A stretch of DNA of 64,000 bases, taken from Ideonella benzenivorans. Its GTDB lineage: Bacteria; Pseudomonadota; Gammaproteobacteria; Burkholderiales; Burkholderiaceae_C. The first letter of the stretch is position 1; the number at the start of each line of letters is the position of its first letter. The DNA is taken from NCBI RefSeq assembly GCF_020387415.1, contig NZ_JAGWCB010000008.1, forward strand, positions 62,001 to 126,000, written 5' to 3'. The position numbers were made by a program, and so were the translations under genes. This document shows, in pieces, positions 1 through 64,000 of the stretch. The notes under the pieces were generated by a model that was given only the letters and a program-made list of their open reading frames with translations, had not been told where the DNA came from and did not search any database.

Positions 1-882
1 GCCCCGGTGCTGCTGCAGGGCGAAACCGGCGCCGGCAAGGAGGAGTTCGCCCGTGGTCTGCATGGGGACCGCCGCGGCGCCTTCATCGCCCTCAACTGCG
101 GCGGGCTGTCGCGCGAGTTGCTGGCCAGTGAGCTGTTCGGCTACGCCGAGGGCGCCTTCACCGGGGCGCGCAAAGGCGGCATGGTCGGCAAGATCGAGGC
201 CGCCGAAGGCGGCACGCTGTTCCTGGACGAACTGGGCGAGCTGCCGCTGGACATGCAGCCGCAGCTGCTGCGGGTGCTGGAGCAGGGCATGGTCCACCGC
301 CTGGGCGAAACCCAGCCCCGGCAGGTGCGTTTCCGCCTGGTGGCCGCCACCCACCGGGACCTGCGCCAGGAGGTGGCGGCCGGGCGCTTCCGCATGGACC
401 TGTACTACCGCATCGCGGTCACGCGGCTGCACCTGCCGCCGCTGCGCGAGCGGCCGGACGACATTCCATTGTTGGCGGCCCATTTCCTGCAGCGCTTCCG
501 GGCCGAACAAGGGCAGGTGGCCGAAGCCCTGAGCGGCGAGGTGCTGGCGGCCCTGACCGGGTACGCCTGGCCGGGCAATGTGCGCGAGCTGCGCAACGTC
601 ATGGAGGCCGCGGTGCTGATGCGGCCGGAGGGCCCGTTGCGGCCTGGCGACCTGGGGTGCGAGACCTGGGACGCGGATGGCGAGGCGGCGGAGGCCGCCG
701 GGGGCCTGGCCCTGGGCGACAGCCTGGCCGAAGGCGAGGAGGCGCAGATCGGCCGTGCCATCGCGGGCTGTGGTGGCAACCTGACACTGGCCGCGCGACG
801 GCTGGGCATCGCCAAGAGCACGCTCTACGCCAAGATGCGGCGCTACGGCCTGAGCCGGGACCGCGGCGGCTCGGCACATTGA
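1..882 (+). CDS. sigma-54-dependent transcriptional activator, AcoR-like (5' end outside window)
   Basis: This is the AAA+ and DNA-binding part of an enhancer-binding protein that drives sigma-54 RNA polymerase. The reading frame is open from base 1, so the N-terminal sensor domain lies outside the window. Visible motifs are Walker A GETGAGKE (about nt 22-45), the sigma-54 contact loop GAFTGA (about nt 151-168), Walker B GGTLFLDE and an arginine-finger region YYRIAV. The C-terminus carries a Fis-type helix-turn-helix, [20 protein letters not shown], then a stop at 880-882. The spacing between AAA+ and Fis domains and the [12 protein letters not shown] helix resemble AcoR (acetoin/alcohol catabolism) regulators. 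A good sigma-54 promoter lies 12 kb away in front of an aldehyde dehydrogenase (13098-13113), a typical AcoR-class target; that link is inference. The gene stands apart from the Pho-type genes that follow. Confidence 0.9.
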
Positions 883-914
883 GCCCATCTCACGGGCCGA
901 GCGGCCCAAGGGTC

Positions 915-952
915 GTCATCCGGCCGTCATCCGGCCGTCACCGCGGGGTCAC
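915..952 (+). promoter_or_regulatory. tandem Pho box (four half-sites, 11-bp period)
   Basis: Four GTCAT/GTCAC elements start at 915, 926, 937 and 948, exactly 11 bases apart. That is the geometry of PhoB binding: 7-bp repeats of CTGTCAT type separated by 4 bp. The first two units are identical (CGTCATCCGGC). The 4-bp spacers are G+C rich here rather than A+T rich as in E. coli. The array ends 25 bases before the start codon of the phosphoesterase at 977. The spacing is seen in the sequence; PhoB binding is inferred. Confidence 0.65.
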
Positions 953-976
953 CGCCGGGCTGCAGCATGAGGACTC

Positions 977-1867
977 ATGCAGCCCAACGCCTCGCCCCTC
1001 CCGCCCGCCGGAACGGCCGATGTCGACCCCGAACCCCAGCGCTACCGGGCGATCTGGATTTCGGACATCCACCTGGGCACCCCCGGCTGCCAGGCCGAGG
1101 CGCTGCTGGATTTCCTCAAGCGCACCGAGAGCGACACGCTCTACCTGGTGGGCGACATCATCGACGGCTGGCAGCTGCGCCGCAGCTGGTACTGGCCGCA
1201 GGCCCACAACGACGTGGTGCAGAAGATCCTGCGCAAGGTGCGCAAGGGCACGCGGGTGATCTACGTGCCGGGCAACCACGACGAGTTCGCCCGCAAGTAC
1301 CTGGAACACAGCTTTGGCGGGGTGGAAGTGGCGCACGACTGGGTGCACACCACCGCCGATGGCAAGCGCCTGTGGATCACCCACGGCGACCTGTTCGATG
1401 GCGTGATCCAGTGCGCCAAGTGGCTGGCCTATGTCGGGGACTGGGCCTATGAGTTCACGCTCAAGCTCAATGCCTGGCTGAACCGGCTGCGCGGCCGCCT
1501 GGGCCTGCCGTACTGGAGCCTGTCCAAGTACCTCAAGCTCAAGGTCAAGCGGGCGGTCAGCTTCATCGGAGACTACGAGGCGGCGGTGGCCCGCGAGGCC
1601 CGCAAGCGCGAGGTGCAGGGCGTGGTCTGCGGCCACATCCACCATGCCGAGCTGCGCGAGATCGACGGCCTGCTGTACGCCAACGATGGCGACTGGGTGG
1701 AGAGCCTGACGGCCCTGGTCGAGCACCTTGACGGTCGCCTGGCCTTGCTGGACTGGTCCGACCTGGCGCGGCCCTATGGCGCGGCGGCCCCGCTGCCGGG
1801 GCGTGCCGAGCTGCCCGACGATGTCGCCACGCCGCTGCCCCTGCCGGTGGCCGCGCGCCGGCTCTGA
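977..1867 (+). CDS. calcineurin-like phosphoesterase, PlcP / UDP-2,3-diacylglucosamine diphosphatase-like
   Basis: A 296-residue cytoplasmic metallophosphoesterase. All five two-metal signatures are present: SDIHLG (about 29-34), GDIIDGW (59-65), GNHDE (99-103), THGD (about 134) and GHIHH (about 219). It would usually be named LpxH-like, but the sequence differs from E. coli LpxH. The WYWPQAHNDVVQK and GLPYWSLSKYLKLKVK segments and the length match PlcP-type phospholipases C, which degrade membrane phospholipids when phosphate is short. The tandem Pho box directly upstream and ppk directly downstream favour the PlcP reading. The start at 977 follows a GAGGA Shine-Dalgarno at 969-973; both lie inside a small inverted repeat. 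Function as a metallophosphoesterase is sure; the substrate is not. Confidence 0.85.
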   Translation: MQPNASPLPPAGTADVDPEPQRYRAIWISDIHLGTPGCQAEALLDFLKRTESDTLYLVGDIIDGWQLRRSWYWPQAHNDVVQKILRKVRKGTRVIYVPGNHDEFARKYLEHSFGGVEVAHDWVHTTADGKRLWITHGDLFDGVIQCAKWLAYVGDWAYEFTLKLNAWLNRLRGRLGLPYWSLSKYLKLKVKRAVSFIGDYEAAVAREARKREVQGVVCGHIHHAELREIDGLLYANDGDWVESLTALVEHLDGRLALLDWSDLARPYGAAAPLPGRAELPDDVATPLPLPVAARRL

Positions 1868-1919
1868 TCCCCAGCAGGAGGGATCGGCCCCGGTTGCTTC
1901 TGCGCATCAAGGCCCCGGG

Positions 1920-1946
1920 GTCATGGTCCTGTCACGAAATTTTCAT
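1920..1946 (+). promoter_or_regulatory. Pho box of ppk
   Basis: GTCAT (1920-1924), GTCAC (1931-1935, within CTGTCAC) and TTCAT (1942-1946) repeat with an 11-base period, the PhoB geometry. A -10-like TAGACT (1946-1951) follows at once. This places the likely transcription start at or very near the ATG of ppk at 1958. Confidence 0.65.
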
Positions 1947-1957
1947 AGACTGGGCGC

Positions 1958-4066
1958 ATGACAGAAGTCCCCGAGCCCCAGACGGCCGCTGTTGCGATGC
2001 CGCCGCTGCTCAACCGCGAATTGGCCATTCTGGCGTTCAACCGCCGGGTGCTGGCCCAGGCCCGGCGCGCCGATGTGCCGCTGTTGGAGCGGCTGCGCTA
2101 CATCACCATCGTGGCGTCCAACATGGACGAGTTTTTCGAGGTGCGTTTTGCCGATGCGCTGGGGGCCGCCCGGGCCGCCGACAGCGATGCCGCCTGGAAG
2201 GACATGGCCACCACCGCCGCGCGGGCCCATGCGCTGCTCGACGAGCAGTACCGCATGTTCAACACCGAGGTCATGCCGGCCTTGCGCCGGCTGGGCATCG
2301 AGATCATCAACCACGCCGAGCGCACGCCGGCCCAGAAGGCCTGGGTCGCGCGCTTCTTCGAGCGCGAGGTGCGGCCGCTGCTGATGCCCGTCGGGCTGGA
2401 CCCGGCGCACCCGTTCCCGCAGGTGCCCAACAAGTCGCTGAACTTCATCGTCCGCCTGGGCGGGCGCGATGTGTTCGGCCGCGAGAGCACGGTGGCCATC
2501 GTCAAGGTGCCGCGCGTGCTGCCGCGCGTCATGCGCCTGCCCGACGAGGTCTGTGAGCCGGGGCAGCAGGGCTTCGTGCTGCTCTCCAGCGTCATCCGGG
2601 CCCATCTGCAGGCGCTGTTCCCCGGCCGCACCGTCGAGGCCTTCTCGCAGTTCCGCGTCACCCGCGACTCCGACCTGGAGGTGGACGAGGAGGACGTCAC
2701 CAACCTGCGCCAGGCCCTGCGCCGTGGCCTGACCACGCGCCAGTTCGGCAAGGCCATCCGGCTGGAGGTGGTGGCCAGCTGCCCCGAGGAGCTGTGGTCG
2801 CTGCTGCTGGAGCAGTTCGACCTGCCGGCCGCCGCGCTCTACCGCGTGGACGGCCCGGTCAACCTGGCCCGCCTGACCCAGCTGATCGACCGGGTCAGCC
2901 CGGTGGACGGCGTGGCGCTGACCTTCCCGCCGTACGAGCCCAGCTGGCCCGAAGACCAACTGCCGCGCGGCCACAACGTGTTCGAGATCCTGCGCGGACG
3001 CGACGTGCTGCTGCACCACCCGTTCCAGAGCTTCGACCCGGTGGTCGAGTTCCTGCGCCAGGCGGTGGAGGACCCGGACGTGCTGGCGATCCGCCAGACC
3101 ATCTACCGCACTGGCGCCAAGTCGGTGCTGATGGACCTGCTGATCGAGGCGGCCCGGCGCGGCAAGGAAGTGATGGCCGTGGTGGAGCTCAAGGCCCGCT
3201 TCGACGAAGAGGCCAACATCAACTGGGCCGAGCGGCTGGAGGCCGTCGGGGCACAGGTGGTCTACGGCATCGTCGGCCTGAAGACCCACGCCAAGCTGCT
3301 GCTGGTGACCCGGCGCGAGGGCGGCGGCAAGATGGGGCCCAGGCTGCGCCGCTATGTGCACCTGTCCACCGGCAACTACAACCCGCGCACCGCACGGCTC
3401 TACACCGACATCGGCTACCTGACGGCCGACCCCGGCATCACCACCGATGCCGAGGCCGTGTTCCAGCAGATCGCCAGCCTGAACCGGGTGCGCCCGCCGC
3501 GCCACCTGCTGACGGCGCCCTTCGTGCTGCACCGCCGGCTGGTCCGGCACCTGGCCCAGGTGGCCGAGGCGGCCCGCGCCGGCCAGCCCGCCCGCATCGT
3601 GGCCAAGTTCAATGCGCTGACCGACCCCGGGCTGATCAACGCGCTGATCGCCGCCGGCCAGGCCGGGGCCCAGATCGACCTGGTGGTGCGGGGCGCCTGC
3701 ATGCTGCCGCCGGGCCTGCCGGGGCAGACCGAGAACATCCGGGTGCGTTCGGTGGTCGGGCGCTTCCTGGAACATTCGCGCGTGCTGTACTTCCGCTGGG
3801 GCCCGTCGGACGACGACGAGGTGCTGTACCTCTCCAGCGCGGACTGGATGAGCCGCAACATGTTCCGCCGGGTCGAGCTGGCCTGGCCGGTGAACGACCC
3901 GGGCCTGCGCCAGCGCGTGATCGACGAGTGCCTGGTGCCCTACCTGTACGACGCCTGCGATGCCTGGCAGCAGCAGCCCGATGGGCGCTACCAGCGCGTG
4001 GGCGAGGAGGGCCCGAGTGCGCAGCATGCCCTGATGGCGCGTTTTGCCGATACCGAACGGGACTGA
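1958..4066 (+). CDS. ppk: polyphosphate kinase 1
   Basis: Ppk1 reversibly polymerises the terminal phosphate of ATP into inorganic polyphosphate at the inner membrane. The 702-residue product has normal family length. It begins with the N-terminal signature LNRELAILAFNRRVLAQA and ASNMDEFFEVR, and contains the two catalytic histidine regions of the phospholipase-D-like C domains: THAKLLLVTR with YVHLSTGNYN, then FLEHSRVLYF. The stop at 4064-4066 is followed after 4 bases by sixA, so the two genes are probably one transcript. A Pho box (1920-1946) indicates induction by phosphate limitation. If the -10 element proposed there is right, the mRNA would be nearly leaderless; a second in-frame ATG at 1997 is the alternative start. 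Identity is very secure. Confidence 0.97.
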   Translation: MTEVPEPQTAAVAMPPLLNRELAILAFNRRVLAQARRADVPLLERLRYITIVASNMDEFFEVRFADALGAARAADSDAAWKDMATTAARAHALLDEQYRMFNTEVMPALRRLGIEIINHAERTPAQKAWVARFFEREVRPLLMPVGLDPAHPFPQVPNKSLNFIVRLGGRDVFGRESTVAIVKVPRVLPRVMRLPDEVCEPGQQGFVLLSSVIRAHLQALFPGRTVEAFSQFRVTRDSDLEVDEEDVTNLRQALRRGLTTRQFGKAIRLEVVASCPEELWSLLLEQFDLPAAALYRVDGPVNLARLTQLIDRVSPVDGVALTFPPYEPSWPEDQLPRGHNVFEILRGRDVLLHHPFQSFDPVVEFLRQAVEDPDVLAIRQTIYRTGAKSVLMDLLIEAARRGKEVMAVVELKARFDEEANINWAERLEAVGAQVVYGIVGLKTHAKLLLVTRREGGGKMGPRLRRYVHLSTGNYNPRTARLYTDIGYLTADPGITTDAEAVFQQIASLNRVRPPRHLLTAPFVLHRRLVRHLAQVAEAARAGQPARIVAKFNALTDPGLINALIAAGQAGAQIDLVVRGACMLPPGLPGQTENIRVRSVVGRFLEHSRVLYFRWGPSDDDEVLYLSSADWMSRNMFRRVELAWPVNDPGLRQRVIDECLVPYLYDACDAWQQQPDGRYQRVGEEGPSAQHALMARFADTERD

Positions 4067-4070
4067 ACCC

Positions 4071-4556
4071 ATGGACCTGATCCTGTGGCGACATGCCGAA
4101 GCCGAGCAGACCGACGATGGGGTGGACGATCCGGCCCGCGGGCTGACCCCCAAGGGCGAGCGCCAGGCCCGTCGCGTGGCCGAATGGCTCAACCGCTTTC
4201 TGCCGGAGACCACCAAGGTGCTGGCCAGCCCGGCCCTGCGGGCCCAGCAGACGGCCGAGGCCCTGGGCCGGCGCATCAAGACCGTCGATGCGCTGAGCCC
4301 GGAGGGCACCGTGGAGGGCCTGCTGGCCGCGGCCCGCTGGCCGGATGCGCGTGAGCCGGTGCTGGTGGTGGGGCACCAGCCGACCCTGGGCCTGGCCGCG
4401 GCCTACCTGATGACCGGGCCGCGCCTGGCCACCTCGCAGGACGGGCTGCTGCCCTGGACCATCAAGAAGGGCAGCGTCTGGTGGCTGCGCCACCGCCCCC
4501 GCCAGGACCGGGGCGAGGTGGTGCTGGTGGCCGTGCGCAGCCCCGAGCAGATCTGA
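4071..4556 (+). CDS. sixA: phosphohistidine phosphatase SixA
   Basis: A 161-residue histidine phosphatase of the phosphoglycerate-mutase superfamily. The N-terminal RHAEAE motif (Arg7-His8) holds the phospho-accepting histidine, and VVGHQPTLG holds the second catalytic histidine. SixA enzymes remove phosphate from phosphohistidine, for example on HPt domains or PTS proteins such as NPr. I chose ATG 4071, which gives the family-typical start MDLILWRHAE; an upstream in-frame ATG at 4044 lies inside ppk. It follows the ppk stop by 4 bases, a pairing common in Betaproteobacteria. Confidence 0.93.
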   Translation: MDLILWRHAEAEQTDDGVDDPARGLTPKGERQARRVAEWLNRFLPETTKVLASPALRAQQTAEALGRRIKTVDALSPEGTVEGLLAAARWPDAREPVLVVGHQPTLGLAAAYLMTGPRLATSQDGLLPWTIKKGSVWWLRHRPRQDRGEVVLVAVRSPEQI

Positions 4557-4632
4557 GTCATCATTCCCGCCTTTCCTCGAAGGCCAGCCTCCAGGCTTGG
4601 ACGCTGGCCGCTTTCTTTTTCAGGCAGTACCG

Positions 4633-5709
4633 ATGACCAACGAGATGCGTGGAGACGCCAGCCGGCGTCATTGGCTGGGGCAGGCCCTGGCCTGTGGAGT
4701 GGGGGGGCTCTGGGGCGTCACGGCCCGGGCGGCGGTGACGGTGCAGGGGGCGGGAGCCAGCTTCCCGTCCAAGGTCTATGCCCGCTGGGCGGCCGACTAT
4801 GGGCGGCAGACCGGGGTGGAGATCCGCTACCGCCCCAGCGGCTCGGGCGACGGCATCGAGCAGGCCACGCGCCGCAGCGTCGATTTCGCGGGCAGCGACG
4901 TGCCGCTGGCGCCCGAGGCGCTGGCCCAGAAGAAGCTGGTGCAGATCCCGACCTGCGTCGGCGGCGTGGTGCCGGTGGTCAACGGGTTCGAGGCCGAGAA
5001 GCTGCGCCTGACCGGCGAGGTGCTGGCGGCCATCTTCACCGGAGACATTGCGCGCTGGGACGACGCCCGCATCGCGGCGCTCAACCCCGGGCTGAGCCTG
5101 CCGGCCCGGCGCATCACGCGGGTGGTGCGGGGCGACAAGTCGGGCAGCACCGAGGGCTTCACCCGCTACCTGGCCGGACGCTCGCCGGCGTTCGCCCAGC
5201 AGGTGGGCACCGGCACGCTGCCGGCCTGGCCGGGGCAGCCGCTGCGCGCCGAGGGCAACGACGGCATGTCGACCCTGGTCCGCGCCACGCCCGGGGCGAT
5301 CGGCTATGTCAGCTACGACCGCGTCGTGGCCGATGGTCTGGCGGGCGTGCGCCTGCGCAACCGCGAGGGGCGCTGGGTGGCCCCGGGCGAGGCCGGTTTC
5401 CGCGCCGCCATCCTGCACAGCGCGCTCTACCGTGAAGGCAACGACACCGCCAGCCTGCTGGACGAGCCCGGCACCGACAGCTGGCCGCTGACGATGACGA
5501 CCTATGTGCTGCTGGACGCGGCGCCGGCCAGCCCGGCCAGCGTCGAGCCGGCGATGCGCTTCCTCTACTGGTGCTTCCAGCGCGGCGACGCGCTGACCCA
5601 GGGCACCGGTTTTGCGCCGTTGCCGACGGCGGTGCAGGCCCGGCTGGCCGCCCGCTTCGGTGCGGTGCGGCCGCGCAACGGTCAGCTGCCGCGCTACCTG
5701 AGCCTCTGA
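4633..5709 (+). CDS. PstS-family periplasmic phosphate-binding protein with Tat-like signal
   Basis: A 358-residue solute-binding protein aligning by eye along its whole length with PstS, the phosphate receptor of the PstSCAB ABC importer. Phosphate-contact segments are present: GAGASFP, SGSGDGIEQA, VDFAGSDVP and VVRGDKSGSTEG. The N-terminus SRRHWLGQALACG followed by VTARA-AV looks like a twin-arginine (Tat) signal rather than the usual Sec signal. The ATG at 4633 fits the signal peptide; an ATG at 4645 is possible. No pstC, pstA, pstB or phoU follows, so it is an orphan in this window. It may serve a distant Pst system or act as a sensor or scavenger. No Pho box with 11-bp period is visible directly upstream. 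Confidence 0.88.
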   Translation: MTNEMRGDASRRHWLGQALACGVGGLWGVTARAAVTVQGAGASFPSKVYARWAADYGRQTGVEIRYRPSGSGDGIEQATRRSVDFAGSDVPLAPEALAQKKLVQIPTCVGGVVPVVNGFEAEKLRLTGEVLAAIFTGDIARWDDARIAALNPGLSLPARRITRVVRGDKSGSTEGFTRYLAGRSPAFAQQVGTGTLPAWPGQPLRAEGNDGMSTLVRATPGAIGYVSYDRVVADGLAGVRLRNREGRWVAPGEAGFRAAILHSALYREGNDTASLLDEPGTDSWPLTMTTYVLLDAAPASPASVEPAMRFLYWCFQRGDALTQGTGFAPLPTAVQARLAARFGAVRPRNGQLPRYLSL

Positions 5710-5737
5710 GCCGAGGCTCCTCCGGGGCTCTGGCATC

Positions 5738-7519
5738 ATGCCGGCCACCATGTCCGATCAGTCTCCTTCGCGGCCCTCGGCCTCCGGGGTCGCGCCGCAC
5801 GGGTGGGCGCTGACGCTGGCGGTGGCCGCGCTGCTCATCCTGGCCGGTGTCTGGCTGCACGCCCGGCCGGCCTTGAACCAATCCCTGTTCCTGGGGCTCA
5901 ACCATGCGGCCGGCGGGCCCGAGCGTGCCACCGCCGGGCTGTGGGCCGGCCTGAGCGTGGCCGGGCTGGGGCTGTCGGCGACGATGATGGTGCTGGCGGC
6001 CGACCGCACCCGCCGGCTGGCGGTGTCGGCCCTGCTGTGGGGTGTGCCGCTGACCTGGCTGGCCAGCAGCCTGCCCAAGGCCCTGATCCATTCACCACGC
6101 CCGGCCGCGGTGCTGGCGTCCGGCACGTTCGAGGTGATCGGCCAGCCGTTGCTCAACGCCGCCTCCATGCCCTCGGGCCATTCCCTGACCGCCTTCGTGG
6201 CCGCCACCGTGCTGGCCGGGGCCTTGGGGGGCGCGGCGTGGCGGCGCGGTCTGTTGTTCGTCCTGGCGGCGGCCGTGGCGTTCTCGCGCATCGCGATCGG
6301 TGCCCATTGGCCGGCCGACGTCCTGGCGGGCAGCGGGCTGGGCCTGCTGGTTGGGCGGCTGACCCTGGCCCTGGCGCGGCGCTGGCCGGCCCGTTGGCTG
6401 AACCGGCCGGCGGCGCAGCGCGGCCTGGCGGTGGTGGAGTTGGGGCTGTCGGTCGCCTTGCTGCTGCAGTCCACCGGCCTGCCGGTGGCGGCACCGGTGC
6501 AATGGGCGCTGGCCTTCATGGGGCTGGGCAGCGGGCTGTCTCGCTGGCGCCATGCGAGCGCCGAGCCCGGGGCGGACCAGGCCGTGGCTAAGCTGGTGCT
6601 GCCCAGCCTGGGCGCGGGGCTGCTGCTGGCCATGCTGCTGCGCGAGGGCCTGGGCGAGCGCCTGCTGGCGGCGCTGGCGCAGGTGCCGGGCTGGGCCTGG
6701 CCGCTGGCCGTGGCCGGGCTGTGGGGCAGCTACGGCCTGCGGGCCGAGCGGCTGCGGCGGGAGTGGGGCACCTGGGGCCGGCAGCACCGGCCACAGGACC
6801 GCATGCCCAGCCTGGCCGACAGTGTCGACCTGTTCCTGACCCACAACGCGGCGCTGCTGCTGCTGCCGATGCGGGCCGGGGAGGCCGGCTACCCCTGGCT
6901 GCTGCACCGTCGCTTTGGCATCCCGGTGGCCGAGTCGGTGCGCAGCCTGGTCTGGTTGCGCCTGCAGGATGCGCTGGTGCTGGGCCTGCTGGGGCTGCTC
7001 GGCCTGGCGCCGGGGCCGTTCGTGCTGCGTCTGGCGGCGGTGGCCGGCATCGTCTTCGCGCTGTGGGCGGTGTTGCCACGCCTGTCGCGCCAGCTGGGAC
7101 AATGGTGGCCGCGCTGGCAGGCGCTGCAGGGCACGCTGGTCGCGCACCGCGGCGATCTGTCGGGCTGGCTGCTGTGTGTGGGCAACTGGTTGCTCAAGCT
7201 GGCCGTGCTGGGCGGCGTGCTGGCGCTGCTGGCCGGGTTGCCGGTCTGGCAGGGCTGGAGCGCGGCGTTGGCTGGTGAGCTGGCCGCGGCCCTGCCGATC
7301 CAGGCCCCGGCCGGTCTGGGCAGTTACGAGGCTGCCATCTGGGCTGCGGGACAATGGGTGGGTGCGGCCGTCTCGCCCACCTTGCTGGCGTCCTCGGCCC
7401 TGGCCGTCCATGCCCTGGGGTTTGTCACCGCCTTGCTGACACCATTGCTTTACCGCGCCCTGAGTTGGGCGCTGGCCCGCCGGGTTCGGCCCGCGGGCGA
7501 TTCTTCTGTTGGACCATGA
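5738..7519 (+). CDS. PAP2 phosphatase fused to LPG-synthase-type transmembrane domain (UPF0104)
   Basis: A 593-residue inner-membrane protein with two recognisable parts. Residues about 20-210 are a PAP2 lipid phosphatase with all three motifs: KALIHSPRP (114-122), PSGH (145-148) and SRIAIGAHWPAD (183-194). Residues about 300-580 resemble the flippase-like membrane domain of lysylphosphatidylglycerol synthases, including LPMRAGEAGYPWLL and LPIQAPAGLGSYEAA. The soluble aminoacyl-transferase domain of MprF is absent. The start is ATG 5738 or 5750. The stop overlaps the ATG of the next gene (ATGA at 7516-7519), so it is translationally coupled to two glycosyltransferases. A role in dephosphorylating or moving a lipid-linked sugar or lipid A is inferred from this context. 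Confidence 0.85.
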   Translation: MPATMSDQSPSRPSASGVAPHGWALTLAVAALLILAGVWLHARPALNQSLFLGLNHAAGGPERATAGLWAGLSVAGLGLSATMMVLAADRTRRLAVSALLWGVPLTWLASSLPKALIHSPRPAAVLASGTFEVIGQPLLNAASMPSGHSLTAFVAATVLAGALGGAAWRRGLLFVLAAAVAFSRIAIGAHWPADVLAGSGLGLLVGRLTLALARRWPARWLNRPAAQRGLAVVELGLSVALLLQSTGLPVAAPVQWALAFMGLGSGLSRWRHASAEPGADQAVAKLVLPSLGAGLLLAMLLREGLGERLLAALAQVPGWAWPLAVAGLWGSYGLRAERLRREWGTWGRQHRPQDRMPSLADSVDLFLTHNAALLLLPMRAGEAGYPWLLHRRFGIPVAESVRSLVWLRLQDALVLGLLGLLGLAPGPFVLRLAAVAGIVFALWAVLPRLSRQLGQWWPRWQALQGTLVAHRGDLSGWLLCVGNWLLKLAVLGGVLALLAGLPVWQGWSAALAGELAAALPIQAPAGLGSYEAAIWAAGQWVGAAVSPTLLASSALAVHALGFVTALLTPLLYRALSWALARRVRPAGDSSVGP

Positions 7520-8541
7520 ACGCTTCCGAAACCGTCACCCCCGTCGCGCCTGTGCAGGCACCGCCCCACCGTCTGTCGGTCGTGGTGCCGATGTACAACG
7601 AGATCGACAACGTCAAGCCGATGATCGATGCGGTGCAGGCGGCGCTGCAGGATTACCCCCATCCCTGGGAACTGGTGATCGTCGATGACGGCAGCCGCGA
7701 TGGCACCGGCCTGGCGCTGCAACGCCACGCCAAGACGGTGGGCCCGCATGTGCGCGTGGTGCGCCTGCTGCGCAACTTCCGCCAGACGGCGGCCATGCAG
7801 GCGGGCATCGACGCCGCGCGCGGCGATGTGATCGTCACCCTCGACGGCGACCTGCAGAACGACCCGCGCGACATCCCGCGCCTGGTGGCCCGGCTGCTCA
7901 ACGAGGACCTGGACATGGTGGCGGGCTGGCGCAAGAACCGCCAGGACGGCTTCGCGATGCGGCGGCTGCCCTCGATGATCGCCAACCGGCTGATCCGCAA
8001 GACCACCCACATGCAGTTCAAGGACCTGGGCTGCAGCCTCAAGGCTTTCCGCGCCTCGGTGCTCAAGCAGGTGCGGCTCTATGGCGAGATGCACCGCTTC
8101 ATCCCGGCCTGGCTGTCCACCGTGACCTCGCCGGACCGCATGGCCGAGGAGCCGGTCAACCACATGGCCCGCCAGTTCGGTGAGTCCAAGTACGGCATCT
8201 CCCGCACCTTCCGCGTCATCATCGACCTGCTGTCGGTCTACTTCTTCATGAACTTCGGCTCGCGCCCGGGGCACTTCTTCGGCGCGGTGGGTCTGGCCGT
8301 GGGCAGCCTGGGCACGGCCATCCTGGGCTATCTGGGGGTGCTGAAGCTGCTGGGTGAATCGATCGGCGGACGGCCGCTGCTTTCGCTGGGCTTCTTCTGT
8401 GTGATGGGCGGGCTGCAGTTCCTGCTCACCGGCGTGCTGTCCGAACTGCTGATCCGCATCTACTACGACGGCAGCCATGCCCGGCAGTACCACCTGCTGG
8501 CCTCGCCCGATCTGCCGGACGCCGAGGGGTGGCACGCATGA
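7516..8541 (+). CDS. polyprenyl-phosphate glycosyltransferase, family GT2 (ArnC/DPM1-like)
   Basis: A 341-residue GT2 enzyme expected to transfer a sugar from a nucleotide donor to undecaprenyl phosphate on the cytoplasmic face. It has the N-terminal nucleotide-binding fold (VVVPMYNEIDNV, VIVDDGSRDGT), the metal-binding TLDGDLQND, and KDLGCSLKAFR typical of ArnC/DPM1 proteins. Two C-terminal membrane segments follow (about residues 235-255 and 285-315). It overlaps the upstream fusion gene by 4 bases and the downstream GT39 gene by 4 bases (8538-8541), so the three form a tight operon. Without arnA, arnB or arnD nearby the sugar is unlikely to be aminoarabinose; Bordetella lgmB or Francisella flmF are closer functional models. 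That analogy is inference. Confidence 0.88.
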   Translation: MNASETVTPVAPVQAPPHRLSVVVPMYNEIDNVKPMIDAVQAALQDYPHPWELVIVDDGSRDGTGLALQRHAKTVGPHVRVVRLLRNFRQTAAMQAGIDAARGDVIVTLDGDLQNDPRDIPRLVARLLNEDLDMVAGWRKNRQDGFAMRRLPSMIANRLIRKTTHMQFKDLGCSLKAFRASVLKQVRLYGEMHRFIPAWLSTVTSPDRMAEEPVNHMARQFGESKYGISRTFRVIIDLLSVYFFMNFGSRPGHFFGAVGLAVGSLGTAILGYLGVLKLLGESIGGRPLLSLGFFCVMGGLQFLLTGVLSELLIRIYYDGSHARQYHLLASPDLPDAEGWHA

Positions 8542-10202
8542 GCGTGGCGGGCACGACACCGGCTGGCCGGCTGAGCCGCATCGAGTGGCTGGGCCTGGCC
8601 GGGCTGCTGCTGGTGCTGGCGCTGTGGGCGCTGGGCGCCACACCGCTGTTCGATGTGGACGAGGGCGCCTTCAGCGAGGCCACGCGCGAGATGCTCACGC
8701 ATGGCGACTGGCTGCACACCACGCTCAACGGCGAGCCGCGCTTTGACAAGCCCATCGGCGTGTACTGGCTGCAGGCCCTCAGTGTCAGCCTGTTCGGCGT
8801 GCGCGAGTTCGCCTTCCGGCTGCCGTCGGCGCTGTCGGCCTGGGGCTGGTCGCTGGCATTGGTGGCGTTTGCGCTGCCGCGCCTGGGGCGCCAGGTGGCG
8901 GTGGGCGCCGGGGTGATCCTGGCCACCTCGCTGGGCGTGCTGGCCATCGGCCGGGCTGCGACGGCCGATGCGCTGCTCAATCTGCTGCTCACCCTGACCG
9001 CGCTGGACGCCTGGCGCTGGCTGGAGGCGCAGAACCGCGGTGAGGCGGGCAGGGCGCCGCTGCGCCGGGCCTATGCCTGGATGGGCCTGGGGTTGCTGGT
9101 CAAGGGGCCGGTGGCGGTGGTGGTGCCCGGTGCGGCGCTGGTGCTGTGGCTGGCCGTGTCGCTGCCGTGGCGCGAGGCGCTGCGTCGCCTGGGGCGCGCG
9201 GCGGGCGATGGCTGGGGCTGGGTGCTGCTGCTGGGCATCGCCGTGCCCTGGTACGCCTATGAACTGCACCGCGACGGCCAGGCCTTCATCGACGGTTTCC
9301 TGATCCGTCACAACCTGGCGCGCTACAGCAGCCCGCTGGAGAAGCACGGCGGCAGCCTGGGCTATTACTTCGTGGTGCTGCCGCTGCTGCTGCTGCCCTG
9401 GGCGCCGCTGCTGGCCAGCGTGCTGGCGCGGGTGCGCAGCCACTGGGCCGACCCGATGCAGCGCTACATGCTGCTGTGGGGCGGCTTCGTGCTGGTGTTC
9501 TTCTCGCTCTCGGGCACCAAGCTGCCGCACTACGTGCTGTATGGCGCCACGCCCTTCGTGCTGCTGATGGCCATGGCCCTGACCCGGGCCGGCACTGGCA
9601 TGCGGGCGGCCTTGACGGCGTGTCTGTTGCTGCTGCTGGCACTGCTGTGCGGCACCGCCGCCACGCTGCCGCACTGGGCGCCGGGCGTGGTGCAGCACCC
9701 GCTCTACCGCGCGCTGTTGGGGGGCCAGCAGGCCTCGCCCTGGCTGGTCTGGATCAGCGGGCTGGCGGCGCTGGCCGTGCTGTTCCTGATGACGCAGGGC
9801 AGTTGGCCGCGCTTCACGCTGGCCTGGCGCAGCGGGGCGTCCGCGGTGCTGGTGGCGGCGGTGTGCCTGGGCGTGGCCCTGCCGTGGTGGGGCAACCTGT
9901 TGCAAGGGCCGATCCAGCGGGCCGCCGAGGTGGCCCGCCAGCGGCATGAGCCGGCGGTGCAATGGGGGCTGCACCAGCCCAGCTTCGCGGTCTACCGCGA
10001 GCAGGAAACGCCGCGCCGGGCCCCGCGCGATGGGGAGCTGGCGCTGGTGCGGATGGACCAGCTGCCCGCCCAGATGGCCCAGGTGGGGGGGCGCTTCAGC
10101 CTGCTCTATGTCGAGCGCGGCTACGGGCTGATCCTGTGGCGGGCCACCACCGCACCCGCCGAGCCCTCGGTGGCGCAGGGGCCGTCGACGACGGCGCCCT
10201 GA
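8538..10202 (+). CDS. ArnT-like GT39 glycosyltransferase
   Basis: A 554-residue polytopic membrane protein of the ArnT/PMT family. It should use an undecaprenyl-phosphate sugar in the periplasm to glycosylate lipid A or another envelope acceptor. The first periplasmic loop carries the family signature FDVDEGAFSEATREM and PRFDKPIGVYWLQ with the catalytic Asp/Glu residues. About ten hydrophobic segments follow, and the C-terminal part is mostly periplasmic. ATG 8538 overlaps the stop of the GT2 gene; a GTG at 8529 is an unlikely alternative. Together the GT2 and GT39 genes form a complete sugar-to-lipid then lipid-to-acceptor relay. Confidence 0.88.
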   Translation: MSVAGTTPAGRLSRIEWLGLAGLLLVLALWALGATPLFDVDEGAFSEATREMLTHGDWLHTTLNGEPRFDKPIGVYWLQALSVSLFGVREFAFRLPSALSAWGWSLALVAFALPRLGRQVAVGAGVILATSLGVLAIGRAATADALLNLLLTLTALDAWRWLEAQNRGEAGRAPLRRAYAWMGLGLLVKGPVAVVVPGAALVLWLAVSLPWREALRRLGRAAGDGWGWVLLLGIAVPWYAYELHRDGQAFIDGFLIRHNLARYSSPLEKHGGSLGYYFVVLPLLLLPWAPLLASVLARVRSHWADPMQRYMLLWGGFVLVFFSLSGTKLPHYVLYGATPFVLLMAMALTRAGTGMRAALTACLLLLLALLCGTAATLPHWAPGVVQHPLYRALLGGQQASPWLVWISGLAALAVLFLMTQGSWPRFTLAWRSGASAVLVAAVCLGVALPWWGNLLQGPIQRAAEVARQRHEPAVQWGLHQPSFAVYREQETPRRAPRDGELALVRMDQLPAQMAQVGGRFSLLYVERGYGLILWRATTAPAEPSVAQGPSTTAP

Positions 10203-10254
10203 GTCGGCACCTGCGCCGTGGCCGGGAGGCGGCGGCACAGGGCGTTGCGGTCGC

Positions 10255-10899
10255 TCAGAGCGACCAGGCGAACACCAGGCCGGTGTAGTTCACGCCGTTG
10301 TTGGGCTTCTTGATGTCGGCGTTGCTGATGTGGCGCCACTGCAGGCCCACGCGCCACTGGCCGCCACCGTCCACCAGGTTCAGGCCCAGGTGGTCGGAGA
10401 ACTGGAAGTTGCTGCCCTTCTGGCGGTCGCCGATGTTGACCTCGCTGAGCCAGGCCGGGCCGATGCCGAATTCCACCTCCCACTTGTGGCTGGCGAAGGC
10501 CGGGTGCTGCCAGTGCACCAGCGGCACCACGGCCACGTCCCAGGCGGAGGTGGCGCCGCTGACGTCGCCGCGGGTGCTCCAGTGGCCGACCGAGAAGTTG
10601 GTCTGGTGGCTCAGCGACCAGCTGCCGGCGTTGAGCATGTGGCAGTCGCCATAGGCGGCGCCGGCCGACACCAGGTTCAGCTCATGGTCGTGGGCCACAT
10701 TGCCGCGCAGCTGCCAGCGGGCGCCGCTGCAGTCGGTGAACGGAGCGCCTTCCCAGGCCGCATAGGCCCAGGAGGCGAGGGTGCCGCCCACGGCCAGGGC
10801 GCGCAGCGCATTCTGGTCCTTGGCTTCGGCATGGGCAGTGCCCAGGCTGCCGATCAGGGCGAGCGCGGCCAGGGCGGTTCGGGAGGCGGTGTGTTTCAT
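10255..10899 (-). CDS. PagL-like acyloxyacyl hydrolase (lipid A 3-O-deacylase family) with altered catalytic acid
   Basis: A 214-residue outer-membrane beta-barrel precursor with a clear signal peptide (ALAALALIGSLGTAHA). The C-terminal motif WRHISNADIKKPNNGVN corresponds to the PagL active-site region. In Pseudomonas aeruginosa PagL the triad is His126, Ser128 and Glu140, with the Glu 14 residues after the His. Here His and Ser are kept but the position of the Glu is Asn. The protein ends in the aromatic-rich strand LVFAWSL, as expected for a barrel. It faces the ArnT-like gene convergently and fits a lipid A remodelling cluster. I chose ATG 10899 (MKHTAS) over the in-frame ATG 10908. The family is secure; activity is uncertain. 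Confidence 0.8.
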   Translation of the reverse strand: MKHTASRTALAALALIGSLGTAHAEAKDQNALRALAVGGTLASWAYAAWEGAPFTDCSGARWQLRGNVAHDHELNLVSAGAAYGDCHMLNAGSWSLSHQTNFSVGHWSTRGDVSGATSAWDVAVVPLVHWQHPAFASHKWEVEFGIGPAWLSEVNIGDRQKGSNFQFSDHLGLNLVDGGGQWRVGLQWRHISNADIKKPNNGVNYTGLVFAWSL

Positions 10900-11034
10900 G
10901 CCGCCCATTCTGCCAGCGCACTGTCGGCCATCCCCTGTTTGCAGGGCATGGCCCGGGCCCCGGCCGGTTTACAACCCTGGGGTTCACCCGGATGGGTCCG
11001 GCACGCTGCCCTGTGTGGGCATCGTCCGACACCG

Positions 11035-11061
11035 GGTCCCGCTGTCGGCCGACAGGGGACC
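11035..11061. repeat. 27-bp near-perfect palindrome upstream of esterase gene
   Basis: GGTCCC (11035-11040) and GGGACC (11056-11061) flank the perfect 14-bp palindrome CTGTCGGCCGACAG (11042-11055), with one unpaired G at 11041. It lies 58 bases before the esterase ATG, in the intergenic region shared with the divergent pagL-like gene. It may be an operator or a 5' leader hairpin. No U-tract follows, so it is not a terminator. Confidence 0.6.
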
Positions 11062-11118
11062 TCCCGCGTTGAATCTAGCATCTGTGTACCCGCCCAACTC
11101 TCCCATGGAGCGAAACTC

Positions 11119-12117
11119 ATGAACCGTCGTTTGATCCGATCGCTGGCCGGCGTGGCCCTGCTGGCCACCCTGGCCGCCTGTGGTGGGGGGAGCAGCGACA
11201 ACAGCCTGACCACTGTCAGCAGCGACACCTTGGTCACCACGCAGGTGGCCGGCTACCCGCATTCGGTGAACATCTATGTGCCGGTTGGCGCCACCCGGGC
11301 CATCGTGGTGTTGCACGGTGGCGGCGGGACCAACACCGGCATTTCTCAGCAGTTGGACATGACCACGTCTTCGGTAGCGTCGACCGCGACCGTGAACTGG
11401 TCGTGGCTGGAAGCCAACAAGGTGATCCTGGTGTTCCCGCAGGGGCAGCACATCGACGGCGCCACGGCGGGCACCTGGTCCAACTGGGCGATGAAATCCG
11501 GCCAGGATGACGTGGGCTTCCTGAAGGCCCTGGCCAGCCAGCTGCGCAGCACCTACGGCATCTCCAACATCGCGCTGATGGGCCACTCGATGGGCGGGGC
11601 GATGGCCAACCGGATGTGGTGCGAGCAACCCGACACCTTCAATGCCTACATCGCGCTGGCGGGCCCCGCCTCCGAGCATTTCGATCAGTCCGGTTCGGAC
11701 GCCTGCAAGCCGACCACCGTCGTTCCGCCCTACCTGAGCATCAGCGGGGACAATGACCCGGTGATGCAGACGGCCAATGGCCACTGGAGTGATTACCACT
11801 GGATCATCGATCCCTTGGTCGAATGGGCTGCCGGTAGCAGCGGTGCGTTCCTGGACGGCACGATGCTGGGGGAATGGCCGCAGCAGCAGGTCCGCGTGAG
11901 CCAGCGCTGTGGCGAGTCGCTGACGACTTCCAGCGCGGCGCAGGTGTCTGGCAACGTGACGACCTGGTCCAACTGCAGCGGCTCGATGGTCATCAAGAAG
12001 ATTTCGGGCGCCGTGCACAACGTGGCAGGGCAATCGAACTCGATTTCCGATCAGATGGCCTCCAGCAACCCCACGGTGGTGATGGACGCGGTGATGGACT
12101 TCCTGAACGCCCAGTGA
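11119..12117 (+). CDS. secreted lipoprotein esterase, PHB depolymerase/LpqC-like alpha/beta hydrolase
   Basis: A 332-residue lipoprotein precursor. The N-terminus MNRRLIRSLAGVALLATLAAC is a type II signal peptide with lipobox LAAC. The mature protein has an alpha/beta-hydrolase core: an oxyanion region VVLHGGGGTNTG, the nucleophile elbow GHSMGG, an acid in SGDNDPVM, and a C-terminal histidine in ISGAVHNVAG. These fit the LpqC / poly(3-hydroxybutyrate) depolymerase branch of esterases. The natural substrate cannot be read from the sequence. The gene stands alone between the 27-bp palindrome and a strong terminator (12151-12185). Confidence 0.82.
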   Translation: MNRRLIRSLAGVALLATLAACGGGSSDNSLTTVSSDTLVTTQVAGYPHSVNIYVPVGATRAIVVLHGGGGTNTGISQQLDMTTSSVASTATVNWSWLEANKVILVFPQGQHIDGATAGTWSNWAMKSGQDDVGFLKALASQLRSTYGISNIALMGHSMGGAMANRMWCEQPDTFNAYIALAGPASEHFDQSGSDACKPTTVVPPYLSISGDNDPVMQTANGHWSDYHWIIDPLVEWAAGSSGAFLDGTMLGEWPQQQVRVSQRCGESLTTSSAAQVSGNVTTWSNCSGSMVIKKISGAVHNVAGQSNSISDQMASSNPTVVMDAVMDFLNAQ

Positions 12118-12150
12118 CGCCCGGGGCGGATTCGCCCCTCCCATCCTCGA

Positions 12151-12185
12151 AGCCGGCCGGGCTGCTAAGCTCGGCCGGCTTTTTT
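12151..12185 (+). terminator. rho-independent terminator after esterase gene
   Basis: The stem AGCCGGCCG (12151-12159) pairs with CGGCCGGCT (12172-12180), followed by a T-run to 12185. It separates the esterase from riboflavin synthase. Confidence 0.85.
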
Positions 12186-12206
12186 GCGTTTACAGAGGTT
12201 CCTGCC

Positions 12207-12914
12207 ATGTTCACCGGCATCGTCCAAGGCGTGGCCCGTGTGGCGTCGATCATCGACCGCCCCGGCCTGCGCAGCTTTCGTCTGCAGTTTCCGTCCGGCT
12301 TCGCCCGCGATCTGGCCATCGGGGCCAGCGTGGCCTGCGATGGCGTCTGCCTGACCGTGACCGCGCTACATGGCGACAACGAAGCCGATTTCGACGTGAT
12401 GCAGCAGAGCCTGGGCCTGACCACCCTGGGCGGGCTGGTCGCCGGCAGCGCGATCAACGTGGAGCGGGCTGCCAAGGATGGTGCCGAGATCGGCGGGCAT
12501 CCGCTGTCCGGGCATGTGGACTTCACCGCCACGCTGGCCGAGGTGCGCCAGCCCGAGAACAACCATGTGCTGCGCATCCAGGTGCCCGAGCGCTGGATGC
12601 GCTATGTGTTCGCCAAGGGCTACATCGCCATCAACGGCGCCAGCCTGACGGTGGCCGAGGCGGACCGTCAGGCCGGCTGGTTCGAGGTCTGGCTGATTCC
12701 CGAGACACTGCGCATGACCACCTTCGGCCAGAAGCAGCCGGGGGACCGGCTCAACATCGAGATTGAGCGTTCGACCCAGGTGTTCGTCGACACCGTGCGC
12801 GATGCGCTGGAAGAGCGCCTGGGGCCGCTGATGCCGGCCCTGGAGGCGCTGATGCGCCAGCAGGGCCTGTCGACCGACGCGCTGACCCGGCCGTTGCCCG
12901 CCCCTGAGCGCTGA
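12207..12914 (+). CDS. ribE: riboflavin synthase alpha subunit
   Basis: This enzyme dismutates two molecules of 6,7-dimethyl-8-ribityllumazine to riboflavin in the cytosol. The 235-residue product starts with the invariant MFTGIVQGVARV. It contains the two internally homologous lumazine-binding barrels, each with its own signature: SVACDGVCLTVT and GHPLSGHVDF in the first, YIAINGASLTV in the second. A C-terminal helix for trimer formation (EERLGPLMPALEALMRQQG) follows. The gene sits directly after a terminator with only about 20 bases of leader, so its promoter must overlap that hairpin or lie very close. No other rib gene or FMN riboswitch is visible. In E. coli the same gene is called ribC. 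Confidence 0.95.
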   Translation: MFTGIVQGVARVASIIDRPGLRSFRLQFPSGFARDLAIGASVACDGVCLTVTALHGDNEADFDVMQQSLGLTTLGGLVAGSAINVERAAKDGAEIGGHPLSGHVDFTATLAEVRQPENNHVLRIQVPERWMRYVFAKGYIAINGASLTVAEADRQAGWFEVWLIPETLRMTTFGQKQPGDRLNIEIERSTQVFVDTVRDALEERLGPLMPALEALMRQQGLSTDALTRPLPAPER

Positions 12915-12934
12915 CCGGGTTTTCCGCAGAGGGT

Positions 12935-13008
12935 TGTCCCGGAGGGTGCGGATCAGTGGCAGTGTTCCATGCCGACGCGCCGCCGACGGGGTGTTCCGTT
13001 TCGGTACA
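12935..13008 (+). promoter_or_regulatory. candidate enhancer sites for a sigma-54 activator
   Basis: TGTCCC (12935), TGTTCC (12963) and TGTTCC (12992) recur every 28-29 bases, about three helical turns. The last begins a near-perfect dyad, TGTTCCG-TTT-CGGTACA (12992-13008). The dyad lies about 90-105 bases upstream of the -24/-12 promoter, the usual distance for sigma-54 enhancer sites. Binding by an AcoR-type protein is inferred. Confidence 0.4.
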
Positions 13009-13097
13009 GGGGGATTCCGGAGGCACGCGCACGGGGCGAGGGGGTGGCCGAGGATTTCCCCTCGGAAACCGCCCGGTGGCGTGGGGGAGGGCGGGGC

Positions 13098-13113
13098 TGG
13101 CACAGGGTGTGCA
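13098..13113 (+). promoter_or_regulatory. sigma-54 (-24/-12) promoter of the aldehyde dehydrogenase
   Basis: TGGCACAGGGTGTGCA matches the consensus TGGCACG-N4-TTGCA, with GG and GC dinucleotides at the required 10-base separation. The predicted start is near 13124, leaving a leader of about 64 bases before the ATG at 13188. Confidence 0.65.
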
Positions 13114-13187
13114 GTAGCAGGGCCGTGGTGAGCAGCCGCCGCTGCCCGCTCACCCTGTTCCACAAGCACCTACTCTGGAGACATCTC

Positions 13188-14708
<1,521 letters not shown>

Positions 14709-14728
14709 TCCTTCGTGCGTTCAGGATG

Positions 14729-14751
14729 GGGCGGCTGCGGCCGCCCTTTTT
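14729..14751 (+). terminator. rho-independent terminator between aldehyde dehydrogenase and DUF779 gene
   Basis: GGGCGGC (14729-14735), loop TGCG, GCCGCCC (14740-14746), then T5. It lies 21 bases after the dehydrogenase stop and 28 bases before the DUF779 start, and would limit read-through. Confidence 0.75.
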
Positions 14752-14778
14752 CACATCCTCAGACTGTCAGGGGGGGCG

Positions 14779-15171
14779 ATGGACACCTTGAGCACACCGG
14801 TGGAGCGCGTCGTGGCGTCCCCCGAGGCCCTGGCCCTGCTGGCCCGACTGCGGGACCGGCACGGCGAGGTGATGTTCTACCAGTCGCACGGCTGCTGCGA
14901 TGGCAGCACGCCGATGTGCCTGCGGGTGGGCGAGATGACGCTGGGGCAGGACGATGTGCGCCTGGGCAGCGTGGGCGGGGTGCCCTTCTGGGTGGGCAGC
15001 CGCCAGTTGGCCTATCTGGAGGGCGGGCAGGTGCTGCTGCATGCCAAGCCGGGCGCGCTGGGCACCTTTTCGCTGGAAGATGCCGAGAACATGCATTTCG
15101 TCGCCAGCCAGCGGCTGTGGACCGATGCCGAATGGGCCTGGCTGCAGGCCCACCCGTTGCCCGCCGCGTGA
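14779..15171 (+). CDS. DUF779 protein, aldehyde-dehydrogenase partner
   Basis: A 130-residue small soluble protein of family DUF779 (PF05610). The family hallmark YQSHGCCDGSTPMC is present (about residues 35-48), with two adjacent cysteines and a third Cys that could bind metal or act in redox chemistry. The function is not established; the family is found next to aldehyde dehydrogenases of the AcoD/ExaC type, as here. The C-terminus is convergent with the chemoreceptor gene, 13 bases apart. Expression may depend on partial read-through of the terminator at 14729-14751 or on its own promoter. Confidence 0.85.
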   Translation: MDTLSTPVERVVASPEALALLARLRDRHGEVMFYQSHGCCDGSTPMCLRVGEMTLGQDDVRLGSVGGVPFWVGSRQLAYLEGGQVLLHAKPGALGTFSLEDAENMHFVASQRLWTDAEWAWLQAHPLPAA

Positions 15172-15184
15172 GTGGGACGGGGTC

Positions 15185-16714
15185 TCAGGCCAGCTTGAAG
15201 GTGCCCACCAGGTCCACCAGCCGATGGGCCTGACCCCGCAGGCTCTCGGCGGCCGCGCTGGTCTGCTCCACCAGGGCGGCGTTCTGCTGGGTGCCCTGGT
15301 CGATGCGGGTGACCGCTTCCCCCACCAGGCCCACGCCGCTGCTCTGCTCCTGGCTGGCCCGGCTGATCTCGCCGATGATGTCGGACACCTTGGCGATCGC
15401 CTGCACCACCTCGTCCATGGTCTGCCCGGCCTGGTTCACCTGGGCCGAGCCCTGTTCCACGCGTTCGACGCTGGTCTGGATCAGCTGCTTGATCTCGCGC
15501 GCCGCCTCGGCCGAACGACCGGCCAGGCTGCGCACCTCACTGGCCACGACGGCGAAGCCGCGGCCTTGCTCACCCGCTCGGGCCGCTTCCACGGCGGCAT
15601 TGAGCGCCAGGATGTTGGTCTGGAAGGCGATGCTGTCGATGACGCCGATGATGTCGACGATGCGGTGCGAGGCTTCCTCGATGCCCTTCATCGTGCTCAC
15701 CACACCGGCCACGGCCTGACCCCCCTGGGCCGCCACGTTGCTGGCGTGACCGGCCAGCGCACTGGCTTCACGGGCGCTCTGGGCGTTGTGGCGCACGGCC
15801 GTGTCCAGTTCCTCCATCGAGGAGGCGGTTTCCTGCAGGGAGGCCGCCTGTTGTTCGGTGCGGGTGGCCAGGTCGCTGTTGCCCTGGGCGATCTGGGCGC
15901 TGGCGCTGGCCACCTGCTCGGCATTGCCGCGCACGTCATCCACCAGCCGGCGCAATTGGGCCTGCATGGCCGCCAGTGCCGCCAGCAGCCGGCCGGTCTC
16001 GTCCTGCCCGCGCACCTCGACCGGGTGACGCAGGTCACCGTTGGCCACCGCACGGGCCGCCGCCATCGCCGACTCGATGGGCCGCACCACGTCGCGGCTG
16101 ATGCGCATGCCAATGCCCACCCCCGCCACCGCCGCCAGCAGCATGGCGGCCAGGCTCCAGGCCACGGCGCGTTGCCCCTGGGCATAGGCCTGGGCCGACG
16201 CATCGGCGCTGCGTTGTGCGATCGCGGCCTTGAGCTCCCGCATCAGCCGGGCCGCCTCGCGGTCGATGCCGCGCACGGCCATGTCACCCACCGAGGGCTC
16301 CAGGCCGGCCGCCTGGAACTTCTCCAGACCGGCGCGGTAACCGGCCGCCATCTTCTGGTGCTGCACGATGAAGGCGTCGGCGAGACGGGCCAGGTCGGGG
16401 TTCTGTCGCAGGTCGGATTGCAGCCCCTGCGCCAGGGAGCTGACTTCCTTCTCCTCTTTCTGGAACGCCGTCCAGTGCTTGTCCAGCAGGGCGGCATCCG
16501 AGCCGCGCAACAGCACGTCCTTCCATTCCTGAACCTGTGTCTTGAAGTGGCTTTCCATGGCCGCGGTGCGCCGTTCCTGCGCCACCTGGGCTTGCACGTC
16601 GGTGTGGAAGGTCTGGAGCGCGTGGTGGGCGGTCCAGAGTCCGGCGAAGCCGGCCAGCAAGGTCAGCAGCAGGGTGATCGCGAAGGCCAGGGGCAGTTTG
16701 CGGCGCAGGTTCAT
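15185..16714 (-). CDS. methyl-accepting chemotaxis protein
   Basis: A 509-residue transmembrane chemoreceptor. The order is: TM1 (about residues 8-30), a periplasmic four-helix-bundle-type ligand domain (about 31-185), TM2 (about 186-208), HAMP (about 209-262) and the cytoplasmic signalling domain. The hairpin tip is IDSIAFQTNILALNAAVEAA followed by GRGFAVVASEVRSLAGRSA, which contacts CheA and CheW. Methylation helices flank it. No C-terminal NWETF-like CheR-binding pentapeptide is seen; the protein ends in TFKLA. The ligand cannot be inferred. No che gene is adjacent, so this is a dispersed receptor. Confidence 0.94.
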   Translation of the reverse strand: MNLRRKLPLAFAITLLLTLLAGFAGLWTAHHALQTFHTDVQAQVAQERRTAAMESHFKTQVQEWKDVLLRGSDAALLDKHWTAFQKEEKEVSSLAQGLQSDLRQNPDLARLADAFIVQHQKMAAGYRAGLEKFQAAGLEPSVGDMAVRGIDREAARLMRELKAAIAQRSADASAQAYAQGQRAVAWSLAAMLLAAVAGVGIGMRISRDVVRPIESAMAAARAVANGDLRHPVEVRGQDETGRLLAALAAMQAQLRRLVDDVRGNAEQVASASAQIAQGNSDLATRTEQQAASLQETASSMEELDTAVRHNAQSAREASALAGHASNVAAQGGQAVAGVVSTMKGIEEASHRIVDIIGVIDSIAFQTNILALNAAVEAARAGEQGRGFAVVASEVRSLAGRSAEAAREIKQLIQTSVERVEQGSAQVNQAGQTMDEVVQAIAKVSDIIGEISRASQEQSSGVGLVGEAVTRIDQGTQQNAALVEQTSAAAESLRGQAHRLVDLVGTFKLA

Positions 16715-16928
16715 GGCAGAGGCTCTCGAGGGCTGGGTTCGACATGCAGGCTCCGGCATGTTGCCGCGCTGGGGGCGCACCAAGACAGCAAGGAAACGGG
16801 GGAAGAGGGCCTTGTTCGGGTCATTGAGGCCGACGGGTTCCGCCCGACGGGGGATGGGACTCCCCCTGTCGGCGGGATGCGCCGGGCGCATGGCTTCTCT
16901 AGCCTGGGGTTTTCGCTGGAGAACGCCT

Positions 16929-17798
16929 GTGAAATCGCGTCTACCGCTGTCCCAAGCACTGGTCTGGTCCCCGTTGTGGGCCGCGGGGGTCTGGCTGCCC
17001 ACCGCGGTGCTGGCCGCGCAGGCACCGCCCGATCTGCTGCTGGCACGGGATTGGCCCGCTTCGGCGACACCCGCCGGCTTCCTGGTCAGCGAGAAATTCG
17101 ACGGGGTGCGCGCCTTGTGGGATGGCCAGCACCTGCGGTTTCGGGGCGGTGGCGTGGTGGCGGCACCGGCCTGGTTCCTGGCCCGCTTGCCCGCCCGGCC
17201 CCTGGATGGCGAGCTGTGGCTGGGCTACGGCCGCTTTGACGAGGTCTCGGCCCTGCTGCGGCGGGCCGATCCGGACGACCTGGGCTGGCGGGCCCTGCAG
17301 TTCCGGGTGTTCGAGTTGCCGGGCGCTCCCGGCAGCTTCGCCGCGCGGGCGCAGCAGATCGAAGCCCTGGTGGCCGAGACGGCCTGGCCTCAGCTGGTCG
17401 CGGTCGCCCAGCAACCGCTGGCCGACCTGACGGCCCTGCGGCAGCGGCTGGCGGCGGTGCTGGCCGCCGGCGGGGAGGGGCTGGTGCTGCACCGGGCGGA
17501 CGCCCCCTATGTCACCGGCCGGGTCGAGGTGCTCTACAAGCTCAAGCCGGTGCAGGACGGCGAGGCCGTGGTGATCGGCCATCTGCCGGGCCGCGGCAAG
17601 TACGAAGGGCTGGTGGGGGCCTTGCGGGTGCGGGACGAGACCGGTCAGGTCTTTCTGCTGGGCAGTGGCCTGAGCGATGCCCAGCGCCGCCAGCCACCGG
17701 CCGTGGGCACCCGGGTCACCTACAGCTGGCGGGGCCGGACAGCCACCGGTCTGCCCCGCTTTGCCACGCTGCTGCGGGTGCGCGAGCCGGGGCTTTGA
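16929..17798 (+). CDS. ATP-dependent DNA ligase, LigE-type with signal peptide
   Basis: A 289-residue minimal ATP-dependent DNA ligase. The catalytic lysine motif is SEKFDGVRA, followed by the nucleotidyltransferase motifs DGELWLG, GEGLVLHR and VLYKLKPVQD; an OB-fold C-terminal half ends in VTYSWRG. The first about 36 residues form a signal peptide (VWSPLWAAGVWLPTAVLAAQA), so the enzyme is probably periplasmic like LigE, linked in other bacteria to processing of incoming DNA. The start is GTG 16929, which gives a positively charged MKSR signal start. It lies 37 bases before sbcB on the same strand, making an unusual ligase-exonuclease pair. Confidence 0.88.
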   Translation: MKSRLPLSQALVWSPLWAAGVWLPTAVLAAQAPPDLLLARDWPASATPAGFLVSEKFDGVRALWDGQHLRFRGGGVVAAPAWFLARLPARPLDGELWLGYGRFDEVSALLRRADPDDLGWRALQFRVFELPGAPGSFAARAQQIEALVAETAWPQLVAVAQQPLADLTALRQRLAAVLAAGGEGLVLHRADAPYVTGRVEVLYKLKPVQDGEAVVIGHLPGRGKYEGLVGALRVRDETGQVFLLGSGLSDAQRRQPPAVGTRVTYSWRGRTATGLPRFATLLRVREPGL

Positions 17799-17835
17799 CG
17801 GTGGCGCCGAGAGCGCCGTGGGGTATCGTGCGGGC

Positions 17836-19281
17836 ATGAGCGATTTCAGCTTCTACTGGCACGATTACGAGACCTTTGGCCGGGTGCCGCGGCGGGACCG
17901 GCCTTCGCAGTTCGCCGGCGTCCGCACGGACGCCGAGCTCAACGAGGTGGGCGACCCGCTGATGGTGTACTGCCAGCCGGCACCGGATGCCTTGCCCGAC
18001 CCCGAGGCCTGCCTGCTCACCGGCATCCTGCCGCAGCAGTGCCTGGCCCAGGGCCTGCCGGAGTACCGCTTCGCCGGGGCCATCGAGGCCGAACTGGCCC
18101 GGCCCGGCACGGTGGGTGTGGGCTACAACTCGATCCGTTTCGACGACGAGGTCACGCGCCACCTGTTCTGGCGCAACCTGATGGACCCCTATGCCCGCGA
18201 GTACAAGAACGACTGCGGCCGCTGGGATCTGCTGGACACCGTGCGCTGCATGTACGCGCTGCGGCCCGAGGGCATCGAATGGCCCCGGCATGAGGATGGC
18301 CGCCCCTCGTTCAAGCTGGAACACCTGAGCGCGGCCAACGGCCTGCTGCACGAGGCGGCGCACGATGCGCTGTCCGACGTGCGCGCCACCATCGCGCTGG
18401 CCCGCAAGATCCGCCAGGCCCAGCCGCGCCTGTGGGACTTCTGCCTGCGGCTGCGCAAGAAGGACGCGGTCTGGGCCGAGATCGGGGTGGGGCGGCCGTT
18501 CCTGCACATCTCGGGCATGTACGGGCCCGAGCGGGGCTGTCTGGGCGTGGTGTGGCCGCTGGCACCACACCCGACCAACCGCAACGAGCTGATCGTCTGG
18601 GACCTGGCGGCCGACCCGGCCGAGCTGTTCACGCTGAACGCCGAGCAGATCCGCCAGCGCCTCTACACCCGCAGCGAGGACCTGCCCGAGGGCATGACCC
18701 GGCTGCCGATCAAGACCATCCACGTCAACAAGTCGCCGGTGGTGATCGGCCAGCTGAAGACGCTCTCTCCGGCGATGGCCGAGCGCTGGGGGGTGGACAT
18801 GGGCCGGGCGATGCAGCATGCCGAGGCCTGTGCCCGCCAGGGGGCCACGATGGCGGGCATCTGGCCGGATGTCTTCACCCGCCCCGCGGGCGAGGGACCG
18901 GCCGACGTCGATCAGGACCTCTACGGCGGCTTCCTCGGGCCCCAGGACCGCAGCCGGCTGGACCGCCTGCGTCGGCTCACGCCGGATGATCCGGCCTGGG
19001 GACGGGCCAGCTTTGATGACCCGCGCCTGGACGAGCTGGTGTTCCGCTACCGCGCCCGCAACTTCACCGACAGCCTGAATGCCGAGGAGCGCGAGCGTTG
19101 GGCCCAGCTGCGTGTGGCGCGGCTGCACGAGGGGCTGGGCGGCGGTCTGACCGTGGCCCAGTTCCTGGAGAAGGTGGACCAACTGGCCGAGGTCGCGGCC
19201 GAACAGGACGACGAACGGGCCCAGGGGCTGCTGGAGTCCCTGGTCGATTACGCGGAGCAGGTGGCGCCCTCGCGCGATTGA
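17836..19281 (+). CDS. sbcB: exodeoxyribonuclease I
   Basis: A 481-residue 3'-5' single-strand DNA exonuclease of the DEDDh family. The active-site blocks are seen in order: DYETFG (about 11-16), VGYNSIRFDDE (about 94-104) and the HDALSDV block with catalytic His and Asp (about 176-182). The SH3-like and C-terminal helical domains of ExoI follow, and the length matches E. coli ExoI. It degrades ssDNA from the 3' end in recombination and mismatch repair and interacts with SSB. ATG 17836 gives the family-typical MSDFSFYWHDYETFG. Confidence 0.95.
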   Translation: MSDFSFYWHDYETFGRVPRRDRPSQFAGVRTDAELNEVGDPLMVYCQPAPDALPDPEACLLTGILPQQCLAQGLPEYRFAGAIEAELARPGTVGVGYNSIRFDDEVTRHLFWRNLMDPYAREYKNDCGRWDLLDTVRCMYALRPEGIEWPRHEDGRPSFKLEHLSAANGLLHEAAHDALSDVRATIALARKIRQAQPRLWDFCLRLRKKDAVWAEIGVGRPFLHISGMYGPERGCLGVVWPLAPHPTNRNELIVWDLAADPAELFTLNAEQIRQRLYTRSEDLPEGMTRLPIKTIHVNKSPVVIGQLKTLSPAMAERWGVDMGRAMQHAEACARQGATMAGIWPDVFTRPAGEGPADVDQDLYGGFLGPQDRSRLDRLRRLTPDDPAWGRASFDDPRLDELVFRYRARNFTDSLNAEERERWAQLRVARLHEGLGGGLTVAQFLEKVDQLAEVAAEQDDERAQGLLESLVDYAEQVAPSRD

Positions 19282-19386
19282 GCCGGTCAAGGGGGGACGG
19301 ACCAATCAGGACTTGCCCGGGGGCAAGGCGGCCGGCGCGGGCGCGCGGCTACACTGCGCGCCTTTCGACCCTCCCTCAGGTACCGC

Positions 19387-20508
19387 ATGCCCCGAGCCGT
19401 CATCACCGGAACCGGTCTTTATGTTCCGCCCCATGTGATCACCAACGCCGAGCTGGTGGCGTCTTTCAACGCCTATGTCGAGCGCTTCAACGCCGACCAT
19501 GCGGCGGCCATCGCGGCAGGGACGTCCACGGCCCTGTCGCTGTCCAGCGAAGCCTTCATCGAGAAGGCCTCCGGGATCCAGCGCCGCTATGTGATGGAAA
19601 AGAGCGGCGTGCTGGACCCAGCGCGCATGCGCCCCAAGTTGACCGAGCGCCCCGACGACCAGCTGTCGCTGATGGCCGAGATCGCGGTCGATGCCGCCCG
19701 CCAGGCCCTGGCCGCGGCCGGGCGACAGGCGGCGGACGTCGACGCGGTGATCTGTGCCGCCTCGAACATGCAGCGCGCCTATCCGGCCATGGCGATCGAG
19801 ATCCAGCAGGCCCTGGGCGCGGGTGGCTACGGCTTCGACATGAACGTGGCCTGCTCGTCGGCCACCTTCGCGATCGAGCAGGCGGTCAATGCGGTGCGCA
19901 GCGGCGCCTCGCGCTGCGTGCTGATCGTGAACCCCGAGATCACTTCCGGTCACCTGGAGTGGAAGGACCGCGACTGCCACTTCATCTTCGGGGATGTCTG
20001 CACCGCGGTGCTGGTCGAGGCCGACGAAACGGCGGTGGCCGCCGAGCGCTGGGAGGTGGTGGGCACGCGCCTGGCCACGCAGTTCTCGAACAACATCCGC
20101 AACAACGCAGGCTTCCTGAACCGCAGCGAAGACAGCGACCCCAACGCGCGCGACAAGACCTTCCGTCAGGAGGGCCGCAAGGTGTTCAAGGAGGTGGTGC
20201 CCATCGCCTCGGCCCACATCGAGACACACCTGCAGGCGCTGGGGATGGCGCCTGCCCAGGTGCGCCGCTACTGGCTGCACCAAGCCAACCTGGGCATGAA
20301 CCAGCTGATCATCAAGAAACTGGTGGGGCAGGAGGTGGGGCCGGACCTGGCACCGCTGATCCTCGACGAGTTCGCCAACACCGCCTCCGCTGGCTCCATC
20401 ATCGCCTTCCATCGCCACCGCGAAGGGCTGAAGGCCGGGGACCTGGGGGTGATCTGCTCCTTTGGCGCCGGGTATTCGGTGGGCAGCGTGGTGGTGCGCA
20501 AGCACTGA
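19387..20508 (+). CDS. beta-ketoacyl-ACP synthase III-type enzyme (FabW-like)
   Basis: A 373-residue thiolase-fold condensing enzyme. The catalytic triad of KAS III enzymes is present: Cys156 in NVACSSATF, His298 in WLHQANLGMN and Asn331 in EFANTASAGS. It is about 50 residues longer than ordinary FabH (about 320). The long insert after residue 25 (NAYVERFNADHAAAIAAG) resembles beta-ketodecanoyl-ACP synthases such as FabW of Ralstonia rather than housekeeping FabH. No fab or acp gene is adjacent. It may start fatty acid synthesis from medium-chain acyl-CoA or supply hydroxy-acid signals. Family secure; subfamily by recollection. Confidence 0.85.
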   Translation: MPRAVITGTGLYVPPHVITNAELVASFNAYVERFNADHAAAIAAGTSTALSLSSEAFIEKASGIQRRYVMEKSGVLDPARMRPKLTERPDDQLSLMAEIAVDAARQALAAAGRQAADVDAVICAASNMQRAYPAMAIEIQQALGAGGYGFDMNVACSSATFAIEQAVNAVRSGASRCVLIVNPEITSGHLEWKDRDCHFIFGDVCTAVLVEADETAVAAERWEVVGTRLATQFSNNIRNNAGFLNRSEDSDPNARDKTFRQEGRKVFKEVVPIASAHIETHLQALGMAPAQVRRYWLHQANLGMNQLIIKKLVGQEVGPDLAPLILDEFANTASAGSIIAFHRHREGLKAGDLGVICSFGAGYSVGSVVVRKH

Positions 20509-20606
20509 GCGGGTTGACGATGGCCGATGGCATCATCGCCACCCTGATGGCGCCAACCCCGGCGCGACACGGCTGGTCATCGCCGGCCTTTTTTCAAGGA
20601 ACCTCG

Positions 20607-21290
20607 ATGCAACGTTCTCCTTCCCTGCTCCTGTCCGGCTTGGTGTTGGCCCTGTGTGCCGGTTCGGCGTTGGCTGCCGACGGCAAGATCAGCAGCCTGG
20701 GCAAAGCCAACCCCAAGGCCCCCATCCTGAGCAAGAGCGAACTCAAGGCCTGTCTGGCCCAGCAGGCCAAGATCAAGCAGACGGCGGCCGACCTGGACCA
20801 GCGTGTCCAGGCGGTGAATGCCGAGGGCGACGACATGGCCAAGCGCCGGGATGCGCTGAAAGGGGAGACCGACGCCTTCCAGAAGAAGAACGACGCGATC
20901 AAGGACTTCAATGCCCGTCAGGCCGCGTTCGCCGAGCGTGCCAAGCAGTGGAACGCCGACAAGAAGGCCTTTGATGAGCAGGAGATGTCGGGCTCGGAGC
21001 GCAAGAGCCGGGCGCGCGATCTGCAAACCCGCCTGGATGAGCTGCACAAGGATGAGGCCGCGCTGAACACCGAGGGCCAGACCCTGGCCGCCGCCACGCA
21101 GAACGAGGGCGCCACGCTGCAGTCGCACCAGGTGGCCTTCAACGAGGCGCTGGATGCCTGGAAGACCAGGCAGTCGGCCCTGCAAAAGGAACGTGACGCC
21201 TACGAACTCGACCGCGAGGAGTGGCAGCAGACCTGTGGCAACCGCCGTTTCCGAGAGGATGACGAGACGGCGCTGAAGGCCGGCAAGTGA
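20607..21290 (+). CDS. secreted coiled-coil protein of unknown function
   Basis: A 227-residue protein I do not recognise. The N-terminus is a Sec signal peptide ending SALA-AD. The mature part is nearly all charged helix with heptad-like spacing, in two long stretches (about residues 45-130 and 140-215) around the short loop EQEMSGSERKSR, so it may fold as an antiparallel coiled-coil hairpin. Only two cysteines remain after processing, in LKACLAQQ near the start and QQTCGNRR near the end; they could pair as a disulfide closing the hairpin. No lipobox and no membrane anchor are seen. Its neighbours are unrelated. The name is descriptive only. Confidence 0.75.
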   Translation: MQRSPSLLLSGLVLALCAGSALAADGKISSLGKANPKAPILSKSELKACLAQQAKIKQTAADLDQRVQAVNAEGDDMAKRRDALKGETDAFQKKNDAIKDFNARQAAFAERAKQWNADKKAFDEQEMSGSERKSRARDLQTRLDELHKDEAALNTEGQTLAAATQNEGATLQSHQVAFNEALDAWKTRQSALQKERDAYELDREEWQQTCGNRRFREDDETALKAGK

Positions 21291-21344
21291 GCGGGGCAAG
21301 GGCCGGCTGAACGCGGGCCTTTGCAAAGCACGGACAATGCGGGG

Positions 21345-22712
21345 GTGAACACCGCCCCCGAACTCCTGCTGCCGGCCGGCTCGCTGGCCAAGATGCGAGC
21401 CGCCTATGACTTTGGCGCCGACGCTGTCTATGCCGGCCAGCCGCGCTACTCGCTGCGCGCCCGCAACAACGAATTCCGCCTGGAGCAGATCGCCCAGGGC
21501 ATTGCCGAAGCCCATGCGCGCGGCAAGAAGTTCTTCGTCACCAGCAACCTGATTGCGCACAACGACAAGGTGCGCACCTATCTGCGTGACATCGAGCCGG
21601 TGATCGCCCTCAAGCCCGACGCGCTGATCATGGCCGACCCCGGGCTCATCATGCAGGTGCACGAGAAGTGGCCCGAGGTGCCCATCCACCTCTCGGTGCA
21701 GGCCAACACCACCAACTGGGCCACGGTGAAGTTCTGGCAGAAGATGGGCGTGAGCCGCATCATCCTCTCGCGCGAGCTGAGCCTGGACGAGGTGGAGGGC
21801 ATCCGCAACGAATGCCCGGACATGGAGTTGGAGGTGTTCGTGCACGGCGCGCTGTGCATCGCCTACTCGGGCCGCTGCCTGCTCTCGGGCTACTTCAACC
21901 GGCGCGACCCGAACCAGGGCACCTGCACCAACGCCTGCCGCTGGGAATATGGCACCCAGGCCGCCAGCGAGCACTCGCCCAGCGGCGAGGCGGTGCCGGT
22001 GGGCACGCTGGAGCGGGATTTCGACTTTGCCGCAGCCCAGGCGGAAGCCGAGACGAACTTCTCGACCTGCGGCGGCGGTGAGCGTCATCCCGTGGCCGAC
22101 CGGGTCTACTTCCTCGAGGAGAAGGGCCGGCCGGGTGAGCTGATGCCCATCATGGAAGACGAGCACGGCACCTACATCCTGAACAGCAAGGACCTGCGGG
22201 CGGTGGAGCATGTGGCCCGCCTGTGCCAGATCGGTGTCGATTCGCTGAAGATCGAGGGCCGTACCAAGAGCCTGTACTACGTCGCCCGCACGGCCCAGGT
22301 CTACCGCCGTGCCATCGACGATGCCATGGCCGGCCGGCCCTTCAACCCGGAGCTGCTGCTGGAGCTGGAGGGCTTGGCCAACCGGGGCTACACCGGTGGC
22401 CTGCTGGAGCGCCGCCCCGCACAGGACTACCAGAACTACATCAGCGGCCACAGCGAGCTGCACCGCAGCCACTTCGTCGGCGAGGTGTTGGGCGTGCGCG
22501 CCGATGGTTGGGCCGAGGTCGAGACCAAGAACCGCTTTGCGGTGGGCGACCGCATCGAGGTCATTCACCCCGCGGGCAACCGCGTCCTGACGCTGGACGC
22601 GATGCAGAACCCGGAGGGCGAGGCCGTCCAGGTGGCCCAGGGCAACCCGATCCGGGTGTTCGTGCCGTTGGGGGGGCCGGTGGAGGGGGCGCTGCTCGCG
22701 CGCCTGCTCTGA
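21345..22712 (+). CDS. trhP: tRNA uridine 5-hydroxylation protein TrhP/YegQ (peptidase U32 family)
   Basis: A 455-residue U32-family protein matching E. coli YegQ/TrhP, which makes 5-hydroxyuridine at position 34 of tRNA from prephenate. Seen are PELLLPAGSLAKMRAAYDFG at the start, VYAGQPRYSLR, and the U32 signature VHGALCIAYSGRCLLSG followed by GTCTNACRWEY, whose cysteines are expected to hold an Fe-S cluster. I place the start at GTG 21345, which matches the start of E. coli YegQ; an upstream TTG at 21321 is possible and no clear Shine-Dalgarno decides. The gene stands alone. Confidence 0.9.
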   Translation: MNTAPELLLPAGSLAKMRAAYDFGADAVYAGQPRYSLRARNNEFRLEQIAQGIAEAHARGKKFFVTSNLIAHNDKVRTYLRDIEPVIALKPDALIMADPGLIMQVHEKWPEVPIHLSVQANTTNWATVKFWQKMGVSRIILSRELSLDEVEGIRNECPDMELEVFVHGALCIAYSGRCLLSGYFNRRDPNQGTCTNACRWEYGTQAASEHSPSGEAVPVGTLERDFDFAAAQAEAETNFSTCGGGERHPVADRVYFLEEKGRPGELMPIMEDEHGTYILNSKDLRAVEHVARLCQIGVDSLKIEGRTKSLYYVARTAQVYRRAIDDAMAGRPFNPELLLELEGLANRGYTGGLLERRPAQDYQNYISGHSELHRSHFVGEVLGVRADGWAEVETKNRFAVGDRIEVIHPAGNRVLTLDAMQNPEGEAVQVAQGNPIRVFVPLGGPVEGALLARLL

Positions 22713-22875
22713 GGCGCCGGGCGCGGCAGGTCGCCGCGGCGGTGTGGTCCCCGTCCCTTGCATTCGGGGGGGACTCCGGGTTTGCCCGGGCCATCCTTGG
22801 GTGTCAGGCGGGCATCCTGGCGGCTGCGGGTCGTCCGCGGCCCGGTCCACGGCACCCCATCCAGGAGGATCCACC

Positions 22876-23280
22876 ATGCCCATTCCCGCCTGCCCTGTCG
22901 TCCATTTCGAACTGCCCTACCGGGACGCGGCCCGGGTCTCGGCCTTTTACCAAACGGTGTTCGGCTGGCAGTTGCAGCCCATGGGCCCCGAGATGGGCAA
23001 CTACATCCTCGCCACCACCTCCACCTGCGACAGCAGCGCGCCGGATGCCCTGCGGGGCTCGGTCAACGGCGGCCTGTTCCCCTTGGTGCCGGAGTCGCCG
23101 CTGCAGCAGCCCTCGGTGGTGCTGGGCGTACCCGATGTGCGAGAGGCCATGGCCCGCGTGAGCGCGGCCGGTGGGCAGGTGCTGGGCGAGCCCATGGCCA
23201 TTCCGGGCGTGGGTGACTATGTCGTTTTTGTCGACCCTGAGGGCAACCGCCTGAGCATGCTGCAGCCCCTGATGGGCTGA
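22876..23280 (+). CDS. VOC-family protein (glyoxalase/bleomycin-resistance fold)
   Basis: A 134-residue single-unit VOC protein. Two paired beta-alpha-beta modules are visible: HFELPYRDAARVSAFYQTVFGWQ and VLGVPDVREAMARVSAAGG, ending in the strand VVFVDPEGNRLSML. Potential metal ligands are the His in VVHFELPY and the Glu in DPEGNRL. A strong Shine-Dalgarno, AGGAGG (about 22863-22868), precedes ATG 22876. The substrate is unknown. The 163-base region upstream holds no gene. Confidence 0.83.
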   Translation: MPIPACPVVHFELPYRDAARVSAFYQTVFGWQLQPMGPEMGNYILATTSTCDSSAPDALRGSVNGGLFPLVPESPLQQPSVVLGVPDVREAMARVSAAGGQVLGEPMAIPGVGDYVVFVDPEGNRLSMLQPLMG

Positions 23281-23315
23281 CCGTTGCTTCGGCCCGCTCA
23301 CATGCCGGCATGAAA

Positions 23316-23340
23316 AAAGGCCCGCACAGGGCGGGCCTTT
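23316..23340 (-). terminator. terminator between VOC gene and acnB
   Basis: AAAGGCCCGC (23316-23325) pairs with GCGGGCCTTT (23331-23340) around loop ACAGG. The minus strand has a six-T tail, so it is strong for acnB; the plus-strand tail is weaker. Confidence 0.85.
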
Positions 23341-23373
23341 CGGTCAGGGCGCACAGGGCGTCCGTGAGGGACT

Positions 23374-25959
23374 TCAGACGCTCTTGGCGACGTCGGCGTA
23401 TTCCTCGATCTGGTCGAAGTTCATGTACTTGTAGATCTGATCGGCCTTGGCCGTGACCACGCCGGTGGCGGCCAGGTACTCCTCGCGGGTGGGCAGCTTG
23501 CCCAGCTTGGAGGCCACGGCGGCCAGCTCGGCCGAGCCCAGGAACACATTGGTGTTCTTGCCCAGACGGTTCGGGAAGTTGCGGGTCGAGGTGGAGATCA
23601 CCGTCGCGCCTTCACGCACCTGCGCCTGGTTGCCCATGCACAGGCTGCAGCCCGGCATCTCGGTGCGGGCACCGGCGGCGCCGAAGGCGGCGTACTGGCC
23701 TTCCTTCATCAGCTCGGCAGCATCCATCTTGGTCGGCGGGGCCACCCACAGCTTGACCGGGATGTCACGGGCGCCGCCCAGCACGGTGGCGGCTGCACGG
23801 AAGTGACCGATGTTGGTCATGCACGAGCCGATGAAGGCTTCATCGATCTTGGTGCCGGCCACGTCGGACAGGGTCTTGGCGTCGTCCGGGTCGTTCGGGC
23901 AGCAGACGATGGGCTCCTTGATGTCGGCCAGATCGATCTCGATCACGGCTGCGTATTCGGCGTCCTTGTCGGCTTCCAGCAGCTCGGGCTTGGCCAGCCA
24001 GGCTTCCACCTTCTCGATGCGGCGGGCCAGGGTCTTGGCGTCGTGGTAGCCGTTGGCGATCATGTTCTTCATCAGAACGATGTTCGACTTCAGGTACTCG
24101 ATCACCGGGGCCTGGTTGAGCTTGATCGTGCAGCCGGCGGCCGAGCGCTCGGCCGAGGCGTCGGACAGCTCGAAGGCCTGTTCCACCTTCAGGTCGGGCA
24201 GACCTTCGATCTCCAGGATGCGGCCCGAGAAGATGTTCTTCTTGCCGGCCTTGGCCACGGTCAGCAGACCGGCCTTGATGGCGTACAGCGGGATGGCGTG
24301 GACCAGGTCACGCAGGGTGACGCCCGGCTGCATCGTGCCCTTGAAGCGCACCAGCACCGATTCGGGCATGTCCAGCGGCATCACGCCGGTGGCGGCGCCG
24401 AAGGCCACCAGACCGGAGCCTGCCGGGAAGGAGATGCCGATCGGGAAGCGGGTGTGGCTGTCGCCGCCGGTGCCGACGGTGTCAGGCAGCAGCAGGCGGT
24501 TGAGCCAGCTGTGGATCACGCCGTCGCCCGGGCGCAGGGCCACGCCGCCGCGGCTTTCGATGAAGGGAGGCAGTTCGCGGTGCATCTTGGCGTCCACCGG
24601 CTTCGGGTAGGCGGCGGTGTGGCAGAAGGACTGCATCACCAGGTCGGCCGAGAAGCCCAGGCAGGCCAGGTCCTTCAGCTCGTCGCGGGTCATCGGGCCG
24701 GTGGTGTCCTGGCTGCCGACGGTGGTCATCTTGGGCTCGCAGTAGGTGCCCGGGCGGATGCCCTGGCCTTCCGGCAGGCCGCAGGCGCGACCGACCATCT
24801 TCTGGGCCAGCGTGAAGCCCTTGCCGGTGTCCTTGGGGGCCACGGGCAGGCGGAAGGCGGTGGAGGCCGGCAGGCCCAGGGCCTCGCGGGCCTTGGCGGT
24901 CAGCGAGCGGCCGATGATCAGGTTGATGCGGCCGCCGGCGCGCACTTCGTCGAACAGCACGTCGCTCTTGAGCTTGAACTCGGCGACGGTCTCGCCGTTC
25001 TTCACGATCTTGCCGTCATAGGGCAGCACGTCGACGACGTCGCCCATCTCCAGCTTGGAGACATCGACCTCGATCGGCAGCGAGCCGGAGTCTTCCTGGG
25101 TGTTGAAGAAGATCGGAGCGATCTTGCCGCCCAGGGTCACGCCACCGAAGCGCTTGTTCGGCACGAAGGGGATGTCCTGGCCGGTGGCCCAGATCACCGA
25201 GTTGGTGGCCGACTTGCGGCTGGAGCCGGTGCCCACCACGTCGCCCACGTAGGCCACCAGGTGGCCCTTCTTCTTCAGGTCCTCGATGAACTGCATCGGG
25301 CCGCGCTTGCCGTCTTCCTCGGGCTTGAAGGCCGCGTCGGGACGGGTGTTTTTCAGCATCGCCAGGTAGTGCAGCGGGATGTCCGGGCGGCTCCAGGCGT
25401 CCGGGGCCGGCGACAGGTCGTCGGTGTTGGTTTCGCCCGGCACCTTGAAGACGGTGATGGTGATCTTCTTCTCGACCTCGGGGCGGCTGGTGAACCACTC
25501 GGCGTCGGCCCAGCTCTGCACCACTTCCTTGGCCTTGGCGTTGCCGGCCTTGGCCTTGGCGGCCACGTCGTTGAAGTAGTCGAACATCAGCAGGGTCTTC
25601 TTCAGACCCGCAGCGGCGACATCGGCCACTTCAGCGTCGTCCAGCAGCTCGATCAGGGGGTGCACGTTGTAGCCGCCCACCATGGTGCCGAGCAACTCGG
25701 TGGCCTTGGCCTTGGAGATCAGGCCGACCTTCAGTTCGCCGTGGGCCACGGCCGACAGGAACGAGGCCTTGACCTTGGCGGCGTCATCCACGCCCGGCGG
25801 CACGCGGTGGGTGATCAGGTCCAGCAGGAAGGCCTCTTCGCCGGCCGGCGGGTTCTTGATCAGCTCAATCAGCTCGGCCACTTGCTTGGCGTCGAGCGGC
25901 AGCGGCGGAATGCCGAGCGCGGCGCGTTCGGCGGCATGTTGGCGGTAGGCTTGCAGCAT
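23374..25959 (-). CDS. acnB: aconitate hydratase B
   Basis: An 861-residue bifunctional aconitase B (2-methylisocitrate dehydratase) that interconverts citrate and isocitrate. It begins with the AcnB-specific helical domain ([28 protein letters not shown]). The 4Fe-4S ligands lie in [19 protein letters not shown] and [13 protein letters not shown] 25959 is the family start. The vapC stop codon (25995-25997) lies only 35 bases upstream, so acnB is either transcribed with vapBC or has a promoter inside vapC. It may also act on 2-methylisocitrate, relevant to the propionate genes further right. Confidence 0.97.
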
Positions 25960-25994
25960 GGTGTGCTCTCCAGGGGTGAAACGGAAACGGGGTG

Positions 25995-26399
25995 TCAGGC
26001 CGCGTGCGGCACGATGACCTTGAGCCCCTTGAAGTAGTCGCGAAAGAAGGTGTCGTCGCGGGTGATCAGGGCGTCGCACTGCAACAGCGCGTGCGCGCCC
26101 ACGAGAAAGTCGGGCAGGGTGCGTTCGCGGCGGCCGCCGCGCTGGCGGTAGCGCCGTTGCATCTCGCCGGCGCGGATGGCCGACTTGGATTCGGTGGCCG
26201 AGAAGCGCACGCCCATCTCCTCCAGCACGTCCAGCACCTCGGTGCCATTGCGCAGGGCGGTGCAGACCTCGGTCAGGGCCACGTCGCAGACGACGACCGG
26301 ACCGATGCTGAGCGACTGGCGCAGGCAGGCCTCGGCCGCGTCCGCGGCGGGGCCATTGGCCAGCAGGTCGATCAGCACGGAGGAGTCGATGGCGATCAT
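25995..26399 (-). CDS. vapC: VapC-type PIN-domain toxin
   Basis: A 134-residue PIN-domain endoribonuclease. The acidic metal-binding set is visible: Asp5 in [11 protein letters not shown], Glu in [10 protein letters not shown], Asp in [12 protein letters not shown] and Asp in LITRDDTFF. VapC toxins cleave tRNA or rRNA and are neutralised by VapB. It starts 6 bases after the antitoxin stop, the usual antitoxin-first operon. All expected catalytic residues are intact, so the toxin is probably functional. Confidence 0.88.
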
Positions 26400-26405
26400 G
26401 GGCGA

Positions 26406-26651
26406 TCAGACGTCCAGGGGGTCACCCGGGGCACGGCCACGGATGCTGCGCATCGCATCGTCGGTGTCGGCAAAACCATCCAGCTTGAAACGGCCACGGG
26501 CCTTGGAGATGGCGTCGGAGACATCCTTGCTGAGCACGATGCGTGCGCCTTCAAGCTCCACCTTCAGGATCGTTCCCTTGGTCAGGCCCAGGGCATCCCG
26601 CACGGCTTTGGGCAGGGTGATCTGCCCGCGTTCAGCAACTGTCGCTTCCAT
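26406..26651 (-). CDS. vapB: VapB antitoxin, SpoVT/AbrB swapped-hairpin family
   Basis: An 81-residue antitoxin. The N-terminus [20 protein letters not shown] is the AbrB/SpoVT DNA-binding hairpin, and the C-terminal tail ([20 protein letters not shown]) should wrap the toxin. It is the first gene of the vapBC pair and is preceded by nested inverted repeats (26681-26712) that suit autoregulation. A Shine-Dalgarno GGAGAG precedes the ATG. Confidence 0.87.
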
Positions 26652-26680
26652 CCGTCTCTCCGGGGACTCCGAAAATTTCG

Positions 26681-26712
26681 GTATGCATGAATTCTACATA
26701 CTTCGTGCATAC
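26681..26712. promoter_or_regulatory. nested inverted repeats, probable VapBC operator
   Basis: GTATGCA (26681-26687) is inverted at TGCATAC (26706-26712), and GTATG (26681-26685) is inverted again at CATAC (26697-26701). The segment is A+T rich compared with its surroundings and lies 30-60 bases before vapB. A minus-strand -10-like TAGAAT falls inside it. Autoregulation is inferred. Confidence 0.55.
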
Positions 26713-26759
26713 ATGAGACTGACGCAGGGGGATCGGCGGGGTCGGGATGGGCAAGAAAA

Positions 26760-26777
26760 ACGGGCCCTGAGGCCCGT
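26760..26777 (-). terminator. terminator of the small secreted protein gene
   Basis: ACGGGCC (26760-26766) and GGCCCGT (26771-26777) form a hairpin around CTGA. On the minus strand it is followed by TTTTCTT. It ends the gene at 26812-27348 before vapB. Confidence 0.8.
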
Positions 26778-26811
26778 CTGTCGTGAGTGTTGACGCGCGG
26801 GCGCCTGAGGC

Positions 26812-27348
26812 TCACTGCTTGGTTTCGACCTTGGCGGTGTTCGGGTCGACCAGCAGGGCCTGGTGCGGCGTGCCTTCGGCGGCCTTCTTGGCGGCCAGCT
26901 GCTTCTCGCTCACGCATTCATCGACCAGACGGCGGCCGGCCTGCGTGTCCATCAGCATGGACTTGTAGGCGATCTGCAGCATCAGGGTCTTGCCCTTCAC
27001 GTCTTCCAGGCGCACGGCACCGGTGGAGGACAGCACAGGCTTCATCGTGTAGATGCTCTTGCCGAAGATCACATCGACATAGCCGTCGTTCTTCGGGTTG
27101 GTCGTGACATTGACCGTCTGGCTGAATTCGCAGTCATAGTGCCCATAGTCGACCAGGGCCGCGGCGGCCGTCTGCTGGCCATCGGCGGGCGGCAGTGGCA
27201 CATCGGCCACCGGGGTGGCGGCCTTGGCGGTGGACTTCTTGGCATGCGAGCTCTTGCTCGCCTTGGTCTTCGCCGGTTCGGCGGCGTGGGCGACTTGGGC
27301 GCCCAGCAGGCCCAGCGACAAGGCGGCGGTCAGGATCGCACGAATCAT
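26812..27348 (-). CDS. small secreted protein of unknown function (weakly MliC-like)
   Basis: A 178-residue exported protein. The signal peptide is MIRAILTAALSLGLLGAQVAHA-AE, followed by a lysine/alanine-rich linker (KTKASKSSHAKKSTAKAA) and a compact domain from about residue 65. The domain has YDCEFSQTVNV and VDECVSEKQLA, so two cysteines could form one disulfide. The YxC start and mostly beta pattern recall lysozyme inhibitors of the MliC/PliC type, but the match is too weak to name it. I chose ATG 27348 because AAGGAG lies 8 bases before it; the GTG at 27357 lacks a spaced ribosome site. Confidence 0.75.
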   Translation of the reverse strand: MIRAILTAALSLGLLGAQVAHAAEPAKTKASKSSHAKKSTAKAATPVADVPLPPADGQQTAAAALVDYGHYDCEFSQTVNVTTNPKNDGYVDVIFGKSIYTMKPVLSSTGAVRLEDVKGKTLMLQIAYKSMLMDTQAGRRLVDECVSEKQLAAKKAAEGTPHQALLVDPNTAKVETKQ

Positions 27349-27432
27349 GCGTATCACTCCTTGGGGGAACGGTGGTGGAAAAAACAGGCGAGATTGTGCG
27401 CCTTCATTGGTGAAATTCGGTGACCGCTGGTG

Positions 27433-28473
27433 TCAGCTGGCCGGCTTTTCACCGAAAAACGCCGTCAGAACCTCTTCGGGCAGCTGCGGCCCGTGGCTGA
27501 ACGCGGTGCGATGGGCGCGCTGCAGCACCTGCCAGAAGTAGCGGTAGCTGGCGCGGTCATGCAGTTGGTCGCGTCCCCGGTGCTGGTGCCGGATGGGGGC
27601 CCAGTCCTTGGCCTGGGCGGCCAGCAGGATCTCGACCGCCTGGTCGATTTCCGCCGCGGTGGGCGAGAAGGCATCGACGATGGGGCGGATCTGGTCCGGG
27701 TGGATGCTCCACATGCGGGTGTAGCCCAGCTGCTTGCTGGCCTGCTCGGCCGCCTGCTGCAAAGCGTCACTGTCCTTGAATTCGGTCACCACGCAGTGCG
27801 AGGGCACCCTGCCGGCGGCATGGCAGGCGGCCGCGATCTCGAGCTTGGCGCGCAGCACCAGCGGATGCCGGAACTGGCCCTCGACACCCATCGCTGACTG
27901 GGGAATGGCGCCGCGATGGGCCGAGACGAAGTCCATCAGCCCGAAGGAGAGCGATTCGATGCGCGGGTGGGCGGCCATGGCGAACACGTCACGCAGCGCA
28001 CCATGGGTTTCGACCAGGGCGTGCAGCGGCAGCGGGCGTGTCAGCCCATGCTGGGCGGAGATCCGGTCCACCACCGCGGCGGCCTGTTCCAGGTCCTGCA
28101 GATGGCGTGGCTTGGGAATCATGAGGTAGGCCAGCCGGTTCCCCGCCTTGGGCAGCAGGACGTCCAGCATCGGCACGAAGGCCGGGTGATCGAAGGGCAC
28201 CACGCGGGCGCCCACGCGACCGAAGCGGTTGAGGTCCGAGGTGGCCAGCTCGGCCATCAGGTGGGCATGCTCCACCTCGCCACCCACGGGGGCGCCATCC
28301 TCCCCATCCAGCGTCACGTCGAACACCGGGCCCAGTTCTGCCTGCAGGGCCAGGCTCTTGCGCATGCGGGCCTCGACACCACAGTAGTGGTCGCAGACGG
28401 GCAGGTCGGGCACGGCGTCGCCCTCCTCGAAGAGCACGTCGCGGGGATGGCGGAGCGGGGTGGCAGCGGTCAT
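27433..28473 (-). CDS. HpcH/HpaI aldolase / CitE-like CoA-ester lyase
   Basis: A 346-residue TIM-barrel enzyme of the citrate-lyase-beta/malyl-CoA-lyase superfamily. Magnesium-ligand regions are visible in DVTLDGEDGAP and HALVETHGAL; LSFGLMDFVSAHRG and MWSIHPDQIRPIVDAF are typical of the CoA-ester lyase branch. It should cleave or form a CoA thioester such as malyl-CoA, methylmalyl-CoA or citramalyl-CoA. It lies beside mdh, acnB and the sdh/gltA cluster, so a link to glyoxylate/acetyl-CoA/propionyl-CoA chemistry is plausible but unproven. The start ATG 28473 avoids an unsupported extension; the mdh terminator lies within its 5' region. Confidence 0.85.
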   Translation of the reverse strand: MTAATPLRHPRDVLFEEGDAVPDLPVCDHYCGVEARMRKSLALQAELGPVFDVTLDGEDGAPVGGEVEHAHLMAELATSDLNRFGRVGARVVPFDHPAFVPMLDVLLPKAGNRLAYLMIPKPRHLQDLEQAAAVVDRISAQHGLTRPLPLHALVETHGALRDVFAMAAHPRIESLSFGLMDFVSAHRGAIPQSAMGVEGQFRHPLVLRAKLEIAAACHAAGRVPSHCVVTEFKDSDALQQAAEQASKQLGYTRMWSIHPDQIRPIVDAFSPTAAEIDQAVEILLAAQAKDWAPIRHQHRGRDQLHDRASYRYFWQVLQRAHRTAFSHGPQLPEEVLTAFFGEKPAS

Positions 28474-28498
28474 GGGCGGGGGCAATGGACAAGAAAAA

Positions 28499-28528
28499 AG
28501 CCGGCGGCGCATGGGCGCTCACCGGCTT
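28499..28528 (-). terminator. terminator after mdh
   Basis: AAGCCGG (28499-28505) pairs with CCGGCTT (28522-28528), with partial inner pairing of the G+C-rich loop. On the minus strand it is followed by TTTTTTCTT. It lies between mdh and the CitE-like gene. Confidence 0.75.
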
Positions 28529-28577
28529 CGCAGCTTAGCGTGACCTGTCCCGCTTGGGAAAGGCCCGGCTCAGGGCA

Positions 28578-29564
28578 TCACAGCAGGTGCTTGACGCCGT
28601 CCTTTTCGCCTTCCAGCTCGGCCAGGGTCTTGTTGATGCATTCTTGCGAGAAGGCATCGATCTCCAGGCCTTCGACGACCTTGTATTCGCCGTTTTCGCA
28701 GGTCACCGGGAAGCCGAACATGACGTCCTTGGGGATGCCGTACCAGCCTTGCGACGGGATGCCCATCGTGACCCACTTGCCGTTGGTGCCCAGGGCCCAG
28801 TCGTGCATGTGGTCGATGGCGGCGTTGGCAGCCGAGGCCGCCGACGACAGGCCGCGGGCGGCGATGATGGCGGCACCACGCTTGCCCACGGTCGGCAGGA
28901 ACACGTCCTTGTTCCAGACCTGGTCATTGATGGTGTCCTTGACCGACTTGCCGTTCACGGTGGCGAAGCGGTAGTCGGCGTACATGGTGGGCGAGTGGTT
29001 GCCCCACACGGCCAGCTTCTCGATGTCGCCGACGGCGCAGCCAATCTTGGAGGCGATTTGCGAGGCGGCACGGTTGTGGTCCAGGCGCAGCATGGCGGTG
29101 AAGTTGCCCGGCTTCAGGTCCGGGGCCGACTTCATGGCGATGTAGGCGTTGGTGTTGGCGGGGTTGCCGACGACCAGCACCTTCACGTTGCGCGAGGCCA
29201 CGGCGTTCAGGGCCTTGCCCTGGGCGGTGAAGATCTGGGCGTTGGCGGCCAGCAGGTCGGCACGCTCCATGCCGGGGCCACGGGGGCGGGCGCCGACCAG
29301 CAGGGCGTAGTCGGTGTCCTTGAAGGCGGTCATCGGATCGGCGTGGGCTTCGATGCCGGCCAGCAGCGGGAAGGCGCAGTCTTCCAGCTCCATGATCACG
29401 CCCTTCAGTGCGTTCTGGGCCTTCTCGTCCGGGATCTCCAGCAGTTGCAGGATGACGGGCTGGTCCTTGCCCAGCATTTCACCGGAAGCGATGCGGAACA
29501 GCAGGGCGTAACCGATCTGGCCTGCGGCGCCGGTCACGGCCACGCGCACGGGTTTCTTGCTCAT
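28578..29564 (-). CDS. mdh: malate dehydrogenase
   Basis: A 328-residue NAD-dependent malate dehydrogenase of the cytosolic-type group used by Betaproteobacteria. It converts malate to oxaloacetate. Seen are the Rossmann motif [15 protein letters not shown], substrate-binding [27 protein letters not shown], the [11 protein letters not shown] segment and the catalytic histidine in [15 protein letters not shown] 29564 gives [12 protein letters not shown]. It is divergent from the GntR regulator at 29809; the 244-base gap holds a perfect 16-bp palindrome. Confidence 0.97.
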
Positions 29565-29741
29565 GTGGAAATCTCCGAGGAAGGGTAGGGGAGCGAATTG
29601 GGTCGCATGGCGGGGCCTTCCGGCTGCGCGGACTGGGCTCATCACCACCGGCTCAGGGGATGGCGGACACCCGAAGTGAACGCCACACGCAAGTGTAGCC
29701 CGCGAGTCTAGGGGGGGTGAAACATCTGGTCAAGAATCTTA

Positions 29742-29757
29742 TGTCTTATATAAGACA
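29742..29757. promoter_or_regulatory. 16-bp perfect palindromic operator in the mdh/gntR gap
   Basis: TGTCTTATATAAGACA is a perfect 16-bp palindrome in an A+T-rich pocket of a 70% G+C region. It lies 52 bases upstream of the GntR-family gene and 177 bases upstream of mdh. The most likely ligand is the adjacent GntR/UTRA protein; I see no second copy in the window. Confidence 0.7.
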
Positions 29758-29808
29758 AATGCTGAATTGGGTGGACGACCTCCCCGCCGTGTGCTGCAAT
29801 GCCGTCCC

Positions 29809-30582
29809 ATGCCTGCCTTGCCATCGTCCGATATTCCGGAAGCCCCTGCCGTGGCCGCCGCGTCGGGCCCGGCTTTCAGTCCGCTCTATCGGCAGATCAA
29901 GGCGCTGTTGGTCCAGAGCCTGAACGGCGGTGAATGGAAGCCCGGTGAGCTGATTCCCAGCGAGCAGGACCTGGCCGCACGCTTTGGCGTCAGCCAGGGC
30001 ACGGTGCGCAAGGCCATCGACGAGCTGGCGATGGAGAACCTGCTGATGCGTCGGCAGGGGCGTGGCACCTTCGTGGCCACCCACGCCGAACAGAACATCC
30101 AGTACCGCTTTCTGCGCCTGATGCCCGACAAGGGGCCTGCGGGAGGCATGGAGCGGCGTTTCATCGATTGCCGGCGCATGCGCGCGCCCGCCGAGGTGGC
30201 CCGTGCGCTGGAGCTCAAGCCGGGTGACAGCGTGCTGCAGATCCACCGCACCCTCTCGCGCGATGGGCGGCCCGTGGTGTTCGACGAAATCTGGCTGCCA
30301 GCCGTGCCGTTCAAGGGCTTGACGGCCGATCGCCTGGCGCAATACGCGGGCCCGATGTATGGGCTGTTTGAGACCGAGTTCGGCGTGCGGATGATCCGCG
30401 CCGAGGAAAAGATCCGTGCCGTCGCAGCCGATGAATGGAGTGCGCAGGTGCTGCAGGTGCCTGTGGGCACCCCGCTGCTGAGCGTGGCCCGGCTGTCGCA
30501 TACCTACCACGACAAGCCGGTGGAACTGCGGCGCGGCTGGTATGACACCAGCGCGCACTACTACAGGAATGAACTGAATTGA
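29809..30582 (+). CDS. GntR-family (HutC/UTRA) transcriptional regulator
   Basis: A 257-residue regulator. The winged-helix domain spans about residues 25-90: PLYRQIKALLVQSLNGGEW, IPSEQDLAARFGVSQGTVRKA and the wing RRQGRGTFVA. The C-terminal UTRA effector domain (about 105-250) binds a small ligand in HutC-like proteins. ATG 29809 is chosen because it gives a compact N-terminus; the longer frame upstream would cover the operator. It sits between mdh and sdhCDAB-gltA, a position conserved in Betaproteobacteria, so it probably adjusts TCA-cycle genes and itself through the palindrome at 29742-29757. The ligand is unknown. Confidence 0.88.
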   Translation: MPALPSSDIPEAPAVAAASGPAFSPLYRQIKALLVQSLNGGEWKPGELIPSEQDLAARFGVSQGTVRKAIDELAMENLLMRRQGRGTFVATHAEQNIQYRFLRLMPDKGPAGGMERRFIDCRRMRAPAEVARALELKPGDSVLQIHRTLSRDGRPVVFDEIWLPAVPFKGLTADRLAQYAGPMYGLFETEFGVRMIRAEEKIRAVAADEWSAQVLQVPVGTPLLSVARLSHTYHDKPVELRRGWYDTSAHYYRNELN

Positions 30583-30755
30583 ACCCCTGTTGCCCCACCT
30601 GTTCGTCTGGAAAGGCCCCTGAAAGCCTGGTGCGTTGCAATAAAATCAGTCGGTTTCGCTGAGGTTACAAGCTCCTCAACGTTCCGTTCGTTCCTTCGTT
30701 CTCCCGGCTTCGGGAGACCCATACAACCAGGACTGACACAACCAGGACAGACGCC
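30583..30755 (+). other. sdh leader region with hairpin and short direct repeat
   Basis: This 173-base gap holds no gene. It contains an inverted repeat TCTCCCG-GCTT-CGGGAGA (30700-30717), a T/C/G-only run of repeated GTTC/TTCG units before it (about 30680-30700), and an 11-base direct repeat ACAACCAGGAC (30723-30733 and 30738-30748). The second copy supplies the Shine-Dalgarno of sdhC. A promoter must lie in the first half, but I see no convincing -35/-10 pair. Confidence 0.4.
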
Positions 30756-31184
30756 ATGGCAGATACGCTCAAGCAACGTCCGGAGTTCCGAAACATCCAT
30801 GTGACGGAACTCCGCAACTACCGGCTACCCCCAGCCGGCATCGTTTCCATCTTGCACCGCGTCAGCGGCGCCATGCTGTTCTTGCTGCTGCCCTTCGTGG
30901 TCTGGCTGTTTGATGTCAGCGTGACCTCGGAAGTTTCCTTCGAGAGCTTCCGCAGTGCATTCATCGCTGGCATCGGCTTCGTGCCGGGCTGGTTTGTCAA
31001 GCTCGTGTGCCTGGCGCTGATCTGGGGCTATCTGCACCACTTCACCGCCGGCGTGCGTCACCTGTGGATGGATGCCACCCACAGCGTGACCAAGCAGCAA
31101 GGCCGCTCCTCGGCGATCGTCACGCTGGTGTTCAGCCTGGCGCTGACCGTGCTGCTGGGCGCCAAGCTCTTCGGCCTGTACTGA
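30756..31184 (+). CDS. sdhC: succinate dehydrogenase cytochrome b556 subunit
   Basis: A 142-residue membrane anchor of complex II. Three transmembrane helices are visible (about residues 33-53, 70-95 and 118-140). SILHRVSGAML is the quinone-pocket segment, and HHFTAGVRHLWMD carries the heme b histidine. It opens the sdhCDAB-sdhE-gltA operon; sdhD follows after 16 bases. Confidence 0.95.
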   Translation: MADTLKQRPEFRNIHVTELRNYRLPPAGIVSILHRVSGAMLFLLLPFVVWLFDVSVTSEVSFESFRSAFIAGIGFVPGWFVKLVCLALIWGYLHHFTAGVRHLWMDATHSVTKQQGRSSAIVTLVFSLALTVLLGAKLFGLY

Positions 31185-31200
31185 GCGGAGATTCGACCAA

Positions 31201-31563
31201 ATGGCAATCAACTACGGAAGCAAGCGCCTCGTCGTGGGCGCGCACTATGGTCTGCGTGACTGGCTGGCCCAGCGCATCACCGCGGTGCTGATGGCATTGT
31301 TCACGGTGGTCCTGCTGGTGCAGGTACTCCTGCCCGGTGAAATGGGCTACGACAAGTGGGCCGGCATCTTCGCCGCCCAATGGATGAAGTTCCTGACCTT
31401 CACGGTCATCGTCGCACTGGCCTACCACGCCTGGGTGGGTGTGCGCGATATCTGGATGGACTACATCAAGCCGGTGGGTCTGCGCCTGGCGCTGCAGGTC
31501 TTCTCCATCGTCTGGCTGGTGGGCTGTGCCGGCTGGGCTGTTCAAGTGCTCTGGAGGCTGTAA
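31201..31563 (+). CDS. sdhD: succinate dehydrogenase membrane anchor subunit D
   Basis: A 120-residue second membrane anchor. The N-terminus SKRLVVGAHYGLRDWLAQRITA leads into helix 1. Helix 2 ends in YHAWVGVRDIWMDYIKP, which holds a heme/quinone-site His and Asp-Tyr pair, and helix 3 closes the protein. It ends 3 bases before the start of sdhA, indicating translational coupling. Confidence 0.94.
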   Translation: MAINYGSKRLVVGAHYGLRDWLAQRITAVLMALFTVVLLVQVLLPGEMGYDKWAGIFAAQWMKFLTFTVIVALAYHAWVGVRDIWMDYIKPVGLRLALQVFSIVWLVGCAGWAVQVLWRL

Positions 31564-31566
31564 GCA

Positions 31567-33378
31567 ATGGCACAGACCAACAACAACATCACCAAGCGCA
31601 AGTTCGATGTCGTGATCATCGGTGCCGGCGGTTCCGGCATGCGCGCCTCGCTGCAACTGGCCAAGGCTGGCCTGAACGTGGCGGTTCTGTCCAAGGTGTT
31701 CCCGACCCGCTCGCACACGGTGGCGGCGCAGGGCGGCATCGGTGCCTCGCTGGGCAACATGTCCGAGGACAACTGGCACTACCACTTCTACGACACCATC
31801 AAGGGCTCCGATTGGCTGGGTGACCAGGATGCCATCGAGTTCATGTGCCGTGAGGCCCCGAAGGTGGTCTACGAGCTGGAACACTTCGGCATGCCGTTCG
31901 ACCGCAATGCCGACGGCACCATCTACCAGCGTCCGTTCGGCGGCCACACCGCCAACTACGGCGAGAAGCCCGTGCAGCGCGCCTGCGCAGCGGCCGACCG
32001 GACCGGTCACGCGCTGCTGCACACCCTGTACCAGCAGAACGTCAAGGCCCACACCAACTTCTTCGTTGAATGGATGGCGCTGGACCTGATCCGCGATGCC
32101 GACGGCGACGTGGTGGGCGTGACCGCGCTGGAACTGGAAACCGGCGACATCCACATCCTCGAAGCCAAGATCGTGCTGCTGGCCACCGGTGGTGCCGGCC
32201 GCATCTTCCAGGCCTCGACCAACGCCTTCATCAACACCGGTGACGGCCTGGGCATGGCGGCGCGCGCCGGCATCCCGCTGCAGGACATGGAGTTCTGGCA
32301 GTTCCACCCGACTGGCGTGGCCGGCGCGGGCGTGCTGCTGACCGAAGGTTGCCGCGGCGAAGGCGCCATCCTGCGCAACGCCAATGGCGAGCGCTTCATG
32401 GAGCGCTATGCCCCGACGCTGAAGGATCTGGCGCCGCGTGACTTCGTCTCGCGTTGCATGGACCAGGAAATCAAGGAAGGCCGTGGCTGTGGTCCGCACA
32501 AGGACTACGTCGTGCTGGACATGACGCACCTGGGCGCCGAGACCATCCTGAAGCGTCTGCCTTCGGTGTTCGAAATCGGCCACAACTTCGCCAACGTCGA
32601 CATCACCAAGGAACCGATTCCGGTGGTCCCGACCATCCACTACCAGATGGGCGGCATCCCGACCAACATCCATGGTCAGGTCTCGGTGCCCAAGGGTGAC
32701 GAATACCGCAGCCCGATCGGCGGTCTGTACGCGGTGGGCGAGTGCTCCTGCGTGTCGGTGCACGGCGCCAACCGCCTGGGCACCAACTCGCTGCTGGACC
32801 TGGTGGTGTTCGGCCGTGCGGCCGGCAACCACATCGTCGAGTCGCTCAAGAGCGCGCCCAAGGCCCACAAGCCGCTGCCGGCCGATGCCGCCGACAAGAC
32901 GCTGGCCCGTCTGGCCCGTCTGGACGCGAGCACCTCGGGCGAATATGCCCAGGACGTGGCCAACGACATGCGTGCCTGCATGCAGTCGCACGCTGGCGTG
33001 TTCCGCACCCAGGCCCTGATGGATGAAGGCGTGCAACGCATCGCCGAAGTCCGCGAGCGCGTGAAGAACATCACCCTCAAGGACAAGTCCAAGGTCTGGA
33101 ACACCGCGCGCATGGAAGCGCTGGAAGTCGACAACCTGATCGAGGCCGCCCAGGCCACGATGGTGTCGGCCGCCGCGCGCAAGGAATGCCGTGGCGCCCA
33201 CACCGTGAACGACTACGAGCGTGGTGCGGACGACGCCGAGTTCCCGCTGGGCCGCAACGACAAGGAATGGCTCAAGCACACCCTGTGGGACAGCGCCACC
33301 AACAGCCTGTCCTACAAGCCGGTGAACCTGAAGCCGCTCACCGTCGACAGCGTGCCGCCCAAGGTCCGTACCTTCTGA
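31567..33378 (+). CDS. sdhA: succinate dehydrogenase flavoprotein subunit
   Basis: A 603-residue catalytic subunit oxidising succinate to fumarate. Seen are the FAD dinucleotide-binding motif VVIIGAGGSGMRASLQLA, the covalent FAD histidine in RSHTVAAQGGIGASLGN, the substrate-binding region FHPTGVAGAGVLLTEGCRGEG, HYQMGGIPTN, and the capping-domain end NRLGTNSLLDLVVFGRAAG. Length is normal. Confidence 0.98.
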   Translation: MAQTNNNITKRKFDVVIIGAGGSGMRASLQLAKAGLNVAVLSKVFPTRSHTVAAQGGIGASLGNMSEDNWHYHFYDTIKGSDWLGDQDAIEFMCREAPKVVYELEHFGMPFDRNADGTIYQRPFGGHTANYGEKPVQRACAAADRTGHALLHTLYQQNVKAHTNFFVEWMALDLIRDADGDVVGVTALELETGDIHILEAKIVLLATGGAGRIFQASTNAFINTGDGLGMAARAGIPLQDMEFWQFHPTGVAGAGVLLTEGCRGEGAILRNANGERFMERYAPTLKDLAPRDFVSRCMDQEIKEGRGCGPHKDYVVLDMTHLGAETILKRLPSVFEIGHNFANVDITKEPIPVVPTIHYQMGGIPTNIHGQVSVPKGDEYRSPIGGLYAVGECSCVSVHGANRLGTNSLLDLVVFGRAAGNHIVESLKSAPKAHKPLPADAADKTLARLARLDASTSGEYAQDVANDMRACMQSHAGVFRTQALMDEGVQRIAEVRERVKNITLKDKSKVWNTARMEALEVDNLIEAAQATMVSAAARKECRGAHTVNDYERGADDAEFPLGRNDKEWLKHTLWDSATNSLSYKPVNLKPLTVDSVPPKVRTF

Positions 33379-33400
33379 GCGTGCCCAAGGAGTAATTCAC

Positions 33401-34105
33401 ATGACCAAGCGCACCTTTCAGATCTACCGCTACGACCCCGACAAGGATGCCAAGCCCTACATGCAGACCATCGAGCTGGAGCTCGTGGGCAACGAACGCA
33501 TGCTGCTGGACGCCCTGTTGAAGCTCAAGGCGGTCGATCCCTCCATCGCGTTCCGCCGCTCCTGCCGCGAAGGCGTCTGCGGCTCCGACGCGATGAACAT
33601 CAACGGCAAGAACGGTCTGGCCTGCCTGACCAACCTGCGCTCGCTGCCCGAGACCATCGTGCTGCGTCCGCTGCCGGGTCTGCCCGTGATCCGCGACCTG
33701 ATCGTGGACATGACGCAGTTCTTCAAGCAGTACCACTCGATCAAGCCGTACCTGGTCAACGAGTCGCCCGCGCCCGAAAAGGAACGTCTGCAGACGCCTG
33801 AAGAGCGTGAAGAGCTCAACGGCCTGTACGAGTGCATCCTGTGCGCGAGCTGCTCGACCAGCTGCCCGAGCTTCTGGTGGAACCCCGACAAGTTCGTCGG
33901 TCCGGCGGGCCTGCTGCAGGCCTACCGCTTCATCGCGGACAGCCGCGACGAAGCCACCACCGAGCGTCTGGACAACCTGGAAGACCCCTACCGTCTGTTC
34001 CGTTGCCACACCATCATGAACTGTGTCGATGTGTGCCCCAAGGGTCTGAACCCGACCAAGGCCATCGGCAAGATCAAGGAATTGATGGTGCGTCGCGCCG
34101 TCTGA
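33401..34105 (+). CDS. sdhB: succinate dehydrogenase iron-sulfur subunit
   Basis: A 234-residue electron-transfer subunit with all three clusters. The [2Fe-2S] ligands are in SCREGVCGSDAMNINGKNGL-AC, the [4Fe-4S] ligands in CILCASCSTSCPSFWW, and the [3Fe-4S] ligands in CHTIMNCVDVCPKGLNP plus the preceding cysteine cluster. It passes electrons from SdhA flavin to the quinone site at the SdhCD anchor. It lies 22 bases after sdhA with the Shine-Dalgarno AAGGAG. Confidence 0.98.
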   Translation: MTKRTFQIYRYDPDKDAKPYMQTIELELVGNERMLLDALLKLKAVDPSIAFRRSCREGVCGSDAMNINGKNGLACLTNLRSLPETIVLRPLPGLPVIRDLIVDMTQFFKQYHSIKPYLVNESPAPEKERLQTPEEREELNGLYECILCASCSTSCPSFWWNPDKFVGPAGLLQAYRFIADSRDEATTERLDNLEDPYRLFRCHTIMNCVDVCPKGLNPTKAIGKIKELMVRRAV

Positions 34106-34138
34106 GCACGCACTTTGGTCAGCGTGGAGCAAGCCCCT

Positions 34139-34411
34139 ATGGATGACACCACCCGCGTGGAGCCTTCCGTCGTCAGCCGCCTGAAATGGAGCTGCCGACG
34201 GGGCTTGCTTGAAAACGACCTGTTCATGGAACGGTTCTTCCGCCGCTACGAAGAGACATTGACGGCGCGGCAGGTGGAAGGACTTCAATTGCTGATGGAC
34301 TTGGCGGACAACGACCTGCTGGACCTGCTGCTTGCGCGCAAGGATCCCGAAGGTCCCCTGGACATTCCCGCTGTGCGGGACGTTCTGGTGCAGTTGCGCC
34401 AATCCGCTTGA
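34139..34411 (+). CDS. sdhE: FAD assembly factor SdhE
   Basis: A 90-residue soluble protein of the SdhE/YgfY/SDHAF2 family that promotes covalent attachment of FAD to SdhA. The defining RGxxE motif appears in CRRGLLENDLFMERFF, and the rest forms a small helical bundle. ATG 34139 is preferred; a TTG at 34115 would add eight residues. Its place between sdhB and gltA is typical of Betaproteobacteria. Confidence 0.93.
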   Translation: MDDTTRVEPSVVSRLKWSCRRGLLENDLFMERFFRRYEETLTARQVEGLQLLMDLADNDLLDLLLARKDPEGPLDIPAVRDVLVQLRQSA

Positions 34412-34438
34412 TGGTTTTGAGTGAGAAAGGACCCGACG

Positions 34439-35749
34439 ATGACTCCCTCCGACGTGAAAGCCACCCTGTCTTTTTCGGATGGCAGCCCCAGCATGGAATT
34501 GCCGATCTACAAGGGCACGATCGGGCCCGACGTGATCGACATCCGCAAGCTGTACGGCCAGACTGGCAAGTTCACCTATGACCCCGGCTTCCTGTCGACG
34601 GCGTCGTGCAACTCGTCCATCACCTATATCGACGGTGACAAGGGCGAGCTGCTGTACCGCGGCTACCCGATCGAGCAACTGGCCGTGAACTGCGACTACC
34701 TGGAAACCTGCTACCTGCTGCTGAACGGCGAACTGCCGAACGCAACGCAGAAGGCCGACTTCCAAGCCAGCGTGACCAACCACACGATGGTCAACGAGCA
34801 GATGCAGTTCTTCCTGCGTGGCTTCCGCCGTGATGCGCACCCGATGGCCGTGATGACCGGCCTGGTGGGGGCTCTGTCGGCCTTCTACCACGACAGCACC
34901 GACATCAATAACCCTGAGCACCGCGAAATCGCGGCGATCCGTCTGATCGCCAAGATGCCGACGCTGGTGGCCATGGCCTACAAGTACACCGTCGGCCAGC
35001 CCTACATCTATCCGAAGAACGACCTGTCCTATGCGGGCAACTTCCTGCGGATGATGTTCGCCACCCCGTGCGAAGAGTACAAGGTGAGCCCGGTCATCGA
35101 GCGGGCCCTGGACCGCATCTTCATCCTGCACGCCGACCACGAGCAAAACGCCTCCACCTCCACCGTGCGCCTGTGCGGTTCTTCGGGCACCAACCCGTTT
35201 GCCGCCATCGCGGCCGGCGTGGCCTGCCTGTGGGGCCCGGCCCACGGCGGCGCCAACGAAGCCTGTCTGAACATGCTGGAAGACATCCAGGCCATGGGCG
35301 GCGTGGCCAAGGTGGGCGAGTTCATGAACCAGGTGAAGGACAAGAACTCGGGCGTGCGCCTGATGGGCTTCGGTCACCGCGTCTACAAGAACTACGACCC
35401 GCGCGCCAAGCTGATGCAGGAAACCTGCAAGGAAGTGCTGCAGGAGCTGGGTCTGGAAAACGACCCGCTGTTCAAGCTGGCCATGGCTCTGGAGAAGATC
35501 GCGCTGGAAGACGATTACTTCGTCGCCCGCAAGCTGTACCCGAACGTGGACTTCTACTCGGGCATCGTGCAGCGCGCCATCGGCATCCCCGTGCCGCTGT
35601 TCACCGCCATCTTCGCGCTGGCGCGCACGGTGGGCTGGATTGCCCAGCTCAACGAGATGATCGCTGACCCCGAGTACAAGATCGGTCGTCCGCGTCAGCT
35701 CTTCGTGGGTTCGGCCAAGCGCGACGTCAAGCCGCTGGCACAACGCTGA
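34439..35749 (+). CDS. gltA: citrate synthase
   Basis: A 436-residue type II hexameric citrate synthase condensing oxaloacetate and acetyl-CoA. The catalytic residues are in [10 protein letters not shown] (His), [13 protein letters not shown] (His) and NVDFYSGI (Asp). The N-terminal domain of the NADH-sensitive bacterial type is present. ATG 34439 follows the Shine-Dalgarno GAAAGG; the start at 34421 is less likely. It ends the operon and is followed by a strong terminator. Confidence 0.97.
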
Positions 35750-35802
35750 TACCCCGGGGGCACGGGACGATGCAGACGCCGTCCCGTCCGCCGCGCACAT
35801 CC

Positions 35803-35824
35803 AAGGCCCTTCGGGGCCTTTTTT
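35803..35824 (+). terminator. UUCG-tetraloop terminator after gltA
   Basis: AAGGCCC (35803-35809), TTCG, GGGCCTT (35814-35820), then a T-run to 35824. It ends the sdh-gltA operon before the convergent beta-lactamase gene. Confidence 0.9.
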
Positions 35825-35834
35825 CATGTCCTGG

Positions 35835-36728
35835 TCAGGCCTTTTGCCAGCGCGGCAGCAGGCGTCCGACGTCGGCCAGGCAAGCCTGTTGCACCTCCCG
35901 TGGGCTGCGGCAGTCGCTCAGCAGGGCCACCACCACCCAAGGAGCGGTCTGCTCGGGCGGCCAGACGATGGCCACATCGTTGGCGATGCCGTCGCCCGTG
36001 CCGGTCTTGTCGCCAATCTGCCAGCCCCGGGGCAGGCCTGCACGCAGGCGCTGGGCGCCTGTGGTGCTGGCCCTCATCCAAGTCAGCAGTTGAGCCTGCG
36101 CCTTGGCCGGCAGACCTGGGCCCAGGCACAGGCGTCGCACAGTGTCGGCCATCGCGGCTGGGGTGGTGGTGTCCCATTCCCCGGTCGGATCGGCCACGTT
36201 GAGATCCGGTTCGCTGCGATCCAGGCGTGTTTGGGTGTCGCCATGTGCGCGCAGCCAGCGGGTCAGGCCGGCCGGGCCGCCTTGCGTCTTGAGCAGCAGC
36301 AGGGCGGCGGTGTTGTCGCTGGTGGTCATGGTGGCCTCGCACAGTTGGGCCACGCTCAGGCGGCCGCGCCCCACCGCCTTCTTCGTCACAGGAGACCACT
36401 CGACCAGATCGCTGCGGCGGAATGAGAGTTGCCGGTCCAGCCGCTCCTCGCCGCGGGCGGCCCGATCCAGCACCTGGGCGCACAGCAGCAGCTTGAACGT
36501 GCTGCACAGCAGGAAGCGCTCGTCGGCGCGATGGGTCCAGCGGCGGCCACTGCCGGCGTCCAGCACGGTCAAGCCAAGACGCCCCCTGGCGCGCGATTCA
36601 ATGTCCTGCAAGGCCCTCTGGATGTCGGCGGGTGGCATCGAGTTTTCCTGGGCCTCCAAGGGGGAGGCCAGCACGGAGGGCAGGCAGCTCAGACCCAGCA
36701 AGTGGGTCAGAAAGGCGCGTTTTTGCAT
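35835..36728 (-). CDS. class A beta-lactamase
   Basis: A 297-residue serine beta-lactamase with every class A element: Ser76-Thr-Phe-Lys79 (STFK; Ambler 70-73), Ser137-Asp-Asn139 (SDN; 130-132), Glu173 and Asn177 in EPDLN (166-170), and Lys241-Thr-Gly243 (KTG; 234-236). The N-terminus MQKRAFLTHLLGLSCLPSVLAS is a probable export signal. A cysteine precedes the active serine (Ambler 69), but Ambler 238 appears to be Gly, so the disulfide of carbapenemases such as KPC is absent. The spectrum cannot be read from sequence. It is divergent from an AmpR-like regulator remnant, the usual chromosomal bla/ampR arrangement. ATG 36728 is chosen for the signal peptide. Confidence 0.95.
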   Translation of the reverse strand: MQKRAFLTHLLGLSCLPSVLASPLEAQENSMPPADIQRALQDIESRARGRLGLTVLDAGSGRRWTHRADERFLLCSTFKLLLCAQVLDRAARGEERLDRQLSFRRSDLVEWSPVTKKAVGRGRLSVAQLCEATMTTSDNTAALLLLKTQGGPAGLTRWLRAHGDTQTRLDRSEPDLNVADPTGEWDTTTPAAMADTVRRLCLGPGLPAKAQAQLLTWMRASTTGAQRLRAGLPRGWQIGDKTGTGDGIANDVAIVWPPEQTAPWVVVALLSDCRSPREVQQACLADVGRLLPRWQKA

Positions 36729-36828
36729 GGTTCTCTCGTTGGTGAAGGTGAGTGGACGGTAGGGGCTGAAGAAGAAGGCGACAAATGGGAAGAATGCAGC
36801 GGAGACCATCAATTTTCAGAGGTCAACC

Positions 36829-37599
36829 TTGGATCTGCCCCTCAACGCCCTGTGGGCCTTCGCGGTGTCCGCCCGCCACCTGAACTTCGCTCACGCCGCC
36901 AATGAACTGCACCTGAGTCCCACCGCCGTCAGCCAGCACGTGAAGAACCTGGAGGCGCGTTATGGGGTGCGGCTGTTTCACCGTCTGCCGCGGGGGCTGG
37001 CCCTGACCGATGAAGGGCGGGCCATCCTCCCCGCGGTGCCGGCCTCATTTGATCGGCTGGCCGAGAGCCTGCAGCAACTGCGCGACGGGCGCCCTCGCGA
37101 AACCCTGACACTGGGCGTGGTGGCTACCTACGCGGTGGGTTGGTTGCTGCCGCGCCTGGCGGCGTTCCAGATGGCTTGCCCGCATGTGGATCTGCGCCTG
37201 CATCATGCACAAGACCTGATGGACGTGCCGCTGCTGCGCTCTTACCGCGTCGACGAGTGGGACCGCTGGTGCACCGTGGCCGGCGTGCCGGTGCCGCCCC
37301 TGCGAGGCATGGTGTTCGACAGCTCGCTGGCCCTGGCCGAGGCGGCTGCGCTGGGCGCAGGGGTGGCGTTGCTGCCCACAGTGCTGTTCCAGCGGGATCT
37401 GGCGCATGGCCGTCTGGTCCGGCCCTGGTCGTTGACCTTCAGGCCGTCTGAGCGGCACTCAAGCCATTGTCGAAGTGGGCCCGCATCAGCCGCGCGGCCA
37501 CCTCGGGGGCGCGCTGCTCCAGCGCATTCAGCAGGGCGCGGTGTTCGGCCAGGGATTCCTCAATCCGGCCTTGCCGGAACAGGGAATGGTGGCGGTTGA
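36829..37599 (+). pseudogene. damaged AmpR-like LysR regulator (internal deletion, C-terminus lost)
   Basis: The frame encodes an AmpR-type LysR protein divergent from the beta-lactamase gene. The helix-turn-helix is intact: PLNALWAFAVSARHLNFAHAA and LSPTAVSQHVKNLEARYG. In the effector domain DLRLHHAQD (about 37195-37215) runs straight into LLRSYRVDEWDRWCTVAG; intact AmpR proteins have roughly 45-55 residues between these points. After VRPWSLTF (37440) the family C-terminus (about 30 residues) is missing, and the frame runs on to 37599 opposite the FCD regulator gene, giving unrelated residues. The start would be TTG 36829, as no in-frame ATG is found. It is probably non-functional as an inducer-sensing regulator but could still bind DNA. 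Confidence 0.75.
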
Positions 37600-38086
37600 G
37601 CTTCATCACCTTGCGCAGGTCGTTGACGATCTGCTCACGCCATCGGTTGTGGGCCATCGCCAGCAGCCGCATGTGGAAGCGCTCATTGGTGCGGAAGAAG
37701 TCGTCGCGTTGCTCGACCTGTGCTTCCAGCTGCTCATGCAGCTGGTGCAGCTCGGCCAATTCGGCGCTGCTGGCGGTCTCGGCCACCTGGGCCGCGGCAT
37801 CGCTCTCAAGCAAGGCCAGCAGCCGGTAGACCTGGGTCACATCCTGGGCCGACATCTCGGTGACGTAGGCGCCGCGACGCACCTTCATCGTCACCAGGCC
37901 CTCGACGGCCAGCACCTTCAGCGCCTCGCGCAGCGGGGTGCGGCTGATGCCGTACTCCGCGGTCAGCTTCTGCTCGTCGATCCAACTGCCGGGCTCCAGC
38001 TCCCGGCGGAAAATCTGCTCCCGAAGCCGTTCCGCCACCTGTTGGTATAGGGCGCGGGGGGCCAGGATCGTGTCGTTGTCAGGCAC
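37439..38086 (-). CDS. GntR-family regulator, FadR/FCD subfamily
   Basis: A 215-residue regulator with an N-terminal winged helix (ALYQQVAERLREQIFRRELEPG, YGISRTPLREALKVLAVEGLV, VRRGAYV) and a C-terminal FCD helical domain. FCD metal/ligand residues are likely in ERFHMRLLAMAHN and AEHRALLNAL. The start is GTG 38086. It is divergent from methylmalonyl-CoA mutase, with a 128-base gap containing a tandem ATGYATC repeat, so it is the obvious candidate regulator of the methylmalonyl-CoA/propionyl-CoA operon. The effector is unknown. Its 3' end overlaps the tail of the AmpR-like frame on the other strand. Confidence 0.88.
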   Translation of the reverse strand: MPDNDTILAPRALYQQVAERLREQIFRRELEPGSWIDEQKLTAEYGISRTPLREALKVLAVEGLVTMKVRRGAYVTEMSAQDVTQVYRLLALLESDAAAQVAETASSAELAELHQLHEQLEAQVEQRDDFFRTNERFHMRLLAMAHNRWREQIVNDLRKVMKLNRHHSLFRQGRIEESLAEHRALLNALEQRAPEVAARLMRAHFDNGLSAAQTA

Positions 38087-38114
38087 GGTTCAGTGAGCTG
38101 TGTCAAGATGGATT

Positions 38115-38137
38115 CATAATTATGCATCATGTATCAT
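38115..38137. promoter_or_regulatory. A+T-rich tandem repeat, candidate FCD-regulator operator
   Basis: ATGCATC (38122-38128) is followed directly by ATGTATC (38129-38135), next to CATAATTAT, in the gap between the divergent FCD regulator and the mutase gene. The local A+T content is far above the surroundings. Binding is inferred. Confidence 0.45.
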
Positions 38138-38214
38138 TAGCGACAAGCCTTGGGGCGCAAGGGGTTTGCTCAAGGCAATCTCCGGCACAAGCGCCTGGGC
38201 GCTGAGGAGATTCC

Positions 38215-40368
<2,154 letters not shown>

Positions 40369-40394
40369 CCTTCGCCCCCACGCCGGTGCCCACC

Positions 40395-40877
40395 ATGCCG
40401 CCTGAGTCGACCCCGCCCGCGCTGTCTCTGACACCCGCGGGTGATGGCGACTTCGAGGCCTTGCTGATGCTGCGGCTGGCGGCGATGCGCGAGAGCCTGG
40501 AGAAGGTCGGTCACTTCGACCCGCAGCGCGCCCGCGAACGCCTCTCCCGCGGGTTCCAGCCGAAGTTCACCCGCAACATCCTGATGGATAGCCAGCTGGT
40601 GGGCTTCGTGGTGGTGGTGCCGCTGGATGAGCATGAATGGCTGCTGGATCACCTCTACATCCATCCCGGTGCCCAGAAGCTGGGCATTGGCTCCTGGGTG
40701 ATGTCGCAGGTGCTGGCCGAGGCCGACCGGCACCACAAGGCGGTGCGGGTCACCGCCTTGCGTCACAGCGATGCCAACCGTTTCTACCAGCGGCATGGCT
40801 TTGTGCTGCAGGCCGAAGGCGAGTGGGACCTGTACTACCTGCGCCCCGCGCACTCGGACGACCCGGCCAACCCCTGA
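40395..40877 (+). CDS. GNAT-family N-acetyltransferase
   Basis: A 160-residue GNAT protein. The acetyl-CoA-binding motif A is LYIHPGAQKLGIGSWVM (consensus Q/RxxGxG/A), and the C-terminal NRFYQRHGFVLQAEG is the usual motif B. It lies 26 bases after the mutase and 7 bases before meaB, splitting a pair that is usually adjacent. Protein acetylation or detoxification linked to acyl-CoA metabolism is possible, but the substrate is unknown. ATG 40395 is chosen as the only start after the mutase stop that leaves the fold complete. Confidence 0.85.
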   Translation: MPPESTPPALSLTPAGDGDFEALLMLRLAAMRESLEKVGHFDPQRARERLSRGFQPKFTRNILMDSQLVGFVVVVPLDEHEWLLDHLYIHPGAQKLGIGSWVMSQVLAEADRHHKAVRVTALRHSDANRFYQRHGFVLQAEGEWDLYYLRPAHSDDPANP

Positions 40878-40884
40878 TTTCCCG

Positions 40885-41946
40885 ATGACTTCCTTGACCG
40901 ACGACGCGACTGCGGCGCCGCCGTCAGCCGATGTGCTGGACAGCGGGGAACAACGTCTGTGCGACCAGGTGCTGGGGGCGGACCCGGCCCTGCGGCGACG
41001 GGCGATCGCCAAGACGATCACACTGCTGGAATCGACCCGCCCGGACCACCGGCTGCGTGCCGATGCACTGCTGAACGCCTTGCTGCCGCATGGCGGCAAG
41101 TCCTTCCGGCTCGGCATTTCCGGCGTGCCTGGCGTGGGCAAGAGCACCTTCATTGAGGCGCTGGGCCTGCACCTGATCGCCCAGGGGCACCGGGTGGCGG
41201 TGCTGGCGGTGGACCCGTCCTCCAGCGTCTCGGGGGGCTCCATCCTGGGTGACAAGACCCGCATGGAGCAGCTGTCTGTGCAGGAGGCCGCCTACATCCG
41301 GCCCAGTCCGTCCGGCGGCACGCTGGGCGGCGTGGCCGAGCGCACCCGCGAGGCCATGATCGTCTGCGAGGCGGCCGGCTATGACGTGGTGATCGTCGAG
41401 ACGGTGGGCGTGGGCCAGAGCGAGACGGCCGTGCATGGCATGACCGACATGTTCTGCCTGCTGCAGCTGCCCAATGCCGGCGACGACCTGCAGGCCATCA
41501 AGAAGGGCGTGATGGAGCTGGCCGACCTGGTGGTGATCAACAAGGCGGACATCGATGTTCACGCCGCCACCCGGGCCCGGGCCCAGATCACCAGCGCGAT
41601 GCGCCTGCTGGGCCAGCACGGCAACCCCGAACACGCCCAACACCTCGACACCCAGTGGCACCCCGAGGTGCTGCAGATCAGTGCCTTGAAGAACACCGGC
41701 GTGCCGGAGTTCTGGCAGACCGTGAGCCGTTACCGCCAGCTGCAGACCGACAGCGGCCGGCTGGCGGCGCGTCGCCGCATGCAGGACGAAGCCTGGATGT
41801 GGGAGCGCATCGACGCCGGCCTGAAAGCCCGTTTCCGCGCCCATCCGCAGGTGCGCGAAGCCCTGAGCGGACTCACCGGCGATGTGCGTGCCGGACGTGT
41901 GGCCGCCTCCGTGGCCGCGCGGCGCCTGCTCGACCTGTTTCATTGA
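40885..41946 (+). CDS. meaB: MeaB/ArgK GTPase, methylmalonyl-CoA mutase chaperone
   Basis: A 353-residue G3E-type P-loop GTPase that protects methylmalonyl-CoA mutase and gates cofactor loading. Visible are Walker [10 protein letters not shown], the switch segments [22 protein letters not shown] and [10 protein letters not shown], and the base-recognition motif NKAD. ATG 40885 is used. A C-terminal helical dimerisation arm (residues about 290-353) is present. The adjacent mutase supports the role. Confidence 0.94.
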
Positions 41947-41986
41947 CCATTCCAAGTACCCCCGAGAGACCGAGGAGCAATCCATC

Positions 41987-43519
<1,533 letters not shown>

Positions 43520-43543
43520 GTCCAGCCGCGGAGATTCAACACC

Positions 43544-45619
43544 ATGTTCAAGAAAATTCTGATTGCGAACCGCGGCGAGATTGCCTGCCGCGTGATCAAG
43601 ACCGCCCGCAAGATGGGCATCCAGACGGTGGCCGTCTACTCGGAAGCCGACAAGGACGCCCGCCACGTCGAACTGGCCGACGAGGCCGTGCTGCTGGGCC
43701 CGGCGCCCTCGCGCGAGTCCTACCTGGTGGCCGACAAGATCATCGCCGCCTGCAAGGCCACCGGCGCCGAGGCGCTGCACCCGGGCTACGGCTTCCTGTC
43801 GGAGAACGAGGACTTCGCCAAGCGCTGTGAGGAAGAAGGCATTGTCTTCATCGGCCCGAAGCACTACAGCATCGCGGCCATGGGCGACAAGATCGCCTCG
43901 AAGAAGCTGGCCGGCGAGGCCCAGGTCAGCACCATCCCGGGCCACAACCAGCCCATCCTCTCGCCCGAGGAAGCCGTGGGCATCGCCCAGAAGATCGGCT
44001 ACCCGGTGATGATCAAGGCTTCGGCCGGCGGCGGTGGCAAGGGCCTGCGCGTGGCCTACAACGACAAGGAGTGCTTCGAAGGCTTCTCGTCCTGCCGCAA
44101 CGAGGCGCGCAACAGCTTCGGTGACGACCGCGTCTTCATGGAGAAGTACGTCCAGGAGCCGCGCCACATCGAGATCCAGATCCTGGGCGACAGCCATGGC
44201 AACGTGGTCTACCTGCACGAGCGCGAATGCTCGATCCAGCGCCGCCACCAGAAGGTGATCGAAGAGGCACCGTCGCCCTTCATCAGCGATGCGACCCGCA
44301 AGGCCATGGGCGAGCAAGCCGTGGCCCTGGCCAAGGCGGTGAAGTACCAGTCGGCTGGCACGGTGGAGTTCGTGGTCGGCAAGGACCAGGACTTCTACTT
44401 CCTGGAGATGAACACCCGCCTGCAGGTGGAACACCCGGTCACCGAGTGCATCACCGGCCTGGACCTGGTCGAGCAGATGATCCGCGTGGCGGCCGGCGAG
44501 AAGCTGGGCTTCAAGCAGGAAGACATCAAGAAGGAAGGCTGGGCCATCGAGTGCCGCATCAACGCGGAAGACCCGTTCCGCAACTTCCTGCCTTCGACCG
44601 GTCGTCTGGTGAAGTACCAGCCGCCGGCGGCCAATCTGGAGCAGGGCACCGAGACGCTGCAGGGCCCGGCTTATGCGGGCGGCCAATTCGGTGGCGTGCG
44701 CGTGGACACCGGTGTCTACGAGGGTGGCGAGATCCCGATGTTCTACGACTCGATGATCGCCAAGCTCATCGTGCACGGCAGTGACCGCAACGACGCCATC
44801 GCCAAGATGCGCGCCGCGCTGAACGCCTTCGTGATCCGCGGCATCAACAGCAACATCCCGTTCCAGGCGGCGCTGCTGGCCCACCCGAAGTTCGTTTCCG
44901 GCCAATTCAACACCGGCTTCATCGCCGAGCACTACAGCCAAGGCTTCAAGGCCGAGGACGTGCCGCACGATGACCCGATGTTCCTGGTCGCGCTGGCGGC
45001 CTTCATCCGTCGCAAGGCCCGCACCCGTGCCGCGGCGATGAGTGGTCAGTTGCCGGGCCACGAGGTGAGCTACATGGACCACCCGGTGGTGGTCGTGCTG
45101 GGCGCCGAAGGCCAGAACAGCTACCACGAGACCCGGCTGGGCGCCTATGACGCCGAGACCGGTTCGCTGGAGGTGACGGTGGGCCACAAGACCTACCTGA
45201 TCCAGAGCCAGACCGGCCTGGGCGAGATCCTGGTCACCGGCACGGTCAATGGCCAGCCCTTCTCGGCCCAGGTCGAGCGTGGCATGGCCAAGAAGCCGCT
45301 GGCCCTGCGCATCGCCCACAACGGCACGGCGATCGACGCCATGGTGCTGCTGCCGCGTGCGGCCGAACTGCACAAGCTGATGCCCTACAAGGCACCGCCC
45401 GACCTGTCCAAGTTCCTGCTCTCGCCGATGCCGGGCCTGCTGGTCGACGTGGCCGTCAAGGTGGGGCAGAAGGTGTTGGCCGGCGAGAAGCTGGCGGTCA
45501 TCGAGGCCATGAAGATGGAAAACATCCTCGTGGCGACGCAGGACTGCGTGGTGAAGGAAGTCCGCGCGCAGAAGGGCGAAAGCCTCAGCGTGGACCAGGC
45601 CATCATCGCCTTCGAGTAA
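43544..45619 (+). CDS. pccA: propionyl-CoA carboxylase alpha subunit (biotin carboxylase + BCCP)
   Basis: A 691-residue subunit with a biotin carboxylase domain (about residues 1-450: KILIANRGEIACRVIKTAR, KASAGGGGKGLR, FLEMNTRLQVEHPVTE), a BT linker domain (about 480-610) and a C-terminal biotin carrier domain. The biotinylation motif EAMKMEN is complete. With PccB it forms the holoenzyme. The 1,470-codon open frame on the opposite strand over pccB and pccA is only a G+C artefact. Confidence 0.97.
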   Translation: MFKKILIANRGEIACRVIKTARKMGIQTVAVYSEADKDARHVELADEAVLLGPAPSRESYLVADKIIAACKATGAEALHPGYGFLSENEDFAKRCEEEGIVFIGPKHYSIAAMGDKIASKKLAGEAQVSTIPGHNQPILSPEEAVGIAQKIGYPVMIKASAGGGGKGLRVAYNDKECFEGFSSCRNEARNSFGDDRVFMEKYVQEPRHIEIQILGDSHGNVVYLHERECSIQRRHQKVIEEAPSPFISDATRKAMGEQAVALAKAVKYQSAGTVEFVVGKDQDFYFLEMNTRLQVEHPVTECITGLDLVEQMIRVAAGEKLGFKQEDIKKEGWAIECRINAEDPFRNFLPSTGRLVKYQPPAANLEQGTETLQGPAYAGGQFGGVRVDTGVYEGGEIPMFYDSMIAKLIVHGSDRNDAIAKMRAALNAFVIRGINSNIPFQAALLAHPKFVSGQFNTGFIAEHYSQGFKAEDVPHDDPMFLVALAAFIRRKARTRAAAMSGQLPGHEVSYMDHPVVVVLGAEGQNSYHETRLGAYDAETGSLEVTVGHKTYLIQSQTGLGEILVTGTVNGQPFSAQVERGMAKKPLALRIAHNGTAIDAMVLLPRAAELHKLMPYKAPPDLSKFLLSPMPGLLVDVAVKVGQKVLAGEKLAVIEAMKMENILVATQDCVVKEVRAQKGESLSVDQAIIAFE

Positions 45620-45628
45620 GGAGCCGCC

Positions 45629-46093
45629 ATGAGCGCCAAGCCCTTCAAGATCCTGGGCATCCAGCAGATCGCCATCGGTGGGTCGGACAAGACCCGGCTC
45701 AAGTCGCTGTGGGTCGACATGTTCGGCCTGTCGGTCAAGAGCACCTTCGTCTCCGAGCGTGAGAACGTGGACGAGGACATCTGCGCGCTGGGCACCGGCC
45801 CGACCGCGGTCGAGGTCGACCTGATGCAGCCGCTGGACCCCGAGAAGAAGCCGGCCGTGCACACCACGCCGCTCAACCACGTCGGCCTGTGGGTGGATGA
45901 CCTGCCCAAGGCGGTCGAGTGGATGACGGCCCACGGCGTGCGCTTTGCGCCGGGCGGCATCCGCAAGGGGGCGGCCGGCTACGACATCTGTTTCATCCAT
46001 CCCAAGGGCAACGAGGAGTTCCCGGTGGGCGGTGAAGGGGTGTTGATCGAGCTGGTGCAGGCCCCGCCGGAGGTGGTGGCAGCGCTGGGCTGA
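45629..46093 (+). CDS. VOC-family protein, probable methylmalonyl-CoA epimerase
   Basis: A 154-residue single VOC protein starting 9 bases after pccA. It has the two-module glyoxalase fold: [24 protein letters not shown] and [23 protein letters not shown], with candidate metal ligands in LNHVGLWV and LIELVQ. Methylmalonyl-CoA epimerase belongs to this fold, and the pathway around it needs the S-to-R epimerisation step, so the assignment rests on fold plus position. A glyoxalase-like alternative cannot be excluded. Confidence 0.78.
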
Positions 46094-46127
46094 GCGCCCA
46101 CGGATGGCGCATCGCCCTCCGCCTTCC

Positions 46128-46153
46128 AGGCCCGCCCATGGCGGGCCTTTTTG
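46128..46153 (+). terminator. terminator after the propionyl-CoA operon
   Basis: AGGCCCGC (46128-46135), loop CCATG, GCGGGCCT (46141-46148), then a T-run. It ends the scpA-to-epimerase transcript. Confidence 0.85.
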
Positions 46154-46230
46154 TTTCCGGGGCTTCACACGGCGCTTGCGTGGCGCGCATCGGCGCACGG
46201 CGAGGAGAGCATAAACTGCGCTCTTTCCTG

Positions 46231-48186
46231 ATGCCGCTTGAGGACCTCGTTCGCGCCATGACCCGCAGTCTGAATTTCTCGACACTGTGGCAGCACCTGG
46301 TGACAGGCCTGCCGCAATGGGCTGGTTTGATTGAGCGGGAGACGCGGGATGCCCTGCGCGACAGCCTGTCCAATCCCTGGGCGCAGGGAGGGGCGCGGGC
46401 CCAGTCCAGCGAGGCGCTGAGCTGGCTCAAGGCCCGCAGCGGGGTGGTGGCGCAGGCCTATGTGCGCGCGTTGGCCCAGCGGGTCAAGGAGGAGCTGGCG
46501 CCCCCCGCGGCGCCGGACCTGCAGATGCGGGAGTTCCTGCTGGACTCGGCGCCCATGTTGTCGCTGATGGACGAGGGCTCGATGCAGGAAGGCATCGAGA
46601 CAGGGCGGCTGGCCCGCGAGGTCGAGCAGCTGACCGAGGGGACCTTGCGCGAGTTGCGCTCGCTGTGCCTGGGCCTGCCCGGGCGGCCGATGCACGAACC
46701 GGAGCTGGCCTACCCGCTCACGCCGACGATCGTGGCCGAAGCCTTCAGCCAGACCCTGGCCGATCTGGGTTGCGAGCCCGAGCTGCGGCTGCCCATCCTG
46801 CGGGCTTGCACCACCGTGCTGGGCCGTGAGACGCTGCGCATGTTCGAGCAGCACCTGCAGTGGTTGCGCGACCAGGGACTGCGCCCCTTGGCCACCCGGC
46901 TGCGCCCGGCCACGGCACCCGGCGGTTCCGCCTACATCGGCATCGACCGGCTGTTCTCTGCACCGGCCGGCGAGACACTGGGGGCCAGCGCGGTCGGCTC
47001 GGTGGCCACCCAGGCCGGGCTGGCACCGCCGCTGGTGCGCAAGCTCGAGCAGTTGACCCGGACGCTGGCGCGCCAGACCCGCGCCGGTGCGGCCATGGAT
47101 GCGGTGTGGCAGCGTCTGCAGGCCCAGGTGGAGCGGCTCAGCCCGCACGAGCTCTCTGCACTGCAGCAGCCCGAACACCCGTTCTGGCGCCTGATCGACC
47201 GGCTGGCGGCCCTCAGCGCCGTCCAGTCGCCGGGGGACCCGGAGATGCGCGAACTGGCCGGCCGGCTGGCACCGATGCTGGCCGAGCTGGAGCGTCCCCA
47301 GGAGCTGTCGACCGAGGCCTTCGACAGCGCGCTCAGCGAGCTGGACAGCGTGCCCGGCGATTTCGGCATGACCCGGCCGGCAGGGCTGGAGTCGTCGCTG
47401 GACCAGGAGACGCGCCGCCGCGAAGTGGAACCCACGGTGCGGGCTCAGCTGCAGGAGCAGCTGCGGCAGACCCCGGTGCCCGACGCGCTGCGCCGCTTCC
47501 TGCTGGGGCCCTGGGTGCAGGTCCTCACCCATGCGTTGGTGCAGGAAGGGCCGGGTGCGCCGAACACCCTGCGCTACATGAACCTGGTGCCGGACCTGTT
47601 GACCACACTGAACCGGCTGCAGCGCGGGCGTGTGCCCACGGTCTTGGAGCGCCAAGCGCTGCTGGATGGCGCGCGGGACGGCATGCAGGCGGCGGCGCTG
47701 CCGTCGCATGTCGTCGATGGGCACCTGGGCGACCTCGCGCAGCTGCTGTCCGGCATCGGCAAGCTGGCGCTGAATCTGGCGACGCCGGCGCAGGTGGTGG
47801 TGCCGAGTTCGCCTTCGGTGGCCGAGGTGCCGGGCTGGCCAGCCTTGGCCGGCGAGGAATGGGCCGGCCATGCCGAGCTGGCCACGGTGCCGATGCGGCT
47901 GGAGGACAACGATCATGCGCGGGCCGAGCGCAGCGCCTGGATCGACGGTCTGGCGGTGGGCGACCTGTGCCGGCTGATGCTGCAGGGGCGCTGGGTCACA
48001 GCGCTGCTGACCTGGCGCAGTGACAACGGCCAGTTCTTCATGTTCAAGAGCCGGCGCGGCAGCGGCACCCAGACTGTCACGCGACGGGGCCTGGACCGCC
48101 TGCGGGCCGAGGGGCTGGCCACGCAGGTTGAAGCCGGCCAGATGCTGGCCCGGGCCCTGGACACCATGCTCCCGCCGGATCAGTGA
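46231..48186 (+). CDS. DUF1631 family protein
   Basis: A 651-residue protein that I place in DUF1631, a family common in Beta- and Gammaproteobacteria and of unknown function. It is mostly helical with no signal peptide or membrane segment. The recognisable family blocks are the central LLGPWVQVLTHAL and the C-terminal WVTALLTWRSDNGQFFMFKSRRG, followed by TVTRRGLDRLRAEG. Such C-terminal segments resemble PilZ-like or flavoprotein-like folds only loosely, so I give no function. ATG 46231 is likely; ATG 46258 is possible. It sits between the propionyl-CoA operon and prpE but is separated by a terminator on the left. Confidence 0.78.
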   Translation: MPLEDLVRAMTRSLNFSTLWQHLVTGLPQWAGLIERETRDALRDSLSNPWAQGGARAQSSEALSWLKARSGVVAQAYVRALAQRVKEELAPPAAPDLQMREFLLDSAPMLSLMDEGSMQEGIETGRLAREVEQLTEGTLRELRSLCLGLPGRPMHEPELAYPLTPTIVAEAFSQTLADLGCEPELRLPILRACTTVLGRETLRMFEQHLQWLRDQGLRPLATRLRPATAPGGSAYIGIDRLFSAPAGETLGASAVGSVATQAGLAPPLVRKLEQLTRTLARQTRAGAAMDAVWQRLQAQVERLSPHELSALQQPEHPFWRLIDRLAALSAVQSPGDPEMRELAGRLAPMLAELERPQELSTEAFDSALSELDSVPGDFGMTRPAGLESSLDQETRRREVEPTVRAQLQEQLRQTPVPDALRRFLLGPWVQVLTHALVQEGPGAPNTLRYMNLVPDLLTTLNRLQRGRVPTVLERQALLDGARDGMQAAALPSHVVDGHLGDLAQLLSGIGKLALNLATPAQVVVPSSPSVAEVPGWPALAGEEWAGHAELATVPMRLEDNDHARAERSAWIDGLAVGDLCRLMLQGRWVTALLTWRSDNGQFFMFKSRRGSGTQTVTRRGLDRLRAEGLATQVEAGQMLARALDTMLPPDQ

Positions 48187-48210
48187 CCCAGGTCAAGTGC
48201 GGGTTGTGCC

Positions 48211-48230
48211 CCTGACAGCGCGCTGTCAGG
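48211..48230. promoter_or_regulatory. 20-bp perfect palindrome upstream of prpE
   Basis: CCTGACAGCGCGCTGTCAGG is a perfect 20-bp palindrome, 24 bases after the DUF1631 stop and 74 bases before the prpE ATG. No T-run follows, so an operator is more likely than a terminator. The regulator is unknown. Confidence 0.55.
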
Positions 48231-48303
48231 CTCTGTGCGTTCAATCGGTGGCTTGTCCACAGTCAGGACAACACCAAGACCGCACCGAGCGAGGAGACAT
48301 CCC

Positions 48304-50214
48304 ATGAGCCTGACCTATTCGTCCTACGAGGACTTCCACCGCGCTTCCATCGAACACCGCGACAGCTTCTGGGCCGAGCAGGCGAAGCTGATCGACTGGC
48401 ACCAGCCCTACGAACAGGTGTGCGACTACAGCCACCCGCCGTTCGCCAAGTGGTTCGCCGGCGGCCAGACCAACCTCTGCCACAACGCGGTGGATCGCCA
48501 CCTGAAGGACCGGGCCGATCAGAACGCACTGATCTTCGTCTCCACCGAGACGGACACCGAGAAGACCTACAGCTTCCGCGAGCTGCACGCCGAGGTGCAG
48601 CGCATGGCCGCCATCCTGAAGGCCCAGGGTGTGGGCAAGGGCGACCGGGTGCTGATCTACATGCCGATGATCGCCGAGGCCTGTTTTGCGATGCTGGCCT
48701 GCGCGCGCATCGGCGCCATCCACTCGGTGGTGTTCGGCGGCTTCGCCAGCCACTCGCTGGCCACCCGCATCGACGATGCCCAGCCCAAGCTCATCGTCAG
48801 CGCCGATGCCGGCATGCGCGGTGGCAAGGTGGTGCCCTACAAGCACCTGTTGGACGAGGCGATTCAGCTCTCCAGCCACAAGCCCACGGCCGTGCTGATG
48901 GTCAACCGCGGCCTGGCCGAATTCGCCCAGGTGGCGGGGCGCGACCTCGACTACGCCAGCCAGCGCGAACAGCATCTGAACGCCGAGGTGCCCTGCGAGT
49001 GGGTGGAGTCCACCCACCCCAGCTACATCCTCTACACCAGTGGCACCACCGGCAAGCCCAAGGGCGTGCAGCGTGACACCGCCGGCTATGCGGTGGCGTT
49101 GGCCGCGTCGATGAAGCACATCTACCTGGGTGAGCCGGGCGAAACCTTCTTCTCCACCAGCGACATCGGCTGGGTGGTGGGCCACAGCTACATCATCTAC
49201 GGCCCGCTGATCAACGGCATGGCCACCATCATGTACGAGGGCCTGCCCATCCGTCCGGACGCCGGCATCTGGTGGAGCCTGGTCGAGAAGTACAAGGTCT
49301 CGGTGATGTTCTCGGCGCCCACCGCGGCCCGCGTGCTGAAGAAGCAGGACCCGGCCTACCTGACCAAGTACGACCTTTCCAGCCTGAAGGCCCTGTTCCT
49401 GGCCGGCGAGCCGCTGGACGAGCCCACGGCCACCTGGATGGCCGACGCGATCAAGAAGCCCATCATCGACAACTACTGGCAGACCGAGACCGGCTGGCCC
49501 ATCATGGCCATCTGCAACGGGGTCGAGAAGGCGCCCACCAAGTTCGGCTCACCGGGCAAGGCCGTCTACGGCTACGACATCAAGCTGATCGACGAGGCCA
49601 CCGGCGAGGAAATCACCGAGCCGCAGAAGAAGGGCGTGATTGCCGTGGAAGGACCGCTGCCCCCGGGCTGCCTGCAGACCATCTGGGGCGACGACGCCCG
49701 CTTCGTCAAGACCTACTGGTCCAGCATCCACAACCGGGTCATGTACAGCACCTTCGACTGGGGCGTGCGCGATGCGGACGGCTACTACTACATCCTGGGC
49801 CGCACCGACGACGTGATCAACGTGGCCGGCCACCGCCTGGGCACGCGCGAGATCGAGGAAAGCATCTCCAGTCACCCGAACGTGGCCGAGGTGGCCGTGG
49901 TGGGCGTGGCCGACCAGCTCAAGGGCCAGGTGGCGGTGGCCTTTGCCGTGCTGAAGGATGTCAGCAAGGCGGCCACGCCGGAAGCTGCGAAGGCCCAGGA
50001 GGCGGCGATCATGAAGGTCGTCGACGAGCAGCTGGGCGCCGTCGCCCGGCCGGCCATGGTCAAGTTCGTCAATGTGCTGCCCAAGACCCGCAGCGGCAAG
50101 CTGCTGCGCCGTGCCATCCAGGCGGTGTGCGAGGGCCGCGACCCGGGCGACCTGACCACCATGGAAGACCCGGCCGCGCTGCAGCAGGTGAAGGACCTGG
50201 TCACGCCGCAGTGA
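48304..50214 (+). CDS. prpE: propionate--CoA ligase
   Basis: A 636-residue adenylate-forming enzyme activating propionate to propionyl-CoA. Core motifs are YTSGTTGKPKG (P-loop), NYWQTETGWP (A5), STFDWGVRDADGYYYILGRTDD (hinge) and KTRSGKLLRRAI with the catalytic lysine. The start SYEDFHRASIEHRDSFWAEQA and PRGLAE-type segments match PrpE more than Acs; the NGVEKAPTKFGSPGKAVYGYD block also favours PrpE. It feeds propionyl-CoA to the PccAB/mutase pathway just upstream. It is monocistronic, with the Shine-Dalgarno GAGGAG and a downstream terminator. Confidence 0.93.
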   Translation: MSLTYSSYEDFHRASIEHRDSFWAEQAKLIDWHQPYEQVCDYSHPPFAKWFAGGQTNLCHNAVDRHLKDRADQNALIFVSTETDTEKTYSFRELHAEVQRMAAILKAQGVGKGDRVLIYMPMIAEACFAMLACARIGAIHSVVFGGFASHSLATRIDDAQPKLIVSADAGMRGGKVVPYKHLLDEAIQLSSHKPTAVLMVNRGLAEFAQVAGRDLDYASQREQHLNAEVPCEWVESTHPSYILYTSGTTGKPKGVQRDTAGYAVALAASMKHIYLGEPGETFFSTSDIGWVVGHSYIIYGPLINGMATIMYEGLPIRPDAGIWWSLVEKYKVSVMFSAPTAARVLKKQDPAYLTKYDLSSLKALFLAGEPLDEPTATWMADAIKKPIIDNYWQTETGWPIMAICNGVEKAPTKFGSPGKAVYGYDIKLIDEATGEEITEPQKKGVIAVEGPLPPGCLQTIWGDDARFVKTYWSSIHNRVMYSTFDWGVRDADGYYYILGRTDDVINVAGHRLGTREIEESISSHPNVAEVAVVGVADQLKGQVAVAFAVLKDVSKAATPEAAKAQEAAIMKVVDEQLGAVARPAMVKFVNVLPKTRSGKLLRRAIQAVCEGRDPGDLTTMEDPAALQQVKDLVTPQ

Positions 50215-50239
50215 CCCTCCCCGGTGCCCATGCACAGAG

Positions 50240-50261
50240 GCCGCCTTCGGGCGGCTTTTTT
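50240..50261 (+). terminator. UUCG terminator after prpE
   Basis: GCCGCC (50240-50245), TTCG, GGCGGC (50250-50255), then T6. It separates prpE from the bufferin locus. Confidence 0.88.
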
Positions 50262-50271
50262 GCGGTCCGCT

Positions 50272-50298
50272 GTAAGGAAGCGGGTTCGGTCCACGACA
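50272..50298 (+). promoter_or_regulatory. ECF-sigma-like promoter of the bufferin locus
   Basis: GTAAGG (50272-50277), a 16-base spacer, then CGACA (50294-50298). This resembles the GTAAC-N16-CGA(A) promoters of the ECF sigma factors that control bufferin operons in other Proteobacteria. The predicted start is near 50305, 75 bases before bufA. It is a pattern match only. Confidence 0.4.
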
Positions 50299-50380
50299 CA
50301 GGGAAGTCGGCAGCCTGGGCCCGCATGGGGCGGGTCCGGAGCGGCAGGACGCATCTCCCTTCATTTCAAGGAACCGAACC

Positions 50381-50665
50381 ATGAACACCCCCTTTCCCCG
50401 TCTGTCTTCCGTTCTGCTGGGGGCCAGCACCCTGGCCTTGTCGAGCCTGGCGGCGGCGGCCGGCACGCCTGCCGGGGCCACCGGCGCAGCTGTCGGCGCC
50501 GCGGACACGGTGCACTGCTACCAAGTCAACAGCTGCAAGGGCATGGCCGACTGCAAGACCACCGAGCATGCCTGCAAGGGGCAGAACAGCTGCAAGGGTC
50601 AGGGCTTCAAGGCCCTGGATGCCAAGAGCTGTCTGGTGCAGGGCGGCGTGATCAGCGACCTCTGA
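50381..50665 (+). CDS. bufA: bufferin-like RiPP precursor with six core cysteines
   Basis: A 94-residue precursor. A Sec-type signal (residues about 1-27, [17 protein letters not shown]) leads to a Gly/Ala-rich spacer and a cysteine-rich core. Core cysteines are 46, 52, 58, 65, 71 and 84, spaced C-x5-C-x5-C-x6-C-x5-C-x12-C, with the repeat [12 protein letters not shown]. This is the second bufferin class (BufA2-like), not the four-cysteine DUF2282 class. Bufferins are copper-binding peptides whose cysteines are turned into thiooxazole-type heterocycles by an MNIO enzyme and then exported. The next gene encodes that enzyme, and its ATG overlaps the bufA stop (TGATG). A good ribosome site AAGGAA precedes ATG 50381. 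The symbol is used for the family role. Confidence 0.85.
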
Positions 50666-52398
50666 TGCCGATCCGGGGCTGCTGCGGCGGCCCCGGCACT
50701 GCACACGCCATGCCGTCGCATTCCCACGCCTCGCCGGGCTTCGGCCTGGGCTTGAGGACCCCGCATTACGCCGATTTCCTGGCCGGTCCCCAGCGGGTGG
50801 ACTGGTTGGAGATCATCACCGACAACTTCCTTGGCGCCGGCGGCAAGCCGCTGACCTGCCTGGAACGCTTCCGGGCCGACTATCCGATCGCCATGCATGG
50901 CGTGGCCCTGTCGCTGGGGGGGACCGATCCGTTGGACCGGGACTATCTGCGCCGCGTGCGCCAGCTGGCCGACCGGCTGCAGCCGCTGTGGGTGTCCGAG
51001 CACCTGTGCTGGACCGGGCAGGGCGGGGCCGTGCTGCACGACCTCTACCCCTTGCCCTACACCGAGGCCTGCGCGCGCCATGTCGTGCAGCGCATCCGCC
51101 GGGCGCAGGACCTGCTGGGGCGCCGGCTGGTGCTGGAGAACGTCTCCAGCTATGTCCGCTACCGTTCGTCGGAGGCGACCGAATGGGACTTCCTGGCCCA
51201 TGTGGCCGAGGAGGCCGACTGCGAGCTGCTGGTGGACGTGAACAACATCCACGTCAGCAGCGTGAACCACGGCTTTGAGGCCGCACGCTATCTGGCGGCC
51301 CTGCCGGCGTCGCGGGTGCGCCAGATCCACCTGGCCGGCCACTCGCGCCAGGATCATTTCCTGATCGACACGCACGACCATCCCGTGGCGCCGGAGGTCT
51401 GGGCCTTGTATGGGCAGGCCTGCGAGCGGTTTGGCGCGGTGGCCACGATGATCGAGCGCGACGACCACGTCCCCCCGCTGGCCGTGCTGCTGCAGGAGCT
51501 GGACCAGGCGCGCGCCGTGGCCACCGCGCACGGCACCTCGCCATGGGGCACGGACTCATCCCATGCGGCGACAGATGAGCGCCGTGCGCCAGCGCTGGTC
51601 GTTTCATCCTGTCGGCCGCCTGAGTTGGCCCCGCTGCAGCAGGGCTTTGCCGCGATGGTGCTGGCCCCTGACGCGCCGCGGGCGACGCCGGTGATGCTCG
51701 ACCCCGCCGGGCCGCTGGCCGGGCTGCGTGGGGCGCAGGTCTACCACCACGCCTACCGGGCCCGGTTGCAGGAGGCCCTGGCCGACAGCTATCCCCTCTT
51801 GCAGCGCTATCTGGGCGAGGCCCAGTTCGGCGAGCTGGCGCAGGCGCTGGCGCAGGAAGCGCCGCCCCGTGAGCGCAGCCTGGCGTCCTGGGGGCGCGAA
51901 TGGCCGGCACGGCTGGCGCAACGCTTTCCCGCTCACCCTGAGGTGGCGGAGCTGGCCGCGCTGGAGTGGGCGCTGCGCAGCGTGTTCGATGCGGCCGATG
52001 CACCCGCCTGGACCGTGAGCGAGATCGAGGCCCTGGGCGCGCAGACCTGTCTGGCGCAGTGGCCGGTGCTGCACCCGACCTGGCAGCTGCTGTGGCAGCG
52101 GACTTCGGCGGTGGTTTTGTGGCAGGCACTGCAGGCGGGCGAGGTGCCGGCGCCGGTCCAGCACTGGGAAGCACCTCGCCCGGTGGCGGTCTGGCGCAAG
52201 GGGCTCCAGCCTCACTTCATGAGCCTGGACGACCCGGCCGAGGTTGCCTGGTTGCAGGCGCTGGCAAGGCCGGGGCAGTCGATCGCCCAGGTGTGGGAGG
52301 CCGCCGAGGCCCTGGGCCATGCGCCTGACCCGGCCACCCTGGGCCAATGGCTGGCCCGCTGGTGGAGCCAGGGCTGGCTGCTCAGGCGCGCGGCTTAG
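50665..52398 (+). CDS. MNIO/DUF692 maturase fused to DUF2063 partner (BufB-BufC fusion)
   Basis: One continuous 577-residue frame carries two domains normally encoded by separate genes. Residues about 25-290 are a DUF692 multinuclear non-heme iron oxidative enzyme: [62 protein letters not shown] and ERDDHVP supply the His/Glu/Asp metal ligands. A polar linker follows ([18 protein letters not shown]). Residues about 315-450 are DUF2063 ([34 protein letters not shown]), the precursor-recognition partner of BufB. The remaining residues complete a second BufC lobe. ATG 50665 couples to bufA; ATG 50710 is the alternative. The stop overlaps that of the convergent CBS gene by three bases. Confidence 0.85.
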
Positions 52399-52985
52399 AA
52401 GTGCGGTTCCGGCATGCCCGGCGTGCCCCAGGGCTTGAACACCACACGGGGCGGCCGCGGGGCCGGCGCGGGGGCGGCCGGCGGCGCGGCCGCGGCCGCG
52501 GCCGAGCTGTCGACCGGGGCCGGCGCTTGCAGCGCGGCGCGCTGCTGGCTTTCGCGCAGCAGGCCGCTGCGCAGGGCCTGGGCCAGCTCGGTCAGCTCGG
52601 CGGCCATGGCTTCCAGCAGGTCATCGGCCGAGACCAGGCCCACCAGGGCCTGTTCGTCGTTGATGACCAGCAGGCGCCGCACACCCGCCTCGCGCATGGT
52701 CTTGGCCGCCTCGCCAAGGCTGGCCGAGCCGGGCACCGTCACTGGGTCCCCCTGGACCAGCAGGCCCACCTGCACGTGCGGGGCGGGCAGCTCACGCGCC
52801 AGCACCTCCACCGCCAGGTCACGGTCGGACACCAGGCCCAGCACATGGGGGTGCGTGCCCTCCTCGCGGTGGACCACCACCAGAGCGCCGACGTGTTCGG
52901 CGCGCATCAGGCGGGCGGCTTCGGCCAGGCTGGCCGTGTCGTCGACCGAGACCAGCGGATGACGGCAGAGATGGGTGAGGCTCAT
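52395..52985 (-). CDS. CBS-domain pair protein with Pro/Ala-rich tail
   Basis: A 196-residue soluble protein with two CBS motifs (about residues 5-60, [19 protein letters not shown] ... [14 protein letters not shown], and 68-125, [18 protein letters not shown] ... [14 protein letters not shown]). Such pairs bind adenosine nucleotides as sensors. After a helix ([17 protein letters not shown]) comes a low-complexity Ala/Pro tail ending in [14 protein letters not shown], an odd conserved-looking terminus. ATG 52985 is chosen. It converges on the bufferin operon, with stop codons interleaved at 52395-52398. Confidence 0.85.
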
Positions 52986-53072
52986 GGCAGGGTGGGAAGA
53001 GCAGAAAACACCCATTCGACCACCTCGGCGGTGGGATCTGAATTGACCTTGCTCAAGTTGGGCGGGATCCCG

Positions 53073-53684
53073 TCAGGGGTGATCCCCCTGCGTGGCGATG
53101 GCCTGGGCCAGGGCCCAGAGCGCGGCCCGGTGGGCCTGCACCAGGGCATCGGCCGAGCTGCCCGCCAAGGGTTCCCGCCGCTCGAACAGCCGCACCTGGG
53201 TGGGGGCTTGGCCTTCGGGATCGGTCAGCCACCAGCGGGCGGCCAGCACCAGGGTTTGGCCGTCGGGCTGTACCTCGTAGGTCTGGATCTCGACCTTCAG
53301 CACGCGATCGGCCTTCAGCCCGGTCGGCATGGGCGCTGCCCAGACCCGGTCGGCGCCGCGCAGCCGGGCCAGGTCACCACGCAGCACGCGGGGCACCGCG
53401 TCCCGCAAGGGCTCGGCCCAGCGCTGACCCGGCAGGGCCTTCAGCCCCGTCTCGCCACTGGGCCAGAGGATGGCGTCACGGTCCAGGTAGTCTGGCAGGC
53501 GCACGCTGCCCAGCATCCAGCGGGTCGGGGCGACGGCGGCGGCCGCCGCCGCGGCGGGCGGATCGGCCCGCAGACGGTACAGCGACACCGGCGGCGAACT
53601 GCCGCAGGCGCTCAGGGCCAGCAGCAGCCCGGCCAGCACGGCCGGGCGAGCAAGGCGGGCAGGGCAGGGAAGAGGAAGGCGCAT
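53073..53684 (-). CDS. ABC-transport auxiliary lipoprotein (PqiC/DUF330-like)
   Basis: A 203-residue lipoprotein. The signal peptide ends in LLALSAC, a lipobox. The mature part begins SLYRLRAD and contains VRLPDYLDRDAILW and WAEPLRDAVPRVLRGDLA, as in PqiC/DUF330 proteins that work with MCE complexes at the outer membrane. It is the last gene of the MCE operon, 23 bases after the MlaD-like gene. A weak hairpin lies downstream. Confidence 0.85.
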   Translation of the reverse strand: MRLPLPCPARLARPAVLAGLLLALSACGSSPPVSLYRLRADPPAAAAAAAVAPTRWMLGSVRLPDYLDRDAILWPSGETGLKALPGQRWAEPLRDAVPRVLRGDLARLRGADRVWAAPMPTGLKADRVLKVEIQTYEVQPDGQTLVLAARWWLTDPEGQAPTQVRLFERREPLAGSSADALVQAHRAALWALAQAIATQGDHP

Positions 53685-53707
53685 GGCAGTCTTTCGGCAA
53701 AAGGGGC

Positions 53708-54715
53708 TCAGCGGCGGCCCTTGAGCACCGATTCCGGCTGCTCATCCAGGGTGTTGGCCAGTTCACGCAGTTCGCGGGCTGCCTGCGAGACATCGTGCAG
53801 CGCACGCTGCAGGTTCTGGTTCGTCGGCGAGTCTTCGCCGGCCGCCTCGCGCAGGGCGGTTGCGCTGCGTGAGAGTTCGTCGGCCGAGCGGCGCAGGCTC
53901 TGCATCAGCGGGGCGTCCGGGCCAAAGTTGGTGCCGACGCGCTGGGCCGAGACCTTCACGCTGCTGGCCGCATCGCCCACGCGCTGCATGCTCAGCCGGG
54001 TGGTGGCCAGGGTGTCCTGGGCCGAATCCAGCAGCGGGTTGAGCCGTTTGTCCATCGTGTCGCTGACCTGGCGCAGGTTGGCGCTGGCCACTTCCAGGTT
54101 TTTCAGCACGTGGTTGGCCTCGGGGCCGCTGACCATGCGGCGGGTGGAACTGGCGATCGCCGAGACATCGTCCACCAGCCGGCGCAGGTCCAGGTTGTCG
54201 ACCTGGTTGCGCAACTCCTGAAACGCGGTGGCAATGGTCGGGATCTCGCTGCGCGGGTCGTCGCTCACCAGCTTGGCTGGTTTCTCGGGGCGGAAGTCCA
54301 GGTCCACATAGAGCTGGCCGGTCAGCAGGCTCTGGGTGGCCAGCTGGGCTCGCAGGCCGCGCTGCACCAGGCTGGGCAGGGCATTGGGGTCGGGGCTGCC
54401 AGGCCTGTCGCCGCTGATGCTGGCCATCATCTCCCGGTCGAGCTCGGCCGTGACCGGGATCGTCACGTTGCGCGTGTCGGCGTCATAGGCCACGCCGATG
54501 GCGCTGACGCTGCCCAGCCGCACGCCGCGGAACACCACCGGGGCACCCACCTGCAGGCCGTAGACCGAGCCGGCGTAGTGCATCACCACCTTTTGCTTGT
54601 GCACCAGCAGCCGCCCGCCCGCCAAGGCGACGACGGCGACGAACAGCACGATCAGGCCCGCCACGACGAACAGGCCCAGCACGGCGGGGTGGGACTTGCG
54701 GTGGGGGGCGTTCAT
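53708..54715 (-). CDS. MlaD-like MCE-domain protein
   Basis: A 335-residue protein anchored by one N-terminal helix (VLGLFVVAGLIVLFVAVVALAG, about residues 12-33). The MCE domain follows (about 38-120: VVMHYAGSVYGLQVGAPVVFRGVRLG), then a long helical tail that should form the periplasmic needle or pore for lipid shuttling. ATG 54715 overlaps the stop of the ATPase gene by four bases (ATGA), so the two are translationally coupled. It belongs to the Pqi/Mla/Yeb-type lipid transport group. Confidence 0.9.
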   Translation of the reverse strand: MNAPHRKSHPAVLGLFVVAGLIVLFVAVVALAGGRLLVHKQKVVMHYAGSVYGLQVGAPVVFRGVRLGSVSAIGVAYDADTRNVTIPVTAELDREMMASISGDRPGSPDPNALPSLVQRGLRAQLATQSLLTGQLYVDLDFRPEKPAKLVSDDPRSEIPTIATAFQELRNQVDNLDLRRLVDDVSAIASSTRRMVSGPEANHVLKNLEVASANLRQVSDTMDKRLNPLLDSAQDTLATTRLSMQRVGDAASSVKVSAQRVGTNFGPDAPLMQSLRRSADELSRSATALREAAGEDSPTNQNLQRALHDVSQAARELRELANTLDEQPESVLKGRR

Positions 54716-55497
54716 GGCCGGTTCCCCCGGCGCAGGAACTGGCGCACCGGCTCGGGGCCGTGCGCCAGCAGCGCGCGTGGCGCGTCCAGTGCGGTCATCG
54801 TCTTCTCCTTGGCATCCAGGAACAGGGCGCGGTCGGCCACGGCAAAGATGCTGTCGAGTTCATGGGTCACCATCACGATGGTGGTGCCCAGGTGGTCGCG
54901 CAGGCTGAGGATCAGCTCGTCCAGCCGCGCCGAGGTGAGGGGGTCCAGCCCGGCCGAGGGCTCGTCCAGGTAGAGCAGAGGGGCGTCCAGCGCCATCGCG
55001 CGGGCGATGGCGGCGCGCTTCTTCATGCCGCCCGACAGCGCGGCCGGCGAGGCATCGAAGGCACCGTCCAACCCGACCAGGGCCAGCTTGAAGCGGGCCA
55101 GCGTCTCGATCTGGGTCTCGTTCAGGTCGGTGTACTCGCGCAGCGGCAGCATCACGTTCTCGCCCACCGTCATGCTGCTCCACAGGGCGCCAGCCTGGAA
55201 CATCACACCGAAACGGCGGCGGATGTCGTCGAGCTGGTCCTCGCTGGCCGTGGCCAGGTCCACGTCGCCGTAGTGGATCTCGCCGGCGGCAGGCGTCTGC
55301 AGCCCGATCAGATGCCGCAGCAGGGTGCTCTTGCCGCAGCCGCTGCCACCCATCAGCACCAGGATCTCCCCGGGGCGCACCTCGAAGCTGAGGTCACGCT
55401 GCACCACCTTCTCGCCAAAAGCCATGGTCAGCTTGCGCACCAGGACCAGAGGGGCCGGCGTGGCCGGGGCTGCCGCAGCATCCATTGCGCTCACCAT
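54712..55497 (-). CDS. MlaF-like ABC transporter ATP-binding protein
   Basis: A 261-residue ATPase with Walker A GGSGCGKST, the signature LSGGMKKR, Walker B LLYLDEPSAGLDP and the H-loop in VTHELDSIF. The LSGGMKKR signature and sequence around it match MlaF of phospholipid transport. ATG 55497 overlaps the permease stop within ATGGTGA; ATG 55485 is the alternative. It powers the MlaE-like permease below and the MCE protein. Confidence 0.92.
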   Translation of the reverse strand: MVSAMDAAAAPATPAPLVLVRKLTMAFGEKVVQRDLSFEVRPGEILVLMGGSGCGKSTLLRHLIGLQTPAAGEIHYGDVDLATASEDQLDDIRRRFGVMFQAGALWSSMTVGENVMLPLREYTDLNETQIETLARFKLALVGLDGAFDASPAALSGGMKKRAAIARAMALDAPLLYLDEPSAGLDPLTSARLDELILSLRDHLGTTIVMVTHELDSIFAVADRALFLDAKEKTMTALDAPRALLAHGPEPVRQFLRRGNRP

Positions 55498-56609
55498 CCC
55501 AACCGCTGGAACATGATGGTCAGCACCGAGGCCGCGATCACCATCCAGATGATGGCCTGCACCACCGCGGCGGTGGTGGCGTCGCCCACGGCCTGGGCGC
55601 TGCGGCCGGCGTTCAGACCCTGGCGGCAGCCGGCCAGCGCAACCAGCAGCGCATAGACCGTCCCCTTGAGCAGGCCGATGCTCAGGTGGGTCAGGGTCAG
55701 CGCCTGGAAGCTGCGCACCAGGTATTCGGCCGGTTCCACCCGGTAGATGCCGACCGCCACCAGCCAGCCGGCGGCCACGCCGACGATGGCGGCGTACAGG
55801 GTCAGCAGCGGGGCCATCAACAGCATGGCCAGCACGCGGGGCAGCACCAGGTGTTCGACCGGCGTCAGCCCCAGCGAGGCCAGTGCGTCGATCTCTTCGT
55901 TGGCCTGCATGCTGCCCAGCTGGGCCGCGAAGGCCGCGCCCACCCGGCCGGCCAGGATGATGCCGGTCATCAGCGCCGCGATCTCCCGCACCACGCCGAT
56001 CGTGACCAGGTCGGCGATGTAGATCTGCGCCCCCAGGCGTTGCAACTGGGCCGCGCCCATGTAGGCCACGATCAGGCCGACCAGAAAGCTCACCAGCGAG
56101 ACGATGGGCAGGCTGGCCGGGCCGGTGGCGTGCAACTGGAACAGCAGGTCCTCGCTGCGCATCGCGGTGCGGCCGCGCAGGGCCCGGAACACCGCCAGCA
56201 GCACCTCGCCGATGAAACCCAGCGTCACCTCCAGGCGCTGCAGGGCCTGCGACAGCCCCTGGCCCACGCGGGCCAGCCAGCCGGCTGGCGGCGGTGGTGC
56301 GCTGGCCGGGGTGTCGGCGGCGCCGGCCAGGGCCAGCACCTCGCTCAGCCCGGGGGGCAGGGCTTGCCAGCGCAGCCGCGGGCCGGCTTCGCGGGCCAGT
56401 GTCCACAGCTGGGCTGCCAGCAGGCTGTCAAAGTGGGTGACAGCGCCCGCATCCACCAGCAGCGCCCCTTCGGCGGGCGCGGGCGGCAGCGGCACACGGC
56501 CCTCCCGGCAGTCTCCGCTCAGCGTGAGCCGGACGGTGTCATCCTGGCGCTGCCATTGCGGCAGGGACTCCGGCGGGAGAGGCTGGGGGGCGGAAGAAGA
56601 CGCGGTCAT
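55491..56609 (-). CDS. MlaE-like permease with fused N-terminal STAS domain
   Basis: A 372-residue permease. Residues about 15-95 form a STAS/MlaB-like domain (VRLTLSGDCREG, LLVDAGAVTHFDSLLAAQLW). The rest is an MlaE membrane domain, with the hallmark MTGIILAGRVGAAFAAQLGS followed by MQANEEIDALASLG. In E. coli the MlaB STAS protein is separate; here it is joined to the permease, as in many MCE systems outside Gammaproteobacteria. ATG 56609 starts the operon of four genes. The role in lipid transport across the envelope is inferred from the family. Confidence 0.9.
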   Translation of the reverse strand: MTASSSAPQPLPPESLPQWQRQDDTVRLTLSGDCREGRVPLPPAPAEGALLVDAGAVTHFDSLLAAQLWTLAREAGPRLRWQALPPGLSEVLALAGAADTPASAPPPPAGWLARVGQGLSQALQRLEVTLGFIGEVLLAVFRALRGRTAMRSEDLLFQLHATGPASLPIVSLVSFLVGLIVAYMGAAQLQRLGAQIYIADLVTIGVVREIAALMTGIILAGRVGAAFAAQLGSMQANEEIDALASLGLTPVEHLVLPRVLAMLLMAPLLTLYAAIVGVAAGWLVAVGIYRVEPAEYLVRSFQALTLTHLSIGLLKGTVYALLVALAGCRQGLNAGRSAQAVGDATTAAVVQAIIWMVIAASVLTIMFQRLGW

Positions 56610-56700
56610 GCCAAGAAGAAGGGACAGGGGGTCGACTTTAGTCGCACTGGGCCATGCCCCTCTCGGCCGAGCGCCCGGAAGCACGGTGGACGGGGTTGAA

Positions 56701-56715
56701 GCATTCGTGGAATGC
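56701..56715. promoter_or_regulatory. inverted repeat GCATTC-GTG-GAATGC, candidate LysR site
   Basis: GCATTC (56701-56706) and GAATGC (56710-56715) form a perfect 6-bp dyad 90 bases upstream of the LysR gene, in the gap shared with the divergent transporter operon. Such dyads suit LysR-type binding; regulation is inferred. Confidence 0.4.
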
Positions 56716-56804
56716 GAAGTCTCATTTGAAAACACCTGTAAGCACAAGGTGGAGCCTTCGTGCATCATGGCGACTGGATCGCTTGTCTCCGGTCCGCATT
56801 GTTC

Positions 56805-57704
56805 ATGCGCTTCGACCTCGTCACGCTCAACCTGGTGCTCGCCATCGCCGAGACCCGCAACATCACGCGGGCGGCGGAGCGCGAGCACCTGGCGCTGGCG
56901 GCGGCCAGCAAGCGCCTGAAGGATCTGGAAACCCGGCTCGGCGTGCAGCTCTTCGAGCGCCGGGCCCGGGGGGTGGAACCCACCGAGGCCGGCCGGGCGC
57001 TGGTGCGGCACATCCGCAGCCTGAACGCTTCGCTGCACGCGCTGGAAAGCGAAGTGGTCGAGTTCAGCCGCGGCATCAAGGGCCATCTGCGGGTGGCGGC
57101 CAATGCGGCGGCGATCGCCGAATCGCTGCCGGCCGATCTGGCGGCCTTCTCGCGCGAGCATCCGCAGATCCGCATCAGCCTGGAAGACCTGACCAGCGCC
57201 GAGGTGCAGGCCGCCGTGGCCGATGGCCGTGCCGACGTGGGCATCTTCGTCGGCCCCGCCACCGATGGCCGCCTGAGCACCTGGCCCTACCGCGCCGGCG
57301 ATCTGGCGGTGGCCCTGCCGCGTGGCCATGTGCTGGCCGCCTCGGGCCAGGCGCTGAACTTTGACCAGCTGCTCGATTTCGACATCGTCGGCCTGCCCAG
57401 CGGGGCGTCCGTGCACCAACGCATGCTGCAGCGCGCCCTGGAGGCTGGCCGCACCCTGAACGCCCGGCTGCAGGTGCGGGGCTTCGATGCCATCGCCCAG
57501 CTGGTCGACGCCGGCCTGGGGGTGGCGGTGCTGCCCGCCGCCGTGGCCCAACGTTTTGCCCGCTTGTTCGCCATCGAGGTCCGTCCGCTGGACGAACCCT
57601 GGGCGCACCGGCGTTACCTGCTGGCGGCGCGCAGCCAGCCCGTGCTGCCCACCGTTGTGCAGCGCTTCATCGATGCCCTGGTGGCCCGTGCCGCCGAGAC
57701 CTGA
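56805..57704 (+). CDS. LysR-family transcriptional regulator
   Basis: A 299-residue regulator. The N-terminal helix-turn-helix is [22 protein letters not shown], then [18 protein letters not shown] and [18 protein letters not shown]. The C-terminal two-lobe effector domain starts at [17 protein letters not shown] and ends normally. ATG 56805 gives MRFDLVTLN; the longer frame would start at 56760. It lies 61 bases upstream of leuC, a position found in Burkholderiales, but whether it regulates leucine synthesis or the divergent lipid-transport operon is not clear. Confidence 0.9.
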
Positions 57705-57765
57705 ATCCCCGACAATTCCGCCCTTGGCGTTTCGCCAATCTGTTTCAGCCAACCCCGCCTCTGCC

Positions 57766-59178
57766 ATGACCGCACGCACCCTCTACGACAAGCTGTGGGA
57801 CGACCATGTCGTCCACACCGAGGACGACGGCACCGCCGTGCTCTACATCGACCGCCAGCTGCTGCATGAAGTGACCAGCCCGCAGGCCTTCGAAGGCCTG
57901 GACCTGGCCGGCCGCAAGGTCTGGCGTCTGTCGGCCAACCTGGCGGTGAGCGACCACAACGTGCCGACCACCGACCGCAGCCAGGGCATCGCCGACCCGG
58001 TCTCCAAGCTGCAGGTGGACACGCTGGACGCCAACTGCGACCGCAACGGCATCACCCAGTTCAAGATGGGCGATGTGCGCCAGGGCATCGTGCACGTGAT
58101 CGGGCCGGAGCAGGGCGCCACGCTGCCCGGCATGACGGTGGTCTGCGGTGACAGCCACACCTCCACCCATGGCGCCTTCGGCGCGCTGGCGCACGGTATC
58201 GGCACCTCCGAAGTGGAGCACGTGCTAGCCACCCAGACCCTGCTGGCCAAGAAGGCCAAGAACATGCTGGTCAAGGTGGAAGGTCAGGTGGCCAAGGGCG
58301 TTGGCGCCAAGGACATCGTGCTGGCCATCATCGGCAAGATCGGCACGGCCGGCGGCACCGGCTACACCATCGAGTTCGCCGGCTCGGCCATCCGGGCCCT
58401 GAGCATGGAAGGCCGCATGACGGTGTGCAACATGGCCATCGAGGCCGGCGCCCGCGCCGGCCTGGTGGCGGTGGACGACACCACCCTCCGTTACGTCCAG
58501 GGCCGTCCCTTCAGCCCCAGCGGCGTGGAGCTTGAGCAGGCCATCGCCTACTGGCGCACGCTGCACTCCGACCCGGGCGCCCACTTCGACAAGGTGGTGG
58601 AGCTGGACGCCGCGCAGATCCGTCCGCAGGTCACCTGGGGCACCTCGCCCGAGATGGTGCTGTCCATCGAGGACCGCGTGCCCGATCCCGACAAGGAAAA
58701 GGACGCTGTCAAGCGCGACGCCATGGAACGCGCGCTGACCTACATGGGCCTGGAACCCAACAAGGCGTTGGCCGACGTGCGCATCGACAAGGTCTTCATC
58801 GGCTCCTGCACCAACAGCCGCATCGAGGACATGCGCGAGGCCGCCGCGGTGGTCAAGCGCGTGGGGGGCCGCATCGCCGCCAACGTCAAGCTGGCGCTGG
58901 TGGTGCCAGGCTCGGGCCTGGTGAAGGCACAGGCCGAGGCCGAGGGCCTGGACCAGGTCTTCAAGGCCGCGGGCTTCGAGTGGCGCGAGCCGGGCTGCAG
59001 CATGTGCCTGGCGATGAATGCCGACCGGCTGGAGCCGGGTGAGCGCTGCGCCTCCACCAGCAACCGCAACTTCGAAGGCCGTCAGGGCGCCGGTGGCCGC
59101 ACCCACCTGGTGAGCCCGGCCATGGCCGCTGCCGCCGCGATGGCCGGCCATTTCGTCGATGTGCGCCGCATCGCCTGA
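57766..59178 (+). CDS. leuC: 3-isopropylmalate dehydratase large subunit
   Basis: A 470-residue aconitase-family subunit of leucine biosynthesis, isomerising 2- to 3-isopropylmalate. The 4Fe-4S ligands are in [14 protein letters not shown] and [37 protein letters not shown] and the C-terminal [21 protein letters not shown] are typical. It starts the leuC-entericidin-leuD-leuB series. Confidence 0.97.
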
Positions 59179-59189
59179 AGGAGTTTGCC

Positions 59190-59325
59190 GTGATCAAGAA
59201 GCTGCTGTTCGTGCTGGCTGGTCTGTCGGTGGTGCTGCTGACCGCCTGCAACACCATGCGAGGGCATGGGCAAGGACATCCAGAAGGCCGGCGAGAGCAT
59301 CGAAGGCGCGGCCAAGAAGAAGTGA
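59190..59325 (+). pseudogene. entericidin-like small lipoprotein gene with +1 frameshift
   Basis: Starting at GTG 59190 the frame reads a lipoprotein signal, MIKKLLFVLAGLSVVLLTAC, then NTMRG. After GGG at 59262-59264 the expected entericidin continuation GMGKDIQKAGESIEGAAKKK lies in the next frame, ending at TGA 59323-59325. The G run has one base too many for a continuous gene. Read without a shift, the frame gives an unrelated tail of arginines and stops at 59331-59333. Either this is a sequencing/assembly error, a recent mutation, or the gene is dead. Entericidin A/B genes normally encode about 43-48-residue toxin/antidote lipoproteins, and one between leuC and leuD is common in Betaproteobacteria. 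Confidence 0.75.
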
Positions 59326-59334
59326 GGCACTGAC

Positions 59335-59985
59335 ATGGACCAATTCACCGTGCACAAGGGCCTGGTGGCCCCGATGGACCGCGAGAACGTCGACACCGAC
59401 GCGATCATCCCCAAGCAATTCCTGAAGTCGATCAAGCGGACTGGTTTCGGTCCCAACCTGTTCGACGAGTGGCGCTACCTGGACCACGGCGAGCCGGGGC
59501 AGGACCCGTCCACGCGCAAGCCGAACCCGGATTTCGTGCTGAACCAGCCGCGCTACCAGGGCGCTTCGGTGCTGCTGGCTCGGGCCAACTTCGGCTGCGG
59601 TTCCAGCCGCGAGCACGCGCCCTGGGCGCTGCAGCAGTATGGCTTTCGTGCCATCCTGGCGCCCAGCTTTGCCGACATCTTCTTCAACAACTGCTTCAAG
59701 AACGGCGTGCTGCCCATCGTGCTGCCGGCGTCGCAGATCGCCCGCCTGTTCGACGAGGTGGCGGCCTTCCCGGGCTACCAGCTGACCATTGACCTGCCGC
59801 GCCAGGTGGTGGTGAAGGCCGATGGCACGGAGCTGCCCTTCGAGGTCCAGCCCTTCCGCAAGTACTGTCTGGTCAACGGCTTTGACGACATCGGCCTGAC
59901 CTTGCGCCACGCCGACAAGATCAAGGCCTACGAGGCCGAGCGCCTGGCCAAGATGCCCTGGCTGAACCACCGCCTGCCGGGCTGA
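59335..59985 (+). CDS. leuD: 3-isopropylmalate dehydratase small subunit
   Basis: A 216-residue swivelling-domain partner of LeuC. Characteristic blocks are [45 protein letters not shown] and [10 protein letters not shown]. It starts ten bases after the frame-restored entericidin stop. Length is normal. Confidence 0.96.
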
Positions 59986-60019
59986 GCGCACTGAACCGAA
60001 GAACCCCCAAGGAATTCCC

Positions 60020-61117
60020 ATGAGCATGAAGATCGCCGTGTTGCCGGGTGACGGCATCGGCACCGAAATCGTCGCCGAGGCCATCAAGGTCCTGAAGGTG
60101 CTGGACCTGCCCTTCGAGATGGAAGAGGCCAAGGTGGGCGGTGCCGCCTACGAGGCCCACGGCCACCCGCTGCCCGAGAGCACGCTGGCCCTGGCCGAGT
60201 CGGCCGACGCCATCCTGTTCGGCGCGGTGGGCGACTGGAAGTACGACACCCTGGACCGCCCGCTGCGTCCCGAGCAGGCCATCCTGGGCCTGCGCAAGCA
60301 CCTGGGCCTGTTCGCCAACTTCCGCCCGGCCCTGTGCTACGAGCAGCTGACCCACGCCTCGAGCCTCAAGCCCGAGCTGGTGGCCGGCCTGGACATCCTG
60401 ATCATCCGCGAGCTGACCGGCGACATCTACTTCGGGCAGCCGCGCGGCCGCCGCACCGCGGTGGACGGGCACTTCCCCGGCGCCGAAGAGGCCTTCGACA
60501 CCATGCGCTACTCGCGCCCGGAGATCGAGCGCATCGCCCACGTCGCCTTCCAGGCCGCCCGCAAGCGTGGCAAGAAGGTCACCAGCGTCGACAAGGCCAA
60601 TGTGCTGGAGACCTTCCAGTTCTGGAAGGACGTGGTCACCGAGGTCCACAAGGACTACCCGGACGTCGAGCTCGAGCACATGTACGTGGACAACGCGGCC
60701 ATGCAACTGGTGCGCGCGCCCAAGAAGTTCGACGTGGTGGTGACCGGCAACATGTTCGGCGACATCCTCTCGGACGAGGCCGCGATGCTGACCGGCTCCA
60801 TCGGCATGCTGCCCTCAGCCTCGCTCAATGCCGAGAACCGCGGCCTGTACGAACCCAGCCATGGCAGTGCGCCGGACATTGCCGGCAAGGGGATTGCCAA
60901 CCCTTTGGCTACAATTCTGTCCGCTGCCATGATGCTCCGTTTTTCCCTCCAACAGCCTGAGGCCGCCGACCGGATCGAGTCGGCTGTGCGCGCTGTGCTG
61001 GCCGCGGGCTATCGCACCGTGGACATCTGGAGCGAGGGCACCCAGAAGGTGGGCACGCGTGAGATGGGTGATGCGGTCGTGGCCGCGATCACCGGCAAAA
61101 CCATTACCAAGAGCTGA
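60020..61117 (+). CDS. leuB: 3-isopropylmalate dehydrogenase
   Basis: A 365-residue NAD-dependent decarboxylating dehydrogenase. Blocks: [13 protein letters not shown], the substrate-binding [31 protein letters not shown], the catalytic Lys in [14 protein letters not shown], and [22 protein letters not shown] 60020 or 60026 (MKIAVLPGD) may start it; an AAGGAA ribosome site favours 60020. It is the last of the leu genes here. Confidence 0.97.
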
Positions 61118-61213
61118 CAGCTCGGTTTCGTCTCGCCCCCACACCCTGGACCCCGGCGAACGAGCCGGGGGAGTCAGGGGTCCGGGACAACACGCTTCAC
61201 AAGGAAACTGGAA
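61118..61213 (+). other. leuB-asd gap with two mutually exclusive hairpins
   Basis: CCCCGGC (61151-61157) can pair with GCCGGGG (61164-61170) around GAACGA, or GGACCCC (61148-61154) can pair with GGGGTCC (61177-61183). The two stems share CCCC and cannot form together. No T-run follows. An AAGGAA Shine-Dalgarno for asd lies at the end. Confidence 0.4.
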
Positions 61214-62341
61214 ATGGCACTCGTAGGTTTGGTCGGCTGGCGCGGCATGGTCGGCTCGGTCCTGATGGACCGCATGCAGGCGGAGAACGACTTCGCCCAC
61301 TTCGAACCCCTGTTCTTCTCGACCTCCAACGCCGGCGGCCAGGCCCCGGCCCAGGCCAAGAACGAAACCAAGCTGCAGGACGCCTTCGACATCGACGCGC
61401 TCAAGCGCTGCGACATCATCGTCACCTGCCAGGGCGGCGACTACACCACCGAGGTCTTCCCCAAGCTGCGCGCCGCGGGCTGGGCCGGTCACTGGATCGA
61501 CGCCGCCTCGACGCTGCGCATGAAGGACGACGCCATCATCGTCCTGGACCCGGTCAACCTGCCGGTGATCAAGGATTCGATCGCCAAGGGCGGCAAGAAC
61601 TGGATCGGCGGCAATTGCACCGTCTCCTGCATGCTGATGGGGGTGGGCGCGCTCTACAAGGCCGGCCTGGTCGAGTGGATGTCCACCCAGACCTACCAGG
61701 CCGCCTCCGGTGGCGGTGCCCAGCACATGCGCGAACTGCTGACCCAGTTCGGCACGCTGAACGCCGAGGTCAAGGCCCTGCTGGACGACCCCAAGAGCGC
61801 CATCCTCGAGATCGACCGCAAGGTCATCGCCAGGCAGCGCAGCCTGTCGGCCGCTGAAACCGCCAACTTCGGCGTGCCGCTGGGCGGTTCGCTGATTCCC
61901 TGGATCGACAAGGACCTGGGCAACGGCGTCAGCCGCGAAGAGTGGAAGGGCATGGCCGAGACCAACAAGATCCTCGGCCAGGGCGAGGGTTTCGGCACCG
62001 CCGCGGTGCCGGTGGACGGCTTCTGCGTGCGCGTGGGGGCCATGCGCTGCCACAGCCAGGCCCTGACCTTCAAACTCAAGAAGGACGTGCCGGTGGCTGA
62101 CCTGGAAGCCATGATCGCCGCCGACAACGCGTGGGTGAAGGTGGTGCCCAACACCCGGGAAGCCACCATGAAGGACCTGACGCCAGTGGCCACCACCGGC
62201 ACGCTCACGATTCCCGTGGGCCGCATCCGCAAGATGGCGATGGGCCCGGAGTACGTGGGCGCCTTCACCATCGGCGACCAGCTCCTGTGGGGGGCGGCCG
62301 AACCGCTGCGCCGCATGCTGCGCATCCTGCTGGAAGCTTGA
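61214..62341 (+). CDS. asd: aspartate-semialdehyde dehydrogenase
   Basis: A 375-residue NADPH-dependent enzyme at the branch to lysine/diaminopimelate, threonine and methionine. Seen are [20 protein letters not shown] (dinucleotide-binding), the catalytic Cys in [14 protein letters not shown], and the phosphate-binding and hinge segments in [16 protein letters not shown] and [20 protein letters not shown]. It has the normal proteobacterial length. A strong terminator follows. Confidence 0.97.
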
Positions 62342-62414
62342 TGTCGATCGCTTCGGAGACCGACCGGGCCGGATAGGCTGGCGTCGGTGCTTCGATCCTT
62401 CGACTGGGTTGGAT

Positions 62415-62447
62415 CGGGCGTTGCCGCAGGGCAACGCCCGTTTCTTT
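62415..62447 (+). terminator. strong terminator after asd
   Basis: CGGGCGTTGCC (62415-62425), loop GCAG, GGCAACGCCCG (62430-62440), then TTTCTTT. The 11-bp stem is perfect. Confidence 0.9.
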
Positions 62448-62510
62448 GCCTGTTACGAAATGCGACGGGGAGCGGAAAGTCAGGCCTGCTTAGGGATTAG
62501 ATGAGTTTGG

Positions 62511-62525
62511 CAAGCTATATGCTTG
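62511..62525. promoter_or_regulatory. A+T-rich inverted repeat in the fimV upstream region
   Basis: CAAGC-TATAT-GCTTG (62511-62525) lies in the only A+T-rich pocket of the 193-base region between the asd terminator and fimV. It is likely part of the fimV promoter or a binding site. The other ~100 bases before fimV hold no gene. Confidence 0.35.
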
Positions 62526-62640
62526 ATACATTGCGGTTTTCCTGCCGCCTGCTGCTGCCTGTGGCGCTGTGGTCGGCCTGCCCACGTCGTTGAGGTCAAG
62601 TCTCCTCACAGCTTTGACGGATTGCGATTTCGGAGACGCT

Positions 62641-64000
62641 TTGAAGAATTCCACTCTCCCTGTCCGCGGCTATCTGCTCAGCGCCGTTGGCGCGGCGGCT
62701 CTGCTGCTTTGCCATACCTCGGCCTTGGCCTTCAGTCTGGGGCGCATGACGGTTCAATCGGCCTTGGGTGAGAACCTGCGTGCCGAGATCGACGTCAGCA
62801 ACCTGACGCCCGAGGAAGCTGCGACGCTGCACAGCGCGATCGCTTCTCCGGAGGCCTTCCGGGCCGCCGGGGTGGATTTCAACCCCGCCCTGAGTGGTGC
62901 GGAGGCCTCGCTGCAAAAGCGCAGCGATGGCCGCGCCGTCATCCGGATCGTCGGCTCGCGGGCGGTGTCCGAGCCTTTCGTCGACCTGATCCTGAACCTC
63001 AACTGGTCGGGTGGGCGCCTGCAGCGCTCCTACACCTTGCTGATCGACCCGCCGGTCACCAGGTCACCTTCGGCGCCGCCGGCGCCCTCGACGTCCACGG
63101 TGCTGTCGCCCGTTCCCAGCCGTGCGCCGGCGCCGTCCCGGGCGGGGGCCGAGCCGGCACCCAAGCCCGTGGCAGCGGCGCCGCGGCCGGCCCCGGAGCG
63201 TGCTCCCGCGGCGGCGCCCAAGTCCGAGACCGGTGGCGGCGAGTCCTACCGTGTGCGCAACGGCGATACCTTGTCGTCGATCGCGGGCCGGCACACCCCG
63301 TCTGGCGTGTCGCTGGACCAGATGCTGGTCAGCCTGTACCGCGGCAACCCGCAGGCCTTCGCCGGCAAGAACATGAACCGCCTGAAGGCGGGGGCCACGC
63401 TGGCCTTGCCCGACGCGCAGACGGCGGGCGGCATTTCGCGCGAAGAGGCGCGCCAGGTCATCCAGGCCCAGAGTGCCGATTTCGCAGCCTTCCGCCAGCG
63501 GCTTGCCCAGGGGGCGCCGGCCGTCAAGTCGGCCGAGCCGGAGCGTCAGGCCAGTGGCAAGGTCGAGGCGGCGGTGCAGGACCGCAAGGCAGCGGCCTCG
63601 GCCACGGCCGACCAGTTGACCCTGTCCCGTTCGGCCGTCAAACCCGGCGCAGAGGCCAAGGTGTCCAAGGACACCGAACGCAAGGCCGCCGAGGCGCGCG
63701 TGGCGGAGTTGTCGCGCAATGTCGAGGAGCTGAAGAAGCTCTCGGCCGGGACGGCGGTGGCCGGGGGCGGCGCCTCTGCGCCGCAGAAGCCGGGGGTGGC
63801 GGTGGCCGCCAACACGGCGTCGACGCCAGCCTCGGCGGCGGTGGCGCCCAGCGCCGTGGCGCCGGCCAGTGCCGCCGCTTCGATGCCGTCCAGCGTCGCC
63901 TCTGCCGTGGCGCAGACCGCGTCGCTGCCGGCCTCGACGCCCGCCAAGCGCAAGGCGCCGCCGGTGGCCCCCCCGGCCCCGGTGCAGGAGGAAGGCTTCC
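62641..64000 (+). CDS. fimV: FimV-like protein, N-terminal part (3' end outside window)
   Basis: An open frame of 453 codons running off the right edge. TTG 62641 follows the ribosome site GGAGA (about 62632-62636) and gives a signal peptide ending HTSALA-FS. FimV hallmarks follow: SLGRMTVQSALGENLRAEID and the beta-domain to about residue 140, a proline/alanine-rich linker, and a LysM peptidoglycan-binding domain at about residues 201-258 (YRVRNGDTLSSIAGRH ... LKAGATLALPD). A coiled coil is seen near residues 340-370 (ARVAELSRNVEELKKL). FimV is an inner-membrane hub for type IV pili and polar localisation. Position after asd is conserved in many Proteobacteria. The C-terminal TPR part is not in the window. 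Confidence 0.9.
   Translation, partial: MKNSTLPVRGYLLSAVGAAALLLCHTSALAFSLGRMTVQSALGENLRAEIDVSNLTPEEAATLHSAIASPEAFRAAGVDFNPALSGAEASLQKRSDGRAVIRIVGSRAVSEPFVDLILNLNWSGGRLQRSYTLLIDPPVTRSPSAPPAPSTSTVLSPVPSRAPAPSRAGAEPAPKPVAAAPRPAPERAPAAAPKSETGGGESYRVRNGDTLSSIAGRHTPSGVSLDQMLVSLYRGNPQAFAGKNMNRLKAGATLALPDAQTAGGISREEARQVIQAQSADFAAFRQRLAQGAPAVKSAEPERQASGKVEAAVQDRKAAASATADQLTLSRSAVKPGAEAKVSKDTERKAAEARVAELSRNVEELKKLSAGTAVAGGGASAPQKPGVAVAANTASTPASAAVAPSAVAPASAAASMPSSVASAVAQTASLPASTPAKRKAPPVAPPAPVQEEGF

Follow-up and report, generated by a model that had tools for sequence, protein, structure and literature searches.

At positions 50381-52398 of the 64,000-nt stretch of DNA that we analysed (the window) lies a two-gene bufferin operon of the Buf2 type, in which a precursor gene, bufA2, is followed by a single frame for a fused enzyme, bufBC (Table 1). 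The precursor scored 94.3 bits against the NCBIfam model NF050166 (Cu_RiPP_BufA2; cut-off 60), its ORF translation has cysteines at residues 46, 52, 58, 65, 71 and 84, and by eye its residues 1-27 resemble a Sec signal peptide. An earlier reading made without database searches (the sequence-only reading) had proposed a compact operon with a bufferin-type precursor and these same six cysteines, and on both counts we agree with it. Six cysteines and a position directly 5' of an MNIO gene are expected of a BufA2 precursor, and this is the arrangement found here. The gene downstream of bufBC is convergent and encodes a CBS-domain protein, so there is no doxX 3' of bufBC on its strand. A PADLOC scan returned no match, and near-identical plasmid copies were absent from the plasmid collection searched.

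Table 1. Features of the fused bufferin operon in the window, including putative elements, and the second bufferin locus of the genome
Feature	Position	Strand	Basis or remark
Putative ECF-sigma promoter, TGTAAGGA-N15-CGA	50271..50296	+	84 nt 5' of bufA start
bufA2 precursor, 94 aa	50381..50665	+	NF050166 score; signal-peptide-like N-terminus by eye
bufBC maturase-partner fusion	50665..52398	+	577 aa if read from ATG 50665, 562 aa if from ATG 50710
Possible intercistronic RNA hairpin, CCGGGGC...GCCCCGG	50673..50696	+	7 Watson-Crick pairs
BufB (MNIO, PF05114) domain, residues 26-286	50740..51522	+	PF05114 358.2 bits
Linker, residues about 291-320	51535..51624	+	low pLDDT, variable length, near-neutral
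BufC-type part	51625..52395	+	PF09836 58.1 bits; model secondary structure
CBS-domain gene	52395-53015	-	convergent with bufBC; stop codons overlap by two bases
Second, unfused gig-like bufferin locus	L129 1138-4524 (G000 contig 9, 102500-109500)

The bufBC frame contains no internal stop codon, and both of its domains score above the relevant cut-offs. The N-terminal part matched MNIO_BufB (NF050167) with 371.9 bits (cut-off 310; residues 26-283) and PF05114 (cut-off 25), and the C-terminal part matched DUF2063 (PF09836; cut-off 27.2) over residues 324-414. The same C-terminal part reached 15.3 bits against NGO1945_C (PF22106), below the cut-off of 27, and the HvfC equivalog NF050145 gave 21.7 bits, below the 142 needed for assignment to HvfC. 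Where BufC is otherwise expected from a separate gene 3' of bufB, here it forms part of the fused frame. That maturase and DUF2063 partner are one polypeptide was the central claim of the sequence-only reading, and it stands: a stop codon near 51540 that would part the domains was looked for and none was found, the identical fused architecture exists in other genomes, and the search for further DUF692-DUF2063 fusions which that reading recommended recovered the same architecture in 28 distinct proteins.

Residues H78, H113, E158, D191, N193, N194, H222, D235, H237 and E264 of the MNIO domain are invariant in 26 aligned fused proteins, and several of them align with positions in 3bww, TglH and MbnB; we take these His, Glu, Asp and Asn positions to be the ones usually regarded as metal ligands. 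The structure prediction advocated by the sequence-only reading was run on the 577-residue protein alone (AlphaFold2, 93-row alignment) and gave a confident overall arrangement of two confident domains (mean pLDDT 93.0, pTM 0.90), with confidence falling mainly at residues 1-20 and at the linker, about residues 291-320 (pLDDT block means 51, 64 and 80). A protein from another fusion lineage, L126, was predicted equally well (pLDDT 94.6, pTM 0.91). In the model the C-terminal part has three strands followed by three helices (474-568), and strand-then-helix is the order required of RRE domains (PMC12710340). Foldseek matched the maturase half to 3bww (E 1e-17), TglH (8hci) and MbnB (7dz9 and 7fc0), and no partner-protein structure stood among the best 50 matches listed.

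The sequence-only reading had also suggested that the linker may reveal how BufC positions the peptide, and this our results do not support. The gap between the domains varies from 16 to 46 residues (48-138 nt, median 61.5 nt) in 26 distinct fused proteins, and the linker dN/dS spans 0.33-1.8, with values above 0.65 in 10 of the 12 pairs that could be computed (14-31 codons; 3 of 15 pairs were saturated). Among six close fused genes the corresponding values were 0.11-0.24 for the MNIO domain and 0.20-0.50 for the BufC part. Both domains are under purifying selection and the linker hardly. Because its length varies and its evolution is near-neutral, the linker looks like a loose tether rather than a positioning device.

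Where does translation of bufBC begin? As had been noted, the last base of the bufA2 stop codon (TGA, 50663-50665) is also the first base of an ATG. Another ATG in the same frame follows at 50710, which leaves the true start uncertain. By eye, neither ATG is preceded by an obvious Shine-Dalgarno sequence, and the residues encoded between them fall within the N-terminal stretch of low model confidence. We listed the in-frame starts from the precursor stop to the enzyme domain in 17 loci, namely 16 of the main clade (with L099 representing its near copy L098) and L133. In five of these (L008, L019, L022, L024 and L133) the sole in-frame starts are at least 60 nt 3' of the precursor stop, which argues for a late start, for instance at 50710. 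Another four (L023, L025, L026 and L027) have short gaps with starts no more than 20 nt from the stop, and L004 and L005 possess both early and late ATGs. We lean towards the view that bufBC is read from 50710, which gives 562 aa. The possible hairpin listed in Table 1 falls between the two candidate ATGs. As a conserved element it is weak: its 7-pair stem is not significant alone (P 0.09), perfect stems of at least 8 pairs occur in 6 of 17 related intercistronic stretches (0.37 expected), and fold z-scores lie beyond -2 in only 4 of the 17. In L133 a perfect 20-pair hairpin (fold z -6.6) separates the precursor and enzyme genes, and the frames 3' of its fused gene resemble, by eye, ECF sigma and anti-sigma genes.

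Fifteen of 16 congeneric genomes had a match and 7 encode a fused protein (G000, G004, G006, G007, G008, G009 and G010). The order scan matched 197 of 399 genomes, at least 12 of them with a fusion when the genome of the window is counted (G000, G071, G073, G112, G127, G166, G203, G284, G313, G355, G369 and G395), while the class scan matched 222 of 369 genomes (at least 3 fused: G000, G504 and G629) and the phylum scan 146 of 398 (at least 2 fused: G000 and G071). Most of the MNIO matches listed in the order, class and phylum scans are non-fused, and hence fusion is not required. Among 80 loci kept from 282 relatives in named genomes, 11 were fused, including those of Ideonella sp. B508-1, Ideonella oryzae, Undibacterium crateris, Aquabacterium sp. 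A7-Y and metagenome-assembled genomes labelled Curvibacter and Limnohabitans. A long-frame search for hidden fusions, in which 20 regions were taken, added two (L154 and L166). Duplicate loci were merged (L005 with L018, L006 with L057, L007 with L019, L013 with L130, and L001 with L003, L142 and L147). When ten other fused proteins were searched against Pfam, 9 had both domains; the tenth, L130, had no Pfam DUF2063 match and its partner half was assigned by a profile built in this analysis. L130 (2082-3908 in G006, of the same genus) is a separate fusion behind a BufA1 precursor and its C-terminal part is strongly diverged.

We examined the history of the fusion in three trees. By parsimony, a tree of 135 MNIO domains (26 fused; identical domain sequences entered once) requires six changes of state, and well-supported branches force five of these. 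A more careful tree was built from 79 of the 142 rows, comprising all 28 fused and 51 hand-chosen split sequences with the long-branch L017 and L074_878 excluded; it again gave six changes between fused and split, all forced (bootstrap 5-95% range 6-6). Here 17 sampled loci, that of the window among them, make up a single all-fused clade (support 99/97), although both tree and clade are biased towards fusions, most fused loci having been fetched by similarity to a fused protein. The tree built from 133 rows of the BufC half is in agreement, with six changes and support of 100 for the all-fused clade. The closest split relatives, with weak support, are betaproteobacterial BufA2 systems such as that of Methyloversatilis. 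The fusions sit as islands among split systems, and the six changes are most simply explained as repeated fusions, although the changes by themselves cannot be called gains.

The precursors encoded beside the fusions differ as well. Across the clade of the window the same precursor type was recognised by motif 5' of the fused genes, and the six cysteines are kept in 17 of 17 aligned precursors. Among the fusions other than L154 and L166, the precursors are BufA2, BufA1 and one untyped: L133 has a BufA2 precursor by motif, Pfam recognised a BufA1 (DUF2282) precursor in L124, L126, L130 and L141, and a motif did so in L123, L125 and L127. The untyped precursor, of L122, is rich in CKG and scored 28.8 bits against the BufA2 model, below the cut-off of 60; it lies at 3732-4001 on the minus strand in G355, with repeated CKG motifs and no DUF2282 match. 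In L028-L031 and L143, one stop codon is all that parts bufB from bufC within a common frame, and these are possible halfway stages to fusion, or the reverse; the single-stop rows L101, L132, L134, L136 and L139 may resemble them. At L163 (1712-2595 in G731) a bufB homologue extends over two overlapping frames, apparently frameshifted, and an intact bufC comes after it.

A further question is how the operon is regulated. No sigma-70 promoter was found between 50150 and 52600, and a terminator scan likewise found none, yet GCCGCC-TTCG-GGCGGC-TTTTTT is visible by eye 5' of bufA. The window contains a single match to TGTAASS-N14-18-CGA (0.28 expected), a pattern framed after we had read the sequences themselves and seen a TGTAA element repeated upstream of the genes of the clade. 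In the 4.49-Mb genome the pattern TGTAAGGA-N14-17-CGA has exactly 2 matches, compared with 3 for the reversed control, so that it is the placing of the matches before MNIO operons and not their number that counts: one precedes the window operon and the other the operon on contig 9, and no MNIO operon besides these two was found in the genome. The contig 9 locus consists of bufA1 (DUF2282 75.6 bits, cut-off 22.4), split bufB and bufC, and doxX, and is divergent from genes for an ECF sigma factor and a zf-HC2 anti-sigma factor; the genome has no NrsF anti-sigma factor. Since the motif is shared by both MNIO operons and one of these stands beside an ECF sigma gene, the two operons may form one regulon under one ECF sigma factor.

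In the genus, 33 motif sites compared with 27 for the reversed control hardly raise the total, but 16 of 28 MNIO places have one of 16 such sites within 600 nt upstream on the same strand (0.004 expected), those 28 being what is left of 36 scan rows after eight that match only the C-terminal half were removed. Four other sites in the genus read as Cys-Lys-Glu-Leu and may lie inside ECF genes. Among loci with a motif-recognised precursor, TGTAA[C/G]-N15-18-CGA was present in 13 of 18 regions 5' of fused BufA2 operons (0.03 expected from simple shuffles), and elsewhere in 24 of 47 split BufA2, 4 of 4 split BufA1 and 0 of 6 fused BufA1 regions. The window motif resembles the Caulobacter sigmaF consensus, GTAACC-N16-CGAA, yet differs from it in 3 of 10 bases (PMC3511200). 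This shared motif, which is new here, supplies a specific candidate for the promoter of a bufferin regulon under ECF control.

How does the window operon compare with known systems? With Buf2 clusters, as these are presented in the available text of PMC12452194, it shares the six-cysteine BufA2 precursor, BufB, a DUF2063 partner that is putatively of the DUF2063/RRE kind (PME-type 1) and the order bufABC, but in those clusters BufB and BufC are separate proteins. That text reports no sigma-factor genes in Buf2 clusters, and for the window operon the shared motif suggests control in trans. The bufferin fusions it reports concern precursors (with MerC, cytochrome c and EF-hand), none being of BufB with BufC. 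It also gives the mass loss of Buf2 per cysteine, the same as for Buf1 and with similar absorbance at 305 nm in Caulobacter, rather than per cysteine pair as the sequence-only reading had it (PMC12452194). A counterpart of the fused protein is an engineered HvfBC fusion (PMC13419390, a 2026 preprint), in which, likewise, the C-terminus of an MNIO enzyme is joined to its DUF2063 partner, there of the DUF2063/RRE kind, although that fusion is man-made, lacks a linker and has an oxazolin (EGKCG) precursor as its substrate. The accessible part of the preprint names no natural fusion with a DUF2063 partner. MovX, like the window protein, is a natural MNIO enzyme with an extra C-terminal domain (RRE or winged-helix), but it belongs to methanobactin-like clusters of Vibrio, and in the available parts of both sources no DUF2063 is mentioned for it (PMC13419390, PMC12452194). 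The contig 9 locus shares the plan of gigPABT with rpoQ-rsqA in Cupriavidus metallidurans, whereas the window operon differs from gigPABT in having no adjoining sigma or doxX gene, a BufA2 precursor and fused enzymes (PMC10304878). In the portions of the open literature that we consulted, we found no description of a natural BufB-BufC fusion (PMC12452194, PMC8692599, PMC12710340, PMC13419390, PMC12141560, PMC13174530, PMC12538549, PMC12257519). Such proteins presumably already sit in sequence databases.

We consider it likely that this locus of an Ideonella-like betaproteobacterium is a Buf2 operon pared down to two genes, in which a fused BufBC holoenzyme matures a copper-binding BufA2. In the mechanism we propose, stress would free an ECF sigma factor that switches on the window operon and the second bufferin operon. 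The BufC half would then bind the precursor in the cytoplasm, probably via its signal peptide, which may also delay Sec export. Bufferins bear Sec signal peptides and their partners are DUF2063-RRE proteins, and according to a preliminary statement the signal peptide seems to be part of the BufB-BufC recognition sequence (PMC12452194). Contact with BufC would render the multi-iron centre of the attached BufB half competent, and this half would oxidise cysteines to copper-binding thiooxazoles, and the mature peptide would be exported and chelate copper in the periplasm. Fusion would hold BufB and BufC at 1:1 and always within reach of each other, with the linker as a loose tether. In the related pair, both activity and the active, mixed-valent Fe(II)/Fe(III) state depend on HvfC, HvfB and HvfC made separately and then mixed are inactive, and the engineered HvfBC fusion shows markedly higher activity than the two proteins coexpressed (PMC13419390, preprint). 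Given this need for the partner and the greater activity of the engineered fusion, it is plausible, by analogy, that the natural joining of BufB to BufC is an improvement over separate proteins.

Could the fusion instead be real but without functional consequence, neighbouring bufB and bufC genes being joined from time to time to give a product no better than two proteins? We regard this as a serious possibility, though on balance doubtful. Pairs such as L028-L031 and L143, in the same frame and one stop codon apart, show that joining can need few steps, and the predominance of non-fused systems among the scan matches listed favours this reading. Against neutrality, the fused state persists in 17 diverged loci with no sampled reversal, and the engineered fusion of the related pair gained activity (PMC13419390). 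Furthermore, bufB and bufC differ in frame in 103 of 113 split pairs, whose median bufB-bufC gap is 23 nt, shorter than the median of the fused gaps given above, so that joining usually takes more than the loss of a stop codon. The same frame mismatch means that a small insertion or deletion could in principle join overlapping frames by sequencing or assembly error, but 28 distinct proteins, spread over many genomes, share the architecture, so that explanation is refuted by the fused relatives and has next to no probability.

Two other readings concern what the operon makes. It is very improbable that the fused gene also yields free BufC through an internal translation start: there are in-frame GTG and TTG codons near the linker, but by eye no Shine-Dalgarno-like sequence accompanies them, and the linkers of most aligned relatives lack a methionine. 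The function of the window system is predicted from sequence, which leaves room for the idea that modification of the precursor has been lost and that the enzyme is decaying or serves another role; however, the dN/dS values of both domains in the six close fused genes and the retention of all six cysteines in the 17 aligned precursors make this very unlikely. Returning to the holoenzyme reading in its broadest form, we advance tentatively, as something that may well hold, that these are natural self-sufficient bufferin synthases: fusion of BufB to BufC would have happened about six times and with precursors of at least two families, the reason being that BufB attains an active iron state only with BufC bound, so that a permanent holoenzyme pays under stress, and in the genus one ECF sigma factor would switch on both the BufA1 (split) and the BufA2 (fused) operons via TGTAAGGA-N14-17-CGA.

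We conclude that the BufB-BufC fusion is real, stable and recurrent, and that it represents a variant within a known system, not a new kind of system. The candidate promoter bears on C. metallidurans, where control of gig by RpoQ is assumed but unproven and, in the available text, the gig promoter is not identified (PMC10304878). Weak binding of the partner, or insolubility of the enzyme on its own, can make MNIO enzymes difficult to work with; for HvfB the engineered fusion solved this problem (PMC13419390, 2026 preprint). Natural BufBC fusions, several of them with different linkers, offer ready-made homogeneous material for structures, spectroscopy and peptide engineering, and they permit a direct test of whether assembly of the holoenzyme limits bufferin maturation.
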